Shown in pieces: positions 1 through 64,000 of a DNA stretch of 64,000 nucleotides; positions within the stretch are counted from its first letter, which is position 1, and every line of letters starts with the position of its first letter. Position numbers and translations under genes: made by a program. This stretch comes from Rhodohalobacter sulfatireducens. GTDB taxonomy: Bacteria > Bacteroidota > Rhodothermia > Balneolales > Balneolaceae. Location: the NCBI RefSeq assembly GCF_022012475.1, contig NZ_JAKLWS010000011.1, positions 1 through 64,000 of the forward strand. Direction: 5' to 3'. The notes under the pieces are model-generated. The model ran no database searches. It was given only the letters and a program-made list of their open reading frames with translations, and had not been told where the DNA came from.

Positions 1-183
1 CTGTCTCAGGCTTTCAGCCTGCCGGCAGGAATTGGTTCTTCCACCCAGGGCGAGGCCCCGGGCTGTGATGTTTCAGGCTGAAAGCCTGTTACAACTTAGC
101 TTGGGGCAACGCCCCAAGTCTACATGCGGAATCCTGCAAGCAGGCTGCACCAAAGGTATCCCTTGGGGAAAAGCCTGAGACAG
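1..183. repeat. REP-like palindromic element with perfect inverted ends
   Basis: The first 13 bases, CTGTCTCAGGCTT, are the exact reverse complement of 171-183. Inside are further hairpins: CAGGCTGAAAGCCTG at about 75-89 and CTTGGGGCAACGCCCCAAG around 99-118. This nested palindromic structure is typical of REP/BIME-like intergenic elements. The element begins at the first base of the window, so it may extend leftwards. No gene is visible in 184-347. Confidence 0.7.
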
Positions 184-347
184 TTCCCGGTTTGTTCAAG
201 CAGGGATTGAATTTTGAAAATTACGCCAAATCCAACCATACATTCGAAAAACAAAGATTCTTTCCAACTTTAGAAACGTTTTGGACAACTATGTATTTAG
301 GCCTGTAAGTGACAAAATTTAAAACCAAAAGACAAGTTTGGAAATCC

Positions 348-2012
348 TCACTGCTTCATAAATTTCAGATTTGTAACCCGCCCTGCGTCCAAACGAAATC
401 CTTCCAGTTCTCCATTTTGATCCCGTTCAAATCGCAGCATTCGGTTACCCACCAGGAACTCATCATTGGGGATCGGGGTGAGCTCTTCCGGGCTGTTGAA
501 TCCGATTTTCAGGTGAAGCTTTTCCTCCTTAAGCATGAGTTCATAATTCACATCCAGTTCCGTGCTGTAGTAAAGACCGCTGTAGCTGAGAAGGTCGTCG
601 GTAGATAGGTCCTGAATATCTGCCCGCGTACCGCGCATCTGATTCCCGTTCACATTGATCACAAGATCGGAGGTTTGCCCGTCCTCAAGAGATTTAAACG
701 TAAAGGTGACCTCCGTTCCGTCGTTTGCCAGGTAGGTGTTTCCCTCAACATGGGAAAGGGAGTAGGCAGCATCATTCCAGTGCTCGTAGCCCATCAGTGA
801 ATCCTGATCCACCGAAAAGGAGATAAGCAGGCTGGCATTAACCAGGTAGTCCCCGGCGACTTGATCGAGGTTTAACGGCTCCGGTATAGGTGCTTCAATG
901 GATTCCGTCTGTTCAGAAGATAGCGGTTGTTCGGTTTCAAGCTGATCAGACAGGTACAGGTCCGCGATTTGATACGCTTTGCTCGAAGGATTGCCATCAC
1001 TGCGATTGGAAAGAATAATCACTGAGAATTCCTGGTCCGGAAATCGGGTGTAATAGGCACGATACCCGGCCAGGCTTCCACTGTGGCTGACTGTTTTTAA
1101 TCCCCGGTAAGTGTCGTTAACCAATGCAAAGGCATATTCACTGCTCTCCCCGTTGTTGAGCTTTCCATCTGTCTGCATGGTGTCGATGATTGCCTGATAC
1201 CCTTCGCCAAGCTGGTTATCATAAAAGTTCTGATCCCACAAATAGAGATCTTCCACCGTGGAATAGATACCGCCGGATCCGACTAAATCAAATCGGGAAA
1301 CCAGGTTATCGAAACCATCGTCATTGTTTGAATAACTAAAGGCCCGGTTTTTAACCAGGTCGGTGATATCATCATAAAACTGTGTATCATCCATACCCAA
1401 CGGGCTGAAAATCTCTTTTTCGGCAAACTCTTTGATACTCATGCCCGCGGCTTTTTCAACAATCATGGCCAGCATCAGGTAGCAGGAGTTGCTGTAGAGG
1501 TAACGCTCACCCGGAGTGAAGTTTAATTCATCCTGGTTTTTGATCAGTTCGTAGGCTTCTTCCATTTCGGTGTGATCGAGATAGCTGCGCCCCTTTAGGT
1601 TCATCAGTGTGAGGTAATCCCGAACACCGCTGGTGTGATGGATAAAATGCCGGATGGTCAGTGGTGCTTCGTACTTCGGGAAGTCAGGGAGAAACTCCTG
1701 GATTTCATCATCGAGATCTAACTTGCCCTGCTCTTCCAGCAGCAGAATACTGAAGGTGACAAACTGTTTGGAGACCGACCCGATATAAAAAACAGTAGAG
1801 GGATTGATAACAATATCGTGTTCCATGTCAGCCAGTCCGTAACCCTCTGAAAAGACAATCTCACCATTTTGAATAACGGCAACTGCTCCCCCGGGAACAT
1901 CCGTTTGATTCCACTCGGAAAAAATAGTATCAATTGATTCGGGCGAGATCTGCTGGGCAAAGGCAGAGGAATTTAGAAGCAATAGGGTGAGGAGGAGCAG
2001 GTGCTTTTTCAT
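348..2012 (-). CDS. Secreted serine hydrolase, beta-lactamase class C / penicillin-binding fold
   Basis: This 554-residue protein starts with a clear signal peptide (residues 1-19) ending at AFA-Q, so it should act in the periplasm. The catalytic triad of the class C beta-lactamase/DD-peptidase family is visible: SxxK at S79-K82 (GSVSK), YxN as YSN at 173-175, and HSG at 310-312. The family includes esterases, D-aminopeptidases and peptidoglycan enzymes, so the substrate cannot be read from sequence. Residues after about 375 form a beta-rich C-terminal region like that attached to many Bacteroidota homologues. It appears monocistronic, with a repeat element downstream and a degenerate hydrolase remnant upstream. 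Confidence 0.88.
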   Translation of the reverse strand: MKKHLLLLTLLLLNSSAFAQQISPESIDTIFSEWNQTDVPGGAVAVIQNGEIVFSEGYGLADMEHDIVINPSTVFYIGSVSKQFVTFSILLLEEQGKLDLDDEIQEFLPDFPKYEAPLTIRHFIHHTSGVRDYLTLMNLKGRSYLDHTEMEEAYELIKNQDELNFTPGERYLYSNSCYLMLAMIVEKAAGMSIKEFAEKEIFSPLGMDDTQFYDDITDLVKNRAFSYSNNDDGFDNLVSRFDLVGSGGIYSTVEDLYLWDQNFYDNQLGEGYQAIIDTMQTDGKLNNGESSEYAFALVNDTYRGLKTVSHSGSLAGYRAYYTRFPDQEFSVIILSNRSDGNPSSKAYQIADLYLSDQLETEQPLSSEQTESIEAPIPEPLNLDQVAGDYLVNASLLISFSVDQDSLMGYEHWNDAAYSLSHVEGNTYLANDGTEVTFTFKSLEDGQTSDLVINVNGNQMRGTRADIQDLSTDDLLSYSGLYYSTELDVNYELMLKEEKLHLKIGFNSPEELTPIPNDEFLVGNRMLRFERDQNGELEGFRLDAGRVTNLKFMKQ

Positions 2013-2094
2013 GAAAGTAAGAAGGTTTAATGGAAGTAGGATATAGAGGTTGATAGAAATAGCGGAATTAACTGCAAGGATTCAAGCTAAACTT

Positions 2095-2267
2095 CTATCC
2101 ATTCTGTTTATCGATTTGAAGCAGAAAACGACTCAGTATCGGGGCAATATCTTCTGATTCGGTCAGCCACGGCGTGTGTCCTCCTTCCATTATTTTCAGC
2201 GCTGCCAGTGGCATAATCTCTACGATTCGCTCTACAACTTCCGGCGGACAAAAGGGTCGTCATTACC
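2095..2267 (-). pseudogene. Remnant of an alpha/beta hydrolase C-terminus
   Basis: Read on the minus strand, about 50 codons encode a typical alpha/beta hydrolase tail ending in EGGHTPWLTESEDIAPILSR and a stop at 2095-2097; the histidine in GGH would be the catalytic base. Just upstream, GNDDPF lies in a neighbouring frame, and one inserted base restores GNDDPFVPPEVVE, so a single-base deletion near 2246-2250 is likely. Beyond that the frame meets a stop and no N-terminal domain is present. The gene is therefore both truncated and frameshifted. Family assignment rests on this short stretch. Confidence 0.6.
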
Positions 2268-2280
2268 CTAAAAATAGAAG

Positions 2281-2375
2281 CACGAGCGAGTCAACTACGC
2301 TAAAGCTTCGTTGATCAAGGACGCTCGCGCTATCCACGAATTCTCAGCGCTGACGCAAGTGTCTCACTTGTGCCC
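2281..2375. repeat. Short hairpin-rich intergenic repeat
   Basis: The stretch contains TCAAC...GTTGA arms and the stem CAAGTG (2356-2361) / CACTTG (2365-2370). A related CAAGTG...CACTTG palindrome is found at 3901-3925, so this seems to be a small dispersed element. It separates the hydrolase remnant from the dehydratase gene. Confidence 0.45.
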
Positions 2376-2415
2376 ACATAAAAAAGATTTAACTGTTTCA
2401 ATTTTCAATCACCGT

Positions 2416-3768
2416 TTATGGCCGAATCGGAGTCCCGTCAAGTGCGCGGACTTGTGTCCAGGTGTTGAGTTGCTTATCGGGAATCGGGAATTTTTTGGCT
2501 TCTTCCTCATTGAGGTCTACACCAATTCCCGGTGCTTCATTAATTTTTACGTAGCCGTTTTCTACGCGGGGTGCTCCCGGAAAAATTGCACGAAGCCGGT
2601 TCGTCATATTCGGTGCTTCCTGGATCCCAAAGTTCCATACGGCCAGGTCAATATGAGCGTTGGCGGCATGTCCTATCGGGGATACATCACCCGGACCGTG
2701 CCACGCAGTGCGAACATTAAAAAATTCACCCAGCCTGGCTACCTTCATGGCCGGAGTGATGCCACCGATCTGTGAAATGTGAATGCGGATGAAGTCGATC
2801 CAGCGGTTTGTCATCGGTTTGGTCCACTCGTGGGGATTGTTATATAGCTCTCCCATTGCGATCGGGACAGACGTTTTCTGTCTCAGAAGTTCAAACCAGT
2901 CGTTATTTTCAGGAGAAAGCGGATCTTCAATAAAAAACGGCCGGTATTGTTCCAGGTCTTCGCAGAGCTGAATCGCATCACGTGGCTGTACCCGTTCATG
3001 CACATCGTGACAAAGTTCGATCCGATCACCGCAAGCTTCCCGTACTTTCTCAAACAGATCCCGTGTGCCCTGCAGGTAGGTATGGGTATCCATAAAACGA
3101 TCTCGGTCCATTCCAAATCCCGCCTTCTTGAAATCGGGCTCGCCCGAAATGGCTGTTGAACCGTATCCTCCAAGCTGAATTCGGCAGTGTCGAAAGCCCT
3201 GCTCCATCGCTTCTTTTACATTATCAACGACCGCTTCGATCGATTCATCCCCGCAATGGGTATATGTATCCACTGCAAAACGTGTTTTCCCGCCCAGCAG
3301 CTCATATACCGGCATATTAGCGCGCTTCCCTTTGATATCCCACAAGGCCATGTCGAGGCCACTCAGGGCATTGTTCAGTACCGGCCCATTCCGCCAGTAC
3401 GAGTTCTGGTAGGTCATCTGCCACACATCTTCAATGTTATTAACATTCATTCCCATGCAGAAATCAGCCAGGTAATCGTTGACTGCCGAAAGTACAGGCT
3501 TGGCGCGTTGCCTGAAAGTTGCACATCCCAGTCCATAGAGTCCCGGCTCGTTTGTTTCCACCTTTACTACAATCAGTTCAATACCGTGTGGAGCCGTGGC
3601 AATGGCTTTGACACTGGTGATCTCAAGGGGCGGCAATCCGTTGGTTGCTTTTGAGTAGCGTTCCTGTTGACCCTTCGAGCTCCAGGAATTATTTTTTAAT
3701 GAAAATTGACCCAGTGCACCGGCTGAAAGGCCCATACCCATATTCTTAATTGCATCACGTCGATCCAT
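2416..3768 (-). CDS. Enolase-superfamily sugar-acid dehydratase (RspA/ManD-like)
   Basis: This 450-residue protein belongs to the mandelate racemase/enolase superfamily. Expected metal ligands are D255 (in HDVHE), E281 (in FFIEDP) and E307 (in MGELYNN); H257 and H357 (in AWHGPGD) are likely acid/base residues, as in D-mannonate/D-gluconate dehydratases. Members remove water from acid sugars such as mannonate to give 2-keto-3-deoxy acids. The N-terminus has RR at 3-4 followed by a glycine/alanine-rich stretch, suggesting a Tat-like export signal, which is common in Bacteroidota homologues but weak here because there is no full SRRxFLK motif. The exact substrate is not determined. No sugar-acid operon partners are adjacent. 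Confidence 0.85.
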   Translation of the reverse strand: MDRRDAIKNMGMGLSAGALGQFSLKNNSWSSKGQQERYSKATNGLPPLEITSVKAIATAPHGIELIVVKVETNEPGLYGLGCATFRQRAKPVLSAVNDYLADFCMGMNVNNIEDVWQMTYQNSYWRNGPVLNNALSGLDMALWDIKGKRANMPVYELLGGKTRFAVDTYTHCGDESIEAVVDNVKEAMEQGFRHCRIQLGGYGSTAISGEPDFKKAGFGMDRDRFMDTHTYLQGTRDLFEKVREACGDRIELCHDVHERVQPRDAIQLCEDLEQYRPFFIEDPLSPENNDWFELLRQKTSVPIAMGELYNNPHEWTKPMTNRWIDFIRIHISQIGGITPAMKVARLGEFFNVRTAWHGPGDVSPIGHAANAHIDLAVWNFGIQEAPNMTNRLRAIFPGAPRVENGYVKINEAPGIGVDLNEEEAKKFPIPDKQLNTWTQVRALDGTPIRP

Positions 3769-3897
3769 AATCTATCCCTGTTTTTTCGTGGTTGCTGTTT
3801 GAACGAAAGCTTCTGAAATATGTACAAATTATTGCTTTTTTTCTTGGCAAGACCAAAGGGTGGAATGATAACTGGGAAAAGCGGAGAGATTCTGTGT

Positions 3898-3930
3898 GTA
3901 CAAGTGACGCTTCGCTGAACACTTGCACCA
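3898..3930. repeat. CAAGTG/CACTTG palindrome
   Basis: CAAGTG at 3901-3906 pairs with CACTTG at 3920-3925 around a GCTTCGC centre. It resembles the hairpin at 2356-2370 and sits between the NHL-repeat gene and the dehydratase gene. It lacks a T-run, so it is more likely a dispersed repeat than a terminator. Confidence 0.4.
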
Positions 3931-4004
3931 GAGAGGGGGAAGAATTATAAGAAGTACGGTCAGTGGGTAGGGAAAAGTAGATATGAAATATTTTCAGTTT
4001 ACTG

Positions 4005-5096
4005 TTATCGCAATCGTAGTCTTCTAACGAGATGATTTTCCCAGTCTGAGATGTAGAGGAAGGTTTCTGCCTTGCTAAGTACCAGGTGATAAGGTTTGTT
4101 GAATTGAGCCTCTGTACCAACGCCATCATTCGAACCTATGTTTCCATTACCGGCTATTGTGGTGACCGTATTATCCCTGATCATTCGAATTGAATGATTT
4201 TCAGAATCAGAAAAGTAGATAGTACCATCATTTGCTACATCGATTCCCGCAGGCCGGTTCAAACGTGACTCCTGCAAATTTCCATCTGCAAAACCTGCTT
4301 GTCCATTTCCGGCAATTGTACTCACGTTACCTGTAGATATTTCAACCTTTCGGATTCTGTGGCCAATGAAATCTGCTACATAGATATATTTTTCATCAGG
4401 CCCCAAAGCAATACTAACAGGGAGTGCAAACCGGGCTCTGTCCGGCGGACCATCATTGTATCCTGAAATCCCCGAACCTGCAAGAGTCGTAACCTCCCCT
4501 GAATTGCTTATTTTCCTGATTTTAAAATTGAGTCCATCTGCCACATACAGAGTCAAATTAGAGCTCACGGCTATATCCACGGGGGAACTAAACCTGGCTT
4601 GTTGCCTGGGCCCATCAATATCTCCTGATAAACCGACTCCCGCATATGTTTCAACTCTGCCATCTAAAGTAATAAACCGGATGGCATGGTTCGAACCATC
4701 CGCTACGTACAAAATACCATTGAGTCCCATGTCTACACCCATGGGCCGAGAAAAGAGTGCTTTATTCGACGGTCCATCCACAAAACCACCTCCAAAGTTC
4801 CTGCCGGCAAATGTTCCTACTGTACTATCTCTTGCGATAAACCGTATCACAAAATTGTTTGAGTCGCCAATATATATTTCGTTTTTGCTGTTTACTGCAA
4901 TTCCCCACGGATTATTGAATTGAGCTTCCTCGATAGCTTCATCTATGTAACCCCTGGAGGTTCCGGCGATGGTTTCTACCGTTCCTACTTTCTTAACCGG
5001 TGACCTGTTTTGCTCACTCTTTTCTGATAGGGAGTTATCAGAACAACCGGTCAGAAACATGAGTCCGAATAATATTGAGAGTTGCAATAGTCGCAT
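4005..5096 (-). CDS. NHL-repeat lipoprotein
   Basis: The product is about 363 residues from the ATG at 5096, which I prefer over the upstream ATG at 5126 because it gives a proper lipoprotein signal (LFGLMFLTGC). The mature protein consists of about six tandem repeats of the pattern TIAG-x-G-x-x-G-x-x-DG-x-x-x-A-x-F-x-x-P-x-G-I-A, each followed by IYV/IYI-ADS-x-N-x-x-IR. This is the hallmark of NHL beta-propellers. A six-bladed propeller tethered to a membrane is expected. NHL propellers act as binding scaffolds, and a few are lyases; no catalytic site is evident here. No operon partner is visible. Confidence 0.85.
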   Translation of the reverse strand: MRLLQLSILFGLMFLTGCSDNSLSEKSEQNRSPVKKVGTVETIAGTSRGYIDEAIEEAQFNNPWGIAVNSKNEIYIGDSNNFVIRFIARDSTVGTFAGRNFGGGFVDGPSNKALFSRPMGVDMGLNGILYVADGSNHAIRFITLDGRVETYAGVGLSGDIDGPRQQARFSSPVDIAVSSNLTLYVADGLNFKIRKISNSGEVTTLAGSGISGYNDGPPDRARFALPVSIALGPDEKYIYVADFIGHRIRKVEISTGNVSTIAGNGQAGFADGNLQESRLNRPAGIDVANDGTIYFSDSENHSIRMIRDNTVTTIAGNGNIGSNDGVGTEAQFNKPYHLVLSKAETFLYISDWENHLVRRLRLR

Positions 5097-5244
5097 TGTG
5101 AATGTTCCAAACCTGCTGATAAACATGAAGAAATTCTCTTTTTACATATAAGAATACATTATAAACAAATTGAAAGAGATTTGATTGCTTCTGTGCCTGT
5201 TGAAATAGAACAGGCAGAATTTCATGATTAAAATGATGTTGAAA

Positions 5245-5646
5245 CTATTGCTGCCTGTACTCACTAATTTCGAAAAGATGACCATCCGGATCATGAAAAA
5301 AGCAACGTGTTTCTGCACCATGATCAACCGGTGGAGTTATAAATTTTACTCCGCGTTCTTTTAATATTTCAAATGACTGTTTACAATCCTGTACACGGAT
5401 GGTGAAGGAGTGACTGACTTTATGCTTATTGATTGGAGGTGTAAAATGCGTTTCCGGTTTGTCTTTTGTAGGGCCTCCGGGCGTAACCAGCAACAGCCAA
5501 TTACCGAGGAATTCAAGTACAAGAGAGTTGCCACCATATTCTCGGTAAATTTTAGCACCAAGTTTTTTTACGTAAAATTCTTTAGCATGCGCCATATTTG
5601 ATATAACAAGTATCGAAGTTAATGCTGAGTTTTTGAAGGGATCCAT
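5245..5646 (-). CDS. VOC (glyoxalase/bleomycin-resistance fold) protein
   Basis: This 133-residue protein has the two beta-alpha-beta-beta-beta modules of the vicinal oxygen chelate superfamily. The N-terminal half opens with SILVISNMAHAKEFYVKKLG, and the C-terminal half ends with FFHDPDGHLFEISEY, the usual glutamate-bearing metal-site strand. A histidine in SHSFTIRV could be another metal ligand. Members include glyoxalase I, dioxygenases and thiol transferases; the substrate cannot be named. It is cytosolic and appears to stand alone. Confidence 0.82.
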   Translation of the reverse strand: MDPFKNSALTSILVISNMAHAKEFYVKKLGAKIYREYGGNSLVLEFLGNWLLLVTPGGPTKDKPETHFTPPINKHKVSHSFTIRVQDCKQSFEILKERGVKFITPPVDHGAETRCFFHDPDGHLFEISEYRQQ

Positions 5647-5730
5647 CTATGATTCAATTTGATTAGAGTTGGTTTCTGTCATTCTTTACGATTGTAAAAG
5701 TAATTTCTGAAGTACTTTTCGCTTTTACAC

Positions 5731-6328
5731 TTATTTGTAAGCGGTTGCCGATTCTGTGTTACACCTTACAATAGCAGGCACTTTATGGATTAAGTTGTCG
5801 TTTTTATGAGCTACAACCATAAAAAGTGCAAAATCGATGCGGCGGGTCAGGTTGCTTTCCAAGATGGGATCACCCACCTGCTCGCACCAAAACGGCATTC
5901 CCTGAATTACTCCCACTTCGAAGTCGTTTCCGGGAACAATGGTCCATTTTTTGTTACTTTCGAAGATTAAATCACAAGCCCGAACTTGATCCCGGATATT
6001 GACAAGTCGCAGGGTTTTGCGATCCATCCCAAAAGATTCACAAGAAACTTTATTTTCAGGGAGTATTTGCCCCTTCCATCTTTGGTGATATGGCAGCCGC
6101 AGGTGAAGATAAGGTGGCATCGGGTTCAGCGAAGTCCAATAAAGCTTTTTTAATGACAACACGATCGGTTGTATGGCCTGGAACAATCGTAATTTGGTCT
6201 TTAGATTTATCCGGTTTTGATTCACTTTACTTTCGGCAAACAACCACCATGTCATAGTTTCTGCCCACGCAGTGCTGGATCATATATTTGCACAACTATC
6301 CGGATGCGCCGATACTGCAAACTTTATT
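5731..6328 (-). pseudogene. Decayed NmrA-like NAD(P)-binding protein
   Basis: Minus-strand fragments in several frames line up in order as one NAD(P)H-binding atypical SDR. From about 6325 comes KVCSIGASG, a stop, then KYMIQHC and MVVVCRK; next, in another frame, QITIVPGHTTDRVVIKKALL; and finally the last 110 residues in frame to the stop at 5731, including GDPILESNLTRRIDFALFMV. At least one in-frame stop and two frameshifts interrupt it. The longest open stretch (5731-6255) has an N-terminal half that is frame-shifted nonsense. The Rossmann motif GASGxxGxY is still recognisable. Function lost is very likely. Confidence 0.75.
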
Positions 6329-6435
6329 CAGGGTCGATATTTTATTAATTCAGGCGTTCCGTTATAATCGATTCAGATCAGCCAATATATGAGCAGAAGT
6401 CTCATACGTAAACTGCTGTTTACAAAATATATGTG

Positions 6436-6597
6436 TTAACGTGTAGTTAACCGGCTCACTAAAATAAAACCAATTCCTGAAAGTATGGATGTAATGTCGT
6501 AAGTCAGGACTCTTGAGTCATCAATAATATTACCAACTCCATTGAGGATCAGCAAAATACCGATGACCAAGAGTGCGATTTTTAGCTTTTTACCCAC
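6436..6597 (-). CDS. Small two-helix membrane protein, unknown
   Basis: A 53-codon frame starts at a GTG (6597) and ends at TAA (6436). It encodes KKLKIALLVIGILLILNGVG, a hydrophobic helix with a positive N-terminus, then a short polar loop (NIIDDSRVL) and a second hydrophobic segment ending in SRLTTR. The charge pattern (basic ends, acidic loop) suits a two-helix inner-membrane protein. It lies 26 bases after the NTF2-like gene stop on the same strand, so it may be co-transcribed. The start codon is non-ATG with only a weak GGGTGA upstream, so the call is tentative. No family recognised. Confidence 0.45.
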   Translation of the reverse strand: MGKKLKIALLVIGILLILNGVGNIIDDSRVLTYDITSILSGIGFILVSRLTTR

Positions 6598-6623
6598 TAT
6601 AAATCACCCAAAATTACTAAGAT

Positions 6624-7010
6624 TTAGCTGATGATTGCTGCCGTATCAACTGCCTGGAAGAAGTGCGTGACCTTTCCATTTTTCAGGGTCCAGATATGAG
6701 TGGCATTCGCCTTGAAATCCTTGCCGGTTTCTTTCCAGGTGCCTTCGTAAAATCCCTGCATGATCACCTTATCCCCACTGGCCATTAAATCGGTTATATT
6801 GATATTAAATCCGTCATAGTGTTCAGGAATCATCGCAAATATATTCTGTAATATCGATTCCGGGCCAATGTAGATCCCATCACCTTCAATAAATGGGAAA
6901 CCGTTACACTCGTGCCATTGTATTCCCTCATCAAATTTTGCCAATACCCCTTCAATATCCTGATCAGCAAACTTTTGATATCCATCTTGTACGTTTTCCA
7001 GGTTTGTCAT
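6624..7010 (-). CDS. NTF2-like (SnoaL/ketosteroid isomerase-related) protein
   Basis: This 128-residue cytosolic protein has the cone-shaped alpha+beta pattern of the NTF2 superfamily: an N-terminal helix (VQDGYQKFADQDIEGVLAKF) followed by WHECNGFPFIEGDGIYIGPE and antiparallel strands ending in HIWTLKNGKVTHFFQAVDTA. The final strand pattern is typical of SnoaL-like/limonene-epoxide-hydrolase relatives. Such proteins bind small hydrophobic ligands or isomerise or hydrolyse them; catalytic residues are too variable to infer a reaction. The RBS-like GGAGGGG just upstream (7013-7019) supports the start. A small membrane protein gene may follow in the same transcript. Confidence 0.8.
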   Translation of the reverse strand: MTNLENVQDGYQKFADQDIEGVLAKFDEGIQWHECNGFPFIEGDGIYIGPESILQNIFAMIPEHYDGFNINITDLMASGDKVIMQGFYEGTWKETGKDFKANATHIWTLKNGKVTHFFQAVDTAAIIS

Positions 7011-7166
7011 AACCCCTCCTTTCTATTTTGTTGGTAAACATCTGTTTAGATATATACGAAACTTTTCCCAACAGTCTAAAAGAAAAGAAAAAAGGGTATA
7101 AAAATTAATACTAAAAATTGAAGTGAGGGTCATCAAATAGTGGTTTTCGATCTCTTTAATCTATTT

Positions 7167-7203
7167 AACGTCAGTTCGGGGCAGGCAGGCTCAAACTGAC
7201 GTT
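7167..7203. repeat. Palindromic repeat with AACGTCAGTT arms
   Basis: AACGTCAGTT (7167-7176) and AACTGACGTT (7194-7203) form a perfect 10-bp stem with a 17-base loop. The same CGTCAGTTCG arm begins the longer palindromic element at 59691-59780, indicating a dispersed REP-like family. It lies in the gap between a DinB-like gene and the NTF2-like gene. Confidence 0.6.
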
Positions 7204-7285
7204 ATATATAAGATTCTTCTTTTGAATTCAGGTTATTTATGGATAATAATCCGAACTCTATTTATTACATGGTTTGAAAAGGATT

Positions 7286-7741
7286 TTAAAAGTATGAAAA
7301 CTGCCCGATGGCGATAGGGGCCGAAGAGTATCCACCTCTCTTTACAGGATTTCCATCCAGTCTCCGCATCATCGCGATTTGTCCGATATGGGTCAGTATA
7401 TCTGAAAGAGGTCCTTGCAATAAACGATAAGCAGTTGGCATATCTAATTCTTCTTCGATGAGAATCTTGTCAAAATTCACCAACTCCTCAGAAAACCTTT
7501 CTATTTCAGGTTGGTATGTCAGTTTTTCCGATGGGTTGCTATTGAAACTGCCCTCTTTAATTAACATCCCGGAAGATCTCAACAGTTGGTACATATGGTT
7601 AATGACCTCAGACACTGTTCGTGTATCTTGTCCGGGTGAAAAATCTCCAAAGTCATCCGAAGTATTATGCGTAGCATTTTGGAACCGGTAAGCAATAGTA
7701 GCTAAAGTGTGTCGAAGGAAATGGTTGTTTTGCCTACTCAT
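7286..7741 (-). CDS. DinB-like four-helix protein
   Basis: This 151-residue protein resembles the DinB/YfiT metal-dependent hydrolase superfamily. It has four predicted helices with histidines in the expected places, in INHMYQLL and in LTHIGQIAMMRRLDGNPV, the latter being the typical third-helix metal-ligand motif. DinB-fold proteins are usually thiol transferases or stress-induced enzymes using bacillithiol or mycothiol; many are uncharacterised. It lies 60 bases downstream of the alditol oxidase gene on the same strand and could be read through from it. No substrate can be inferred. Confidence 0.7.
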   Translation of the reverse strand: MSRQNNHFLRHTLATIAYRFQNATHNTSDDFGDFSPGQDTRTVSEVINHMYQLLRSSGMLIKEGSFNSNPSEKLTYQPEIERFSEELVNFDKILIEEELDMPTAYRLLQGPLSDILTHIGQIAMMRRLDGNPVKRGGYSSAPIAIGQFSYF

Positions 7742-7801
7742 AAATTTTTATGTAAAGATGTGATGATTTGTAATTACAGTATATATAATCCGGGAATTAA
7801 C

Positions 7802-9163
7802 TTAACTGCCGATAATATTTTGACGAACAAAAGCATTCTGAAATTTACCGGTTGGATCATATTCTGCAAGAAGATTCCTGAAATCGTCTATATGATCAAA
7901 AACTGACTCCAGGCGGGAGGGGCTCATCGTAAACATTTTTCCCCAGTGCGGACGTACGTCGAAAGGGCGGAGTTTTTCTTCAATAACAGGTAATACCTTT
8001 TTCAGTTCTTCCCAGTTTTGTTGACATGTAAAATGGAATGCCACTGAGGGTCGTCCGGATGCTGTACTCATCCACAGATCATCCTCGGCAATGGTACGTA
8101 TCTCCGAAATCATAAGGAGAGGTTCAAGATCTGATTTCATGCTGCTGATCTGTTGATATGCTTCCACAGCGTGATCCTGTGGTACAAAATACTCGGCCTG
8201 GAGTTCTTTTCCGCTGCTTGGGGTAAACTCCAAACGAAAATGAGGAAGGCGGTTGTACCACGGACCCGTTATACCCATCTGGCGTGTACAATTCTCTGCA
8301 GATATTTCAATAATCGGATGAACGTGCCTGTCTGCAAGAGTGGCACCGAAAAAGTTCTGCCCGGGATCAGGGAGTGCAGCTGCGTCTCCCTCAATTTTTT
8401 GCTTGACCCAAACCTGGTTTACGGAATCGGACTGGTAATCTGTGAATAGGCTTACACTGTACCCTGCGGACATAATCTCCTCAAAGTTATTTTCCAACTC
8501 GGAAACGGGCAGCTGCAGGTATACAAATTGGCGCATCTGGTAGGCCGGTTCTACATTGAGTGTTAATTTTGTAACGACTCCCAGGCTGCCAAGCGCAACA
8601 ACTGCACCGTTGAATTTATCGCCATCCTCCTCCCGCGTAAGATGATGAAGTTCGCCATCTGCATCGATAAACTCGATTCCGCTTACAGCAGTGGCCAGGT
8701 TTCCATTTTCCACACCGGAACCGTGAGTTGCCGTGGCACAGGCACCCACTACCGAAATGTGTGGAAGCGACGCCAGGTTGTGAAGGGCGTATCCGCGTTC
8801 ATCGAGATATGGGCCGAGCTCACCATAGGTAACACCGGCACTAATGGTTACGGTTTCAGCCTCTTCATCCAGCTTCATAATATGATCCATCCGATCAAGG
8901 GAGATCTGATTTTCCGTACTGTCAGCCACGGTGTTAAAGCAGTGGCGTGTACCGAGTATTCTCAGTTTTTCAAGACGTGATACGAGCTCCTGCAATTCGT
9001 TGAGAGTCCGGGGCTGGTAATAATTGGACGCGCTGTACTCCAGGTTGCCGGCCCAGTTGGTTCGAATTTCCTGCAGGTTTTTTGGGATCATAGGTTTGAA
9101 GGGTGTCAAAAAACTGCCTGCCAGAAGTGCTGAGGATGTTTTGAGGAAGGTTCGTTTATCCAT
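7802..9163 (-). CDS. FAD-linked alditol/xylitol-oxidase-like protein
   Basis: This 453-residue protein matches the vanillyl-alcohol-oxidase fold alditol oxidases. An N-terminal leader (residues 1-20) is followed by NWAGNLEYSA and the FAD-binding PCMH domain. H74 in LGTRHCFN occupies the covalent-flavin histidine position of AldO (GxxHSFN). The C-terminal ALO domain ends with RPHWGKMFTM at about 404-413, a conserved motif of this family. Known members oxidise the terminal CH2OH of xylitol or sorbitol to an aldose, giving H2O2. The hydrophobic leader suggests export or membrane association, although it lacks a twin-arginine pair. It may share a transcript with the DinB-like gene downstream. Confidence 0.85.
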   Translation of the reverse strand: MDKRTFLKTSSALLAGSFLTPFKPMIPKNLQEIRTNWAGNLEYSASNYYQPRTLNELQELVSRLEKLRILGTRHCFNTVADSTENQISLDRMDHIMKLDEEAETVTISAGVTYGELGPYLDERGYALHNLASLPHISVVGACATATHGSGVENGNLATAVSGIEFIDADGELHHLTREEDGDKFNGAVVALGSLGVVTKLTLNVEPAYQMRQFVYLQLPVSELENNFEEIMSAGYSVSLFTDYQSDSVNQVWVKQKIEGDAAALPDPGQNFFGATLADRHVHPIIEISAENCTRQMGITGPWYNRLPHFRLEFTPSSGKELQAEYFVPQDHAVEAYQQISSMKSDLEPLLMISEIRTIAEDDLWMSTASGRPSVAFHFTCQQNWEELKKVLPVIEEKLRPFDVRPHWGKMFTMSPSRLESVFDHIDDFRNLLAEYDPTGKFQNAFVRQNIIGS

Positions 9164-9251
9164 GTCTGATGGTAGAATTAAAGAGAAATGACGTGAAAGA
9201 ATGCATCAATATGATAAATTCGGCAGGTTTCTCAAAGTTTGGTAGTCATTT

Positions 9252-9968
9252 CTACTCTTCTGTCAATTGATATTTTGAATAAAACAGGTTGGCTTTTACA
9301 AAGAAGTGGTTTCCCACTTTTCTCAAAATCTCTTCCAGTTTATCAAATGGATTTTCGGTTCTATACTTTTCCGCGATTATATCATATCGATCAGCATCAG
9401 AGAGCAACAGATGAGCCAACTGGGTACCGGTACATTCAATTGTGACCTGTTCCCGTTCGCTAATCATCTCTTTAAAACCATCCATTCCTGAAAAATTGAT
9501 TGTATGATCATATTCTATTTCAGTTTGTGGATGATCCAAATCAAGCATATTTATCGGTTCATCCAGCAAAAGTTCAAAATCATAAGGAATAATCAAGGCA
9601 TCTGTTTTACAAACTCTGCGAATCTCAACCGAAATATGATTTCGATCAGTATAGAAAAGTGATCCGGCAAAAGTGGCAATATCTATTGAATGATCGGGAA
9701 GCGGTATCTCCTCTGCTGATCCCTGTAAATAGTTGACCCCGGGATGTTGCAGAGATCTGGCAAGCATGGATTGACTCGGATCGATCCCTGTAACCGTTTT
9801 GCAGTAATTTGCCAATGCAAGCGTTGAGTATCCTGTTCCGCATCCAACGTCCAATCCCATTGCAAACATTGAATCCTCAGGTAGCACTTTTTCCAAAATT
9901 ATGGAATGCAGCGGGGGACGATATGCAGCATAGTGATGTGCTGTCGTTTGATTATAGTACGCATTCAT
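9252..9968 (-). CDS. Class I SAM-dependent methyltransferase
   Basis: This 238-residue cytosolic protein has a Rossmann methyltransferase core. Motif I is LDVGCGTGYSTLAL, the acidic loop TGIDPSQSML follows, and the SAM adenine region is GSAEEIPLPDHSIDIATF. This is the Methyltransf_11/25 pattern. The N-terminus (NQTTAHHYAAYRPPLHSII) resembles the cap region of small-molecule methyltransferases. The acceptor substrate is unknown. It is the last of three closely spaced minus-strand genes, with a 33-base gap to the membrane protein and then the PP2C phosphatase, so they probably form an operon. Confidence 0.85.
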   Translation of the reverse strand: MNAYYNQTTAHHYAAYRPPLHSIILEKVLPEDSMFAMGLDVGCGTGYSTLALANYCKTVTGIDPSQSMLARSLQHPGVNYLQGSAEEIPLPDHSIDIATFAGSLFYTDRNHISVEIRRVCKTDALIIPYDFELLLDEPINMLDLDHPQTEIEYDHTINFSGMDGFKEMISEREQVTIECTGTQLAHLLLSDADRYDIIAEKYRTENPFDKLEEILRKVGNHFFVKANLFYSKYQLTEE

Positions 9969-10001
9969 TAGAACCTGATCCTATCGCATTAATATCGATT
10001 G

Positions 10002-10379
10002 TCAATTTAACTTTTCCACCTTACGGATCATTAACAAAATTCCCCAGGCAATGAGAAATGACACAACTGCAAAGCCCAGGCTAACGAGGGGCATCGGGGG
10101 TCCCCACACTAAAGCTGAAAGAGCTGCGATACCGACAAAAGAGATTAGCCAGGCGAGCCGAATTGGACGAGCCGAATCTTGCCAGCGAAACAGGGTGAGA
10201 ATGATTAGTAAACTCAGTATACCACTACAGAATTGCATAACGGTTTCGATTTGCTGTCCAACGGTTTCTGAGTGATACCATTGACGAGTGCTGCCCTCAA
10301 TTGCCCACCATGCAAATATCGCAAGAAATAAAATTACGATACCTGAGAGAAGAAGTTTTATAACTTTGTTATTGCCCAT
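10002..10379 (-). CDS. Four-helix membrane protein, unknown
   Basis: A 125-residue protein with about four hydrophobic helices: residues 7-26, 47-65, 74-92 and 95-116, with the basic tail MIRKVEKLN. No named family is recognised. It lies 9 bases after the PP2C phosphatase gene and 33 bases before the methyltransferase gene on the same strand, so co-transcription is likely. A partner or target role for the phosphatase is possible but unsupported by any motif. Confidence 0.7.
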   Translation of the reverse strand: MGNNKVIKLLLSGIVILFLAIFAWWAIEGSTRQWYHSETVGQQIETVMQFCSGILSLLIILTLFRWQDSARPIRLAWLISFVGIAALSALVWGPPMPLVSLGFAVVSFLIAWGILLMIRKVEKLN

Positions 10380-10388
10380 TCAAACAGG

Positions 10389-11798
10389 TTAGCTTTTGTA
10401 TTTGAAACTCACAAATGTAATGTCATCGTCTTGTTTTGTTTCTCCCTGCCAATGATCTCCCTCAGAGAAAAGCTTCTCAACAATTTTATCAACTGACTTG
10501 TCGGCATTAACTCTTAAACACTCTTTTATTCTCTCTCTTCCAAATGTATTTCTATTATTATCAAAGAGTTCCTCCAACCCGTCCGTCATAAGTAACACGA
10601 TGTCGCCATCATACAATTCTGTTTCTGCTATTTGGTATGGGAAAGATGTTAACGAACCCAGCGGCATTCCTTTAATTGTAATCTCATCAATCTCACCGGT
10701 TTCTTTCCTATAGATTAACAGGGGAGGTATTCCGGCAGAAGAGATGCGAAGTTGATTTCCGTTGATTTTAACAATCATCAACGCCATAAACAGGTTTTTT
10801 AGATTCATCATCTTGATAATTCCGGAGCAGTGATTCAGAAACTCCCGTATTTCCATCCGGTTAATATGAGAGATAAACAGGCTTTTCATAATGGAGACCA
10901 TCATGCCAGCTTTCATACCGTGATTGGTAGCGTCTCCGATTGCAATAGAAATTTCACCTGATTCAGAGAGACTGTAGTCGTAGTAATCACCACCAACTTC
11001 GGTAGCGGGACGCATCTCAAAGCAAAAATTATAGTTCTTCAGGCCGGTAATACAGGTTGGCAAAAGAGATAATTGAACTTCACGGGCCTGTTGCAGCTCA
11101 AGGGCTTTTCGCTGATCTTCGGCTTCAAGAACTTTCCGTTCAACCTCCAATTTTCGGGCCTCACGTTCTTTTTGGAGAATGGTTCTGTTTGCCCTTGAAA
11201 AATCTCTCGCCAGGTAGATCGATGCACAAAGCATTAGCCCCATGAAACCAAACGGGTAACCATTTACAACTCCCGCAATGGGAGAGATCAGGTTAAGATC
11301 CATAAACACATCATAGGATGAAAAAATAAATAAGAGTATAAACCCTGTCGTTAAAATCCAGGCATCATTTTTTTGACGCTTAACGGCTGCAGCTAAAATC
11401 CGTGTACCTTCTGCAATTACAGCCAACAATGGAATCTGTACGAAAATAAAATATTGAAGAGGTTCAATTACGGCGAGAATACCGGTTACAACAAGTGCTG
11501 CAGCAAGCCCCCAAAAATATTTTGGAATGCTCAGATCAAACGCATAATACAGGAACAGCAATGCAAAGAGAGAATTATAGGGCATTACAAGGCGATGCAA
11601 TCGTAAATAAAACAGGTGATACTCTGCTTCTGCTAATGATGATTGGTAATCAAAGAATATGTTCAGTGCGTACAGAAACAGAAATATGGATAGGAACAGG
11701 TTACTCTTGAATTTCCGATTGTAGAGATAGAGAATGATGTGCAGGATCCCGAATGATGCCGCAAGAGTGGTAAAGAATATCTGTTGAACTAATTCCAT
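10389..11798 (-). CDS. Membrane-anchored PP2C-type (SpoIIE/RsbU) phosphatase
   Basis: This 469-residue protein has an N-terminal membrane region of six or seven helices (about 5-205), a charged coiled-coil linker (about 203-245, rich in E, K, R and Q) and a SpoIIE/RsbU PPM phosphatase domain to the C-terminus. The metal-binding motifs are EVGGDYYDY, GDATNHGMKA, LLMTDGLEE and KQDDDITFV, all with the expected aspartates. RsbU-type enzymes dephosphorylate anti-anti-sigma factors in partner-switching stress pathways, and the 7TM-like sensor would respond to an extracellular or membrane ligand. No STAS or kinase partner is encoded nearby. It is the first gene of a probable three-gene operon. Confidence 0.85.
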   Translation of the reverse strand: MELVQQIFFTTLAASFGILHIILYLYNRKFKSNLFLSIFLFLYALNIFFDYQSSLAEAEYHLFYLRLHRLVMPYNSLFALLFLYYAFDLSIPKYFWGLAAALVVTGILAVIEPLQYFIFVQIPLLAVIAEGTRILAAAVKRQKNDAWILTTGFILLFIFSSYDVFMDLNLISPIAGVVNGYPFGFMGLMLCASIYLARDFSRANRTILQKEREARKLEVERKVLEAEDQRKALELQQAREVQLSLLPTCITGLKNYNFCFEMRPATEVGGDYYDYSLSESGEISIAIGDATNHGMKAGMMVSIMKSLFISHINRMEIREFLNHCSGIIKMMNLKNLFMALMIVKINGNQLRISSAGIPPLLIYRKETGEIDEITIKGMPLGSLTSFPYQIAETELYDGDIVLLMTDGLEELFDNNRNTFGRERIKECLRVNADKSVDKIVEKLFSEGDHWQGETKQDDDITFVSFKYKS

Positions 11799-12207
11799 AT
11801 AATCGGTTCTCTATACTCTTATCAATATACAAATATCTAAAATTGTATTACGAGTATGAGGTTTTTGATAACCAGCCAGTTTTGAATCTGATTTTATATT
11901 TTTATGAATATTTAAGTACATAGTCTACGGCCATCAGGTAAAGCAAATTTTGCAGCTATCGGTCCACGTTTCGGCCGGACCCATATAGGCGATGAAACCA
12001 GTAAAATGATTACAAAGAAGAGTATCAATTGAATGGTGTGATCTTGTTTTAAACGACTTTCGATCATTTAATGATTGCTTTCAATGTCTCCAGTACTACG
12101 AAATACTCTCATTTTGGTTTTCGGGTGTGAATTATAAGCTTAGTATAGGAGTGAAGGTATTTGTAAGTTACAGTTTGAAAAGAAAGAGAGCTCAGCAGCT
12201 TTAAGAA
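11799..12207. other. Intergenic region between divergent genes
   Basis: This gap separates the start of the phosphatase gene (minus) from the AraC regulator (plus) and must contain both promoters. A plus-strand frame at about 11917-12030 would encode NFAAIGPRFGRTHIGDETSK before a stop. It has no start and is not recognisable, so it may be a gene fragment. No terminator or RNA motif is seen. Confidence 0.35.
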
Positions 12208-12213
12208 TTGTTT

Positions 12214-13350
12214 ATGGATACTGTTTTTACTATTGGGATATTTCTGAGTTTTTTCCTTCAGTTTCTGCTACTGTCCAAACCGGATAAATCTTTATCTGAT
12301 AAGATACTTGCCGTTTGGATGTTCATCATCGGCGTACATCTCTTTTCGTACTATATCTACTTGTTGGGCTATTGGGACCTTTATCCCTTCCTGTCAGGTG
12401 TTCATCACCCGTTGCCGCTATTACACGGCCCGATGCTTTACCTTTATGTTCATTTTTCGATTAAACAAAACCAGGATTTCAGATGGCAGGACTACCTCCA
12501 TTTCCTGCCGGCAGTGGGTTTCTATATCTATATGATTCCATTTTTCTTCTATTCAGCAGAGCGACAAGCAATGATAAATGCCGGCTTAACTGATGCTTAT
12601 TCGGGTTTTATTGTTTTCTCTTTAGCAGCATTTCTTATTTCCGGAAATGGTTACACGATTTTTTCTTACCGTCTTCTAAATAAGTATCAAGAGTTAACCG
12701 ATCAGAATTTTGCCTACCGTAAATCGATTGACCTGAACTGGCTGAAATATTTTATTTGGGGAATTGGTGTCGTTTTTACAATGGCTATATCTGTTTCCAT
12801 TGCGGTTGAGTGGATTGGATTCGATTTTGGATTTAATGCCGATCTGATCTTCTATTCAATGCTTATCCTTTTCATATTTTTCCTGGGTTTTTCTGGTATC
12901 AGGCACAAGAATATTTTTTCTGTTGATGCTTCTGAGAAAAGCCGGATTGTAGAACCAAAGAACACAGGTGAATACAAACGATCCGGGTTAAAAGAGGATG
13001 ATGCATTGGAATATCACCAAAAGCTCACAGAATTGATGAAAAGCCAAAAACCCTACCTGGAACCGAAACTTACCCTGGGAGAACTTGCTGATTCTCTTGA
13101 TATTTCTGCGAACCATCTTTCACAAATTATTAATCAATACGAAGAGAAAAATTTCTACGATTATATAAACGGCTACCGGGTGGAAGAGTTTAAGGAGAGA
13201 GCGCTCAAACCTGAAAACAGAAACTACAATATCCTTTCTATTGCCTACGATTCAGGGTTTAACTCCAAATCTTCCTTCAACCAGGTGTTCAAAAAAAATG
13301 TCGGGAAAACTCCCTCTCAGTATTTAGCTTCAGTAAAAGCTGAGTCATAA
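12214..13350 (+). CDS. Membrane-anchored AraC-family regulator
   Basis: About 378 residues from the ATG at 12214; a TTG six bases earlier is also possible. Residues 1-235 contain seven hydrophobic helices with LHGPMLYLYV in the third, as in the 7TM-HTH AraC regulators common in Bacteroidota. The C-terminal 110 residues are an AraC DNA-binding domain: LGELADSLDISANHLSQIIN is the first helix-turn-helix, and ILSIAYDSGFNSKSSFNQVF plus GKTPSQY is the second. The protein would sense a signal at the membrane and act on DNA directly. The downstream small membrane protein and TonB receptor (same strand) are plausible targets, but this is inference from proximity. Confidence 0.88.
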   Translation: MDTVFTIGIFLSFFLQFLLLSKPDKSLSDKILAVWMFIIGVHLFSYYIYLLGYWDLYPFLSGVHHPLPLLHGPMLYLYVHFSIKQNQDFRWQDYLHFLPAVGFYIYMIPFFFYSAERQAMINAGLTDAYSGFIVFSLAAFLISGNGYTIFSYRLLNKYQELTDQNFAYRKSIDLNWLKYFIWGIGVVFTMAISVSIAVEWIGFDFGFNADLIFYSMLILFIFFLGFSGIRHKNIFSVDASEKSRIVEPKNTGEYKRSGLKEDDALEYHQKLTELMKSQKPYLEPKLTLGELADSLDISANHLSQIINQYEEKNFYDYINGYRVEEFKERALKPENRNYNILSIAYDSGFNSKSSFNQVFKKNVGKTPSQYLASVKAES

Positions 13351-13612
13351 CTAATAGAGCTATTCAGAGAATAAACTTCAGGGAAATTTTTTAATAAACT
13401 GCCTTTCTGACTATTTAGCTCCCAAAACTGGAATTCACCCCGACTGTTTGATGAACCGAGGTAACATCAGAATCTGGTGGGCCTGAACGAGTCTGAACAG
13501 CGATTAGACGTTCAATCCTACACGACCGGACCTGAAATTCGTTCATGCATACATGTTTGGACGATTGATAAGTGCGACCTGCCCATCTTTGAGTAAATCA
13601 ATCATCACAATT

Positions 13613-13738
13613 ATGAAAAGATTCAAAAAACAGATCCGAAAAATTCTTCAAAACCTCGGTTTTGGAGTTTTGATCATAATAAGCATAGCAATCATGGCAC
13701 TGGTTATTTGGATCAATCTGAACAGATGGTTGAAATGA
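13613..13738 (+). CDS. Small single-helix membrane protein, unknown
   Basis: A 41-codon frame from the ATG at 13613 encodes a basic N-terminus (MKRFKKQIRKILQNLGF) and one strongly hydrophobic helix (VLIIISIAIMALVIWI) ending NLNRWLK. The same frame is open upstream to 13553, but the shorter start gives a better membrane protein. It lies 34 bases before the TonB receptor gene. A small bitopic protein accompanying a receptor is plausible. No family recognised. Confidence 0.45.
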   Translation: MKRFKKQIRKILQNLGFGVLIIISIAIMALVIWINLNRWLK

Positions 13739-13772
13739 TTTTTGATACTCAGAAAACTAAACCAACAGAATT

Positions 13773-16139
13773 ATGAAAAAAGCAATATCACTTATCATCG
13801 CAGTTATAACTTCACTGTTATTTATGATACCTGCGGAGATTTTTTCGCAAACGATAACGCAAACAATTAAAGGAAATGTATATGATATACAAACGAAAGA
13901 TCCACTTCCCGGCGCATCCATTATGGTACTTGAAACGGATCCATTGCAGGGAGCTGTGACGAATATGGATGGGAGTTTTTCAATCAATAACATCCGCCTG
14001 GGCCGGCAGTCGATCCGGGTAAGTTATATTGGTTATGAACCTGTAATTATCCCGGAAATAATGGTCACTTCCGCCAAAGAAGTTGTACTGAATATCGGCC
14101 TTGAACCCTCTTCCACTGAGATGGAAGGATTCGTAGTAACTCCCAAAATCCAAAAAGACCAGCCGCTAAATTCACACGCAAGCGTTAGTGCACGTTCATT
14201 TTCCGTAGAAGAGACCCGGCGGTATGCCGGTGGATTGGATGATCCTGCAAGACTGGTTTCTGCTTTTGCAGGAGTAAGTGTGGGTAACGTACAGGACAAT
14301 GCAATTATCGTTCGCGGGAATTCGCCCAAAGGTGTATCGTGGAGACTGGAGGGAGTAGAGATTCCCACACCCCATCACTTTGTTGGAGGTAATGTAACGG
14401 GCGGTGGGATGGTCACCCTGTTCAGCAGCCAGATGCTGGCAAACTCCGATTTTCATACAAGTGCTTTTCCCGCAGAGTACGGAAATGCCCTGGCAGGTGT
14501 ATTCGATATGAATCTTCGAAATGGAAATTTTGACAAGAGAGAGTACACATTCCAGGCCGGAACCATGGGGCTGGATTTTGCATCCGAAGGGCCGCTGGCT
14601 TCAGGTTCAAATGCATCCTATGTATTTAATTATCGCTATTCAACACTTGGATTATTAACGGATCTTGATGCGATCCCCACGGACCAGGAGTTTAGATACC
14701 AGGATCTCTCATATAAATTCAATGTTCCGACAAATAAAGCAGGGACATTCTCTTTTTGGGGAATTGGCGGATTGGATCACAGTACTGAACCATTGGAGAC
14801 AGATTCAACGTCTTGGGAAACAGACTGGGACAGGGTTACCTACGACTGGAACATTGCGATGGGAGCAGCAGGAATTAGCCACAGTATTACTCGCGGGAAG
14901 GACTTCTATATCCAAACAACTTTTGCAGTGACCGGGCTGAAAAATAGTATGGAAACAGAAAGACAGGATGATCGACTTGTGCCACGGCCGGATCTGACTG
15001 TATCTGATTATTCAGGAAAATTGAGCCTTGGTTCAAAAATCAATTATCGCTTTAGTCCTGCACACTCCAATCAAACCGGGATCACATACAAAAAACTTCT
15101 TTACAACCTGGATATCAACAGTACGATTGATAATCAACCCGAAACCTACCGGAACATTGTGGACGAACGCGACGGTAGCGATGCTGTTGAACTCTATACA
15201 CAGTCAAGCATCGATCTTTCTGATGAGGTAACGCTGAATGCCGGTATTAATGCCGGGTACTTCGCCTTGAACGATGAATATTCTGTAGATCCCCGTATCG
15301 GTATGAACTGGAATTTTAAAAATAATCACACAATTAGCCTGGGATATGGCAAACACAGCCAGATGGAGGATCTCAAGATCTATTTCATCAAAACGGAAAA
15401 AGATGGAAAAACTGAATACCCAAATAAGGATTTAGGATTGTCTAAAGCTCATCACTTCGTACTGGCGTATGACTGGCAAATCAATGATAATCTACGATTT
15501 AAAATTGAACCCTATATTCAGTTGCTCTATGATATACCCGGTATTGCCGACAGCTCTTTCTCAATGATTAATTACAAACAGGATTGGGCTTTCGATGATG
15601 CTCTGGAAAACAACAGTATCGGCAGAAATATGGGGATCGACGTGACTGTTGAACGTTTCCTGAACAACAATTACTACTTCCTGGTTACCGGTTCTATTTT
15701 GAATTCACGATATAAAGCAGACGATGGTATCTGGAGAAACACGCGATATAACAAGACATTCGTTGGCAATGTATTGGTTGGCAAGGAGTTCTTTTTCGGT
15801 GATAATGGAAGAGTGCTCGGCATCAACGGAAGAGTTAATTTTGTAGGAGGTGAACGGGTCAGCCCGGTACTGGATGCAGCATCCGAACGAGAGAAGAGAG
15901 TGATATTTGATGATGATCGAGCCTTCAGTGAACAGTTATCATCCACAATTTATGTTGATCTGAGTTTGACGTATCGAATCAACAAACCCGGCCATTCAAG
16001 TGTATGGGCACTGCAAATTAAAAACCTTTTGGGGGAAGCAATGCCGGAGGGATATAATTACAATTACAGAACTCAAAATGTGCAGTTAGACAAAAGTGTA
16101 GTGATGGTTCCCAGCTTGAGCTATACAATTGAGTTTTAA
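13773..16139 (+). CDS. TonB-dependent outer-membrane receptor with carboxypeptidase-like domain
   Basis: This 788-residue protein has a signal peptide (1-26, ending IFSQ), a CarboxypepD_reg-like beta-sandwich (about 30-115, with GNVYDIQTKDPLPGASIMV) and a TonB plug (about 130-240, containing NAIIVRGNSPKGVSWRLEG and AEYGNALAGVFDMNLRNG). A 22-strand beta-barrel follows to a C-terminus ending in phenylalanine (SLSYTIEF), the usual outer-membrane signal. It lacks a SusD partner, so it is not a classical SusCD pair. The ligand is unknown; related receptors take up siderophores, metals, peptides or glycans. The AraC regulator upstream may control it. A strong terminator follows at 16182-16242. Confidence 0.88.
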   Translation: MKKAISLIIAVITSLLFMIPAEIFSQTITQTIKGNVYDIQTKDPLPGASIMVLETDPLQGAVTNMDGSFSINNIRLGRQSIRVSYIGYEPVIIPEIMVTSAKEVVLNIGLEPSSTEMEGFVVTPKIQKDQPLNSHASVSARSFSVEETRRYAGGLDDPARLVSAFAGVSVGNVQDNAIIVRGNSPKGVSWRLEGVEIPTPHHFVGGNVTGGGMVTLFSSQMLANSDFHTSAFPAEYGNALAGVFDMNLRNGNFDKREYTFQAGTMGLDFASEGPLASGSNASYVFNYRYSTLGLLTDLDAIPTDQEFRYQDLSYKFNVPTNKAGTFSFWGIGGLDHSTEPLETDSTSWETDWDRVTYDWNIAMGAAGISHSITRGKDFYIQTTFAVTGLKNSMETERQDDRLVPRPDLTVSDYSGKLSLGSKINYRFSPAHSNQTGITYKKLLYNLDINSTIDNQPETYRNIVDERDGSDAVELYTQSSIDLSDEVTLNAGINAGYFALNDEYSVDPRIGMNWNFKNNHTISLGYGKHSQMEDLKIYFIKTEKDGKTEYPNKDLGLSKAHHFVLAYDWQINDNLRFKIEPYIQLLYDIPGIADSSFSMINYKQDWAFDDALENNSIGRNMGIDVTVERFLNNNYYFLVTGSILNSRYKADDGIWRNTRYNKTFVGNVLVGKEFFFGDNGRVLGINGRVNFVGGERVSPVLDAASEREKRVIFDDDRAFSEQLSSTIYVDLSLTYRINKPGHSSVWALQIKNLLGEAMPEGYNYNYRTQNVQLDKSVVMVPSLSYTIEF

Positions 16140-16181
16140 CAATCAATACTGCAAAAAATCTTTCAGGTAATAGATCTTATT

Positions 16182-16242
16182 GTGAGTTCAGGATCAGATT
16201 GATGAGACATAAAATCATGAAAATCCTGAACTCACATTTTTT
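16182..16242 (+). terminator. Terminator-like inverted repeat after TonB receptor
   Basis: GTGAGTTCAGGAT (16182-16194) and ATCCTGAACTCAC (16223-16235) form a perfect 13-bp stem with a 28-base loop, followed by ATTTTTTT. It sits between convergent genes and fits rho-independent termination of the receptor gene, though the loop is long. Confidence 0.75.
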
Positions 16243-16249
16243 TACTAAT

Positions 16250-16585
16250 CTATACCAGCCATTGAATCCAGGTAAAAATCAGCCCGGCAGCGAAGAGAGT
16301 TCCGAAGATCTGCTTGTTATAACGTGCAAGCCAAAGCGGTAGATAGATATCAAAATTATCTTCTCGATTATCTGTGTAACGAGCTGCAATATCGGTCAGG
16401 GGACACCGCCACTTGTTAAACAGGATGATAAAGACCTCTATGAATACAATGCCGATTAATAGTGCGGCAGTTGTAAATTTTTCCAGCCAAGCAAAGATTG
16501 GAATGGCAAGTATGCAACCGGCGAAAAATGCCCATGCGATCGTATGCAGAATTTTGATAAGACGAAGAGAAGAATTTGGGTGCAT
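16250..16585 (-). CDS. Membrane protein, DUF2784-like
   Basis: This 111-residue protein has three or four hydrophobic helices (about 8-30, 37-55 and 91-109). The polar segment after the second helix reads NKWRCPLTDIAARYT, with a W-x-CPLT-x-x-E/A pattern like that in the DUF2784 family of small membrane proteins. FDIYLPLWLARYNK precedes the last helix. The function of that family is not established. The gene is convergent with the TonB receptor and divides from it at the shared terminator. Confidence 0.6.
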   Translation of the reverse strand: MHPNSSLRLIKILHTIAWAFFAGCILAIPIFAWLEKFTTAALLIGIVFIEVFIILFNKWRCPLTDIAARYTDNREDNFDIYLPLWLARYNKQIFGTLFAAGLIFTWIQWLV

Positions 16586-16686
16586 TATATCTCTTTATGC
16601 TATATCAATTTCAACCCGCAATGAGTATCAGATCAGATCCGAGTTTTAGAACGCACGGTTCGTTTCAGTTGCAATGGGTGCAATAA

Positions 16687-17193
16687 TCATTGTGATCCAT
16701 AATAATCACGCAGAAACTCATATACGGCCCGTGCTTCATCTTCTGAAACATCCCTGTAAGGCATCTCTACATTATGTTGTGCGAGCAGATCCAAACCTAC
16801 CGGGTGATTTAATACGTTCTCTCCGGGATTCAGAATAAAATTCATGATAAATTCTGGGCTTCTTCGTTCTACGACATCACCAAGCGAGGGACCAACTTCA
16901 TTTTCACTAAGTGAATGGCAATCCTCACATTTCATTTCGTAGACATTACGGCCTCGCATCACCATCTCTTCATCTATTTCATCATCAATCTCAATACGTT
17001 CTGTTATTGGACCAATTCCATGCTCTTGTTCAAATGGGGTCAATCGATCCTGTAATTCTTGTAGATAAGGATCCATATCTTGTTCTTGATCCGCCATCGA
17101 TTCTTCTCCATTGCCGCCACACCCATGGAGTGAAAATGAAATTAAAATGATTGCTGACAGTAATAATGCAGGTAAGAGTGCAAACTTTTTCAT
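16687..17193 (-). CDS. Lipoprotein cytochrome c
   Basis: This 168-residue protein has a signal sequence with a lipobox-like end (SLHGC, C25), an acidic linker and a single class I cytochrome c domain. The haem attachment site is CEDCH at 89-93; the distal methionine is probably in VEMPYRDVSEDEA, and the domain ends with AVYEFLRDYYG. It should be anchored to a membrane facing the periplasm and shuttle electrons. No dedicated redox partner is adjacent, although a full ACIII/oxidase operon lies elsewhere in the window. It is transcribed away from the Crp-family regulator. Confidence 0.85.
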   Translation of the reverse strand: MKKFALLPALLLSAIILISFSLHGCGGNGEESMADQEQDMDPYLQELQDRLTPFEQEHGIGPITERIEIDDEIDEEMVMRGRNVYEMKCEDCHSLSENEVGPSLGDVVERRSPEFIMNFILNPGENVLNHPVGLDLLAQHNVEMPYRDVSEDEARAVYEFLRDYYGSQ

Positions 17194-17752
17194 AATCTCC
17201 GAACTTTTATTCTTGTTCCCTATGATTGATAGTTATGAAAAATTCGTGATTTATCAAAGACACTATGCGTATTTTTAAGCCCAAAGGGACTTATTTAAAC
17301 AGGGATGGAATCATTTTAGGATCGGAAGGAGCTCCCAAGGCTTTAAAAAATAAGTCCCGTTCTATTTGCACTGCTTTTGATTTAGTGGAATGTTGGTTCC
17401 GAGGTGATTATAATTTTTACAAAAACACTCTAATTCTTTTCTAATTCTCTATAACTGTGACCCAAAAATGTTGAAGAGGAGCAATATGCTTATAGAAAAA
17501 AATCGAGTCCAGGATCTTCCAAAATCAGGTGTGATAGATTGTTATGTCAGGCCAAGATTAATGCTACAAGATGACCAACCCTCAGCCGAAAGAGATTGCC
17601 TCTCCGAGGCAGAAACCGGATTTTTAGATATTGTATTCATCATAAAAAAATGTGATTTGCGAAAAAATATTTATCATTATAGTGTAGAATCATAATTATC
17701 TAATTCCAAGATTGAAATAACAATCTGAAACAAAAGACTAACCGAGATTTTT
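17194..17752. other. Intergenic region with long inverted repeat
   Basis: This 559-base gap between divergent genes carries GGGACTTATTT (17286-17296) and its perfect complement AAATAAGTCCC (17348-17358), 51 bases apart. The frame at 17468-17695 has no recognisable family and was not accepted as a gene. Promoters for the cytochrome c gene (minus) and the Crp-like gene (plus) must lie here. Confidence 0.5.
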
Positions 17753-18385
17753 ATGGTAAATAAGCAGAAGCTTTTGCAAGTATTTCCACATCTGAATTCT
17801 GAATTGATACTGGAAATTGAAGATAACGCATTGAAGAAAGATATACCCAAAGGAACAGAAATTTTGCGGGAGGGACAATATGTATCGGTTGTGCCGATTG
17901 TTATGGACGGGCTTATCAAAGTATTTAAACAATACGAGGAGAGAGACCTGCTGTTATACTACATCAAACCAAACGAAAGCTGTATTATGTCGTTTGCAGC
18001 CGGGTTGAAAAATGAGCCGAGTAATGTGTTTGCGCAAACTGAAGAAGATACGACGGCATTGTTGTTACCGGTAAAAAAAATATTCAGCTGGATAAAAGAG
18101 TACCCGGAACTGAACTCACTGTTTTTTCAGCAGTACAACATTCGTTACAGTGAATTGCTTGAGACTATACAACACGTCTTGTTCAATAAAATGGATCAAA
18201 GATTGTATGATTACCTGAGAGAAAAAATTGATCTCTTGAATAAAAATCCGTTAAAAATTTCTCACAGGCAGATTGCCAGCGATTTAGGAACGGCAAGAGA
18301 GGTTGTGAGCAGGGTTATGAAAAAGCTGGAACAAGAGGGAAAAGTGAAACAGCAAGCAAACGGCATAGAAATTTTAAAATGGTGA
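17753..18385 (+). CDS. Crp/Fnr-family transcriptional regulator
   Basis: This 210-residue protein has an N-terminal cyclic-nucleotide-binding-like beta-barrel (about 1-125, with KGTEILREGQYVSVVPIV and the roll ending in VKKIFSWI), a long dimerisation helix (about 127-155) and a winged helix-turn-helix. The recognition region reads HRQIASDLGTAREVVSRVMKK, typical of the Crp/Fnr family. No FNR-type N-terminal cysteine cluster is present, so it is not a classical oxygen sensor. A DUF2892 membrane protein follows 142 bases downstream on the same strand, a pairing often seen in Bacteroidota and therefore a plausible target. Confidence 0.88.
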   Translation: MVNKQKLLQVFPHLNSELILEIEDNALKKDIPKGTEILREGQYVSVVPIVMDGLIKVFKQYEERDLLLYYIKPNESCIMSFAAGLKNEPSNVFAQTEEDTTALLLPVKKIFSWIKEYPELNSLFFQQYNIRYSELLETIQHVLFNKMDQRLYDYLREKIDLLNKNPLKISHRQIASDLGTAREVVSRVMKKLEQEGKVKQQANGIEILKW

Positions 18386-18527
18386 CTACGGTCACTGAAA
18401 TGAGAAATAATGTTGTTTAAGTTAAGTGAAGAACAGTAAAGAATTCTGAATCTAAGGTGGACGATATCCGTTTTCAGCAGATTCAGCATCGCTTAAGTAT
18501 CACTATAAACCTTAAACAAACAGAACC

Positions 18528-18734
18528 ATGAAAAAGAATATGGGTACGGCAGACAGAATTATCAGGACCATTCTCGCTGCTTTATTTGCAATACTATACT
18601 TTACAAATGTAATAACAGGAACCGTGGGTATCGTGCTTATGGTACTTGCAGGTGTTTTTCTGCTTACCAGCTTAATCAGCTTTTGTCCGCTTTATGCACC
18701 TTTTGGTTTAAGAACCTGCGCAACGGAAACATAA
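18528..18734 (+). CDS. DUF2892 (YgaP-like transmembrane) protein
   Basis: This 68-residue protein begins KKNMGTADRIIRTILAALFA, the diagnostic start of the DUF2892 inner-membrane family. It has two hydrophobic helices and ends with LLTSLISFCPLYAPFGL, the conserved CPLY motif. In YgaP the same helices anchor a rhodanese domain; here the module stands alone. The gene lies just after a Crp-family regulator, as is common. A second DUF2892 protein occurs at 62658-62864. Biochemical role unknown; sulfide or thiol-related roles are only suggested by the rhodanese fusions. Confidence 0.82.
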   Translation: MKKNMGTADRIIRTILAALFAILYFTNVITGTVGIVLMVLAGVFLLTSLISFCPLYAPFGLRTCATET

Positions 18735-18774
18735 ATCCTGTTTTCTATTTACTGAGTTTTTGTAAATATAACTT

Positions 18775-18870
18775 ATCGAAAATCGCTACGTCGCTAAATC
18801 GAGATTCGAAAATCTAATCTTACGTTGAATCCGGTGCTCTTTTCTTGATGTAGCGATTTTTGAGATATGC
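18775..18870 (+). repeat. Dispersed ~100-bp palindromic repeat, copy A
   Basis: The unit starts ATCGAAAATCGCTACGTCGC and ends GTAGCGATTTTTGAGAT..CGA, so its ends are complementary (CGCTAC/GTAGCG). Copy B (18910-19005) repeats the same layout 135 bases further on, and a third copy is inverted at 26941-27039. No coding frame is present. Confidence 0.7.
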
Positions 18871-18909
18871 GAAGTCCGATTTGACGATTTTAGTGCAGTC
18901 CAAACCCAG

Positions 18910-19005
18910 ATCGAAAATCGTTACGTCGCTACATCGAGAATCGAATATCAGGTCTTACATTAGAACCGCAGGAATTTTTGATTTAGCGATTTTTGAGATA
19001 CCCGA
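18910..19005 (+). repeat. Dispersed ~100-bp palindromic repeat, copy B
   Basis: It has the same order of motifs as copy A: ATCGAAAATCGTTACGTCGC, then CGAGAATCGAATATC, a GGTCTTACATTAGAACCG centre and TTTAGCGATTTTTGAGAT at the end. It is diverged from copy A by scattered substitutions. Region 19006-19185 beyond it contains no gene. Confidence 0.7.
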
Positions 19006-19185
19006 TTTAGCAAACGTGTACTAAAAACGTCTAAGATCCATATACTACAACTCTTCCCGCAAGGCGATCCCTTTGGGAAAGGAACTTCGCTTCGCCAGGT
19101 TCTCTTGAAGATTGTTTTTTAATGAGCCACCTTAAAGAGCCCGCAGGTCCTTCAAGAGTGGTGGGTTGAAGTCGCTGAACTAATA

Positions 19186-20097
19186 TTATTTATTTACAGA
19201 AAAATTAAATACATCAGGTCTGGAGTAGTGACCCACACAATCAAACATCCGTTTGGAAGCTATGATCTGTTGAAGATCAATATCAGCGTAAAGAATTTCC
19301 TTTTCCGCTTCCAGGGGACCTGCTAAAATTTGTCCAGTTGGAGCGATAATGCAGCTGTTTCCTGTATTGATCCACTCCCTGTCATCCGGATAGAGATTTT
19401 TAAAATCGTAATCATCAGGAATGTCATCTATTTTAAGAGCCATACACGTACTGATGACAAAAATCCCACCTTCTCTTGCGATGTGCTGCATGGATTGCAA
19501 CCATTTGGGGCTTTTATCCCATGTTGGAGATGCAAGTATTTGCACTCCGCTTTCATAAATGGCCGTTCGGGCAAGGGGCATGTAGTTCTCCCAGCAGATT
19601 AACCCGGCAAGTTTGCCTGCTGAGGTATCGTATGATCTCAGCGTATCTCCTTTTCCCTGTGCCCAGATCAGACGCTCGCCACCTGTGGGAATCAGTTTGC
19701 GATGAGTGCCTATTATCTCCCCCTGATCACTAATAAATAACAGGCTGTTGTACAGGCTTGCCCCGCTGGTCTCGGAATTCCGTTCGTTCATACCCATCAC
19801 AACATTCACCCCGGCTGTCTTTGCAGCTTTGCAAAGCTGGTTGGTCGATGAATCAGGTACAGAAACGGCATTTTCGACCAGTTTTATATAGAGCTCATTA
19901 AGAGCAGCTCCTTTACTGTTCGGAATCAGCCATACCCAATCCGGGTAACCGGAAAGAAACGCTTCGGGAAAGACAATTAACTTTGCACCATTTTTTCCGG
20001 CTTCCAGAATGGCCGAGCAAGCTTTTTCTACTGTTTTTTCTTTATCCAGAAACACAGGTGAAAGTTGTGCTGCGGCTACTCTGATAGTTTCGGTCAT
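19186..20097 (-). CDS. Nitrilase-family carbon-nitrogen hydrolase
   Basis: This 303-residue cytosolic enzyme shows the complete nitrilase catalytic set: E45 (FPEAFLSGYP), K134 (HRKLIPTGGERLIW, with the second glutamate E141) and the nucleophile C168 (LICWENYMPLAR). The motifs FLSGYPDW and CWENYMPL are those of the true nitrilase/cyanide hydratase branch rather than amidases or N-carbamoylases. The reaction would be nitrile plus water to carboxylic acid and ammonia. It lies 33 bases after the EthD-like gene on the same strand, suggesting an operon. The substrate is unknown. Length fits the family. Confidence 0.9.
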   Translation of the reverse strand: MTETIRVAAAQLSPVFLDKEKTVEKACSAILEAGKNGAKLIVFPEAFLSGYPDWVWLIPNSKGAALNELYIKLVENAVSVPDSSTNQLCKAAKTAGVNVVMGMNERNSETSGASLYNSLLFISDQGEIIGTHRKLIPTGGERLIWAQGKGDTLRSYDTSAGKLAGLICWENYMPLARTAIYESGVQILASPTWDKSPKWLQSMQHIAREGGIFVISTCMALKIDDIPDDYDFKNLYPDDREWINTGNSCIIAPTGQILAGPLEAEKEILYADIDLQQIIASKRMFDCVGHYSRPDVFNFSVNK

Positions 20098-20130
20098 TAA
20101 TTTATATTTTCAGGTTTTTTCTTGGCCCGG

Positions 20131-20454
20131 TCAAACCATTACTTCACTGATTTGAATAACAGGTTCAATATTGGTGAAATTTGGTAAATCAGCCATTATT
20201 TGTTCAGCATTCGGTCCAAATGAATTTTGAAATGAGTCCATTGATTCAAAATATAGATTTCCCATTGCAGCGAAAGTTGCCATAGATCCGGGTGCACCGC
20301 CTCCGAGGCCTTTTTCAACCGTTGCTCCTTTTATCGCATCGCCTAGTAATCCGGCTACCATCGATACATGTTGATTGCAGTAGTAATCTATATCAAAATT
20401 CTTCCCTTTTGCATTGGGGTATAACACACTTACTTTTATCATGCCTTTTTTCAT
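20131..20454 (-). CDS. EthD-family ferredoxin-like fold protein
   Basis: This 107-residue protein begins with IKVSVLYPNAKGKNFDIDYY and continues CNQHVSMVAGLLGD, the recognised pattern of the EthD family (a dimeric alpha+beta barrel first seen in ether-degradation clusters). It ends with a short strand (PVIQISEVMV). EthD-like proteins accompany oxidative degradation enzymes, but their exact role is unsettled. The gene precedes the nitrilase gene by 33 bases, so they probably share a transcript and a small-molecule degradation task. Confidence 0.82.
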   Translation of the reverse strand: MKKGMIKVSVLYPNAKGKNFDIDYYCNQHVSMVAGLLGDAIKGATVEKGLGGGAPGSMATFAAMGNLYFESMDSFQNSFGPNAEQIMADLPNFTNIEPVIQISEVMV

Positions 20455-20751
20455 ATCACTTTATTTAACTATTATTATTTACAGAGCATGCAGGGACTTC
20501 AGTATACAATTGCAACTAAAGTCTATCTTTAGTGGCTGAACCACCGGTTTCTATCTATAATCATTCCATACATAATCCAAAGGCAATTCTGGGTAAGCAA
20601 TTTGCCCAATTAGATTTTAATTAAGGAGAAATGTAGACACTACTTAAATACAAAAATTCTACTCATCGATTTATGACTTTTAAACCCAATGTTTGGATTT
20701 ATCGATCAAATAAGTGAAAAGGTTATTTATATACTGAATTAATAATGTCTT

Positions 20752-22128
20752 TTAAGCCGGCTTTATATTCTGATTGATATGGAAAAAGTTGTTCGGATCA
20801 TATTTGGCTTTTACCTTTTTTAATCGTCCGTAATTATCTCCATACGAAGCTTTAATCCTGCTTTCTCCCTCCTCCATCATGAAGTTCACGTAGGCACCGC
20901 CATCGGAATATGGTGTAATGCCATCATAGTAATTTTTGCACCATGTTGTAACAGTATCTGCGTTTTCAGGATCAGGAGAAACCCCAACAATTACCTGCGA
21001 CCATCGTGCATCTCTTTTTGCCCAAGCAGTTTCACCGGGTTTCATATCATGAACAGCTCCGTCAATAGGATACAGATGAGTAGTTGAATGCATTGTTGGG
21101 ATGTTGGAACCATGTCTAATATTTTCGCTAATGGCGTCGTCGGTTAGTTCTTTGATAAAATGGGCTCTCCAATACCACTGCATTCCGGATGGGTACAGTT
21201 CATCGAACATTCCGTTGAGATCGGGCATGGGAATTTCGCCGACAAAGTCGAGAATGGGTGGCCCAAATTCCCTGATCGGTTTGAACACCTCTTCAGCTTT
21301 TTCCATGGGTCCGGTGTAACACCAAACGATACCACAGACATTTTTTGAATGGAGGTGTTCGGGAAATGGATCACCGGGTGGGACAATCAGAAATGCAAAG
21401 AATCCATACAAGTCATTCGAGGCATTTTTTGTGATCTGATCGTAAAATTTCATTGCTTCGTGAGCTTTCTCCAAAGGCCAAAACATCGGACCAGCGTATA
21501 CATTTTTAATTGGTAAAAGATTGAATGTAAATGAAGTTACAACCCCAAAATTTCCACCACCGCCCCGGATTGCCCAAAAAAGATCCGGATCACTATTTTT
21601 ACTAGCTGTAACTATTTCGCCTGACGCCAGTACGACCTCTGCTTCTATTAATCGGTCAACCGTTAATCCACCTTTTCTGCTCAAGTATCCGATACCACCT
21701 CCCAATGTAAGTCCACTCACACCTGTAGTGCCAATAATTCCACCTGGCAGAGCAAGACCATACTCATGAGTAGCGTTGTCTACTTCTTTCAGTAAGCATC
21801 CTGCCTGAACAACAGCTGTTCGATTCTCGGGATCAATTTTAATGTCCTTCATCAGAGATAGATCGATAACCAATCCACCGTCAACCAGTGCCAGCCCTGC
21901 CCCGTTATGGCCACCGCCCCTAACAGAAACTTCAATTCTCTCGGTTCTGGCAAAATCAACGGCTGCCTGAACATCCTTTTTATTTTTACATTTTACAATC
22001 AACGCAGGGCGCTTGTCAATCATAGCATTGTAGATACTACGCGCATCATCATAAGCATCATCATTGGGCAGAATAATTTTTCCGTTTATTTTTTCCTTCA
22101 AACTGCTTGTTGATATAGGAGTTTTCAT
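20752..22128 (-). CDS. Berberine-bridge-type FAD-linked oxidase
   Basis: This 458-residue protein has an FAD-binding PCMH domain with VRGGGHNGAG, where H74 would be the covalent 8-alpha-histidyl flavin attachment. The segment GTTGVSGLTLGGGIGYLSRK follows, with LFWAIRGGGGNFGVVTSF after it. At the place where bicovalent BBE enzymes carry the second, cysteinyl link there is GIIGTTG, so only a single link is expected. The C-terminal BBE motif NNFFHINQNI completes the family signature. Bacterial members oxidise sugars, alcohols or alkaloid-like substrates. No signal peptide is seen. It stands alone, near the EthD-nitrilase pair. Confidence 0.9.
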   Translation of the reverse strand: MKTPISTSSLKEKINGKIILPNDDAYDDARSIYNAMIDKRPALIVKCKNKKDVQAAVDFARTERIEVSVRGGGHNGAGLALVDGGLVIDLSLMKDIKIDPENRTAVVQAGCLLKEVDNATHEYGLALPGGIIGTTGVSGLTLGGGIGYLSRKGGLTVDRLIEAEVVLASGEIVTASKNSDPDLFWAIRGGGGNFGVVTSFTFNLLPIKNVYAGPMFWPLEKAHEAMKFYDQITKNASNDLYGFFAFLIVPPGDPFPEHLHSKNVCGIVWCYTGPMEKAEEVFKPIREFGPPILDFVGEIPMPDLNGMFDELYPSGMQWYWRAHFIKELTDDAISENIRHGSNIPTMHSTTHLYPIDGAVHDMKPGETAWAKRDARWSQVIVGVSPDPENADTVTTWCKNYYDGITPYSDGGAYVNFMMEEGESRIKASYGDNYGRLKKVKAKYDPNNFFHINQNIKPA

Positions 22129-22480
22129 AATGTTATGGTAGGTTATATTATTTTTTGAAGCACTTCATTCATTTGCACCCTACAGAAGTTGATAAAACCT
22201 AAAAGTTCTCTTCATTTCATTTTTAGTGTAGGTATTATCGGTACTTTCAATTCAACCGAGAGCAGCATTCACATACATCATTATAATCCCTTGTCTCACT
22301 TTTTTTGGGACTATGATTCAAACTTCCGAAAAATAATATGTAGGAGCAGACAGTAGAAGTCTTGTAATAATGATTCAATAGTTTGTACTTTTGAATCATA
22401 TTATGCTCAACAGAACAAAATCAGAAATCTGACAGGCACCTGAAAGGAAAAACTGCTCTGTCAGATTAATGAAAATTCGC
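22129..22480. other. Intergenic region with one inverted repeat
   Basis: ATGATTCAA (22370-22378) and TTGAATCAT (22391-22399) form a perfect 9-bp stem with a 12-base loop, 82 bases beyond the end of the NTF2-like gene. Without a T-run it may be either a weak terminator or an operator. The rest of the gap has no visible gene. Confidence 0.45.
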
Positions 22481-22978
22481 TTACCCTTCATTTAAGGGTG
22501 AGTGATGCTCATGCACAATTTTCCAGTCTCCTTGATTATTTTTAACAAAAATAAGGCTGATCTGATCATTCACTACAGCCATCTCCTCTTCAAACTGCAG
22601 ATGAAAATCTGAATGAAAGGTTACTACAGCTACATTGCCGTGATATACAGCTACCTTCATATCATTCGCGTCCATTTTTACAGCTTCTTTGACACTTCCA
22701 AAAACTCCGCGTTCAAAAGCTTCATTTTCCTCTCCGCCATTGCGGGGTGCGCCCTGCTTGAATTCCGTGAACTTGGGCCCGTATGCATGGAAAGAGATTA
22801 ATTTGTCTATGTCACCAGCTATCACACTTTCAGTAATTTCCTCCATGGTTTGCAATACTTCGGCTTTTTCTGCCGGGTATTCAGACATAATGCCATCATT
22901 GGATTGAGCCTGGCAGGCTGTGAATGCCCAAACGAGGAGCAGGATACAGATCAGGAAAACTTTATATAAACTGTTCAT
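22481..22978 (-). CDS. Exported NTF2-like (SnoaL/DUF4440) protein
   Basis: About 165 residues from the preferred ATG at 22978; an ATG four codons earlier is less fitting. The N-terminus is a lipoprotein or secretory signal (ILLLVWAFTACQAQ, with a possible lipobox cysteine in FTAC). The mature part has the NTF2 fold: a helix AEVLQTMEEITESVIAGDID, then LISFHAYGPKF, and strands ending in IFVKNNQGDWKIVHEHHSPL, a pattern shared with DUF4440/SnoaL_3 proteins. These are ligand-binding or unknown-function domains. Being exported is somewhat unusual. No operon partner is evident; AraC-type regulators lie upstream on the same strand. Confidence 0.8.
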   Translation of the reverse strand: MNSLYKVFLICILLLVWAFTACQAQSNDGIMSEYPAEKAEVLQTMEEITESVIAGDIDKLISFHAYGPKFTEFKQGAPRNGGEENEAFERGVFGSVKEAVKMDANDMKVAVYHGNVAVVTFHSDFHLQFEEEMAVVNDQISLIFVKNNQGDWKIVHEHHSPLNEG

Positions 22979-23146
22979 AATAATCACCATTTTTAAGGTT
23001 AAATATTGAAGTCAGTTTATAGATAGTGCCGCGTTTGTTTCTCTTCCACCTCATTTGTTCCAAAAAATGCAACATATGTTGCATGCATAAAAAGAAGCAG
23101 AAAGTTCTGGAAAAAGTGCCTTAAACTTCGTTTTCTGTTGTGTTAA

Positions 23147-24259
23147 CTACACTTTAACTTTGATTTTAGAAGGAGATATACCATACTTATTTTTGAAGCA
23201 TTTGGCAAAATAGGATGGGTTGGAGAACCCCAATTCATAAGCTATTTCAGAGATTGATAACTCTCTCTCTTTAATCAAGTTGAGTGCATATCTGAGCCTG
23301 ATGTCCCTGACAAATTGAACCGGAGAGGTGTTAGACATGGAGTTTAATTTCCGATACAACTGCGCCCGGCTTAATCGCATCTCTTTACTCAATTTATCAA
23401 TGGTAAAATCAACGTTAGAAATATTCATGTTGATATGATCAAATAACCGGTGAATAAAACCCTGGTCTGATTTGTCGATAATGCTGATACCGGGTTCGTC
23501 CATTTCTGTTTTACATAAAATGCTTATCTCCTCAAATTCAATAGGTATTACAATCTTTCCATTTTCAGCAATTTTGCAATACCACATACTTTCATTTAAA
23601 GCCTTTTGGAAAATTTGGTCATCCGTTGTTGCAACCGGTTCTCCAATGCACAAGCCCATAGTAAACTTGAAGTTCCATTCATTAGATGTGTATTGAACTT
23701 GATGGGATTGAAATTCCTTCTGGATCTCTTTAGCACAGAGAATACAGCTTTCCGGTGTTTTAAAAACAGCAATGACTCGATCATAAGACAATTGGTTAAC
23801 AATATTACCATTGTTTTTTAAAATGAATCGTTCAGCAGCTTCAAGTGGTTGCTGGGGCAGTTTTAGTTCATCAAAATCAATAAAGTCAGTCAACCGTGTA
23901 ACGGCGTAAATATCCAGGGTAAGGATAAATCGAAAACCACCATCTGGATTTCCATTTTTATCTACAACTAAATCATCTCTGTCTCTCAGGTCTTTCCCCA
24001 TAAAGGCTGAGTAAAGACCTCCCTCCACTTCCACAATATTGCACGTTTCTATCCCATTAGCTAAAAGATGTGTCTTACGAATGGCTTCCTTATTTGGGGC
24101 CTTCATCAAGCAAAAAACTTTACCGCTCTCTTCATTTACCCAATAGGATATGTACTTTACATCATACTTTTCCTGAACAGCCAAATCTTTCAGATGAGCT
24201 TTTTCAGCTTCATGTATTTTTATTCCCGGCGTATCGTGGCAATCCATGTATAAAGGCAT
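23147..24259 (-). CDS. Regulator: DUF4242 + cyclase-like + AraC DNA-binding domains
   Basis: This 370-residue protein has three parts. Residues 1-85 match DUF4242 (MPLYMDCHDTPGI..., then VNEESGKVFCLMKAPNKEA), a ferredoxin-like fold whose relative SCO4226 binds nickel. Residues about 108-245 resemble a class III nucleotidyl cyclase: ILTLDIYAVTRLTDF, then DRVIAVFKTPESCILCAKEI and FTMGLCIGEPV. The second metal aspartate is not in a clear GDG motif, so catalysis is doubtful. Residues about 268-370 are an AraC domain with two helix-turn-helices (LSKEMRLSRAQLYRKLNS and ISEIAYELGFSNPSYFAKCF). A close paralogue lies 136 bases upstream on the same strand. Ligand and target genes are unknown. Confidence 0.82.
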   Translation of the reverse strand: MPLYMDCHDTPGIKIHEAEKAHLKDLAVQEKYDVKYISYWVNEESGKVFCLMKAPNKEAIRKTHLLANGIETCNIVEVEGGLYSAFMGKDLRDRDDLVVDKNGNPDGGFRFILTLDIYAVTRLTDFIDFDELKLPQQPLEAAERFILKNNGNIVNQLSYDRVIAVFKTPESCILCAKEIQKEFQSHQVQYTSNEWNFKFTMGLCIGEPVATTDDQIFQKALNESMWYCKIAENGKIVIPIEFEEISILCKTEMDEPGISIIDKSDQGFIHRLFDHINMNISNVDFTIDKLSKEMRLSRAQLYRKLNSMSNTSPVQFVRDIRLRYALNLIKERELSISEIAYELGFSNPSYFAKCFKNKYGISPSKIKVKV

Positions 24260-24395
24260 AGTATAATTTATTAGAAGAGTGAATGTTATAGAATAAATGC
24301 GATAAAATTACCATTAATGCCTCATTTAAAGGCTAAAAAGCTTTTTAAAATTATTATTGGAGTCTCTTTAATTCCTATAAAAACGGTTAGCCAAA

Positions 24396-25499
24396 CTATA
24401 CGGCTACATTCGAAGCCTTCACTCCATATTTTTCACGGAAACATTTTGAAAAGTACGAGGGGCTATTGAACCCAATTTCCAGGGCAACTTCAGAAAGGTT
24501 GTACCTGTTTTCTTTTATGAGCGAAAGAGCCTTGATCAATCGTATGTCTCGAATAAATTCAACAGGTGAACGACCGGTAACTGCCTTGACCTTTCTGTAA
24601 AGTTGAGACCGGCTGATCCCAATATCACGACAGAGTTTTTCCACGTTAAATGTATGATCGGCACAATTCTTCTCGGTGATATCAAACAATTTCTCAAGAA
24701 ACTCTTCGTCTTCCGATTGTATTGATTTTAAGGCTGAACTGCTATATTGCTTCTCCGGCAACTCACTCAATTTACTAATCATGTTTGATGCAACTATCTC
24801 TCCATCAGACGCAATTAAGCTAAGGCGTTTTGCAAGAAGTATGGTATCCTCAAAAAATTGATCGCTCATCGTAACAGGTTGGCCACCACCAACCCCGATT
24901 TTGAACCTGATATTCCAGGTTTCATCATCCGGATTCTTCATCCTTTTTAATAACTCTTTTTGAATCTCGATAGCACATCCTAATGCTTCTTCAGCTTCTG
25001 TAAATACACACAGGATACCATCATAATCTCCGCTTTTAATCTCCCGACCTTCGTATGACGGGATAATTTTCTGAATCATTTTTTTGGGCATACCAGGAAT
25101 AATCAACTGCTTCAGATCATCTGATCCGGTAGCTGTTGTAATTCCCAGGATATCAATCGCAAGAACAAAGCGGTAAGCTTTATCTAAATCACCATCTTTA
25201 GCAAGTACAATTCCATGATCAACTTTGGGCGATTCACCCATAACCAGTTTATAAAAACCGCTCTCAACCTTTACAATATTACAGGCAATATTTCCATGGG
25301 CTTCCTGGTGAACGGCTTCACAGGATTGCTTATCAGGTGCCTCAATGAGACAGAAGATGGTTCCGGCTTCCTGGTTCACCCAAAACTGGATATATTTGAC
25401 CCCGTGCTTATCCTGTACGGACCTGTCTGCCATATGACCCTGTTTCACTGCATCGATGCTAATATCAGAAATGATATGATAATCCATGAATAAGGGCAT
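24396..25499 (-). CDS. Paralogous regulator: DUF4242 + cyclase-like + AraC domains
   Basis: This 367-residue paralogue of the neighbouring gene has the same order of domains. DUF4242 spans about 1-85 (MPLFMDYHIISDIS; FWVNQEAGTIFCLIEAPDKQ; VHQEAHGNIACNIVKVESG). The cyclase-like domain spans about 108-245 (FVLAIDILGITTATG; SGDYDGILCVFTEAEEALGC; RFKIGVGGGQPV). The AraC domain covers about 265-367 (CRDIGISRSQLYRKVKAV; LSEVALEIGFNSPSYFSKCF). GDYDG is closer to the cyclase GDG motif than in the other copy. The pair probably arose by tandem duplication. They may hetero- or homodimerise through the cyclase-like domains; that is inference. Confidence 0.82.
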   Translation of the reverse strand: MPLFMDYHIISDISIDAVKQGHMADRSVQDKHGVKYIQFWVNQEAGTIFCLIEAPDKQSCEAVHQEAHGNIACNIVKVESGFYKLVMGESPKVDHGIVLAKDGDLDKAYRFVLAIDILGITTATGSDDLKQLIIPGMPKKMIQKIIPSYEGREIKSGDYDGILCVFTEAEEALGCAIEIQKELLKRMKNPDDETWNIRFKIGVGGGQPVTMSDQFFEDTILLAKRLSLIASDGEIVASNMISKLSELPEKQYSSSALKSIQSEDEEFLEKLFDITEKNCADHTFNVEKLCRDIGISRSQLYRKVKAVTGRSPVEFIRDIRLIKALSLIKENRYNLSEVALEIGFNSPSYFSKCFREKYGVKASNVAV

Positions 25500-25622
25500 A
25501 GCAGCATTTTTTTAATGAGTAAGGTTTACTAATGTATAAAATTAGCTTGAATCATACTTTAGTATTCTGATTACGATTTATTTGATATACCGGTATTTAG
25601 AGCTATTGCCAAATTATTCCAG

Positions 25623-25979
25623 TTATTTATAAAATTGATAACCGTTATGATCATGATCCTGCAAGTGGAATTCATAGGTACCCCAGGCGGTAGTAAACGG
25701 TTCAATTCCATGCATTTCACTATTTGTTAGCTCATTAGCCAATTCATCCACATCATCTACTAAAAATCTGAGTGTGGGCCGGTCAGTTCCGGTTGGTAGA
25801 TTAGACAGATCATTCCATTGAATATGAACCTCAACCGAATCACGAGACACGCCTGCATATGTTGTATCATCCGGATTATCCCGGAACGTTACTTCAAACC
25901 CCAGGACTGTTAAGAAATGAATGGTTTTGCTAACATCAGAAGACATGATTACTGGGTGTATTTGTTGAATTATTGCCAT
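25623..25979 (-). CDS. VOC/glyoxalase-fold (bleomycin-resistance-like) protein
   Basis: This 118-residue protein has the paired beta-alpha-beta-beta-beta pattern of the VOC superfamily. It starts with QQIHPVIMSSDVSKTIHFLT and LGFEVTF, has LRFLVDDVDELANEL at the start of the second module and ends TAWGTYEFHLQDHDHNGYQF. The latter half resembles bleomycin-resistance dimers. Drug binding is not established. It lies 123 bases upstream of the two AraC-type regulators on the same strand and may be transcribed separately. Confidence 0.8.
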   Translation of the reverse strand: MAIIQQIHPVIMSSDVSKTIHFLTVLGFEVTFRDNPDDTTYAGVSRDSVEVHIQWNDLSNLPTGTDRPTLRFLVDDVDELANELTNSEMHGIEPFTTAWGTYEFHLQDHDHNGYQFYK

Positions 25980-26172
25980 TCTGTCTCCATACTTTATTTG
26001 TTTACTTGGGTATAATCACTACGTACGAGAGGTACAATGATTTGTTTTCATTAAATTTAATTAAGTACAATACAGTTCTTGGCGTTAATTACATCAGACA
26101 TACAACTTTCCTACAAAATTAAATTGTAAGTTCAGAGTGTGGTATTGGCACTAGTATAAAAGGAGAGAACAG

Positions 26173-26829
26173 ATGAAAACAACGAATTTATTCACACTCG
26201 TATTTTTAACTGCTTCATTGGCGGTCAGCACGTTTGGCCTTGAACTATCAGCACAGGAACTGAACAACAATCCCGAATTGGACGAACAGGTTCAGACTTT
26301 TCTTGATGAGAACCGACGTAGCTGGCGCGACATGAATATTCCCGCGATAGATGGGCAAATCCTCCATGATATCATTGTTGAGAACGGCTACACCCGGGCG
26401 CTAGAAATTGGGACTTCAACCGGGCATTCAGCGATCTGGATTGCCTGGGCACTCAGCAAAACCGGCGGAAAACTGATCACCATCGAGATTGATGAAGATC
26501 GTTACAATGAAGCCCTGGAAAATTTTGAGGAAGCCGGGCTCTCAGAATTTATCGATGCAAAACTCGCAAATGCCCACACACTTGTTCCCGAACTGGAAGG
26601 TCCATTTGATTTTGTTTTCTCAGATGCGGACAAAGACTGGTACACCAATTATTTCAAAGCGGTGGATCCTAATCTGGTAGTTGGAGGTTGCTTTACTGCT
26701 CATAATATTGGCAGAGGCCGTGGTGGTACTACTGAGTTTTATGAACATATATCCAGTCTTTCAAATTATGAGACTACGCTGAACAGCACCGGGAATGGGG
26801 TTTCGATTAGTTATAAAAGAGGGGAGTAA
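26173..26829 (+). CDS. O-methyltransferase-like protein with signal peptide
   Basis: The 218-residue product is a class I SAM-dependent methyltransferase of the caffeoyl-CoA/catechol O-methyltransferase type. Motif I is ALEIGTSTGHSAIWIAW (about 76-92), the acidic turn is ITIEIDEDRYNEAL, and DFVFSDADKDWYTNYF carries the metal-binding aspartates. Unusually, residues 1-27 look like a Sec signal peptide cleaved at LSA-QE. Since SAM is cytosolic, either the signal is a membrane anchor or the enzyme is exported for another role. Similar leader-bearing homologues occur in Bacteroidota. AGGAG at about 26161-26165 gives a good RBS. A GC-rich hairpin follows. Confidence 0.82.
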   Translation: MKTTNLFTLVFLTASLAVSTFGLELSAQELNNNPELDEQVQTFLDENRRSWRDMNIPAIDGQILHDIIVENGYTRALEIGTSTGHSAIWIAWALSKTGGKLITIEIDEDRYNEALENFEEAGLSEFIDAKLANAHTLVPELEGPFDFVFSDADKDWYTNYFKAVDPNLVVGGCFTAHNIGRGRGGTTEFYEHISSLSNYETTLNSTGNGVSISYKRGE

Positions 26830-26876
26830 ACCTTTTGTTGGTTTTTGTATTTAGAAAATCTCCCCTTGAGCTGAGT

Positions 26877-26896
26877 CCGCCTTGAGGCGGGAGGGG
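26877..26896 (+). terminator. GC-rich hairpin after methyltransferase gene
   Basis: CCGCCTTGAGGCGG forms a perfect 5-bp stem with a TTGA loop, flanked by CCCCT upstream and AGGGG downstream that can extend pairing. There is no T-run. It may be a rho-independent terminator variant or a REP-like repeat. Confidence 0.4.
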
Positions 26897-26940
26897 TGTA
26901 GCCTGCTCCTGTATTCTGTAATCAGATCGTTAAATCGAAT

Positions 26941-27039
26941 ATCGGACATCTCAAAAATCGTTCAATCAAAAAAGCACTTCCGGTTTTATAGATAGGCTTG
27001 ATATTCGATTTTTGACATAACAACGTAGCGATTTCCGAT
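26941..27039 (-). repeat. Dispersed ~100-bp palindromic repeat, inverted copy C
   Basis: Read on the minus strand it begins ATCGGAAATCGCTACGTTGT and ends AACGATTTTTGAGATGTCCGAT. This matches copies A and B at 18775-19005 in motif order and length. A partial further unit (CTACATCGGAAATCGAAAAT) follows at about 27057-27076. It lies upstream of the ECF sigma factor. Confidence 0.65.
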
Positions 27040-27241
27040 CTATAAATTGTAAATCCCTACATCGGAAATCGAAAATTTCATTTCGCTTAATCATGCGAGA
27101 GCTACAGCTTTATAAGCTTTTCCACTTTAAAATCAGCTCAAAATCAAAGAAAATTTCATCTCATCATTTTTTTGCAAGATTTTTTCGTCTCGATTGTCTA
27201 ATTAGTAATAGATTGATTAGCAGCAGATTTACGATGCTTTC

Positions 27242-27817
27242 ATGGCTGAAACAACAGATCAAAAAACATTGAACTTTGATGAGCTTTATGAGGAGTACGG
27301 CGATCGAATATTAAATATGGTATACCGTATGACCGGTGAAGAAGAGGCTGCCAGGGACCTTACGCAGGATATCTTTATGAAGGTTTATGAAAACCTTGAG
27401 GATTTTAAATATCAATCCAGCGCATATACCTGGATTTACAGAATTGCCACAAACCATACGCTAAACTATCTGAAGAAAAGAAACAGGTATAAGTGGTTGG
27501 ATCTGTTAGAGCGATCTGTTTCGGAAGTGATTCAATCGGAGACACCCATATTTGAATTTTGGGGTAACGATGGATTTGAATCGCCAGATATGAAATTAGA
27601 GAAGGAGGAACGGGAGGTGCTGGTCTGGAAACTCATTCAAAAACTCCCGGTCAAATACAGGCTGCCGCTGGTTCTACAGAGGTACGATGAAATGGGAAAT
27701 AAGGAGATCGCGGATGTAATGGATCTCAGTATCAGTGCCGTTGATTCCAGGATTTATCGAGCCAAAAAGAAATTATTGGATCTCATGAAACCGCATCTGG
27801 AGGATTTAAGAGGTTAG
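27242..27817 (+). CDS. ECF-family RNA polymerase sigma factor
   Basis: This 191-residue protein is a sigma-70 of the extracytoplasmic function group. Region 2 (about 12-85) includes LYEEYGDRILNMVYRMTG, ARDLTQDIFMKVYENL and YTWIYRIATNHTLNYL; region 4 (about 128-185) includes LPVKYRLPLVLQRYDEM and KEIADVMDLSISAVDSRIYR. It directs RNA polymerase to a stress regulon. Its anti-sigma factor begins 21 bases downstream and a Spy-like periplasmic protein follows, overlapping, so the three genes form one operon. The trigger is probably envelope stress. Confidence 0.92.
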   Translation: MAETTDQKTLNFDELYEEYGDRILNMVYRMTGEEEAARDLTQDIFMKVYENLEDFKYQSSAYTWIYRIATNHTLNYLKKRNRYKWLDLLERSVSEVIQSETPIFEFWGNDGFESPDMKLEKEEREVLVWKLIQKLPVKYRLPLVLQRYDEMGNKEIADVMDLSISAVDSRIYRAKKKLLDLMKPHLEDLRG

Positions 27818-27838
27818 TTTAAAAGAAAAGGTGATAAC

Positions 27839-28309
27839 ATGATGAGTAACAGAAACCACGTAAAAAAATATTTCCTTGATTGGTTGGAAGGACACCTTGA
27901 TGAAGACAAGGAAAAAGAGATCAACCGGCATTTAAAACAGTGTGAATCTTGCCATTCATACTTTCAAACCATGCAAATTATCATGGAAGAACCGAGTCCC
28001 GAACGGCTGCCAGATTTAAAGAGAGATCCATATCTGCCTGTTCGGATTAAACAGAAAGCATTCAAGAGTTCTGAACAGGATTCGGTTTCAATTTTTGGTC
28101 TTTCGAAAGCACTAACCGGATCACTGGTTGTGCTGGGACTTCTCCTTGGATTTTTAACGGGACAACTGCTGGTGTATCACACTGAAACTTCACAAGATGT
28201 TTCCGAACAAACCTCGGTTTCAGAACTGTATTACGAGGGGATGGTTCAGCCGAGCTTAGGATCAAATTTTGAACAAGTATTAACAGAAATGGAAGGTGAT
28301 CAGCAATGA
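27839..28309 (+). CDS. Anti-sigma factor with zinc-finger (zf-HC2) domain
   Basis: This 156-residue protein has an N-terminal zf-HC2/ASD module with HLKQCESC (H31, C35, C38), the HxxxCxxC zinc motif of ECF anti-sigma factors. One transmembrane helix lies at about 91-113 (LTGSLVVLGLLLGFLTGQLL). The C-terminal 40 residues would be periplasmic. Its position directly after the sigma gene and its topology support membrane sequestration of the sigma factor. Its 3' end overlaps the start of the next gene by 4 bases, suggesting translational coupling. Confidence 0.85.
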   Translation: MMSNRNHVKKYFLDWLEGHLDEDKEKEINRHLKQCESCHSYFQTMQIIMEEPSPERLPDLKRDPYLPVRIKQKAFKSSEQDSVSIFGLSKALTGSLVVLGLLLGFLTGQLLVYHTETSQDVSEQTSVSELYYEGMVQPSLGSNFEQVLTEMEGDQQ

Positions 28310-28839
28310 AAGTAAAAACAATGGTCGGTACACTCATCTTTTTAATTGTTCTGAATATTGGGGTTTTAGGGACGATCGTGTATCTGAATGTAGCCGAACG
28401 TGTGCCTCCAATTGCGAGGTTTTTAAATCCCGAACCCCGATTTGAACCCCCTTTTGCCGGCGAAATGAAACGTATTGATAATCTAACTCCGGAACAGCAG
28501 CAAAAGATGGTTCAACTCGTACAATCCTATCAGTCAGAAATAGAACCTATGCAGGAAGAGATCCAGGTTCTTGAACAAGAGATGTTTCAATTACTGGTCG
28601 ATCAGGAGGAGGTTGATTCCATTGGGACTGAAAATATCTTGCGTGAAATTGCAGCTATTCGATTAGAGATTAGTAAGCATGCTTTGGAGAGTCTGCAACG
28701 TTCAAAAACATTTCTGACTAAAGAACAACAGAATAGCTTTATAAGGAGGATTATGTCGACTGGCCGCAGGCCCAATTTTGGTCCTGGGCTCAATGGCCCC
28801 AACCCACCTATGTTAAACAGGCCTTTTGACAATCAGTAA
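28306..28839 (+). CDS. Spy/CpxP-like periplasmic heavy-metal-sensor-family protein
   Basis: This 177-residue protein has one N-terminal membrane helix or signal (residues 5-27) and then a helical, charged domain starting LTPEQQQKMVQLVQSYQSEI, the LTxxQ-type opening of Spy/CpxP/CnrX-like proteins. A second similar segment is FLTKEQQNSFIRRIM. The tail is proline- and asparagine-rich. The domain may act as a periplasmic sensor or chaperone feeding the anti-sigma factor. Its ATG overlaps the anti-sigma stop. No histidine-rich metal site is obvious. Confidence 0.72.
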   Translation: MKVKTMVGTLIFLIVLNIGVLGTIVYLNVAERVPPIARFLNPEPRFEPPFAGEMKRIDNLTPEQQQKMVQLVQSYQSEIEPMQEEIQVLEQEMFQLLVDQEEVDSIGTENILREIAAIRLEISKHALESLQRSKTFLTKEQQNSFIRRIMSTGRRPNFGPGLNGPNPPMLNRPFDNQ

Positions 28840-29107
28840 AGGAGTATTCGTAACTGCGATTCATGCCTACAAAGAATGAGTGTAGCCTAAATTGATTCTC
28901 CGTAACAACTCTAACCTTCTATAGAACCGGAAATTTTCGATATAGGTCGCCCGGTTCCAATGTGGACAATTTTCAATCTGATTTATCCCATCCTGCTGTC
29001 CAATTCGTATCCATACAAAAAAATCAAATAATTTTGCAAGGAGTTGGAGTTGCTGTTGTCTAAAGAAATAAGCAGCAAACATTAACAAAAGAAAAAAGAG
29101 GAATAAC

Positions 29108-29995
29108 ATGGTTAAACGAATATATAAAACTGTTCTGGTACTTTTTTTATTAGGCACAACCTCATGCTCTGATGCATTAAACTCGACTACAGATACAACA
29201 GCCGAACTGGAGTTTATGGAACCGATGACTTCGGCACTCATGTCTCTTGAAAGTAATGAGGCAAGTGGAAATGGCATTTTTATACTGAACTGGAGTGCTC
29301 TGAATCCCCGGTTTTTAAAAGACAATGAAAACAAGTTGGGATTAGCGATGGCCATCGGTTTTGATGAACAAGTTTCATTCAAGCCACCCTATCATACCAG
29401 CACCGTGGATATGGGATCTGTACGCATAGAATCCGCTCAAGGGGAATCGGTTGGATTGAGTAAACAATCCAGTCGATTTTCAGGTGAACATACGGTCTAC
29501 AGCCATCGATCTTTCGGTCCGTTTTCAAATGAATCATCTCTCAGTTATCAAGCTGACGCTGAGTATACGATCAGTACAACGGGTTCAGAGACTTTTCCGG
29601 CTCTCAACCTCAAAGCGACTACACCAGAGAAGCAAGTGTCGATTGTTACCCCCTCCTCAAATCGCATGGAGAACCATTCAGGGGGTGTTGAATTGAGCTG
29701 GGATGCGGTATCCGGAAAACCTGTGGCAATCCATATTCGTCCTTCGTTCAATCCAAAAGAAGGTGAAAAACCGGGGAAATTCAACAGGGAAGATTCAGAA
29801 ATGATCCTGTTGGAAGATCAAAATGGAACATATACGATCTCGGGAGAAACCCTGTCTGAAATTGCAGATCGTACGGGAGCACATACACTTCACATATCAG
29901 TCGGACAACTCCATGTGAATGATGTTGAGTCCGGTGGCCAAACATACAGGGTTATTATGAGATCATCTGATCATCTTCGAGTTGATTTAGATTGA
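29108..29995 (+). CDS. Lipoprotein, unknown function
   Basis: This 295-residue protein begins with a lipoprotein signal ending LLGTTSC (C20). The mature part is beta-rich and polar and includes ALNPRFLKDNENKLGLAMAI and a second beta-sandwich-like stretch from about 170 (QVSIVTPSSNRMENHSGGVE). No catalytic motif or named family is recognised. It follows the sigma/anti-sigma/Spy-like operon by 268 bases on the same strand and may belong to the sigma regulon, but that is untested. A good terminator follows at 30016-30052. Confidence 0.7.
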   Translation: MVKRIYKTVLVLFLLGTTSCSDALNSTTDTTAELEFMEPMTSALMSLESNEASGNGIFILNWSALNPRFLKDNENKLGLAMAIGFDEQVSFKPPYHTSTVDMGSVRIESAQGESVGLSKQSSRFSGEHTVYSHRSFGPFSNESSLSYQADAEYTISTTGSETFPALNLKATTPEKQVSIVTPSSNRMENHSGGVELSWDAVSGKPVAIHIRPSFNPKEGEKPGKFNREDSEMILLEDQNGTYTISGETLSEIADRTGAHTLHISVGQLHVNDVESGGQTYRVIMRSSDHLRVDLD

Positions 29996-30015
29996 TATCT
30001 ATTCTGGCTGATCTA

Positions 30016-30052
30016 AACTGGCAGAGATTCTGATGAATTCCTGCCAGTTTTC
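30016..30052 (+). terminator. Rho-independent terminator
   Basis: AACTGGCAG (30016-30024) and CTGCCAGTT (30041-30049) form a perfect 9-bp stem with a 16-base loop followed by TTTTCT. It lies just after the lipoprotein gene, reading plus. Confidence 0.8.
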
Positions 30053-30102
30053 TATTTGATGAATGTATGATGAGGATCAACAAGGTCTCTAATTAATGTG
30101 AA

Positions 30103-31548
30103 TTAATTTCGTTCTCTTAATCTCTCATAAGACTCCTCCAAATCAATAATCGGCTCAGGATAATCTTCTCCAAGTACTACATCATACATCTTCATCTCTT
30201 CGGAATTTTGCTCATGAAATTCCGGTAGCAGTTTGCCGGGAACCTTGCTCAATTCGGGGAGCCAATGTTGCATGTATTCGCCGTCGTGGTCGTATTTCTT
30301 GGCTTGGTTTACGATGTGGAAATAGCGATTTCGGGGATCTGTGCCTACACCGGCAATGTATGCCCAGTTTCCGTAGTTAGAGTACACGTCGTAGTCAATC
30401 AGTTGTGATTCAAACCAGGCCGCTCCCCAGCGCCAGTCGATACCGAGATTTTTGGCCAAAACGGAAGCAACATTTTGTCGTCCGCGGTTCGACATAAAAC
30501 CGGTATGTTTGAGCTCACGCATGTTGGCATCTACAAAGGGGAAACCGGTAGTTCCATCTGTCCATCGATTAAATATTTCGGCATCATGTTTCCAATCAAC
30601 TTGCTTGTCTTGAATTCCACCGGGATAAAAAATCTTCGGATCATGCTTCACAAAAAGGAATTTCCAGTAATCCCGCCAGATCAGTTCAAAAATCATCCAG
30701 TATGTCGAGCGGTTATTGACCCGTTCGTGTTCATATTTTTTGACTTCTTTGTGGATCATTCGCGGTGAAAGAGCGCCAACTGCCAGCCAGGGAGAAAACT
30801 TGGAGGAGTAGTTCGCACCTAATAATCCATTTCGGGTTTTCTTGTAATTTTTCAGGTGATCACCCTCCCAAATGTAGTCGTTCATTCGCTTGATACCTTC
30901 CGTTTCGCCGCCTCTAAATCGAAGGACCGCACGGTCGTCGAATTCGGTTTCTCGATCGTATCCCAAATCTTCAAGTGATGGAATCGTGGACTCACCGGAC
31001 TCAAAATTCTGAGGGAGTGGAGGAAGCTTGTCCGGAATAGATAGTGGATCTCGAACAACAGATTGTTTCTCACACTTCTTTCGGAATTTCGTGTACACAT
31101 CCGGAATTTCAGACCCTGAAAACGGTATATCACTCAACTGGTAAAGCGTGGAGCCCCAATATGAATGGACATCTACATCGAGTGTGATTTGGTTTTTGAT
31201 TTTATTCCGAAGTGCCCGCTCTTCATAAGCCGGCTCCGCCTGGTGATAGAGATCAGTTATTTGATATGTATCGATCAATTCCGGTATCAGTTTAGCCGGA
31301 TCACCGACAAGCACAAGAAGTTTTGAATTTAGGGACCGAAGCTTTCCATCCAGATCTGCTAATGTCTCCAACAGAAACTGTGCCCGCCGAATCTCCATTT
31401 TTTTAAAACCGAGTTGAGGATGGGGTTCAAAGAGAGATTCATCGATCACATAAAGTGGTAGTAGTGTATTGGAATCCAGTGCTTTTGAAAGTGGAATGTG
31501 GTCGTGGAGCCGCAGATCGTTGCGGAACCAAAGTAAACTGTTCTTCAT
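30103..31548 (-). CDS. CRY-DASH-type cryptochrome/photolyase
   Basis: This 481-residue flavoprotein has the N-terminal photolyase alpha/beta domain (SLLWFRNDLRLHDH) and the FAD-binding helical domain. Diagnostic stretches include TRNGLLGANYSSKFSPWLA, FPFVDANMRELKHTGFMSNR, GRQNVASVLAKNLGIDWRWG and NWAYIAGVGTDPR followed by RYFHIVNQAKKYD. The last two mark the DASH subfamily, which repairs cyclobutane pyrimidine dimers in single-stranded DNA using blue light and may also sense light. Length is near the DASH norm. It is divergent from the PepSY-like gene across a 230-base spacer with direct repeats. Confidence 0.92.
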   Translation of the reverse strand: MKNSLLWFRNDLRLHDHIPLSKALDSNTLLPLYVIDESLFEPHPQLGFKKMEIRRAQFLLETLADLDGKLRSLNSKLLVLVGDPAKLIPELIDTYQITDLYHQAEPAYEERALRNKIKNQITLDVDVHSYWGSTLYQLSDIPFSGSEIPDVYTKFRKKCEKQSVVRDPLSIPDKLPPLPQNFESGESTIPSLEDLGYDRETEFDDRAVLRFRGGETEGIKRMNDYIWEGDHLKNYKKTRNGLLGANYSSKFSPWLAVGALSPRMIHKEVKKYEHERVNNRSTYWMIFELIWRDYWKFLFVKHDPKIFYPGGIQDKQVDWKHDAEIFNRWTDGTTGFPFVDANMRELKHTGFMSNRGRQNVASVLAKNLGIDWRWGAAWFESQLIDYDVYSNYGNWAYIAGVGTDPRNRYFHIVNQAKKYDHDGEYMQHWLPELSKVPGKLLPEFHEQNSEEMKMYDVVLGEDYPEPIIDLEESYERLRERN

Positions 31549-31705
31549 GGAAGTTGTGCTGTTTTTCGTATCAAACGGGCAGAGTGTTGTTCAGCGTTCC
31601 TATCCTTATTGTCCTTAATCTCAATCATCAAACAAAGCCTCTGAAAAAGCGTTTCGAAGAAAAATGAACCACAACATTTTGAATGTAGACTGAATCTAAG
31701 TTTCC

Positions 31706-31761
31706 AAACGGTTATCAAATGAATACGTCTAATCATCAAATAAATAGACTTTAAACGGTTA
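31706..31761. promoter_or_regulatory. Direct repeats in a divergent promoter region
   Basis: AAACGGTTA occurs at 31706-31714 and again at 31753-31761, with the related strings ATCAAATGAATA (31714-31725) and ATCAAATAAATA (31735-31746) between them. They sit between the photolyase and PepSY-like gene starts, so they could be regulator sites. No known factor was recognised. Confidence 0.35.
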
Positions 31762-31778
31762 AAAAAGCGAGTGAACAG

Positions 31779-32309
31779 ATGGCTAATAATCATAAAAACA
31801 ATAAGAAAAGCATTCACTACTATATGCGCGTTCTTCACCGGGATATTGGATTTTTAATTCTCGGACTGATCGTAATTTATTCAATCAGCGGAATCGTGCT
31901 TACATTTCGAGATACGAATTTCCTGAAAACCGAGAGACAAGTTGAGCAACAACTGGAACCCAACCTGCAGGCGAATGAGTTGGCAGAAACACTTCGGATG
32001 AGAAGATTTAGCGTGGAAAGCGAAGACGCAGAGATCATCGATTTTGGAACAGGTACCTATAGTAAAGAAACCGGTTTGGCTACGTATTCAGTATATCAGT
32101 TACCGGTGATTCTCGAACGGTTTAACGATCTGCACAAAACAATGAGCAGCGGGGCCGCCAGTCCGTTTACCACAATGCTCGGCTTTTTACTGCTGTTTAT
32201 GGCGGTATCATCTTTTTGGATGTTCAAAACAACGACAGCTCAATTCAAACGAGGGATGATTTTCACGGCGGTTGGAATAGTAGCCTCCATTGCTCTGTTA
32301 ATATTTTAA
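31779..32309 (+). CDS. PepSY-associated membrane protein
   Basis: This 176-residue protein has a first helix at about 20-42 preceded by YYMRVLHRDIGFLILGLIVI, the RxLHRDIG pattern of PepSY-associated transmembrane proteins. A periplasmic loop of about 80 residues follows, then two helices at about 128-147 and 155-175. The segment LERFNDLHKTMSSG before the second helix resembles the family's conserved histidine region. Relatives are linked to iron uptake reductases or envelope regulation. A reductase role is not shown, since no cofactor motif is visible. Confidence 0.72.
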   Translation: MANNHKNNKKSIHYYMRVLHRDIGFLILGLIVIYSISGIVLTFRDTNFLKTERQVEQQLEPNLQANELAETLRMRRFSVESEDAEIIDFGTGTYSKETGLATYSVYQLPVILERFNDLHKTMSSGAASPFTTMLGFLLLFMAVSSFWMFKTTTAQFKRGMIFTAVGIVASIALLIF

Positions 32310-32454
32310 AGTGAGGGTTTGGCTTAGGGATTCAAAGAAAAGCAACGGGATGCGTGTAAAGAGATCAAATTTGATGTAAAAGGAATCTGCGATCTCTGAT
32401 ATGGGTAAGTGATCTAAGATCTTTAGAAAGATGCAATTCACTATTTATCAAGCA

Positions 32455-35004
32455 TCAACGAGAATCATCACTCCAAACCATAATCTCCGAAATACCGGTG
32501 TATCCATCTGGTCGATGGGTTAACATCAACCTAATTTTGTTACTTACCACAGGTTCTTCAAGAATAAATGTATTTAGTGCCATTGGCGTCGGTTTTTCTG
32601 AACTGCGTCTCTGTACCTCTGCGGTATTCCATTCTCCCTGATCTAAGTATTGAATTTCAATCGAGGCAGGGGCACCGGCGCGTCCACGGTCTCCGGCAAA
32701 AATTATATCGATCCCTTGGATCGGTTTCCTGGGGCCTAAATTGATCTCAATCCAGTCAATTTTGTTGGGTGAGTTTTCGGATGTCCATGCCGGGCTGTTG
32801 TTATAGGGAATGAGGTGCATCATATCACTCACATTTGTTAGACTTGAGCCGGGACTTGTATAAGATGCCGAGAAGATCGGGTAGAGTTTACCATCGGGGT
32901 TGTACGCCAGGTTTTTTATTTCATCAGTTGGTTGAGCCAGTGGGAATTCAGCAGGCCCCCAAGCTTCAAGTTCGGTGAGTCCGACCGCTTGATTGGGTTG
33001 AGGGGTGAGTTGGACTCGGATTCTTGATGTGTTTTGTGGCTCGGTAAAAGTGATGATGTTTGGTTTCTTTCCAACAGGGGATTGTGGAGTGTGGTTTGTG
33101 GATGAATGGGATTGCCATTTGTCGTCATTCCAGGTTTGGATTTCATAACCGGTTGGCGGTACGATCTCTTCGCCGTCATCTAAAAAGTAGAGTTTGATCT
33201 CGTTAATCGGGCGCTCCACGCCAAAATCTACTGCAATCCACTCTTTGTCGCTACCCGATTCTGAAACCCATCGATTGGCCGGTGTTTCGTGGTACCAATA
33301 ATTTCCTTCATTGGCATAGTATGATGAATGCCCGGTTTGATAGGATGACACGGTGATATGGGGAAAGAATCCGCGTCCGTTGTTTACTGCATAGTTGACG
33401 GGGGGTTGGTGTAGAGTCTGATCTTCGACTGGCTCAATCGATACTTCCAGTTTCTGAATGGTTTCAGAGGATTTCACTTTTTCTCCATCCACAAAAATCA
33501 TCAAACCTTGTCCGCGATTGTAGTGAGACCCATGACGATCCCAAACAATTGACAAAGAGTGACCGTGGTAGTCCACATCTTCAAGGGCAAAATAATCCCA
33601 ATCTTCAGGAATCAGCGGATTGAGAACGAACGAGTTTTCAGCCTGCGGACGCAACCCAACCAGCCCGGTAATCACATTATTGATATACCCTGAATGCAGA
33701 TAGTGCTCACTGTGGTAGTGGTCATCGTGGCCTTCCCATGACCCGGTAAATGGATCGGCAGCTTCAGCGATATACGGCCTGCCGTCTTTTTCGTGTGTTT
33801 TTGCATAGATTTGCAAAATGTCGAGATAATCATTGTTGTCAATCACATCCTGATCATAGTTGTTCAAGAGGTTAGCCATCGCAACCAAAGTTTGAGTATT
33901 TGCATAGGGCCAGGAGTTTCCGCTCCAAACACAGCAATCATCGGCAACCAAGAACTGTGGATCGTTTCTTTCAGTGGTTGTAGGTCCATATTCCGAGTAG
34001 AAATAATTCTCATCCATCAGGTATTTCCAGGCTTCTTCATATCCCGGATCTGGCAGATTGAATTGCCATGGGACAAATCCAATCGCCTCTCGCCCGTGCG
34101 GACTGCCGGCATAAAGTCCTGTTTCATAGGTAAGTGAATACGCTTCGATTCCGTCTTTTTCATCAAACGCAAACTGGTGGAAAAAGAATTGGCGATCTTG
34201 ATTCCAAAGTTCTTCCTGGACTCGCTCTTTTAGTTTTTCGGCTTTTTTGGTGTATTCTTTGGTCCGATCGGTTTCACCAAGCAGGGCAGAGGCTTTGGAA
34301 AGTGCTAAAAGATCGGCGTACATATAACTGTTGAGGGTGGGACGGAAGCCATCTCCGCCGTCAAATTCCCGGTCAGTTTGCCGCCCGTTGATGTTCAACT
34401 CCATTCCATCGTGCATGCCATCCCACATAAACATGCCATGGCCGGGTTCAAAATGCTCCTTTTCAAAACCGTTGTACTGCTGAATCATATAGGGATAAAC
34501 AGTCTCAAGAAAATTCTTGTCTTGATTCACTTTGTAGACCGCCCACATCGAATCGCCGTACCAGTTGCTGTAACTCCGCGGTTCTGCACCCGGAACTTCA
34601 AACCAGTATCGGGCAAAATCATTAACAATTTGTGGATTTTTTAACCATCTCACCTCGTAAAACTGGTGCCCCAGCGGGCAACTGATCGCACCATAAGTTC
34701 CGGACCAAAATGGCCGATTGATAAACTCGGTAAAGGTATACCCGTGTTCAGGCGAACCGTAGATCAGGTGTTTGGTCATTACCTCCCAGCGGTAGTAGTA
34801 GATTTCGGTAAATGCTGAATCCGGAGAATCAAAAAAGGGAATATTCTCTTTATACCAATCCCAGTCTTGATTATCCCACCAACTGTATCGGTCCAGGATT
34901 TCCTGTTTATCTAAAATGGAGGATTGCTTTGTTTGGCAGTGAGCAATTGAAATAAAACCCAAAAGCATAAGAGCGGCTGTGGCAATTCCAAACGAAGTTC
35001 TCAT
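32455..35004 (-). CDS. Secreted alpha/alpha-barrel glycoside hydrolase with discoidin domains
   Basis: This 849-residue protein has a signal peptide (about 1-23). Residues about 50-480 resemble the (alpha/alpha)6 barrels of the GH63/mannosylglycerate-hydrolase type: NRPFWSGTYGAISCPLGHQF, GHGMFMWDGMHDGMELN, DGFRPTLNSYMYADLLALSK and GREAIGFVPWQFNLPDP. The acidic residues in DGMHDGMELN and the later WEGHD are candidate catalytic or substrate residues. Two C-terminal F5/8-type-C-like sandwiches follow (about 560-690, with IAVDFGVERPINEIKLYF, and 715-845, with IEINLGPRKPIQGIDIIF), probably binding carbohydrate. The exact glycan is unknown. No PUL/SusCD genes are adjacent. Confidence 0.78.
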   Translation of the reverse strand: MRTSFGIATAALMLLGFISIAHCQTKQSSILDKQEILDRYSWWDNQDWDWYKENIPFFDSPDSAFTEIYYYRWEVMTKHLIYGSPEHGYTFTEFINRPFWSGTYGAISCPLGHQFYEVRWLKNPQIVNDFARYWFEVPGAEPRSYSNWYGDSMWAVYKVNQDKNFLETVYPYMIQQYNGFEKEHFEPGHGMFMWDGMHDGMELNINGRQTDREFDGGDGFRPTLNSYMYADLLALSKASALLGETDRTKEYTKKAEKLKERVQEELWNQDRQFFFHQFAFDEKDGIEAYSLTYETGLYAGSPHGREAIGFVPWQFNLPDPGYEEAWKYLMDENYFYSEYGPTTTERNDPQFLVADDCCVWSGNSWPYANTQTLVAMANLLNNYDQDVIDNNDYLDILQIYAKTHEKDGRPYIAEAADPFTGSWEGHDDHYHSEHYLHSGYINNVITGLVGLRPQAENSFVLNPLIPEDWDYFALEDVDYHGHSLSIVWDRHGSHYNRGQGLMIFVDGEKVKSSETIQKLEVSIEPVEDQTLHQPPVNYAVNNGRGFFPHITVSSYQTGHSSYYANEGNYWYHETPANRWVSESGSDKEWIAVDFGVERPINEIKLYFLDDGEEIVPPTGYEIQTWNDDKWQSHSSTNHTPQSPVGKKPNIITFTEPQNTSRIRVQLTPQPNQAVGLTELEAWGPAEFPLAQPTDEIKNLAYNPDGKLYPIFSASYTSPGSSLTNVSDMMHLIPYNNSPAWTSENSPNKIDWIEINLGPRKPIQGIDIIFAGDRGRAGAPASIEIQYLDQGEWNTAEVQRRSSEKPTPMALNTFILEEPVVSNKIRLMLTHRPDGYTGISEIMVWSDDSR

Positions 35005-35142
35005 AGAAGGTATTCAGGTTTTTAAATGAGAAGAATTGCCACGGAATCTCAGAAAGTCTTAAAAAAACGGGGAGTTCTTTGTTTCTATGGCAATGATATT
35101 ACTGGATAATTTATGGATGAAGAATCAGTCGTCAAAATATAA

Positions 35143-35514
35143 TCAGAGAAATGCATATACCAGGAGAGCACCAAGGAGAATCGCCAAAATCGCACCAAAG
35201 TACCGGAATGGTTTAATAAAATTTACAGCCCAATCAATCAATTTCCGGAAATTGTTATGCCCGATCAAGATTAATGCAATAGCAGCGATAATTGCAAACC
35301 AGCCTAAAGTTTATATAGCAATAGGGTAATGAGAGATTGAAGCATAATAGATCAACAGAACTCCAAGAATCAGCCGAAGTGTAATTGCAAAGATGTGGAG
35401 CTTATAATTATTTGATTCACGTTTGAGGTAATCAAAAATGGAGTCCGGTTTAATTAGTATCCCAATTCCGGCGAGGATGATCAGAACTCCGAAGAGGATG
35501 ATAATTAGATCCAT
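35143..35514 (-). pseudogene. Small membrane protein interrupted by an in-frame stop
   Basis: The minus-strand frame from the ATG at 35514 encodes 67 residues ending HYPIAI, then TAA at 35311-35313. The same frame continues without interruption for 55 more codons (TLGWFAIIAAIALILIGHN...) to TGA at 35143. Both parts are hydrophobic helices with matching topology, so an intact gene of about 123 residues was probably broken by one substitution (for instance CAA to TAA). Four membrane segments are predicted overall. It lies 15 bases after the matrixin gene. No family is recognised. Confidence 0.65.
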
Positions 35515-35529
35515 TGTTGGATTAAAAAA

Positions 35530-36480
35530 TTACCTGCTTGTCTGCGATAAACCACATTTGTTTTGGATCGACTGAATATCCTGATCACTGAGTTTAAGTC
35601 TCTCTTCATTTTGCAGACGCATATTATAATTCATAATAGAAACGGGATTTTCATTATGGCTTAATCCCAAAACATGGCCAAATTCATGGGCCAAGACTAA
35701 TTTCAGTTTATCAAGGTTTTCGAATTGATAGATATTCACTTTTTTTTGATTCCCGACATTGGTATAAAACCCCTGGAAAAATGTTCTCGACTGCGAGTAA
35801 CGGTTTCGATACTGGAAAACATATTCATTCACTTCATCAGCATAATCATTCAGTTCTTCGGAGAGACGATTCAGATTCTGTTCCTCAGCCGTTAACTCTT
35901 CCTCCAATGGATCGAGTTTTTTCTCCAGGAACTCCATCTCTTTCTTCAAATTCTTTAAATTTTCATCATCATCCCGCGAAACAATTCCGTTGTTGGTTAA
36001 CCGGGAGAGACGGAGATTATATTCATTTACTTTGTTTGCATATTCCGTAAATGTGGTGTTGTATTGATTTAATTTTTCCCGAAATCTTACTGACTCCTGC
36101 TGGTAGTCTACCCTCATGGAGTAGTATTTCTTTCTCATCTCGTTGATCTGTTCGGAGAGCTTTTGTTCATTATCGGTAAATTTTTGCTCTTCACTGTAAA
36201 TTAGGTTAATAGCAACTTCACCGCTGTCACTATACTGGAGCAGATTTTTTTCAACCGCATCAGACCAAAGGTTCTCAATATTCCTCATGATATTTTTTAA
36301 CTCAGTTTCCTTGATATTGAAACGAGAATCTATGGTACCAATTCTCCAGGTAATCGGTTCTGAACATTCCGAAGAAATTGTATCGAGTGGGGCAGGGGGG
36401 GAGTTTGCTGAAACAGATAAGCCGGTGCTCTCTAAGAATAGCAGAAGTGAGATCAACAATATGGGCAGCGTAAGTCTCAT
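35530..36480 (-). CDS. Matrixin-like zinc metalloprotease with coiled-coil insert
   Basis: The 316-residue product starts with a signal peptide (residues 1-25). Residues about 90-225 are strongly coiled-coil with many E, K, Q and N residues. The C-terminal domain carries HEFGHVLGLSH at 265-275, the HExxHxxGxxH zinc site with catalytic E266, and the Met-turn SIMNYNM. This is the matrixin (M10-like) signature. The protease should act outside the cytoplasm. The coiled-coil replaces part of the usual catalytic N-domain spacing. It is 80 bases downstream of the kelch gene on the same strand, so they may be co-transcribed. Confidence 0.85.
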   Translation of the reverse strand: MRLTLPILLISLLLFLESTGLSVSANSPPAPLDTISSECSEPITWRIGTIDSRFNIKETELKNIMRNIENLWSDAVEKNLLQYSDSGEVAINLIYSEEQKFTDNEQKLSEQINEMRKKYYSMRVDYQQESVRFREKLNQYNTTFTEYANKVNEYNLRLSRLTNNGIVSRDDDENLKNLKKEMEFLEKKLDPLEEELTAEEQNLNRLSEELNDYADEVNEYVFQYRNRYSQSRTFFQGFYTNVGNQKKVNIYQFENLDKLKLVLAHEFGHVLGLSHNENPVSIMNYNMRLQNEERLKLSDQDIQSIQNKCGLSQTSR

Positions 36481-36560
36481 TCTCGAATCATTAAGAATTT
36501 TCGGCTAATACAGTAATATAACGATTTGATGAGCATTCGATTTTATTTTTTTGGAGTTGC

Positions 36561-37892
36561 TTATTGAATGGCTTTCACCTCGACGCTTAATGGTTCAGCA
36601 TTACCCAGTGGTTTGATGAACAGTGTTGCTTCAGAATCACCTGATCTGTTTCTAATCCATGTTACATCAATGGGAATATCCTGCCCCGGTGCAAGGATGA
36701 ATGGAGTTTTCATTGGCAGATCAAGCTCAAAATCTGTGGTATTATCTAACTGGATATAACTGATTAAACTGGCTTGGTTCCCATTTTGACTACTCAAAAT
36801 AACTTCTTTTCCACCGCGCTCACCCCCGGAAAATGAAATTGATTCAGACGAAACTGTCAGTTCAGCTTTGGTGAGCGGATTATTAGGGAACTCAGGATTT
36901 TCTATGTTCGAAAAAACTTCAAATGAAGTAAGCTCCGGTCCGCCTCCGCGATCACCACTTCCTGCGCCAACCACAAGCATATCCCCAACATTTATTGCTT
37001 GCGTGCCATGTCGTCCACGGTTCAGAGAGGGAAGAGATTCCCAGGTTCCGTTTGATATATCCAGGACTTCCACTTCGTTGTGAGCAGTTTGCTGGCTGCC
37101 ACTTTCCCCGCCAATAATTACCACATTATTTTGGTGAACGGCGGCAGCAATTCCGGCTCTTTCAGTTGGAATATCCCCGTCGGGAGATGGAAGTTCTGTC
37201 CACTCTCCGGTATCGAAGTCATATATATTTGTTTCGCTGATGGTTGTTTCAAACCCTCCGCCGCCGTATCCGGAGCGGCGCCCGCCTGCAACAACAAGTT
37301 TGTCATCAACCACAGCAGCATGAAGATGATCCCGTGACCTGGGTGCATTTGGCAATTCACGCCATAAATTGGTTTTCGGATCAAACTCGTCCAGCCAGCT
37401 CACCCAACCGGATGTGTGGCCATTGATAATTCCACAGGCTACATAAATTTTACCATTGTACACTACGGTTCCGGCAGCACCACGTCTGCGATTTTCTGGA
37501 ATTTCAGGCCCGGTACCCCATTTATCCAAAACCGGATCGTAAATGAGAATATGAGAAAGCGGTGTTTCATACGGCCATCCACCGGTCATTGCACCAACAA
37601 CGTACACAAGGCCATGCAACTCTACAGCCTGGATGTGATGAATTTCAAACGGCGGTTGAGCTCCCTCTGTCCACTCGTTCGTTTGGGTGTCATAAATATC
37701 TACCGGCTTCATTCCGCGTCCGCCAATCAAAATAAACTTATTGCCGGCTTGTACCAATGCATTCTCGTGCCTTTCGGTGGCACTGCCATAGGCTTCAAGT
37801 GTGTGCCAGTTGTAGGTTTGTGCGGTTACTTGGGTAGGGAAAAATGCTAAAATTGCAAAGAGCAAAGAAATAATAAGGCTTTTGAAATCCAT
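36561..37892 (-). CDS. Secreted kelch-repeat protein
   Basis: The 443-residue protein has a signal peptide (about 1-24, ending VTAQ) and about six kelch motifs, each with GG or G-rich turns and downstream Y/W: FILIGGRGMKPVDIYD, VYVVGAMTGGWP, IYVACGIINGH, LVVAGGRRSGYGG, VVIIGGESGSQQ and MLVVGAGSGDRGG. They fold as a beta-propeller. Residues from about 340 form an Ig-like tail (ISFSGGERGGKEVILSSQ). Kelch propellers usually bind proteins or glycans, and some are oxidases; no cofactor site is seen. The following genes encode a matrixin protease and a broken membrane protein. Confidence 0.85.
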   Translation of the reverse strand: MDFKSLIISLLFAILAFFPTQVTAQTYNWHTLEAYGSATERHENALVQAGNKFILIGGRGMKPVDIYDTQTNEWTEGAQPPFEIHHIQAVELHGLVYVVGAMTGGWPYETPLSHILIYDPVLDKWGTGPEIPENRRRGAAGTVVYNGKIYVACGIINGHTSGWVSWLDEFDPKTNLWRELPNAPRSRDHLHAAVVDDKLVVAGGRRSGYGGGGFETTISETNIYDFDTGEWTELPSPDGDIPTERAGIAAAVHQNNVVIIGGESGSQQTAHNEVEVLDISNGTWESLPSLNRGRHGTQAINVGDMLVVGAGSGDRGGGPELTSFEVFSNIENPEFPNNPLTKAELTVSSESISFSGGERGGKEVILSSQNGNQASLISYIQLDNTTDFELDLPMKTPFILAPGQDIPIDVTWIRNRSGDSEATLFIKPLGNAEPLSVEVKAIQ

Positions 37893-37990
37893 TTTTAGAG
37901 GAATGATGTGGAGAATTAATAAACGTTTTTAAAAGTATAATGAATTACAGTTGAAGCTTACAACTACAAGGCTCAAAAGTCTCAAATGAT

Positions 37991-38743
37991 TTAGAAATAG
38001 GTATAAAGCCCTACCGCGCGGTTTTTAATGCGTACCATTGAATCTTCATTATTCGATATGTTTGGAGGCCAGCCGACCGTTTTATTTGCATCCAGTAAAA
38101 CAGGTTCTTTTTTATATATCACATAGTCGAATTTACCATAATCGAACTGTAACTTCTCTCTTAAGGAAAGAATATCTGGATGTGGGTCAACAGTTCTCTC
38201 TATGTCGGTAACTGTGTGGTCCTTAACAATTGGATGTTCACCTTTGAGGCGTGCACAGCTCATCTGATCACCGAGGAAAAATAGAGTATGAACACAATAC
38301 AGTTCATCTTCCATTTCCGGTAAAAATTTTTGTATTACTAAACCAGGGTGGTGAAAATAGATGCGGGGGACCTCACTCAGATGATCATATACTTTATAGT
38401 CGAGAGCGGTTCTAATTGCAAGAGGTGACTTCTCATTGTTGAAACGATGAATAGCCTTTAGAACTTTGTCATGAATTTTGCCGACAATACCACCACGAGT
38501 GCGTTCAGGAATGCCGGCGCAGTTGTGGTCCGATTTAACAATGACCGGGCCATCCCAGTTGTCCTTTTTATTTAGCAGATGAGTACCGTAGGTGGATTTT
38601 CGAATATCTTTAATATTCCCATTAATCACTATTGGATATTTTTCAGCAAATTCAAGATACTTGTCCGGAACAATGGAAAGATCAACATGCATGAATAAAA
38701 GATCAGCCGGTACAAATCGATCTGTTCCAAAAAGGAAGATCAC
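37991..38743 (-). CDS. ATP-grasp-like protein, possibly 5'-truncated
   Basis: About 250 residues with ATP-grasp character: GPVIVKSDHNCAG (nucleotide-binding lysine region), GLVIQKFLPEMEDELYCVHT and the C-terminal metal motif FDYVIYKKEPVLLDANKT. The GTG at 38743 used here is internal: the frame continues upstream as EKIKHLISLLAEYWREDGHK, clearly part of the N-terminal domain, up to a TGA at 38822-38824, but no ATG, GTG or TTG is present there. Either a rare start (ATT at 38809 or CTG at 38779) is used, or the gene has lost its 5' end. The toxin-antitoxin promoter region lies immediately upstream, suggesting that insertion disturbed it. Ligated substrate unknown. Confidence 0.62.
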   Translation of the reverse strand: MIFLFGTDRFVPADLLFMHVDLSIVPDKYLEFAEKYPIVINGNIKDIRKSTYGTHLLNKKDNWDGPVIVKSDHNCAGIPERTRGGIVGKIHDKVLKAIHRFNNEKSPLAIRTALDYKVYDHLSEVPRIYFHHPGLVIQKFLPEMEDELYCVHTLFFLGDQMSCARLKGEHPIVKDHTVTDIERTVDPHPDILSLREKLQFDYGKFDYVIYKKEPVLLDANKTVGWPPNISNNEDSMVRIKNRAVGLYTYF

Positions 38744-38812
38744 TTTATGACCATCTTCGCGCCAATATTCTGCAAGCAGAGATATTAGATGCTTTATTTT
38801 TTCGGAAATGTG

Positions 38813-38829
38813 TGTACGTTGTCAGTACA
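38813..38829. promoter_or_regulatory. Candidate operator upstream of the antitoxin gene
   Basis: TGTAC (38813-38817) and GTACA (38825-38829) form an inverted repeat with a 7-base spacer, about 26 bases before the antitoxin ATG. Antitoxins of this DUF1778 type bind palindromes in their own promoter, so autoregulation is a reasonable inference. Confidence 0.4.
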
Positions 38830-38854
38830 AATTCAAAATAAAGTGATATAAACT

Positions 38855-39121
38855 ATGTCTGTTAAAAGTAAAAGCTTAAATATGAGGATCTCAGAATCCG
38901 ATAAACAAACCTTACATAGAGCTGCAAGTATTTTGGGGGTTAACTTAACTTCTTTTGTATTGCAGTCAGCCATGAAAAAAGCTCAGGAAACTTTAGATCA
39001 TGAAAAGCGGATTGAACTTACCAAGCGTGATATGAAAAGGTTACTTGAAATAATGGATTCTACAGAACCGGATGAGAATCTGTCTGAGGCATTTGCTCAT
39101 TACAACGCGAAGATCAGTTAG
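38855..39121 (+). CDS. DUF1778 antitoxin (TacA-like)
   Basis: This 88-residue protein has an N-terminal ribbon-helix-helix DNA-binding region, SLNMRISESDKQTLHRAASI, then SFVLQSAMKKAQETL, matching the DUF1778 antitoxin family. The C-terminal extension (LLEIMDSTEPDENLSEAFAH) is the acidic tail that neutralises the GNAT toxin by blocking its acetyl-CoA site. The toxin gene begins one base after the stop, giving a tight bicistron. Function as an antitoxin and autorepressor follows from family knowledge and position. Confidence 0.9.
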   Translation: MSVKSKSLNMRISESDKQTLHRAASILGVNLTSFVLQSAMKKAQETLDHEKRIELTKRDMKRLLEIMDSTEPDENLSEAFAHYNAKIS

Positions 39122-39616
39122 ATGGCAGACATCAGATTTGAGAGGCTTACAAGGGGGCATAATAGAAAAAAATTTGATTGCGGAGAGGAACATTTAAATA
39201 CATACATACAAAGATTTACTCGTCAGAATGCGGAAAAAGACGTAAGTAAAACGTATGTATTAACCAATGATGAACAAGACATATTAGGTTTTTATTCAAT
39301 AAGTACGGCGAGTTTGGAGTACGATGCATTCCCGGAAAATGATGGGTTGCCGAAATATTCAATTCCAAGCGCATTAATAGGTCGATTAGCAGTTAATCAA
39401 AACCATCAAGGAAATGGTTATGGAAAATTATTGCTGATTGACGCTCTAAAAAGAATAGTAGAGATATCGGAGGAGGTTGGTATACATTGTATTACAGTAG
39501 ATGCAAAAGATGATAATGCTAGGAAATTTTACGAAAATTTTGTTTTCGAAGAGTTATTGGTTGAAACAAATCATCTTTACATCTCTATAGAAAAGGTGAG
39601 AAATTCAATGTTTTAG
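39122..39616 (+). CDS. GNAT toxin (TacT-like acetyltransferase)
   Basis: This 164-residue GNAT-fold protein has the acetyl-CoA-binding loop RLAVNQNHQGNGYG (88-101; Q/RxxGxG/A type) and a likely catalytic tyrosine at Y137 in ARKFYENF. It starts RFERLTRGHNRKKFDCGEEH, the typical opening of TacT-type toxins. These acetylate aminoacyl-tRNAs and block translation, arresting growth. The gene is directly downstream of the DUF1778 antitoxin. It could stabilise this locus. The module seems foreign relative to the ATP-grasp gene it abuts. Confidence 0.88.
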   Translation: MADIRFERLTRGHNRKKFDCGEEHLNTYIQRFTRQNAEKDVSKTYVLTNDEQDILGFYSISTASLEYDAFPENDGLPKYSIPSALIGRLAVNQNHQGNGYGKLLLIDALKRIVEISEEVGIHCITVDAKDDNARKFYENFVFEELLVETNHLYISIEKVRNSMF

Positions 39617-39851
39617 TTTCTTACTTAACAGGGGTTATCGATCATTTACAAGGGGTTTTTGGATTAGCGGCTCATACAGCAAGAGAAGTAAAAGCATCTG
39701 CTAATTATTTTGATCTGTCATTATGAAGAATAATGGTTTGAAGTTTATCCAAATTTTGGGTTTTGGACATCATTGATCATCCCCCATTACCCCCTGAACA
39801 CTGGATAAAAAGTTCAAATTTGAAGAAAGGATATGGATTATACATTGGTAC

Positions 39852-39873
39852 CTCGTGGCTCTGCCACGGGGTA
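39852..39873. repeat. GC-rich hairpin upstream of glycosylase 3' end
   Basis: CCTCGTGG and GCCACGGGG pair (one G-U) around CTCT. It lies between the toxin gene and the 3' end of the glycosylase gene. No long T-run is present on either strand, so it may be a REP-like hairpin rather than a terminator. 39617-39851 holds no visible gene. Confidence 0.35.
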
Positions 39874-39893
39874 GTTCATTTTTAGAGGAATCA

Positions 39894-40673
39894 TCATGAT
39901 GGCTTACAACCCAATTCATCATACCGTTTTCTAACTTTCTGTACATCTTCCCAAGTAGGGCGCTTCCACTGGGGATTTCTAAGCAGAGCAGCGGGGTGAT
40001 ATGTGACCGTCAACTCAGCTCCGCGGAAAGGGTAAAACTGTCCTCGTAAGTTTCGAAGTGAATCCTCTTTTTTAAGAAGTGTAGTTCCTGATACTTTGCC
40101 TACACACAATATAATTTTGGGATCGATCAGGTCTATCTGCCGCATCAGGTAGGGCAGGCTTCGAAGTCGTTCATCCGGGTTAGGATTTCGGTTGCCCGGC
40201 GGACGGTGTTTCAAAATATTGGCGATATATACATCCTCCCTGTCAAAGTCGATCGCCTTTAAAATCTTATTTAACAACTGGCCGGCTTTTCCAACAAAAG
40301 GTTCACCTTGACGATCCTCTTCTTGTCCCGGCGCTTCACCTATAATCATTAAGTCTGCATTTGGATTCCCAACACCAAAAACCAGGTTCGTATTTTCGAG
40401 GTCGGTTTTAAGTTCTTTGGCACTTTTGCATAGATCCCGAAGTTCTTTTAAGGAGCTGCAAGCCTCCAATTTTTCTTCCAAAGATGTTGGTTCTTCAGAG
40501 ACTTTTGTGGAGTATCCCTCTGCTTCTTCCTCTACTATTGGTTTGCTCTCCGTTTTTACCTCTTCGTGATTGATTTCATCAGCTTCAGTGATTGTAAAAG
40601 CCCCATAGACTTCTTTCTCATATTCAAGAAACCTGAGAATATCTTCGTAGAGTTGTTCTTTTTTATCGCTCAT
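39894..40673 (-). CDS. Family-4-like uracil-DNA glycosylase without Fe-S cysteines
   Basis: The 259-residue protein has an acidic, low-complexity N-terminus (about 1-70) and a family-4 UDG domain: VFGVGNPNADLMIIGEAPGQ then EEDRQGEPFVGKAGQLL (motif A at 112-120), IANILKHRPPGNRNP and YHPAALLRNPQWKRP (motif B). It should remove uracil from DNA. The [4Fe-4S] cysteines of the family are missing: KHRPP replaces KCRPP (H155), the N-terminal CxxC is absent (LCKSAKEL) and the fourth site is not Cys. Either a cluster-free variant or a divergent activity is likely. No operon partner. Confidence 0.82.
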   Translation of the reverse strand: MSDKKEQLYEDILRFLEYEKEVYGAFTITEADEINHEEVKTESKPIVEEEAEGYSTKVSEEPTSLEEKLEACSSLKELRDLCKSAKELKTDLENTNLVFGVGNPNADLMIIGEAPGQEEDRQGEPFVGKAGQLLNKILKAIDFDREDVYIANILKHRPPGNRNPNPDERLRSLPYLMRQIDLIDPKIILCVGKVSGTTLLKKEDSLRNLRGQFYPFRGAELTVTYHPAALLRNPQWKRPTWEDVQKVRKRYDELGCKPS

Positions 40674-40756
40674 TGGAATCCATTTTATAAGAAGGTAATT
40701 GGTGGCTGGAATGGAATCAAGTGCTTTGACCCATCCCCTCAGTCCCCTTGCCTATT

Positions 40757-40811
40757 CCGTAAAATAACGAAACAAGGAAGGGGAGGTAAAAGTCCCTCCT
40801 TGTTTTTACGG
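40757..40811. repeat. Palindromic intergenic repeat
   Basis: AAACAAGGA (40770-40778) and TCCTTGTTT (40797-40805) form a perfect stem, with an outer pair CCGTAAAA (40757-40764)/TTTTACGG (40804-40811). Flanking GC-rich text continues to about 40850. This is probably another dispersed palindromic element; a T-run also allows terminator function. Confidence 0.55.
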
Positions 40812-40947
40812 TCATTTGCGGAAAAATGGGGAGAGATTTAGGGTGGGTCCGAAAAGAGGTGATCAAATGATGAGGCATAAGCCATAGTCATCCCCCTGAA
40901 TCAACGATGTTGTTTCTTTCCCCCTTCGAAACGGGAGTTTTTGTAAA

Positions 40948-43900
40948 TCAAGGCAAGCTTTCCTGTTCTAGTCGTCTCAACCGCTCAAAGTATTGTTCAA
41001 TAAGCCGCTGGTATTTTTCAGAAAAGCGAGTAAAATTTGGATCCTGCATTCGGGCACGGATCTCCTGTTGCAGTTCCTCAAGTGTGATATCGGGCGGCAG
41101 GATACGTTCAAATTCAGAAGCACTGGTGCCTTCGCGCTGATCCTCCTCACCGCGTTGCTGCATCGCATCTTCTGCACTCAACATTCGGGAAAGAATATTT
41201 TGTTGTCGTTCAATCATCAGCGGATCTGTCACGCCACCCCGCATATCATTGATGGAATCCTCCATATCCTCCATCATTCTTTGGAGCTCACTCAGCATTC
41301 TGTCCCCCTGTTGGAGAGCTCCGCTTCGCTGTAGCTCTTCAAGCTGCTTGCGAATCTCATTTTGCTGCCTTGCCATCTGGTTTAACCGTTCCGACTGTTC
41401 ACGGTTCAATCGATCTCCCTGGACGTCATTAATCATCTGCTGCAGTTGTTGGTTGAGCTGCTGCTGATTTCCGGACATATCTTGTAACTGCTGAACCATC
41501 TGCTGCATGGTCATACCACCACTTCCGGCTCCACCACCTCCCTGTTGATTCATCAACTGGTCGAGGAGGGATGCAACCATCGAGGTCAAATCGTTTATAC
41601 CGCCCAATGCTTCCCGCGAAGCTACCGTTGAACCGCGTTGACTCCGCTCCACCATTTCATCCATCGTACGGTTAAGCTTTCGTTCAACATCCTCTTTTTT
41701 TCGATTAATTTGATTGGGAATCCCTGGAATCTCAGATGAAACCTCAAAAAGTGTATCGGCAACAGCAGTAAACTGATCATTTACGTTTTGTTGAACTCTT
41801 GCAAGCTCAATGTACCCCTGGCTTCGGCTGCGTGTGTCGGTAACTGTTTGTGCCAAATACTCTTCCATGTTTGACAATTCAAGCAGTGTATAGAGTGATC
41901 GCTGAAGGGCAAGAATGTTAACCTGCAGCTGCTGTCCGCTCATTTGCTGAATGGATGATCGGAATTTGTCTGCCTCTTTTTGAAGCGTTTGACTAATCTG
42001 CTGCTGTTGCTGCTGCATCTGCTCGTTTGGAGAATTTTGCCCCTCCTGCATCTCACTTTCGCTTTTGTCCTGTAATTGATCCATCTCCTGCCGAGTAGAA
42101 TCCAGTTGTTGTTGCGAACTTTTCTTTAATTCTTCCAGTCGTTCTCTTGCGTTTTCAGGGGGATTGCTGTCCAGGTTTTCAAGCTGTTCCTCAACAGAAT
42201 CCATATCCTGTTTTACAGTTTCCATTTCGTTTGAAAGCTGCTCGAGAGAGCTATCCTCTTTCGGCTGCATACGTTCCGCCATATCTTCATATTGGCGAGC
42301 CAGTTTGTCCAGGTCGCTGTTCATTTTAAGTCGTTTGAACAGCTCAACAGTTCGCTTTAAACGCTCCTGGTACAGATTTTCATTGAACGAAACGTTTTCA
42401 AGTGCCTGCTCCAGATCCTGTGGCGAGAGGTTTTCTAAAGCCTGCTGTAATTCTTCCATCGCTTCTTGAAGGGCCGGGTCATCCAGTTCTTCCATCAACT
42501 GTTGAAGTTCCCGGTAAGCCTGTTGAGTCTCCTGGGATACTCGATTGCTTTGCTCCATTTCGCTGCGAAGTTGCCGGAATTTTTCATTCAGGTTCTTAAC
42601 AGTTTCATCAATCTGTTGCTGACGCTCCTGAACCTCTTCCAGCATCTGTTGTTCTTCAAATCCACCCTGCGGGTTTTGACGGAGTTTGTCCAAGAACTCC
42701 TGGTATTGGTTCTCCATATCATCAAACTGCTCGGATACCTCATCTAATTCACTTTGAACGTCTTGTTCCTGCTCATCCAATTCATCAAAATATTCGGTGA
42801 GTGAGGGAATCTGCACAATCACTTCAGATGACTCACTCATCTTAGCACCAGAAATTTGGTCATTATCCCACACTCGAATACTGAATGCCAGTTGATCGCG
42901 TGGCTTTAGGTCAAATTGTTCAAGATCCCATTGAAAGCGCGTAACTCTTCCGTTTGTTGGTTTGTTGAGCCGGATTGATCCTGTTTGAGGTTCTTCTGTA
43001 AATGCCTGTTGATGGCTCCAGGTCAGGTCTGCTCGCGACAAGCCAAAATCATCCGTTGCCTGGAATATAATTTCTAATTCAGTCGGGTCGGTTTTCATCA
43101 CCGTCCCGGTTGGTTCCTGGATTACGATGACGGGATATTGGTCTTCCTGAACATTCAAAATGGTTCGGAACGGATTCCTGTTTTTTAGCCCCTCCTCATC
43201 CGTCATTGCAAAGATAAGCGTATCCGTTTCTTCCGGGTTGATAGATACCTCAAATTGGCTTTCAACCGAACCCGAGTGCTGCATTTCAAGAGTATCACTC
43301 AGAGTAATCATTTCTACAAATTGCACGGGTTTGTTGGTAGTACCCGTGAAGCTAAGTTCAGAGCCCGGATATAAACTAATCTCTGAGAATGGGTATTCAT
43401 TTTCGGAAACCGGTAACCCGGTGTAGGGGGGAGGTGTGACCGATGCTGTTAACTGATCAAAACGAGGTTGAAGTTGTACATCAATTCTGTAATCCTGACT
43501 TACAAAATCGTCCATCACTAATCGATAGGTTACATCATTCGTCAACTCTATTCCGGACGATTGAAATACACCATTTTCTGTTTGCTGCATCTGCCTCTGC
43601 CGATAGTTTTCTTCAACATCTGTTTTAAACTCAAGGACGGATTCACTTGGGAGATAACCATCCTCAAACCGGATGGAAACAGTTGCTTCAGATCCGTGTT
43701 CGATCGTTGTATCAGCAGGAGAGATTGTAAATGAAAAGGGGTTTGGCTGCTCGTAACTGTTCCAAAAATGGAGAGTACGTAAACTTTCAGAAGGCAGAGA
43801 AAATGCCACAATAAGTGCAAATACAGTGGCCAATCCCGAAGCCATTAAACTAAGTTGTGACAGTTTATGAACCCTGGACCGATTGATGAATTCCTTTAAG

Positions 43901-44325
43901 TTTTTTCTGAGACCCCCCAATTCTACATGTTTCAAATTGGCAGATATTGCAGCGGCATAAAACCTTGATCTCTTCTGTTTATCATCAAGGTACAGGTCAA
44001 TTGCGCTATGCACTTCATCTTGTCCGTAGGAAGCAAAAAAATCTTCAATAAACGACTTAAAAGAATCAGTACGAACGGTTTTGGATAGATGATAGACCGC
44101 AAAGGATGAGCCGGCTATCAAAACAAATAACAGGATCGATTTTACCATTGCAGAGAGATAGAAACTGCTCTCTATAAGAACTACGAGAAACAAAGCAGCT
44201 AAAAGAATGGCTGTAAACGTAGCAACTTGGGCAGTGCGCTTTTTTCCCGTTATTTTTTGGTGAAAAGACCGCAGAAGAGATACTATCTCACGCGCTTTCG
44301 ATTCTGTCTTTTTTTGGTTGTGCAT
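40948..44325 (-). CDS. Large DUF4175-like membrane coiled-coil protein
   Basis: The 1125-residue protein has two N-terminal membrane helices (about 38-80) and a third near 155-175. Next comes a long beta-rich region (about 180-510) and then an extended coiled-coil and glutamine/glutamate-rich tail, including runs such as EQMQQQQQQISQ. The layout (helices, extracytoplasmic domain, Gln-rich tail) matches DUF4175 proteins of Bacteroidota and Alphaproteobacteria, whose role is unknown; envelope assembly or gliding has been suggested only by context elsewhere. It is monocistronic and precedes the metallo-beta-lactamase gene by about 60 bases on the opposite side of its stop. Confidence 0.72.
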   Translation of the reverse strand: MHNQKKTESKAREIVSLLRSFHQKITGKKRTAQVATFTAILLAALFLVVLIESSFYLSAMVKSILLFVLIAGSSFAVYHLSKTVRTDSFKSFIEDFFASYGQDEVHSAIDLYLDDKQKRSRFYAAAISANLKHVELGGLRKNLKEFINRSRVHKLSQLSLMASGLATVFALIVAFSLPSESLRTLHFWNSYEQPNPFSFTISPADTTIEHGSEATVSIRFEDGYLPSESVLEFKTDVEENYRQRQMQQTENGVFQSSGIELTNDVTYRLVMDDFVSQDYRIDVQLQPRFDQLTASVTPPPYTGLPVSENEYPFSEISLYPGSELSFTGTTNKPVQFVEMITLSDTLEMQHSGSVESQFEVSINPEETDTLIFAMTDEEGLKNRNPFRTILNVQEDQYPVIVIQEPTGTVMKTDPTELEIIFQATDDFGLSRADLTWSHQQAFTEEPQTGSIRLNKPTNGRVTRFQWDLEQFDLKPRDQLAFSIRVWDNDQISGAKMSESSEVIVQIPSLTEYFDELDEQEQDVQSELDEVSEQFDDMENQYQEFLDKLRQNPQGGFEEQQMLEEVQERQQQIDETVKNLNEKFRQLRSEMEQSNRVSQETQQAYRELQQLMEELDDPALQEAMEELQQALENLSPQDLEQALENVSFNENLYQERLKRTVELFKRLKMNSDLDKLARQYEDMAERMQPKEDSSLEQLSNEMETVKQDMDSVEEQLENLDSNPPENARERLEELKKSSQQQLDSTRQEMDQLQDKSESEMQEGQNSPNEQMQQQQQQISQTLQKEADKFRSSIQQMSGQQLQVNILALQRSLYTLLELSNMEEYLAQTVTDTRSRSQGYIELARVQQNVNDQFTAVADTLFEVSSEIPGIPNQINRKKEDVERKLNRTMDEMVERSQRGSTVASREALGGINDLTSMVASLLDQLMNQQGGGGAGSGGMTMQQMVQQLQDMSGNQQQLNQQLQQMINDVQGDRLNREQSERLNQMARQQNEIRKQLEELQRSGALQQGDRMLSELQRMMEDMEDSINDMRGGVTDPLMIERQQNILSRMLSAEDAMQQRGEEDQREGTSASEFERILPPDITLEELQQEIRARMQDPNFTRFSEKYQRLIEQYFERLRRLEQESLP

Positions 44326-44386
44326 AGTTGCACTTTTTAGTCTGGGTTATATTAAAATACAGGTCACTAACGGATAAAATGCCAAT

Positions 44387-45268
44387 TTATGAGAGATCAG
44401 CAAGTGATAAAGAATCTTTTAATAAAAATTTCCCGTTTTCCTTCTGAACAGTAACGATTTCATGCTCAGCATCGTGCTCAAGAAAGAGATACCAATTTTT
44501 TTCAACCGCCTCATTTAAGAACGTCTCTTTTTCCGTGAGCGTTTGCAGCGGTTTCATATCATAGCCCATGACCCAAGGCAGGGGGATATGAGCGAACGTG
44601 GGAATAAGGTCAGCTGCATAAACGATTTTTTTATCTTCATTTGTAAAGACAGGTAACTGCTGGCCTTCAGTGTGACCATTCATTGGAAGAGTTGTAAAAC
44701 CAGGCTCAAATTCGTGGTGATCATCGAGAAGGTTTAGACGCCCGCTGTTTTTGATGGGATCAATATTCTCTGAGAAGAAACTTGCCTTTTCCCGTTTGTT
44801 CGGATTTGTAGCGGTCTTCCAGTGTTGTTTGTTGACGTGATAGGTTGAGTTTGGAAAAACCTCTTTTATCTCACCATTCTTATCATATTTGGTTGTACCG
44901 CCGCAATGATCAAAATGGAGGTGAGTAAACACCATATCTGTAATATCCCGGGGTTCAATCCCACATTTTTTTAGTGATGATTGCAGATCACTGTGTTCAT
45001 AATCAAGGCCGTAAATAGAAGCCATTTTTTCGTTAAACTTGTCTCCGCTTCCATTGTCAACAAGGTAGATTTTCCCGGTGTTTTTTGATTTGATAAGCAG
45101 GCATCTCATGCCCATAGGAATTCGGTTTTTTTCATCCGCAGGAATCTGCTTATTCCAAAGCGTTTTAGGAACGACTCCAAACATGGCTCCGCCATCTAAC
45201 TTAAAGCGTCCGGCTTCTAGGCTATAAAGTTCAAAATTTCCAAAAAAAGTGGGTTCTGTATCTGGCAT
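44387..45268 (-). CDS. Metallo-beta-lactamase-fold hydrolase (lactonase-like)
   Basis: This 293-residue enzyme carries the MBL zinc motif THLHFDHCGG (H116, H118, D120, H121), then further ligands in LPMNGHTEGQQLP and YAADLIPTFAHIPL. HxHxDH with this spacing is common to AHL lactonases, but also to glyoxalase II and other hydrolases, so lactonase activity is only one option. There is no signal peptide, so it is cytosolic. It lies about 60 bases upstream of the DUF4175-like gene on the same strand and just downstream of the respiratory operon terminator. Confidence 0.82.
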   Translation of the reverse strand: MPDTEPTFFGNFELYSLEAGRFKLDGGAMFGVVPKTLWNKQIPADEKNRIPMGMRCLLIKSKNTGKIYLVDNGSGDKFNEKMASIYGLDYEHSDLQSSLKKCGIEPRDITDMVFTHLHFDHCGGTTKYDKNGEIKEVFPNSTYHVNKQHWKTATNPNKREKASFFSENIDPIKNSGRLNLLDDHHEFEPGFTTLPMNGHTEGQQLPVFTNEDKKIVYAADLIPTFAHIPLPWVMGYDMKPLQTLTEKETFLNEAVEKNWYLFLEHDAEHEIVTVQKENGKFLLKDSLSLADLS

Positions 45269-45342
45269 AACTTTTAAAATTGATTCGTATCCCTAAAGAA
45301 AATACAAAAACTATGTTCAGAATTTGATTTTAGATTTAAAAC

Positions 45343-45372
45343 AAAAAAAGCCGGCTTCATATGAAACCGGCT
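45343..45372 (-). terminator. Terminator of the ACIII/oxidase operon
   Basis: On the minus strand, AGCCGG..TTCAT / ATGAA..CCGGCT (45350-45372) forms a long stem nearly symmetric about TTCATATGAA, followed by seven Ts (45343-45349). It lies 26 bases past the ctaF stop. This is a classical rho-independent terminator. Confidence 0.88.
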
Positions 45373-45397
45373 CTCTTCTAAGTTTAGAAAATAGTAT

Positions 45398-45706
45398 CTA
45401 AAACGAGGGTACAGGATCTATTCTGTACAAGGTATCTAAAAGTGTGATACCTATTAAAAGCATAAAAAACAGAGCCGACATGATTAATATCATGGTGTTA
45501 AACTTACTATCCCAAAATAGATTCATAAAAAATGCGGCTACAACAGTGGCTTTCACAACGGCAATTGCTATAGCAACAACCACATTCCATGGCTCAGGTA
45601 TTTGAATCCAGGTTACAGCCACAGTTAGCACCGTTAAGATGAAAAGAGCGATTCCAACGCCCCATAAAAATTTTGCTGAAGATATGTGATGTTCGTGTGC
45701 AGACAT
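45398..45706 (-). CDS. ctaF: Cytochrome c oxidase subunit IV
   Basis: This 102-residue protein has three membrane helices (about 14-32, 40-60 and 72-94) and begins MSAHEHHISSAKFLWGVGIA. It matches the COX4_pro/CyoD-type subunit IV of bacterial haem-copper oxidases, which stabilises the complex around subunit III. It is the last gene of the long respiratory operon, 22 bases beyond ctaE, and is followed by a strong terminator. Small size and low conservation make the assignment rest on topology plus position. Confidence 0.85.
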   Translation of the reverse strand: MSAHEHHISSAKFLWGVGIALFILTVLTVAVTWIQIPEPWNVVVAIAIAVVKATVVAAFFMNLFWDSKFNTMILIMSALFFMLLIGITLLDTLYRIDPVPSF

Positions 45707-45728
45707 AGTCAGTTAGAATTTTCAGTCG

Positions 45729-46388
45729 TTAGTCGATTAAGTAAAGAAGAGGGAAAAGGAATATCCAGATGATATCCACAAGGTGCCAGTACAGGCCTGT
45801 AATCTCAACGGGAGTATAGTAACCGCTGTGAAAAGCTCCTTTTTTGGCTTTAAAAACCAGCCAAATCATCAAGCCTATTCCAATCAGAACGTGAAGGCCA
45901 TGAACACCAGTCATCATATAGTAGATGCTGAAAAAGATATTAGCTTTTTCATGTGCAATTCCTTCAAATGTGTAGTACTCGCCGGGATATATTCCAAGAT
46001 GGAATTTGTGTGTGTACTCAAAGTACTTAATCACCATAAACACAAATGCCAGTGCGATCGTGATGTACAGGTTATAAATAAGCCCTTTAATCTGGTTTAA
46101 TTGAGCCGAGCGAATAGCCATGGCTACAGTTAATGAGCTTCCAATCAGTACACCTGTGTTTATAGCCCCCCAAAACGTATTCAGTTCAGTTGATGCCTGG
46201 ATATAGAGTTCGGGGTACCAAGATCGATAGACAATATATGCCGCAAAAAGCCCTCCAAAAAAGAGGATCTCGGTTGCAAGAAAGATCCACATTCCAAGTT
46301 TAGCAGATTCGAACTGTTGATCCGAATCTATAAAATGGTGTTGGAGATGATCTAAACGTTTTTCGATTGTTGCTGAAGTTCCGGACAT
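45729..46388 (-). CDS. ctaE: Cytochrome c oxidase subunit III
   Basis: The 219-residue membrane protein has five or six helices and the subunit III signature: MWIFLATEILFFGGLFAAYI in the first helix pair, MTGVHGLHVLIGIGLMI, and YWHLVDIIWIFLFPLLYLI at the C-terminus. The glutamate in TEILFFGG and the H in TGVHGLHV are family landmarks. Subunit III supports proton uptake and complex stability without binding metals. It lies 14 bases after ctaD and 22 before ctaF. Confidence 0.93.
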   Translation of the reverse strand: MSGTSATIEKRLDHLQHHFIDSDQQFESAKLGMWIFLATEILFFGGLFAAYIVYRSWYPELYIQASTELNTFWGAINTGVLIGSSLTVAMAIRSAQLNQIKGLIYNLYITIALAFVFMVIKYFEYTHKFHLGIYPGEYYTFEGIAHEKANIFFSIYYMMTGVHGLHVLIGIGLMIWLVFKAKKGAFHSGYYTPVEITGLYWHLVDIIWIFLFPLLYLID

Positions 46389-46402
46389 AATGTTTTTGAA
46401 TT

Positions 46403-48145
46403 TTACGCTTTTTCTTTTTCGGTTTCAGCTACGTCCATACCCTCTTCTTCGTGGTGGCCGTGGCCATTATGTGGTGTTGCAATTCCAAGTTGAAACTCCG
46501 ACATCGGTTTGTGATAGTCATAAGGACCGTTAATTATAACCGGAGTATGCTTAAAGTTATGCAGATCCGGTGGAGATGATGTTTGCCACTCAAGAGCACG
46601 ACTTCCCCACGGATTTGAGGATGCTTTTTCACCTCGAAGAAGTGAGTGCAGAAGATAGGCCGCGATGATCACGAAACCAACCCCCATTATATATGCACCA
46701 ATCGTAGAGAATTGGTGGAATGCTTGAAACTGATCGATGTAGTTGTAATATCTTCTGGGCATTCCCTGGGATCCCATAATAAACTGGGGAAGGAACGTCA
46801 TATTAAATCCAACAAAAATAATACCGGCAGCAATTTTACCCCAGAACTCACTGTACATCTTTCCAAACATTTTAGGCCACCAGTAGTGGAGTCCACCGAG
46901 GAATGCCATTACCATTCCACCCATCATAACATAGTGGAAGTGGGCAACCACGTAGTAAGTATCGTGGAGATGAACATCTACAGAGAGTGCTCCCAGCATA
47001 ATTCCTGTAAATCCACCAATGGTAAAGAGAAACAGGAAGACCAAAATGTAAACCATTGGGGTTTTCAGATCGATCGAACCTTTGTACATGGTGGCAAGCC
47101 AGTTAAATATTTTGATACCGGTTGGAATACCCACCAGGAATGTGAGGAATGAAAACACCATATTGGCCAGAGAAGATTGACCGGCTGTGAACATGTGGTG
47201 TCCCCAAACCAAGAAACCGATAAAAGCAATTGCTAATGAAGAAAGTGCAATTGCCCAGTATCCAAAAATTACTTTTTTCGAGAATGTTGAGATAATTTCT
47301 GAGACAATTCCGAAACCGGGTACAATCATAATGTAAACGGCTGGGTGTGAATAGAACCAGAAAAAATGCTGGTAAAGAACAGGGTCTCCTCCAAGTGCGG
47401 GATCAAATATTCCAATACTCAAAACTCTTTCCATCGTGAGGAGAAGAAGTGTGATTGCAAGAACGGGGGTTGCAAGAATCTGGATCAAGCTTGTTGCATA
47501 CAATCCCCAGAGGTTAAGAGGTAACTTATTCCAGGTTATACCGGGAGAACGTAACTTGTGAATGGTTACAATAAAGTTAAGCCCGGTTAAAATGGATGAA
47601 AACCCGAGTATGAAGACTCCAAGTGTCATCATCGCTACGCTTCCACCCGTTGTTGAACTGTATGGCGTGTAAAAGGTCCATCCGGTGTCGATACCGCCTG
47701 TAAAAATTGCAGTGATCGTGAACAAAGCGCCAATTACATAAATGTAGAAACTGGCGAGGTTTAAGCGGGGGAAGGCAACATCCTTGGCGCCTAATTGTAG
47801 AGGTAAGACAAAGTTACCCAAAGCTGCAGGCACGGACGGAATCAAAAAGAAGAAAATCATGATTGCGCCATGCAGGGTAAATACCTGGTTGTAGACATCG
47901 GCGGTCATGAAGTTTCTTGCAGGCGTTAGTAGTTCTGTTCTCAACAAGAGTGCTAAGACTCCGCCAACTAGGAAAAAGAAAGCTACAGACATGAGGTACA
48001 TCAAGCCAATCTTCTTATGATCAACCGTTGTAAGCCATGCCCAGAGTCCTTTTTCCTGGTTTAAATAGTGTTTCTCAGGATACTCTTCCGGCTTGAACCG
48101 TTTAACCTGAATTTTTCTGGTTGGTGTTTCTTCTGTCGTAGCCAT
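46403..48145 (-). CDS. ctaD: Cytochrome c oxidase subunit I, A2-type
   Basis: The 580-residue catalytic subunit has the haem a ligand H92 (LHGAIMIFF), CuB ligands H267, H316 and H317, the cross-linked Y271, and H402/H404 in [13 protein letters not shown] for haem a3 and haem a. Helix VI reads FYSHPAVY: the glutamate of A1-type oxidases (HPEV) is absent and YS precedes the histidine, as in A2-type oxidases such as Rhodothermus marinus caa3. It pumps protons while reducing oxygen to water. Histidine-rich C-terminal tail (NGHGHHEEE). Eleven bases separate it from ctaC. Confidence 0.96.
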
Positions 48146-48155
48146 TTGCTGCTTC

Positions 48156-49097
48156 TTAATCTAAGGTTTTGATATACTCAATTATTGCGTTTATCTGGTT
48201 ATCATCCAGAGTTCCGGCATAGGAAGGCATAACAGGTTGAAAGCCTTCATGAATTTTTGCCTGGGGTTCTAATATACTTTCGCGAATGTAGTTTTCATCA
48301 ACTGATACTGTTTCTCCGCTTTCAAGCGGGGCTTCAGATCCAAACAATCCCTGGAAGGAGGGGCCTTGCAAGACTGATCCGTCAACTGAGTGACAGGTTG
48401 TGCAAGCATTTCGGGTTGTCAGCTGTTCTCCAAGTTCAACAGGTGTGAGGTTCTCATCAGCTGATCCAGCTGTTTCAAGCCAGGATTGAAAATCTTCCTG
48501 TGTATGAACGATGGTTGTGGCCATCATATTGGAATGAGCGTTACCGCAGTATTCAGTACAGAAAACAACCGATTCACCGGGATCCGTAGCCTCAAACCAT
48601 AAAGATGTATATCGATTAGGGAGAACATCCTTTTTAACTCTGAAATCGGGGATATAGAAAGAGTGTATTACATCTGTTGAACTCATCACCAATTTCACAG
48701 GCCTGTCTTCAGGAACATGAAGTTCACCAACACTGACATATCCATTGGGATAATGAAATTCCCATAACCAACTTTTTCCTACAACTCGAATTTCGTAAGA
48801 GTCGTTGGGGGGAGTGGCTTTGTTCATGTAGCCTGTAAAACCCCATCCGAATACAATAATTACCAAAATAAGCGGGATAACCGACCAGGTTATTTCAAGT
48901 TTATTATTATGGGTGATTACAGGTGTTACATCATTTTCAGAACGTCGCCTGTATTTCCATGAAAAATATATGATGGCAAAAGTAATCCCGATCAGGAAGA
49001 TGAGACTAGTAACATTAATAAAGTTGAATAGTGCGTCCGTTTGTCCAGCCAGAGTACTTTTGGCAGGGGGGAGCATAAAATCGCTAAGGCTATTCAT
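48156..49097 (-). CDS. ctaC: Cytochrome c oxidase subunit II fused to cytochrome c
   Basis: The 313-residue protein has two N-terminal helices (about 26-47 and 70-90), a cupredoxin CuA domain (ligands H145, C180, C184, H188, M191; [12 protein letters not shown]) and a C-terminal cytochrome c domain with CTTCH at 232-236 and a probable Met ligand in PVMPSYAG. The fused haem makes this a caa3-type subunit II. The haem domain is strikingly similar to that at the C-terminus of ActE in the same operon, sharing [11 protein letters not shown]. Its start overlaps the stop of the sco gene by 4 bases. Confidence 0.95.
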
Positions 49098-49930
49098 CGA
49101 TCAATTTCAATTTTTGGTGGTTGGGTAGAATTTCGTTCTCGCTTCCAGAAAACGCCAAGAAATATACCCAGAATAATCACGGTAGCCAAGCCACCGAGCT
49201 TCATTATGTTGAGTGCAACAGGTACATAACTTTGAGAATCCGGATCGTACGAAAAACAGTATAAAACGACCTTGTCAACAGCAGAACCGATTTTTCCGTC
49301 GGCTGCTTCGTAGAGTGCATTTCGTAAATTAAATTCACTGAATGTTGCACCGTAGAGATACCTTACTACTTCGGCCTGTGGGCTGAGAAGCATGATACTT
49401 GCAAGATGGTAATACTGATCATTCGATTCGTCGTACTTATAGCGAAAGCCGATCGCTTCCGTTAGTTTATCAATAGACTCTTGTGATCCCGTTAAAAAAT
49501 GCCAACCTTCGCCTGCGCCGGGTCTGTCCAAATCGCTTAAGTATTTGTTTTTGGATTCAGCTGCAATTGCCGGCGTTTCTCCGGGATCAATACTAAATGA
49601 AATAATTGTGTAGTCTTTACCGGGTGTCCATTGGAGTTCATCAACTACTTTAAAAACAGCATCGAGTACAACTCCACAGAGTATCGGACACTCATAATAA
49701 AGTGGATTTAGTAAAACAGGTTTTCCCTTTTCAATAAGGTCGCCAATACGAACGGTTTCACCCTCGGAGTTAACAAACCGTAAATCTTGAGGAATTTTAT
49801 CTCCAAGATTTTCGTCAACACCAATCTCATTGAGAATGGCGGGTTTACCCTGATTTAATTGCGCATGTGAACTATCAAAAAGAAAAAACACTGAAATGAA
49901 CGTCAGTATGCTCAGTGCCAGGTGTTTCAT
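49094..49930 (-). CDS. SCO family copper chaperone
   Basis: The 278-residue protein has a signal peptide (about 1-23) and a thioredoxin-like SCO domain with the copper motif CPILC (C81, C85) and a downstream histidine in DQYYHLASIML. A C-terminal helix (LGGLATVIILGIFLGVFW) anchors it. SCO proteins load copper into the CuA site of subunit II, and the ctaC gene follows directly with a 4-base overlap, strongly suggesting that role here. Confidence 0.92.
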   Translation of the reverse strand: MKHLALSILTFISVFFLFDSSHAQLNQGKPAILNEIGVDENLGDKIPQDLRFVNSEGETVRIGDLIEKGKPVLLNPLYYECPILCGVVLDAVFKVVDELQWTPGKDYTIISFSIDPGETPAIAAESKNKYLSDLDRPGAGEGWHFLTGSQESIDKLTEAIGFRYKYDESNDQYYHLASIMLLSPQAEVVRYLYGATFSEFNLRNALYEAADGKIGSAVDKVVLYCFSYDPDSQSYVPVALNIMKLGGLATVIILGIFLGVFWKRERNSTQPPKIEIDR

Positions 49931-49945
49931 CTTTGATGTAAAACT

Positions 49946-50449
49946 CTATTCATTTGCAATGTCTGTAATTGCGCTGTCTATGGGAATTCTGTAAATACCG
50001 GCTTCGGCATCAACAACACCAAACGAGTTTAATGTTTCTTGGTCGCTTTGTTGAATCTCTTCGATGTTGTAAAATCTACTCTGTTCGGATTGAAGTTGAG
50101 TAGACGAAGACGTTGTATAATCATGAATAAATATGATTGACTGTATGAAAATTAAAATTACTGCTATTCCAAAAACAGTCCAGAATACTAATCTCTTGTA
50201 ATTGAGATTGTCGAAATTAGCTCCATAGGAGACAGAAGCAATGAAGTTTTCGGAAGCATCCAAAGAAACTTCCTCCTCCTTCTCTTTAACGGGTTTAACA
50301 CCTGTTTCGCGTATCCAGTTCCTAATTTCTTCTTCAGAGATGTTATGCTTTTCCGAAAGTTCTTTTATGGCATCATCACCACCAGATACAGCTTTTAGAG
50401 CAATGCTGTTCTTCTCTTCATCGGTAAATTGTTTTTGCTTCTTACTCAT
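49946..50449 (-). CDS. HTH-membrane protein within the respiratory operon
   Basis: The 167-residue protein has an N-terminal helix-turn-helix resembling IS3-type transposase HTHs (FTDEEKNSIALKAVSGGDDA, then LSEKHNISEEEIRNWIRET), one membrane helix (about 92-113) and a C-terminal extracytoplasmic segment. It lies between actF and sco with short spacers (24 and 15 bases). A DNA-binding or protein-binding role coupled to respiration is possible; biochemical evidence is not available. The HTH seems to have been recruited, as no transposase catalytic domain follows. Confidence 0.65.
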   Translation of the reverse strand: MSKKQKQFTDEEKNSIALKAVSGGDDAIKELSEKHNISEEEIRNWIRETGVKPVKEKEEEVSLDASENFIASVSYGANFDNLNYKRLVFWTVFGIAVILIFIQSIIFIHDYTTSSSTQLQSEQSRFYNIEEIQQSDQETLNSFGVVDAEAGIYRIPIDSAITDIANE

Positions 50450-50473
50450 ACGGGTAAAATTTACAAATGGTGA

Positions 50474-51673
50474 TTATTGGTGATAGGTCTTGTGCAATGA
50501 ATCTGGAAGGTTTGGATCATTTACAGGTACCAGCTTATGTTTTTTGAGACGCTGGAAAAAGAGCCCCATAAATATTCCGCCAAGTCCAATCAGCGTGGTA
50601 AAATCGAGCCAACTGATTGAAACTCCGTGATGATGCAACGTTGGCATAACTATCCAGTAAAGTTCAATAATGTGCATAGCTATAACCAGAATCGATACGG
50701 AAATTAATACTTTGTGATTGTGCTTTGTATCGCGGTTCAGGAGTACAATAAATGGAATTGCAAAACGGCATATAATCAGTGAATAGCTGACATAAGCCCA
50801 GCTTCCTTCCAACCTATGATAAAACCACAATGTCTCTTCCGGTATGTTAGCATAATAGATCAATAAAAACTGGCTGAAAGCGATGTATGCATAAAAAATG
50901 GTAAAGCCAAAGAACCAGGCGCCAAGGTCGTAGATATGAGACTTTTGAATTGTATTCTCGAGGATGCCTTTTTTATGCATCCAGAATATGATTAGAATCA
51001 AAATCGGAAAAAGTGCCTGGAAACTCATTGCAAAATAGTAGATACCGAACATGGTAGAGAACCAGTGCGGATCGAGTGACATCAACCAGTCGAAACTTGC
51101 AAAGGCTATTGTAATCGCAAAAATTAAGATTCCCGGTGCACTCAGTTTCTTTAAAAGCTCCATCAAACCCCAGTCGTTCGTCTTATCCATGTCCACGGAA
51201 ATTTTATGGAGTTTGTACCCCAAGAAACCCCAGATTCCGAAATAGATAAATTGCCTGATCACAAAAAAGGGCGTATTCAGGTAGGCTGTTTTACCAGCCA
51301 GTATTGGGTCCTGGGCAACGTAGTCTGCGTGTGTCCAATGGTAAAGTGAATGCATTCCCAGTAGTATAGGAATGATAAATATTGACCAAATCCAAAGATT
51401 TGAAGCAAATGCTTCAGGAATTCTGCGTATTACAACTCCCCAGGATGATCGTGTAATGTGGTGGATCATCAATAAAATAAGAGATGCCAGACCAATACTA
51501 GTAAAAAAGGCAAAACTGGTGAGGTATGAGAAAAAGAACTGTTCAGCATTCAAAAAATACCCAACACCGCTGGCAATTAAACCCACTGCACCAAACCCGT
51601 AGAATGTTTTGGTAACATCCAGGTTATCAGGAAATTGGAGTGAATCTGTAATTTTTGGACTTGTTGAAGCCAT
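50474..51673 (-). CDS. actF: Alternative complex III subunit ActF
   Basis: This 399-residue integral membrane protein has about ten helices, in keeping with ActF, which together with ActC forms the quinol-oxidising NrfD/PsrC-like membrane part. Stretches such as FASFDWLMSLDPHWFSTMFG and SFQALFPILILII are characteristic of ActF (quinol:cytochrome c oxidoreductase). Menaquinol oxidation and proton translocation are inferred from the family. It follows actE by 25 bases. Confidence 0.92.
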   Translation of the reverse strand: MASTSPKITDSLQFPDNLDVTKTFYGFGAVGLIASGVGYFLNAEQFFFSYLTSFAFFTSIGLASLILLMIHHITRSSWGVVIRRIPEAFASNLWIWSIFIIPILLGMHSLYHWTHADYVAQDPILAGKTAYLNTPFFVIRQFIYFGIWGFLGYKLHKISVDMDKTNDWGLMELLKKLSAPGILIFAITIAFASFDWLMSLDPHWFSTMFGIYYFAMSFQALFPILILIIFWMHKKGILENTIQKSHIYDLGAWFFGFTIFYAYIAFSQFLLIYYANIPEETLWFYHRLEGSWAYVSYSLIICRFAIPFIVLLNRDTKHNHKVLISVSILVIAMHIIELYWIVMPTLHHHGVSISWLDFTTLIGLGGIFMGLFFQRLKKHKLVPVNDPNLPDSLHKTYHQ

Positions 51674-51698
51674 TTATTTTATAATTTTTTGATCTAAA

Positions 51699-52700
51699 TT
51701 ATTCCTCAGATGCTGATTGATCAGATAATGTTTTTATAAATTCAATAAGAGACTGCACTTCACCTTCACTCAGGTAATCGTAAGGAACCATAGCGTTGTC
51801 GTATCCTTCAACAACTTCTGTACCGGGCTCTCTTATGGACTGGACAAGGTATGCTTCATCAGCCACACGCGTTGATCCGTCATTAAATGTTCGTTCGCTT
51901 CCGAATAATCCCTGGAAGGATGGGCCAACTAAACGGGTTCCATCAAGTGAATGGCATGTTTGACATGCATTTTGTGTGTAGAGTTGCTCACCCCTTGCAA
52001 CAGAAATTTCTTCCTCACCCCTGGCGGCGGCCCGTTCTGCCTCAAGGGCAGCTAACCGTTCCTGCTCAGCCTGGTAATCCGCTTGTAACTGAGCCAGGTC
52101 TACGTCATACTGTTCCATTTCCGACTCGGGTACATTCTGACTTCTTTGAAGCGCACGAACATAAGCAACAATAGCCCACCTGTCTTCTACTTTAATTTGT
52201 GTAGCGTAAGACGGCATATTCCTGATACCGTTTGTGATGGATGAATAGAAGTGACCATCCGGCATCTGGCGTATGTTTTCGGTATGGAAAGATGGGGCGG
52301 GTACATATCCGTAATTTCCGGTCATAATTACACCTTGTCCGTCGCCTGTTCCACCATGGCATACACTGCAATAAATATCATATCGTTCTTTACCGCGGTA
52401 GATGAAGTCTTTAGTTACTTCGACCGGAATTTCTTCTACCAGGTTGCCTTCATCGTCTAAACCTTCGTAGTAAGCGTCATCTTGTTTAAGATGTCCGCGT
52501 GCAACAGTTCCCTCAACAGGCGCTCTCATGGCCATGTTGTTTTCAAAAAAAGAGTTTGTTTCCTGCGCATTGAACCGATTTTGGAAATCCATGTTTTGAT
52601 TTGGATGAACCGGTGGTTTTTCCGAAATCTGGCCGCGGCACGACAACATAAAGAGCCCCGATAGAATCAATACGCTTATATTTGTTTTCGATAATTTCAT
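51699..52700 (-). CDS. actE: ActE with an additional fused cytochrome c domain
   Basis: About 333 residues from the ATG at 52700, preferred over the upstream one because it lies after actD and yields a lipoprotein signal (SGLFMLSC, lipid cysteine at 21). The first cytochrome c domain has CSVCH (111-115) with Met ligand in NMPSYATQ, the usual ActE haem. After a charged helical linker (about 190-235) a second domain carries CQTCH (246-250), closely matching the haem domain fused to ctaC. Thus this ActE carries two haems. It should pass electrons towards the oxidase. Confidence 0.92.
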   Translation of the reverse strand: MKLSKTNISVLILSGLFMLSCRGQISEKPPVHPNQNMDFQNRFNAQETNSFFENNMAMRAPVEGTVARGHLKQDDAYYEGLDDEGNLVEEIPVEVTKDFIYRGKERYDIYCSVCHGGTGDGQGVIMTGNYGYVPAPSFHTENIRQMPDGHFYSSITNGIRNMPSYATQIKVEDRWAIVAYVRALQRSQNVPESEMEQYDVDLAQLQADYQAEQERLAALEAERAAARGEEEISVARGEQLYTQNACQTCHSLDGTRLVGPSFQGLFGSERTFNDGSTRVADEAYLVQSIREPGTEVVEGYDNAMVPYDYLSEGEVQSLIEFIKTLSDQSASEE

Positions 52701-52710
52701 AGTTGAGAAA

Positions 52711-53262
52711 CTATTCCTCATAAATGGTTTCAATATTGGTGGCACCAGCATCTTTTAGAAATTTGGATACTTTCTCTTCCTCAAATTGAGGATCTTCGGA
52801 TTCGATACAAACGAAAAATCCATCATCGGTGGCCTTTTTAAAATTTTCGGAGTCAAAGAGCGGATGATTGAATTTTGGAAGTCCGTTTAAAAAGAACATC
52901 CCAAAAACAGCACCGAAGGCCGATAATAAAACTGTTAATTCGAACAATACCGGTATCCATGCCGGTACATTTATTAAAGATTTACCACTAATATTCATAG
53001 GATAATCTACGACCATTGTGAAATATATTAAAGCTACACCGCCAAGAAGTCCCAGCAGTCCATGTCCTGCTACAATCCACCCAAGTTTAGATTTATTGAG
53101 ATTCATAGCCTTGTCGATCCCATGGATCGGAAATGGACTGAACGTATCGAAATTTCGATAACCACTTTCAACAATTGTCTTCGACGCATCAGTCAATTCC
53201 CTGGGATTCTTAAACTCAGCAAGAATTCCGTATATCGTCTTATCTGAATGTTTTTTATCCAT
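52711..53262 (-). CDS. actD: Alternative complex III subunit ActD (DUF3341)
   Basis: The product is about 183 residues from the ATG at 53262 (the longer upstream frame overlaps actC). It has a cytoplasmic ferredoxin-like N-part (IYGILAEFKNPRELTDASKT; FDTFSPFPIHGIDKAM), two helices (about 65-85 and 100-125) and a C-terminal segment. This is the DUF3341 pattern of ActD. It is a structural subunit contacting ActC and has no cofactor. Position after actC, 4 bases away, confirms it. Confidence 0.93.
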   Translation of the reverse strand: MDKKHSDKTIYGILAEFKNPRELTDASKTIVESGYRNFDTFSPFPIHGIDKAMNLNKSKLGWIVAGHGLLGLLGGVALIYFTMVVDYPMNISGKSLINVPAWIPVLFELTVLLSAFGAVFGMFFLNGLPKFNHPLFDSENFKKATDDGFFVCIESEDPQFEEEKVSKFLKDAGATNIETIYEE

Positions 53263-53266
53263 GACC

Positions 53267-54700
53267 TTATTGATTCGTCTGATTTTTATAGGGTTCAGGT
53301 ACTTCAACCTTCGGTGGTACAAATTCACCGTCTTCATCATAGTTATGTGGGTCAGCCTGTGGCATTACACCTTTCAATTCGGCAACGGCAACCATTGGAA
53401 GGAAGCGCAGGAAGAGAAGGAAAAATGTAAAGAACAGGCCAAATGTTCCAACATATGTGGCTACGTCCCAGATAGTTGGAGAGTAGTATCCCCATGATGA
53501 AGGTAAAAAGTCTGTTGAGAGTGATGTAACTGTAATAACAAATCTCTCAAACCACATCCCAATATTCACAATAATTGAGATGATAAATGTAAATGTAACG
53601 TTTCGTCGTAATTTCTTAGACCAGAAAAATTGTGGTGAAAAGACATTGCATGCAAACATAATCCAGTAAGCCCATGCGTAGGGTCCGGCTGCACGCATCA
53701 TAAAAATGAACTTCTCATATTCAACACCGCTATACCATGCAATAAATTGTTCCATGATGTAAGCAAAACCAACCATTGTACCGGTAACCAGTACAACAAT
53801 ATTCATTTTCTCCATATGGTCGATAGTCATAATATCTTCTAAACCGTAGATCTTACGGCAGATAATCATCAGCGATAATACCATTGCAAAACCCGAAAAA
53901 ACGGCTCCTGCAACAAAATAAGGTGGGAAAATAGTAGTGTGCCATCCAGGTATGATGGAAACAGCAAAGTCGAACGATACAATGGTGTGTACGGAAAGTA
54001 CAAGTGGAGTTGCAAGACCTGCCAAAATCATATACGATTTTTCGTAATTCCACCAGTGCCGGTTACTTCCTCTCCAACCCAAAGCAAAAACACCATAAGC
54101 CATTTTACCAATCTTGCTTTTAATTCTGTCTCGAACAGTTGCAAGGTCAGGTACAAGACCTACATACCAGAAAAGGAGTGATACAGTGAAGTAAGTGGAT
54201 ACTGCAAATACATCCCACAAAAGCGGACTATTAAAATTAGGCCACATTAACATCTGGTTGGGAAGTGGGAACATCCAGTAGACAACCCAAATACGACCTA
54301 CGTGAATAGCCGGGAAAATACCCGCACACATCACGGCAAAGATGGTCATTGCCTCGGCAAACCGGTTAATTGCTGTTCTCCAGCCCTGCCGGAAAAGAAA
54401 TAGAATAGCCGATATAAGTGTACCGGCGTGACCGATACCGACCCACCATACAAAGTTGATAATAGCCCAACCCCAACCAACAGGTGAGTTTAAGCCCCAA
54501 ATTCCGGTTCCTTCCCAAACCAGGTATCCAATAGATCCAAGCAGGAGAAGTAATAACATATTCGCAATACCAAACGCAACATACCAACCCTTTGGGGTAG
54601 GACGGATATTAATATCCGTAATCATTGCGGTTATATCCTTAAAATCATGGTTGCCCTTTACAAGAGCGGGCTCCGGAACGTATTCGTACGTTTTACTCAT
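53267..54700 (-). CDS. actC: Alternative complex III subunit ActC (NrfD-like)
   Basis: This 477-residue integral membrane protein has about ten helices and the NrfD/PsrC family stretches [39 protein letters not shown] and [20 protein letters not shown]. The conserved histidines and charged residues in these helices line the quinol site and a putative proton path. ActC is the main quinol-oxidising subunit of ACIII. It begins 6 bases after the actB stop. Confidence 0.95.
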
Positions 54701-54706
54701 GTTTTA

Positions 54707-57772
<3,066 letters not shown>

Positions 57773-57829
57773 TCTTTACAGAATATTTTGTTTAAAACTC
57801 ATAATTATTAAAGGAGCGAGTCGACATTA

Positions 57830-58477
57830 TTAATAATGACATCCCTGGCAGTAAGTGGGGGCACTGATATTGTGCTTAGAAACAAGATCAAGCCCAACTT
57901 CAATTTGATTTTCAACTTCGTAGCCCATTGTTGTTACCTCCGATACAGGACGCAGATGTTTTTCCGGTTCACGATGACAATCCATGCACCATCCCATGCT
58001 TAATGGTTCAGCCTGGTAAACTTTCTCCATTCTGTCAATACGTCCATGGCAAGATTCGCATCCAACACCAACATTCACATGTGCTGAGTGATTGAAGTAA
58101 GCGTAATCAGGAAGCATGTGAACACGCGTCCATTCAATCGGTTCTCCGGTTTCCCAACTCTCAATAATCGCTTCTACATTTTCAGGATTTTGGACCTGAA
58201 CCTGGTTATGACAATTCATACAGGTTTGTGTAGCCGGAATATTTGCATATTTCGATTCCTCAACCTGTGTGTGGCAGTATTTACAATCCATCCCCAACTG
58301 TCCTGCATGTATTGTGTGGCTGAATGGAACCGGTTGTTCGGGGGCATAGCCAACATCAGTAAATTCAGGAGAGAAAAAATACCAAACAGAAAAAACGATG
58401 GCATTTAAGAATATGATAGAACCTAATAAAATTCGTCTGGGAGCGTCGTTAGTCCACTTAGGAAAAATCTGAGCCAT
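57830..58477 (-). CDS. actA: Alternative complex III subunit ActA (pentahaem cytochrome)
   Basis: This 215-residue protein has an N-terminal membrane helix (about 17-36) and five c-type haem motifs: CKYCH (65-69), CMNCH (86-90), CESCH, CMDCH and CQGCH at the extreme C-terminus. The pentahaem pattern with this spacing matches ActA, the first ACIII subunit. It conducts electrons from the Fe-S part to ActE. It is the first gene of the 12-gene operon and so the promoter must lie in the 443-base gap upstream. Confidence 0.95.
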   Translation of the reverse strand: MAQIFPKWTNDAPRRILLGSIIFLNAIVFSVWYFFSPEFTDVGYAPEQPVPFSHTIHAGQLGMDCKYCHTQVEESKYANIPATQTCMNCHNQVQVQNPENVEAIIESWETGEPIEWTRVHMLPDYAYFNHSAHVNVGVGCESCHGRIDRMEKVYQAEPLSMGWCMDCHREPEKHLRPVSEVTTMGYEVENQIEVGLDLVSKHNISAPTYCQGCHY

Positions 58478-58920
58478 AAATGAATTACATGTTACCTGTT
58501 ACAAAAGATGCTTTGGCATTCAGCGTGAAAAGGTACCGAATATATTGAATTCTGCATACCTGATTCTGAGTCAAATCCTAAATTTAAAATGATTCTAAAT
58601 AACTTCATCGTAGTTTTTTTGTTTGCAGGATTTGATAGCGGAAGTAAGATAGGGCACAGCGCATATAATTGCTTATAAAAGAGATATTTTTTTTGATTCA
58701 TTATTTACCCGTTTTTTTTTAGACAATTTTGATCATGACTACTTTTCTAAAAAATATTGTATGATAGGAATTTAGCTTCCTGAATACGGGGAATGGTTCG
58801 CCTGGTTTGAAATGTTTTGTAGATTCATTTTACTTATCAACCCGGAAAATTCACTCATCAAAAAGTTTAAAAAGCCGTACTTTTGTGCGTCAAACGAGTG
58901 ATTAAAAAATTTTTAATTAA
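58478..58920. other. Divergent promoter region of the respiratory operon
   Basis: This 443-base AT-rich gap separates actA (minus) from the DUF420 gene (plus). The only motif I would mark is TACTTTTG at 58878-58885, fitting the Bacteroidota -7 consensus TAnnTTTG, 35 bases before the DUF420 ATG; no clear -33 element pairs with it. The minus-strand frame at 58492-58701 has no family resemblance and was not called. Confidence 0.4.
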
Positions 58921-59490
58921 ATGGATTCTACATTAAGTGAAGAGTTGACCGTACAATTTCTAAAAGAGATTAGCGTAAAAAAGGCAATTACTACCATTCT
59001 AATTGTAAGTGGGGCAGCTTTTCTTTTCCTGCTATACCTTTTGTATGTGAATGAATCGGAAGGAGCTTCTGCAAATTGGGTAAAGGAGTTGCCGGCGTTG
59101 AATGCATTTCTGAATAGTGTAAGTACTCTTTTGATTTTATCCGGCTATGTTGCCATCCGTAAGAAGAAGTTCAAAGTACACATGAGGTTTATGCTTACAG
59201 CCTTTATCACGTCAAGTTTATTCCTGATTAGCTACCTTGTTTATCATCATTACGCAGGAGATACCCCGTTCCCGGGACAAGGATTTATACGTCCGATCTA
59301 CTTTACAATCCTAATATCGCACATTATTCTCTCCGCTTTTGTGGTTCCCCTGGTGTTGACGAGTTACTATTTTGCGTTTTCGGGTAAATTCAAAACACAC
59401 CGGAAAGTATCGAAGTGGACATTTCCGATTTGGCTGTATGTGTCTGTGACGGGTGTGACAATCTATTTTATGTTGAATGCTTACGTGTAG
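58921..59490 (+). CDS. DUF420 membrane protein (oxidase assembly-like)
   Basis: The 189-residue protein has five membrane helices (about 18-40, 60-76, 86-106, 128-150 and 162-184). The conserved histidines of DUF420 are seen in FKVHMRFMLTAFITSSLFLI, SYLVYHHYAGDTPFPGQG and TILISHIILSAFVVPLVL, with KTHRKVSKWTFPIWLYVSVT near the end. The related YozB/CtaM proteins help mature haem-copper oxidases. It is encoded next to the ACIII/oxidase operon but in the opposite direction, which supports an assembly role. Confidence 0.85.
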   Translation: MDSTLSEELTVQFLKEISVKKAITTILIVSGAAFLFLLYLLYVNESEGASANWVKELPALNAFLNSVSTLLILSGYVAIRKKKFKVHMRFMLTAFITSSLFLISYLVYHHYAGDTPFPGQGFIRPIYFTILISHIILSAFVVPLVLTSYYFAFSGKFKTHRKVSKWTFPIWLYVSVTGVTIYFMLNAYV

Positions 59491-59501
59491 AGATTGTAAA
59501 T

Positions 59502-59540
59502 CGGCTCGCTGAGCCGATAAGTCGGTAAACACCGATTTGA
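59502..59540 (+). terminator. Tandem hairpins after DUF420 gene
   Basis: TCGGCTCGCTGAGCCGA gives a perfect 7-bp stem with a 3-base loop just past the stop, followed by a second small hairpin TCGGT-AAAC-ACCGA and TTT. Weak T-tract; termination is probable but not certain. Confidence 0.5.
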
Positions 59541-59690
59541 GTTTAAAAAGGGGGGGGTGAAAGCAATTTAAACCTTTCCAATAAATATTTCGCAGCATTG
59601 GCAAATCGCGGTACGTTAATAAACTCATCGGATGAGTAAACAGTACTGAAATATTATGAAAGTCAATACACTCATCCAATGAATAGTATA

Positions 59691-59780
59691 AACGTCAGTT
59701 CGAGCGCAGTTCAAAAGTGAAAGCGAATGTACAAAGTCGAGAACTTCTCGTCTCCACTCCGTTGCGCTCGAAGTGACGGT
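59691..59780. repeat. REP-like palindromic element
   Basis: AACGTCAGTTCGAGCGCA at the left pairs with TGCGCTCGAAGTGACGGT at the right, with one mismatch in the 16-base core; GAGAACTTCTC forms an inner palindrome. The same CGTCAGTTCG arm occurs at 7167-7203. Such elements are non-coding and dispersed. Confidence 0.7.
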
Positions 59781-59815
59781 AGTATTAATTGTTAAAGTGT
59801 GATTGATTCAGGTTT

Positions 59816-60523
59816 TCAGTCACCCAAAAACTGCTCACCTGGTTCGGGAATTGCCACATCAGCGTCGCTATACTCTTTCACGAACTTCTCAAATTCTTCA
59901 GGCTCGCCGGTCAGTGGCGGGAACGTCCCGTAGTGAATAGGAAGAGTCAGTTTTGGATTTAGCATCTCGATGCACATTGCAGCTTCCTGCGGCCCCATAG
60001 TGTAATAGTCTCCCATCGGAGCGGCAACCACATGCGGTTGATACATCGCTGCGTAAAGTTCAAGATCAGTAAAAATGTTTGTGTCACCCATGTGATAAAA
60101 GCAGATATCATCCTCAAATGAGAGAACAAGTCCACCGGGTTCGCCTGCATATTCTCCTCCAAAGGATGAACTGTGATTGGCATTTACAAGTGTTACTGAA
60201 AAATCATCAAAATGCACGGATCCACCTTTATTAATTTCAACTGCCTGGTCTTCATTCAAACCGTGCTTTGTCAATAACCTGGAGAGCTCTACCGGAGCTA
60301 CAACTTTACAACCGGTATTCTTTGCAATATCAAGTGTATCTCCCACATGGTCTTCGTGTCCATGGGTTAACAAAATAAATTCAATATCATCCGGATTTTT
60401 CTGATCATCGGGAGTGGAAGGATTTCCCGATAGAAATGGATCTATGTAGATCACTTGTCCGTTTGGGGATTCCAAGCGAAAAGCAGAATGACCTAACCAC
60501 CATGCTTTAATTTTTGTTTCCAT
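59816..60523 (-). CDS. UlaG-like metal-dependent hydrolase (UPF0173)
   Basis: The product is about 235 residues from the ATG at 60523, chosen because AGAGG lies just upstream (the earlier ATG would be at 60547). It is an MBL-fold hydrolase with WWLGHSAFRLES at the start, LLTHGHEDHVGDT (the HxHxDH zinc motif) and VNANHSSSFGGEYAGEPGG plus YHMGDTNIFTD and LPIHYGTFPPL as further ligands. These are UPF0173/UlaG-like landmarks. The substrate is unknown; UlaG itself acts on an ascorbate-phosphate lactone. It stands alone, transcribed divergently from the YciO gene. Confidence 0.87.
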   Translation of the reverse strand: METKIKAWWLGHSAFRLESPNGQVIYIDPFLSGNPSTPDDQKNPDDIEFILLTHGHEDHVGDTLDIAKNTGCKVVAPVELSRLLTKHGLNEDQAVEINKGGSVHFDDFSVTLVNANHSSSFGGEYAGEPGGLVLSFEDDICFYHMGDTNIFTDLELYAAMYQPHVVAAPMGDYYTMGPQEAAMCIEMLNPKLTLPIHYGTFPPLTGEPEEFEKFVKEYSDADVAIPEPGEQFLGD

Positions 60524-60687
60524 CCTAAACCTCTTTTTTGTTATCATTAATTCAACATGTGTAACACAGTTTTTTTTTGAATCGTTGGAGTGAGGGCAGA
60601 TTTAGTGCCATGCAGCACACACGCTTATGAAACTTTTCTTCTTAATACGATTCAATTGTGTACACACTCATATCTTACAAATAAAAA

Positions 60688-61377
60688 ATGAAGGTATTTA
60701 TGGCAAAAAGAATTAAAATTCATCCCGAGAACCCACACCGAGACAAAATTTTTGAAATTAGCGACGATCTGCGAGATCAAGCCGTGGCTTTGTTACCCAC
60801 AGACAGCCAGTACGCACTAATCTGCGATTATAAAAATAAAAAAGGGATGGACCGAATTCGTAAAATTCGCCAGATGGGAAAGAAAGATCACTTGACGGTG
60901 ATGTGTCATTCCCTTGAACATGTGTCCACTTTTGCGCATCTGAATGACGATAATTTTAAATTGATTAAACGCCTTATTCCCGGTCCGTACGCATTTATTT
61001 TACCGGCCACAAGGCAAGTGCCCAGACTGTTAACACATCCCAAAAAACGTACAGTTGGCATTCGGGTTCCTGATTACCCAATCTGCCTCGACCTAATTCG
61101 TGAACTTGGGCGGCCTGTACTGGCAATTACGGCAAAATTGGATGGAGTTGAACATGGCCATCCGGATGATGGTGACCGTGAGTTGTTTCTTAGCCGGTTT
61201 GAAAAAATTGTTGATGTAATTATTGACAACCAGGAACCTCTACGGGCAGAAGAAACAACAGTGGTGGACCTTACCAATCAACCTTCGGAGTTAATTCGCA
61301 AAGGATTGGGAATGGGTCGGCTGGAGGAAGCCCTGGCTCTGGAAAATCGAGAACTTACGGTTCCGGAAAGTGTTTAG
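60688..61377 (+). CDS. YciO/YrdC/Sua5-family protein
   Basis: The 229-residue protein begins MAKRIKIHPENPHRDKI (after an alternative upstream ATG) and contains VALLPTDSQYALICD, the KxR-S/TxxN core region (RKIRQMGKKDHLTVMC) and LIPGPYAFILPATRQVP. The C-terminus includes TVVDLTNQPSELIRKGLG. It matches the YciO branch of the YrdC/Sua5 threonylcarbamoyl-AMP synthase family. YciO can substitute only weakly for Sua5, so tRNA t6A function is not guaranteed. The stop overlaps the convergent MtnA gene by four bases. Confidence 0.85.
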   Translation: MKVFMAKRIKIHPENPHRDKIFEISDDLRDQAVALLPTDSQYALICDYKNKKGMDRIRKIRQMGKKDHLTVMCHSLEHVSTFAHLNDDNFKLIKRLIPGPYAFILPATRQVPRLLTHPKKRTVGIRVPDYPICLDLIRELGRPVLAITAKLDGVEHGHPDDGDRELFLSRFEKIVDVIIDNQEPLRAEETTVVDLTNQPSELIRKGLGMGRLEEALALENRELTVPESV

Positions 61378-62426
61378 CCAAGAAACCCCTCAAAATTTTC
61401 ATTGAATTCTGGTTTGATGATCCCCTTTTCGGTGATGAATGCCGTAATCAAATGATGCGGAGTGATATCAAAGGCAGGGTTGTAAACGTCTACTTTGGCG
61501 GGAGCTGTTTCTTTATTTGCGAAATGGGTTACCTCATCCGGTTCTCGTTCCTCGAGTTCAAATTCACTGCTATCTTCGAGATCCATGTCAACTGTGGAGA
61601 GCGGAGCGGCAACGTAAAATGGAATGTCATGGGCATCTGCCAAAACGGCCAGGTTGTATGTTCCGATACGGCTGAATGTATCTCCCCGGCTTGAAATTCG
61701 GTCGGCACCGACAATTACAAGATCAACCTCTCCATTTTTCATAAGACTGGCCGCGGCGGAGTCTATATGTAATTTTTGCGGTACTTCCGATTTTTTCAGT
61801 TCCCAGGCTGTAAGTCTTGATCCCTGCAAAAGAGGACGGGTTTCGTTCACCCACACCATTTTAACTTTGCCATCCTCATGTGCATGTATAATAACTGAAA
61901 GTGCTGTTCCATACTCACCGGTTGCAAGTCCGCCGGTATTATCATGTGTTAGAATTCCAGAATCTTTCTGAACAAGTTCTACACCATTTTCTCCGATGGA
62001 TTTGCACGTACGCCGATCTTCATCGTGGATGGTGATAGCTGTTTCAAGCATCTTTTGTTTGATGTCGGCAATCGGTTCCTCTTTGAGTGCATAGATGGTT
62101 GTGAGCATTCTCTTAAGCGACCAAGACAGGTTCATCACTGTTGGTTGAGCGGTTTTGATATAATCGGCAATTCGCTGAGCCTCACTATAGAATGTTTGAA
62201 AGGTTGAGTCGGCCAGATCCTGAACTCCAAAATAAAGTCCATAAGCTCCCGCTATGCCAATAACGGGCGCCCCGCGTACTTTTTGTTTTTTTATAGCGTC
62301 CCAAACCTGACCCACAGAATCTAAATCAATATAGACTTCACGATCGGGTAAAAAGGTTTGATCGAGAATGGTTAGATGATCGTCGTCCCATCGAATGGAT
62401 TGAAATGATGAATCTTCTTGGCTCAT
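61374..62426 (-). CDS. mtnA: MtnA-like methylthioribose-1-phosphate isomerase, catalytic Cys replaced
   Basis: The 350-residue protein aligns with MtnA/eIF2B-like isomerases: RGAPVIGIAGAYGLYF (52-67), TVMNLSWSLKRM, VWVNETRPLLQGSRLTAWEL and IVGADRISSRGDTFSRIGTY. The general acid/base aspartate is present (D242 in GADRI). The catalytic cysteine of the family, in LTHCNxGxLAT, is aspartate here: ILTHDNTGGLATG (D162); the DNA reads CAT GAT AAT. Either activity is altered or the enzyme uses another mechanism. No other methionine-salvage genes are near. A 4-base convergent overlap with the YciO gene exists. Confidence 0.82.
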   Translation of the reverse strand: MSQEDSSFQSIRWDDDHLTILDQTFLPDREVYIDLDSVGQVWDAIKKQKVRGAPVIGIAGAYGLYFGVQDLADSTFQTFYSEAQRIADYIKTAQPTVMNLSWSLKRMLTTIYALKEEPIADIKQKMLETAITIHDEDRRTCKSIGENGVELVQKDSGILTHDNTGGLATGEYGTALSVIIHAHEDGKVKMVWVNETRPLLQGSRLTAWELKKSEVPQKLHIDSAAASLMKNGEVDLVIVGADRISSRGDTFSRIGTYNLAVLADAHDIPFYVAAPLSTVDMDLEDSSEFELEEREPDEVTHFANKETAPAKVDVYNPAFDITPHHLITAFITEKGIIKPEFNENFEGFLG

Positions 62427-62657
62427 AAATATCTATTTCCTTAAAAATTTACGCTCTTTAAACATAAGTAATTCAAAAGAGAGTATCGGAATATTCCTCA
62501 CTCTGTAATAAGGAGAATCATTACAATAGATTCAGGTTAAGACTATCTGTAATGGTCATGGGGTTTTGTAGTTTATAATAAAGTAATTCATTAAAGAGCA
62601 TTGAGTTACAAAAGCGTTTTGGTATTTAACCTGGAGAAAGTTCTTGAGGTGATTTCC

Positions 62658-62864
62658 ATGATTATGAAGAAAAATGTAGGATACTGGGATTCAATAATCA
62701 GAACCATTGTAGGTGCTGCAGTTGTTAGTTTAGGAATGTTTTATGATAACTACTGGGGATTACTGGGAATAATATTGGTATTCTCGGGTGTTGTTTCCTT
62801 TTGCCCGATTTACCAGTTATTTAAAATTGGAACTGTTAAAACAGGTTTAGAGAGAGAGAATTAA
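62658..62864 (+). CDS. DUF2892 (YgaP-like transmembrane) protein, second copy
   Basis: About 68 residues from the ATG at 62658, which has GAGGTG (62646-62651) as a good RBS; an upstream start at 62601 would add an unconvincing leader. The sequence KKNVGYWDSIIRTIVGAAVV, two helices and SGVVSFCPIYQLFKIGT follow the DUF2892 pattern, like the protein at 18528-18734. It is followed by a strong terminator, so it is probably transcribed alone. Confidence 0.82.
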   Translation: MIMKKNVGYWDSIIRTIVGAAVVSLGMFYDNYWGLLGIILVFSGVVSFCPIYQLFKIGTVKTGLEREN

Positions 62865-62926
62865 GAGAGATCATGATTGGTTCACGGAGACCATTCATAT
62901 CATAACCTGAGTTCAGTCATTAGGAT

Positions 62927-62962
62927 AGGAGCCGGACAGATAAAGTTCGGCTCCTTTTTTTT
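62927..62962 (+). terminator. Rho-independent terminator
   Basis: AGGAGCCG (62927-62934) and CGGCTCCT (62948-62955) form a perfect 8-bp stem with a 13-base loop, followed by a run of Ts to 62962. It ends the DUF2892 transcript. Confidence 0.9.
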
Positions 62963-63035
62963 GGATTAAAGTTGTTCACGAATAAAAAAATTCTTACTTA
63001 TCTCCCCTAAAATTGGAATTCTCTATTTCTGTGGT

Positions 63036-64000
63036 ATGAATATTAATGGCAAAGCCCGCCAAAACAGAACATTTGACGCAATTGTAATTGGTTCAGGAAT
63101 TAGTGGTGGCTGGGCAGCAAAGGAATTATGTGAGCGCGGATTGAAAACCCTGGTACTGGAACGGGGGCGGCCTGTTAAACATCGAGAAGATTACCCAACA
63201 GCAACGAAACATCCCTGGGAGTTCCCGCATCGAACAAGAATACCTGAAGATGAACTGCGGGAAAATCCAATTGTGGCCAAGTGCTACGCTTATGATGAAG
63301 CTACCAAGCACTTCTTCGTGAAAGATGAGGAACATCCTTACATCCAGGAGAAACCGTACGATTGGATTCGCGGATACCAGGAGGGAGGTAAATCTTTGAT
63401 CTGGGCACGGCAGGGTCAGCGTTGGAGTAGTTATGATTTTGAAGGACCGGCTCGTGATGGTTATGGAATTGAATGGCCAATCACATACGATGATGTTGCC
63501 CCCTGGTATAGCCACGTTGAAAAGTTTGTCGGTTGGTCTGGAAATAAAGACGGACTCGATCATATGCCCGACGGAGAGTTTTTACCGCCATTTGATTTTA
63601 CATGCGTTGAAGAGCACATCAAAGAGCGAATTGAGAGTGAATTCGCAAACAGGTATGTAATCCAGGGGAGGTGTGCACATCTGACCGAGTTGAAAGAGAT
63701 CCATCGTCGACAAAATCGAGGTCAGTGCATGGCTCGTCATTTATGTTACCGCGGATGCCCGTATGGTGCGTATTTCAGTTCGAATTCATCTACACTTCCC
63801 TGGGCGGAGCAAACCGGTAACCTTACAAAACAGACTCATGCTGTTGTAGAATCAATTTTATATGATGAAGAATCAGGTAAAGCATCCGGTGTCCGAGTTG
63901 TTGATGCGAATACAAAAGAAGTGTCTGAATATTATTCAAAAGTGATTTTTGTAAATGCAGCCTGCCTGAATTCGAACTTGATTTTATTGAATAGTAAATC
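63036..64000 (+). CDS. GMC oxidoreductase (partial, cut by window end)
   Basis: From the ATG at 63036 the frame stays open to the window end (about 321 residues). The start has a Rossmann FAD motif, FDAIVIGSGISGGWAAKELC, then LKTLVLERGR. GGKSLIWARQGQRW and EWPITYDDVAPWYSHVEKFV, plus CYRGCPYGAYFSSNSSTLPW, are typical of glucose-methanol-choline oxidoreductases, especially the gluconate/sorbosone dehydrogenase-like membrane-complex branch. The C-terminal substrate domain with the His/Asn pair lies outside the window. No signal peptide is seen. Function: FAD-dependent oxidation of an alcohol or sugar. Confidence 0.88.
   Translation, partial: MNINGKARQNRTFDAIVIGSGISGGWAAKELCERGLKTLVLERGRPVKHREDYPTATKHPWEFPHRTRIPEDELRENPIVAKCYAYDEATKHFFVKDEEHPYIQEKPYDWIRGYQEGGKSLIWARQGQRWSSYDFEGPARDGYGIEWPITYDDVAPWYSHVEKFVGWSGNKDGLDHMPDGEFLPPFDFTCVEEHIKERIESEFANRYVIQGRCAHLTELKEIHRRQNRGQCMARHLCYRGCPYGAYFSSNSSTLPWAEQTGNLTKQTHAVVESILYDEESGKASGVRVVDANTKEVSEYYSKVIFVNAACLNSNLILLNSK

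Follow-up and report, generated by a model that had tools for sequence, protein, structure and literature searches.

Two adjacent genes of Rhodohalobacter sulfatireducens encode proteins, P1 and P2, that are probably one-component regulators derived from a sensor cyclase, with a SCO4226-like input, a dead cyclase as transmitter, and an AraC-type output activating the adjacent operon via a 21-bp repeat. In the mechanism we propose, the ferredoxin-like N-terminal domain, dimeric in SCO4226, would receive the signal; the class III cyclase fold would have been retained as a dimerizing and signal-transmitting module; and the AraC-type C terminus would bind a direct repeat of two half-sites, spaced 21 bp apart, that lies immediately downstream of the regulator gene. 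P1 and P2 would thereby probably switch on, rather than repress, an operon of SnoaL-like, EncM-type FAD oxidase, EthD, and nitrilase genes. The genes lie in the window, meaning the whole 64,000-nucleotide stretch of DNA that was analyzed, and their products are 37% identical across their full length. The proteins and their domains are as follows:

23147-24259, reverse strand: P1, 370 aa, SCO4226-like/predicted pseudo-cyclase/AraC regulator, downstream gene of the pair (ORF, Pfam, phmmer, AlphaFold)
24396-25499, reverse strand: P2, 367 aa, same layout, upstream gene of the pair (ORF, Pfam, phmmer, AlphaFold)
24020-24259, reverse strand: P1 SCO4226-like domain, residues 1-80 (PF14026 1.6e-20; 4oi6 Z 12.6, rmsd 1.2 over 80)
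25260-25499, reverse strand: P2 SCO4226-like (DUF4242) domain, residues 1-80 (PF14026 1.7e-16; 4oi6 Z 12.4, rmsd 1.2 over 80)
23522-23944, reverse strand: P1 cyclase-homology domain, about residues 106-246, with D, D, D, and N intact but K replaced by N and R by W (phmmer, relatives' profile, fold, alignment)
24762-25184, reverse strand: P2 cyclase-homology domain, about residues 106-246, with D, K, D, and R intact but the adenine D replaced by Q and N by L (phmmer, relatives' profile, fold, alignment)
23159-23467, reverse strand: P1 AraC-type DNA-binding domain, about residues 265-367 (HTH_18 8.1e-20)
24405-24716, reverse strand: P2 AraC-type DNA-binding domain, about residues 262-365 (HTH_18 2.6e-19; 3lsg Z 17.0)

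The three-domain layout that the earlier note had proposed (DUF4242, a cyclase-like segment, and AraC) was borne out in both proteins by Pfam, PDB sequences, relatives, and AlphaFold models. Its overall interpretation is partly supported, including the reading as a one-component regulator with an unusual sensor. PF14026 (SCO4226-like, formerly DUF4242) matches residues 4-78 above the gathering score, and the C-terminal double helix-turn-helix (HTH) of about 100 residues matches PF12833 above cut-off and is AraC/XylS-type, not LuxR-type, by both Pfam and fold (the highest Z score being that of the P2 model). The AlphaFold monomers, whose input alignments contained some two-domain cyclase relatives, reached pLDDT 90.7 and pTM 0.89 for P1 and pLDDT 90.7 and pTM 0.90 for P2. 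A genome survey scoring up to eight candidates per genome found the tandem pair in four genomes (G000, G012, G016, and G035) and a single member in three others (G044, G075, and G101). A pattern scan of viral_contigs found no close relative of P1 or P2; among plasmid records, 523 show some similarity to P2, with no listed match spanning 80% of it. A phage or plasmid origin was set aside.

What is the middle domain? No Pfam cyclase family appears in P1 or P2 up to E 10 within HMMER's filters, and the genome's sole PF00211 match at E ≤ 0.001 sits elsewhere. Though missed by Pfam, the middle of both proteins is a cyclase-homology domain (CHD) of class III. When PDB chains were searched with single-sequence phmmer, P2 matched 3mr7 (residues 139-246, 8.7e-9) and Ma1120 (residues 138-241, 1.3e-8), and P1 matched 3mr7 (residues 112-239, 5.8e-5). 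With a profile built from the cyclase portions of 36 two-domain relatives, P2 scored 9.8e-24 and P1 1.2e-13, against E 0.52 for the best of 1,380 shuffled middles. The AlphaFold models superpose on 3mr7 for P2 (Z 13.7, rmsd 4.2, 158 residues) and on 5m2a for P1 (Z 14.8, rmsd 3.2, 147 residues). The earlier note had staked its cyclase reading on these residues scoring above background; given the matches to the relatives' profile and to PDB sequences and folds, that reading holds, save against Pfam's own cyclase model. The motif strings it quoted all occur in the sequences, and by alignment the GDG aspartate corresponds to the second D of GDYDG in P2 and the D of SYDR in P1.

We next asked whether the catalytic residues are kept. 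The relatives came from the best 80 of at least 512 loci; merging reduced 114 proteins to 109, and four partial ones (L095, L120, L125, and L126) were excluded from the counts. Six residues make up the catalytic set, written D, K, D, D, N/Q, R, two of the D being the metal aspartates. All six are present in 36/36 relatives without an AraC domain, which are intact sensor cyclases, and in 0/69 with one, a split reproduced with another alignment. The fullest set among the fusions has five of the six, as at the partly decayed locus L111. P1 is without the catalytic K and R and P2 without the adenine-site D and N, and, as judged from these residues, the middle domain is a catalytically dead pseudo-cyclase. 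Its conservation (mean frequency of the commonest residue) is 0.41 in fusions vs. 0.67 in cyclases, while the SCO4226-like domain stands at 0.64 vs. 0.68. Both P1 and P2 retain the two metal aspartates although there would be no need for them under decay alone, a point against our preferred explanation. Might the pseudo-cyclase itself be the sensor, still binding metal and a nucleotide (ATP, GTP, or a cyclic one) without catalysis, and so controlling DNA binding? The retained aspartates, the GDG-position aspartate in 45 of the 69 fusions, and the well-preserved fold of the models speak for this. However, the CHD is poorly conserved, and the first metal aspartate is found in just 29/69 fusions and K in 18/69, so that nucleotide sensing is hardly a family-wide function; we regard it as unlikely. 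The nucleotide sensing suggested in the earlier note is weakened by the catalytic residues that P1 and P2 lack, though they may bind a nucleotide without catalysis.

Under the reading of P1 and P2 as regulators with a dead cyclase transmitter, the signal would enter through the SCO4226-like domain, in which D6, H8, H22, D25, C50, and H64 are conserved at 99-100%. This set could bind a metal or other ligand, probably a small one tied to the oxidase pathway. SCO4226 of Streptomyces coelicolor (PF14026; PDB 4OI3/4OI6), a nickel-binding protein, has the same fold and shares D6/H8/H23/D26/W41/C51/H65 with the P1/P2 family. It is, however, a lone 82-residue domain, whereas P1 and P2 fuse two further domains and do not keep its Ni-1 Asp43. 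The available text of PMC4186839 reports that SCO4226 binds Ni with a low affinity of 10 uM, that its gene is induced by Ni, and that the Ni-1 site comprises Asp43, Ser46, and His76. At the two of these positions that were aligned, Asp43 is replaced by N in both proteins, and Ser46 by A in P2 (S in P1). NF033706, the SCO4226 nickel-binding equivalog, scores them at 48.7 and 50.1 bits, below its cut-off of 125. Sensing of nickel or another transition metal through this domain, controlling a metal response, would suit the near-invariant residues and the Ni binding and induction of SCO4226. The weak affinity and the neighboring genes, which in our tests were oxidase, EthD, nitrilase, SnoaL-like, and glyoxalase-type with no metal transporters, point the other way, and we give it little probability. 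The known Ni-1 site lends no support to nickel as the metal that, according to the earlier note, might be sensed; with Asp43 missing and none of the tested neighbors identified as a metal gene, we rated a nickel regulator low. In the same text, three Streptomyces homologues carry the database name guanylate cyclase; a link between SCO4226-like and cyclase domains is therefore already present in annotations.

Where might the AraC-type domains bind? An AraC-type direct repeat lies between P1 and the next operon:

23049-23083, reverse strand: candidate operator, direct repeat with half-site TGs 21 bp apart, TGCAACATATGTTGCA (23068-23083) and TTGGAACAAATGAGG (23049-23063) (conserved in five aligned genomes; unique exact copy; held-out scan)
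23015-23021, reverse strand: TATAAAC, conserved -10-like element between operator and SnoaL-like gene, a presumptive promoter element (alignment)
22481-22978, reverse strand: SnoaL-like protein, signal-like N terminus by eye, first gene of the predicted target operon; first ATG 22990, conserved start 22978 (PF13474 1.4e-9; alignment)
20752-22128, reverse strand: FAD oxidase, EncM/berberine-bridge type (PF01565 1.8e-33, PF08031 2.1e-14; EncM 4.8e-93 over residues 6-457)
20131-20454, reverse strand: EthD family protein (PF07110 1.6e-7; TIGR02118 2.9e-22, above cut-off)
19186-20097, reverse strand: nitrilase-family hydrolase (PF00795 1e-51; plant NIT4 3.5e-64)

We propose this repeat as the putative operator of P1 and P2. 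Its exact palindrome occurs once in the 5.1-Mb host genome, with seven one-mismatch copies elsewhere, at four of which no second half-site was seen by eye; the composite repeat, searched across the whole genome, has one zero-mismatch copy, and the next best has three mismatches. A search for the composite whose first half reads TGTTNCA gave matches in 7/244 genomes of the class, every time directly behind such a regulator gene. Allowing up to two mismatches gave matches in 70/244 genomes; those beyond the seven regulator-linked ones were set aside on sequence, many resembling CAG/ATG-rich coding repeats by eye, and a palindrome-type match near the end of a cupin gene (L089) was left unused. 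The AraC fusions fall into two clades, I and II (see below), and a weight matrix was scanned at loci outside its training set, with p ≤ 0.01 meaning that none of 100 mononucleotide shuffles was as good. Downstream of held-out fusions it matched at 15/38 clade I and 8/13 clade II loci (23/51 in total), leaving 23 and 5 loci, respectively, where no repeat was found at this threshold; the upstream figures were 1/39 and 0/14, and those for two-domain relatives 1/36 downstream and 1/35 upstream. Likewise, TGNANC[AG] pairs at spacing 21 occurred in 15/70 downstream regions vs. 0/70 upstream. By eye, the genome alignment held no conserved repeat upstream of P1 or P2, and the Chitinophagaceae group had no clear repeat. 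Duplicate loci (L023, L024, L035, L042, and L054) were excluded from the repeat and neighborhood counts, L150, absent from the tree, was counted in clade I, and the contig-end-truncated L095 among the 37 two-domain loci. The loci are related, so these counts are not independent, and some G-handle and named loci may be one organism counted twice.

Is the predicted target conserved beside the regulators? In clade I, 45 loci have 2.5 kb or more of downstream sequence; an EncM-type oxidase was found at 32 of them, a nitrilase at 8, a SnoaL/cupin protein at 20, and at least one searched partner at 41, counting partners on the same strand within 4.5 kb. By comparison, the BBE domain of the oxidase has 0-3 matches per genome in nine genomes of the window's family. 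All four searched partners were absent downstream at the other 4 clade I loci and at 7 of the 11 clade II loci with room; six of these seven adjoin a small SCO4226-like gene, in one case upstream. The gene order is oxidase-OsmC-cyclase at eight intact-cyclase loci and OsmC-fusion-oxidase in Cerina, which suggests, as far as gene order can, that this neighborhood links intact cyclases and fusions across the switch from enzyme to regulator.

The downstream repeat might instead belong to another regulator, with P1 and P2 acting elsewhere. Its assignment to them rests on sequence, and nearby ORFs in the window resemble Crp/Fnr-type and AraC-type regulators by eye. Against this, the TGTTNCA composite always lies directly behind such a regulator gene, similar repeats follow the second fusion clade too, and the 21-bp geometry fits AraC-type dimers; we consider it improbable. 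A P1/P2 heterodimer with one working cyclase site, still making a cyclic nucleotide, is very improbable: the losses are complementary (D and N remain in P1, K and R in P2) and four genomes have the tandem pair, but in class III dimers a single subunit supplies K, D, N, and R to a given site, so no canonical site is complete in either homodimer or the heterodimer, and three genomes have just one of the pair.

How did the regulators arise? In a quick tree of the first 248 residues, the fusions split into two clades, one of 54 rows and one of 15, and a one-clade constraint gave an AU p of 0.0102 (0.009 after removing 12 long-branch rows). Quick trees of single domains gave one change for the CHD and three for the SCO4226-like domain, while the HTH tree placed both fusion clades on one side with a support of 11. 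Both clades also share the repeat, and fusion may have occurred once or twice. In a mainly Bacteroidota lineage, it seems that an ancestral sensor cyclase exchanged its second-messenger output for direct binding to DNA. On balance, we lean toward the view that a whole lineage of sensor cyclases became transcription factors, keeping the sensor and its link to EncM-type oxidases, killing the cyclase and reusing it as a transmitter, and replacing the second messenger with an AraC domain and a dedicated 21-bp-repeat operator. The operator, the target operon, and the enzyme-to-regulator switch go beyond the earlier note. If true, this would show clearly how an enzyme that makes a second messenger can become a one-component regulator, with a series at hand from intact cyclases through the partly decayed L111 to strongly decayed forms. 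It would also give the poorly understood SCO4226-like domain a reporter, as its ligand could be sought by testing what induces a known promoter for which an operator is proposed; the answer may extend to the intact cyclases with this sensor, and the predicted target, the EncM-type oxidase operon of environmental bacteria, could be tested as well.

Several known systems share parts of this design. The middle of P1 and P2 is like class III nucleotidyl cyclases of the Ma1120/3mr7/Rv1900c type in fold and sequence but, unlike them, has an incomplete catalytic set, as in all 69 AraC fusions examined. Fold matches show that the photoactivated cyclases bPAC and OaPAC likewise have a small ferredoxin-like domain ahead of the cyclase domain; theirs is a light-sensing BLUF domain, the cyclase is active, and a DNA-binding domain is absent. 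Mycobacterial CHD+LuxR proteins (Rv0386 and relatives) also join a CHD and an HTH output on one chain, but their HTH is LuxR-type, and the available text of PMC3466318 speaks of cyclase activity for Rv0386 and makes no mention of an SCO4226-like domain. Among the open-access titles and abstract openings listed, none describes the SCO4226-like + CHD + AraC architecture. The C-terminal DNA-binding domain is held in common with AraC/XylS and hybrid two-component regulators of Bacteroidota, whose sensor halves differ from the SCO4226-like and pseudo-cyclase half of P1 and P2; among PDB sequences a hybrid two-component protein (12aw) matches it best, and the HTHs that rank next in the genomes sampled belong to ORFs that mostly span about 1,300-1,450 codons.

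Two neighbouring genes of the window, in a host genome of 5.1 Mb on 138 contigs, encode putative regulators of the same type:

24396-25499, minus strand, P2 (open reading frame)
23147-24259, minus strand, P1 (open reading frame)

The two proteins are 37% identical, and the earlier note's three-part reading holds for both: an SCO4226-like domain (PF14026, formerly DUF4242) is followed by a cyclase-homology domain (CHD), and the chain ends in an AraC-type double helix-turn-helix (HTH). A Pfam search of P1 and P2 returned a cyclase match in neither, which may explain why proteins of this type have been overlooked. Is the middle domain a cyclase fold? As a single sequence, P2 matches 3mr7 and Ma1120 (both ~1e-8) and P1 matches 3mr7 (5.8e-5), while a family profile of 75 members, ten of them two-domain relatives lacking the AraC domain, reaches Ma1120 (1.5e-25), 3mr7 (6.6e-23), and Rv1900c (8.6e-17), as well as SCO4226 (9.4e-18). 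A profile built from 36 two-domain relatives recovers all 69 three-domain fusions below 1e-4 (P2 at 9.8e-24, P1 at 1.2e-13), with the best of 1,380 shuffles at 0.52. Confident AlphaFold models match class III cyclases and SCO4226. The middle domain of P1 and P2 is thus a cyclase fold, as had been proposed from the sequence.

Is this domain still an enzyme? A working class III site comprises six positions: two metal aspartates, K, D, N or Q, and R. All six are kept in 36/36 two-domain relatives and in 0/69 AraC fusions, and a second, different alignment again yielded no fusion with a complete set. Five positions survive in one fusion (locus L111), four in 13, three in 25, two in 14, one in 8, and none in 8. 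P1 is without K and R, and P2 is without the adenine D and N; since a single subunit supplies the K, D, N, and R of any one site in class III dimers, a mixed P1/P2 dimer would not restore the site. The commonest residue reaches a mean frequency of 0.64 (sensor), 0.41 (CHD), and 0.56 (HTH) in fusions and 0.68 (sensor) and 0.67 (CHD) in two-domain proteins, indicating that the sensor stayed constrained while the catalytic domain drifted, a few residues excepted. These CHD exceptions (R110, G151, F166, P208, and F216) are, in our reading, required by the fold. The host genome's sole Pfam-level class III cyclase domain (E ≤ 0.001) lies away from the P1/P2 locus, at G000:C50:333893-334321.

Eight sensor residues shared with SCO4226 (D6, H8, H22, D25, W40, C50, P55, and H64) are 99 to 100% conserved among the 69 fusions and 100% conserved among the 36 two-domain proteins. 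The authors of the SCO4226 study presumed a conserved nickel site of Asp43, Ser46, and His76 (PMC4186839); Asp43, however, is replaced by N in both P1 and P2. Judging from these alignments, the His/Asp/Cys set is more likely to be the family's ligand site.

How widespread are such proteins? In the window's class, reading of individual matches (E ≤ 1e-20, at most eight candidates scored per genome) gave a full-length three-domain match in 14 of 244 genomes and a two-domain match in 2. Across a phylum sample, 18 of 394 genomes matched the first two domains (E ≤ 1e-25), a few of these matches being partial or without the HTH. A scan of genome contigs found at least 512 relatives, of which the best 80 were kept. 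In the resulting tree, the fusions come from Bacteroidota, the window's class, one Ignavibacteriota MAG, and one KSB1 MAG, and the HTH-less proteins come from Pseudomonadota, Verrucomicrobiota, Actinomycetota, and Chloroflexota, together with a single MAG of the Chitinophagaceae (L055) and, within the window's class, two genomes (L017 and L018). In the tree of the first two domains, the fusions form two clades (I and II) whose neighbours are L055 (support 96) and L017 (support 80), both intact cyclases; a single fusion clade is rejected (P = 0.0102 and 0.009). The tree of the SCO4226-like domain alone gives three changes. A single origin agrees with the tree of the CHD alone, with that of the HTH (unsupported), and with the operator that both clades share. 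The fusion may have arisen once or more than once.

AraC regulators with odd sensors are many, and we place the P1/P2 type with the one-component regulators, a known kind. Mycobacteria are known to couple cyclase domains to an HTH, as CHD plus LuxR (PMC3466318). In the literature searched we found no description of the SCO4226-like/pseudo-cyclase/AraC architecture, of the operator, or of catalytic loss tracking architecture.

What do these regulators accompany? P1 is followed on its own strand by genes for a SnoaL-like protein, for an FAD oxidase that has EncM as its best match of solved structure (4.8e-93 over residues 6-457), for an EthD protein, and for a nitrilase. Downstream sequence of 2.5 kb or more is available for 45 clade I loci; in these, an EncM-type oxidase follows in 32, a nitrilase of the same family in 8, a SnoaL or cupin protein in 20, and one or more of the three in 41. 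The oxidase follows in 4/11 clade II loci, and none of the three follows in any of 33 two-domain loci. Nine genomes of the window's family hold 0 to 3 matches each to the oxidase BBE domain, so chance adjacency of regulator and oxidase should be rare. Eight two-domain loci, all in Verrucomicrobiota MAGs (L059, L066, L069, L073, L075, L080, L081, and L082), show the order EncM-type oxidase, OsmC, SCO4226-like/intact cyclase on one strand, which would give the oxidase its own second-messenger sensor. OsmC lies directly upstream of the cyclase in 10/37 two-domain loci, and in Cerina (L025) an OsmC relative (1.2e-63) adjoins an AraC fusion and the oxidase. The pathway link thus seems to be present in intact cyclases and AraC fusions alike.

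Where might the regulators bind? The stretches upstream of P1 and of P2 are poorly conserved in a five-genome alignment. In the same alignment, the intergenic region separating P1 from the SnoaL-like gene contains a candidate operator (23049-23083, minus strand) made up of TGCAACAWATGTTGCA, five bases, and a TG[GAC]AACAWATG half-site; TATAAAC comes after it. The half-sites repeat directly at 21 bp, the known spacing of AraC sites. The exact palindrome occurs once in the host genome, with 7 further places at one mismatch, and the composite of both half-sites occurs once, with the next matches at three mismatches. Across the 244 class genomes, the composite with a TGTTNCA first half is found in seven (G000, which is the host, G012, G016, G035, G044, G067, and G101), directly behind a regulator gene every time. 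In Carboxylicivirga (L048), where a SnoaL-cupin gene precedes the regulator, the exact palindrome is also found upstream of that gene. One subclade has TTGAATCAATTG-like half-sites at 21 bp between regulator and nitrilase gene, a methyltransferase gene taking the nitrilase's place in L102. In a count using no fitted model (spacings 8 to 44), TGNANC[AG] pairs downstream of regulators fall at spacing 21 in 15/70 and at 43 in 7/70, with at most one at any other spacing; at spacing 21, none lie upstream of regulators and 1/37 behind two-domain proteins. The spacing-43 pairs perhaps mark a third, promoter-proximal element. When a weight matrix was trained on 13 sites and applied to the remaining loci, P ≤ 0.01 (none of 100 shuffles as good) was reached downstream in 15/38 clade I and 8/13 clade II loci, clade II being the more independent test since some held-out loci are closely related to trained ones. 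Upstream the counts were 1/39 and 0/14, and around two-domain genes 1/36 and 1/35.

How would P1 and P2 work? Probably, a ligand tied to the oxidase pathway would bind the SCO4226-like domain, a dead cyclase dimer would relay the change, and the AraC domains would bind the 21-bp repeats beside the promoter and activate the operon; the parts are read from sequence and comparison, and we infer the dimerisation, the binding, the direction of control, and the ligand. The tandem P2 and P1 may have divided the work between them, or each may respond to one of two signal forms. Only a single regulator was found in G044, G075, and G101, which suggests that one suffices.

Small SCO4226-like genes accompany clade II regulators, downstream in six loci (L067, L127, L128, L129, L130, and L136) and upstream in L131, and likewise occur at L150, which is absent from the tree (three of these genes were Pfam-checked). 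Several of the downstream proteins have a signal-like N-terminus, and the three compared (L127, L128, and L136) are without the sensors' H8/H22/D25 set. At L126 (G012:C1:780664-781000), a 99-residue SCO4226-like ORF very like the regulators' sensor part overlaps a 21-position stretch from the C-terminus of a berberine-bridge oxidase at the start of that stretch; the arrangement resembles a deletion scar joining a second regulator to its oxidase. Elsewhere in the window, an ORF close to the nitrilase gene (17753-18385, plus strand) reads by eye like a Crp/Fnr-type regulator, and an O-methyltransferase (PF01596; 26173-26829, plus strand) has a signal-like N-terminus, unusual for such an enzyme. 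At 27242-28839 (plus strand), a 191-aa ORF with sigma-70-type regions 2 and 4 is followed by ORFs resembling, by eye, an anti-sigma factor and a small exported protein.
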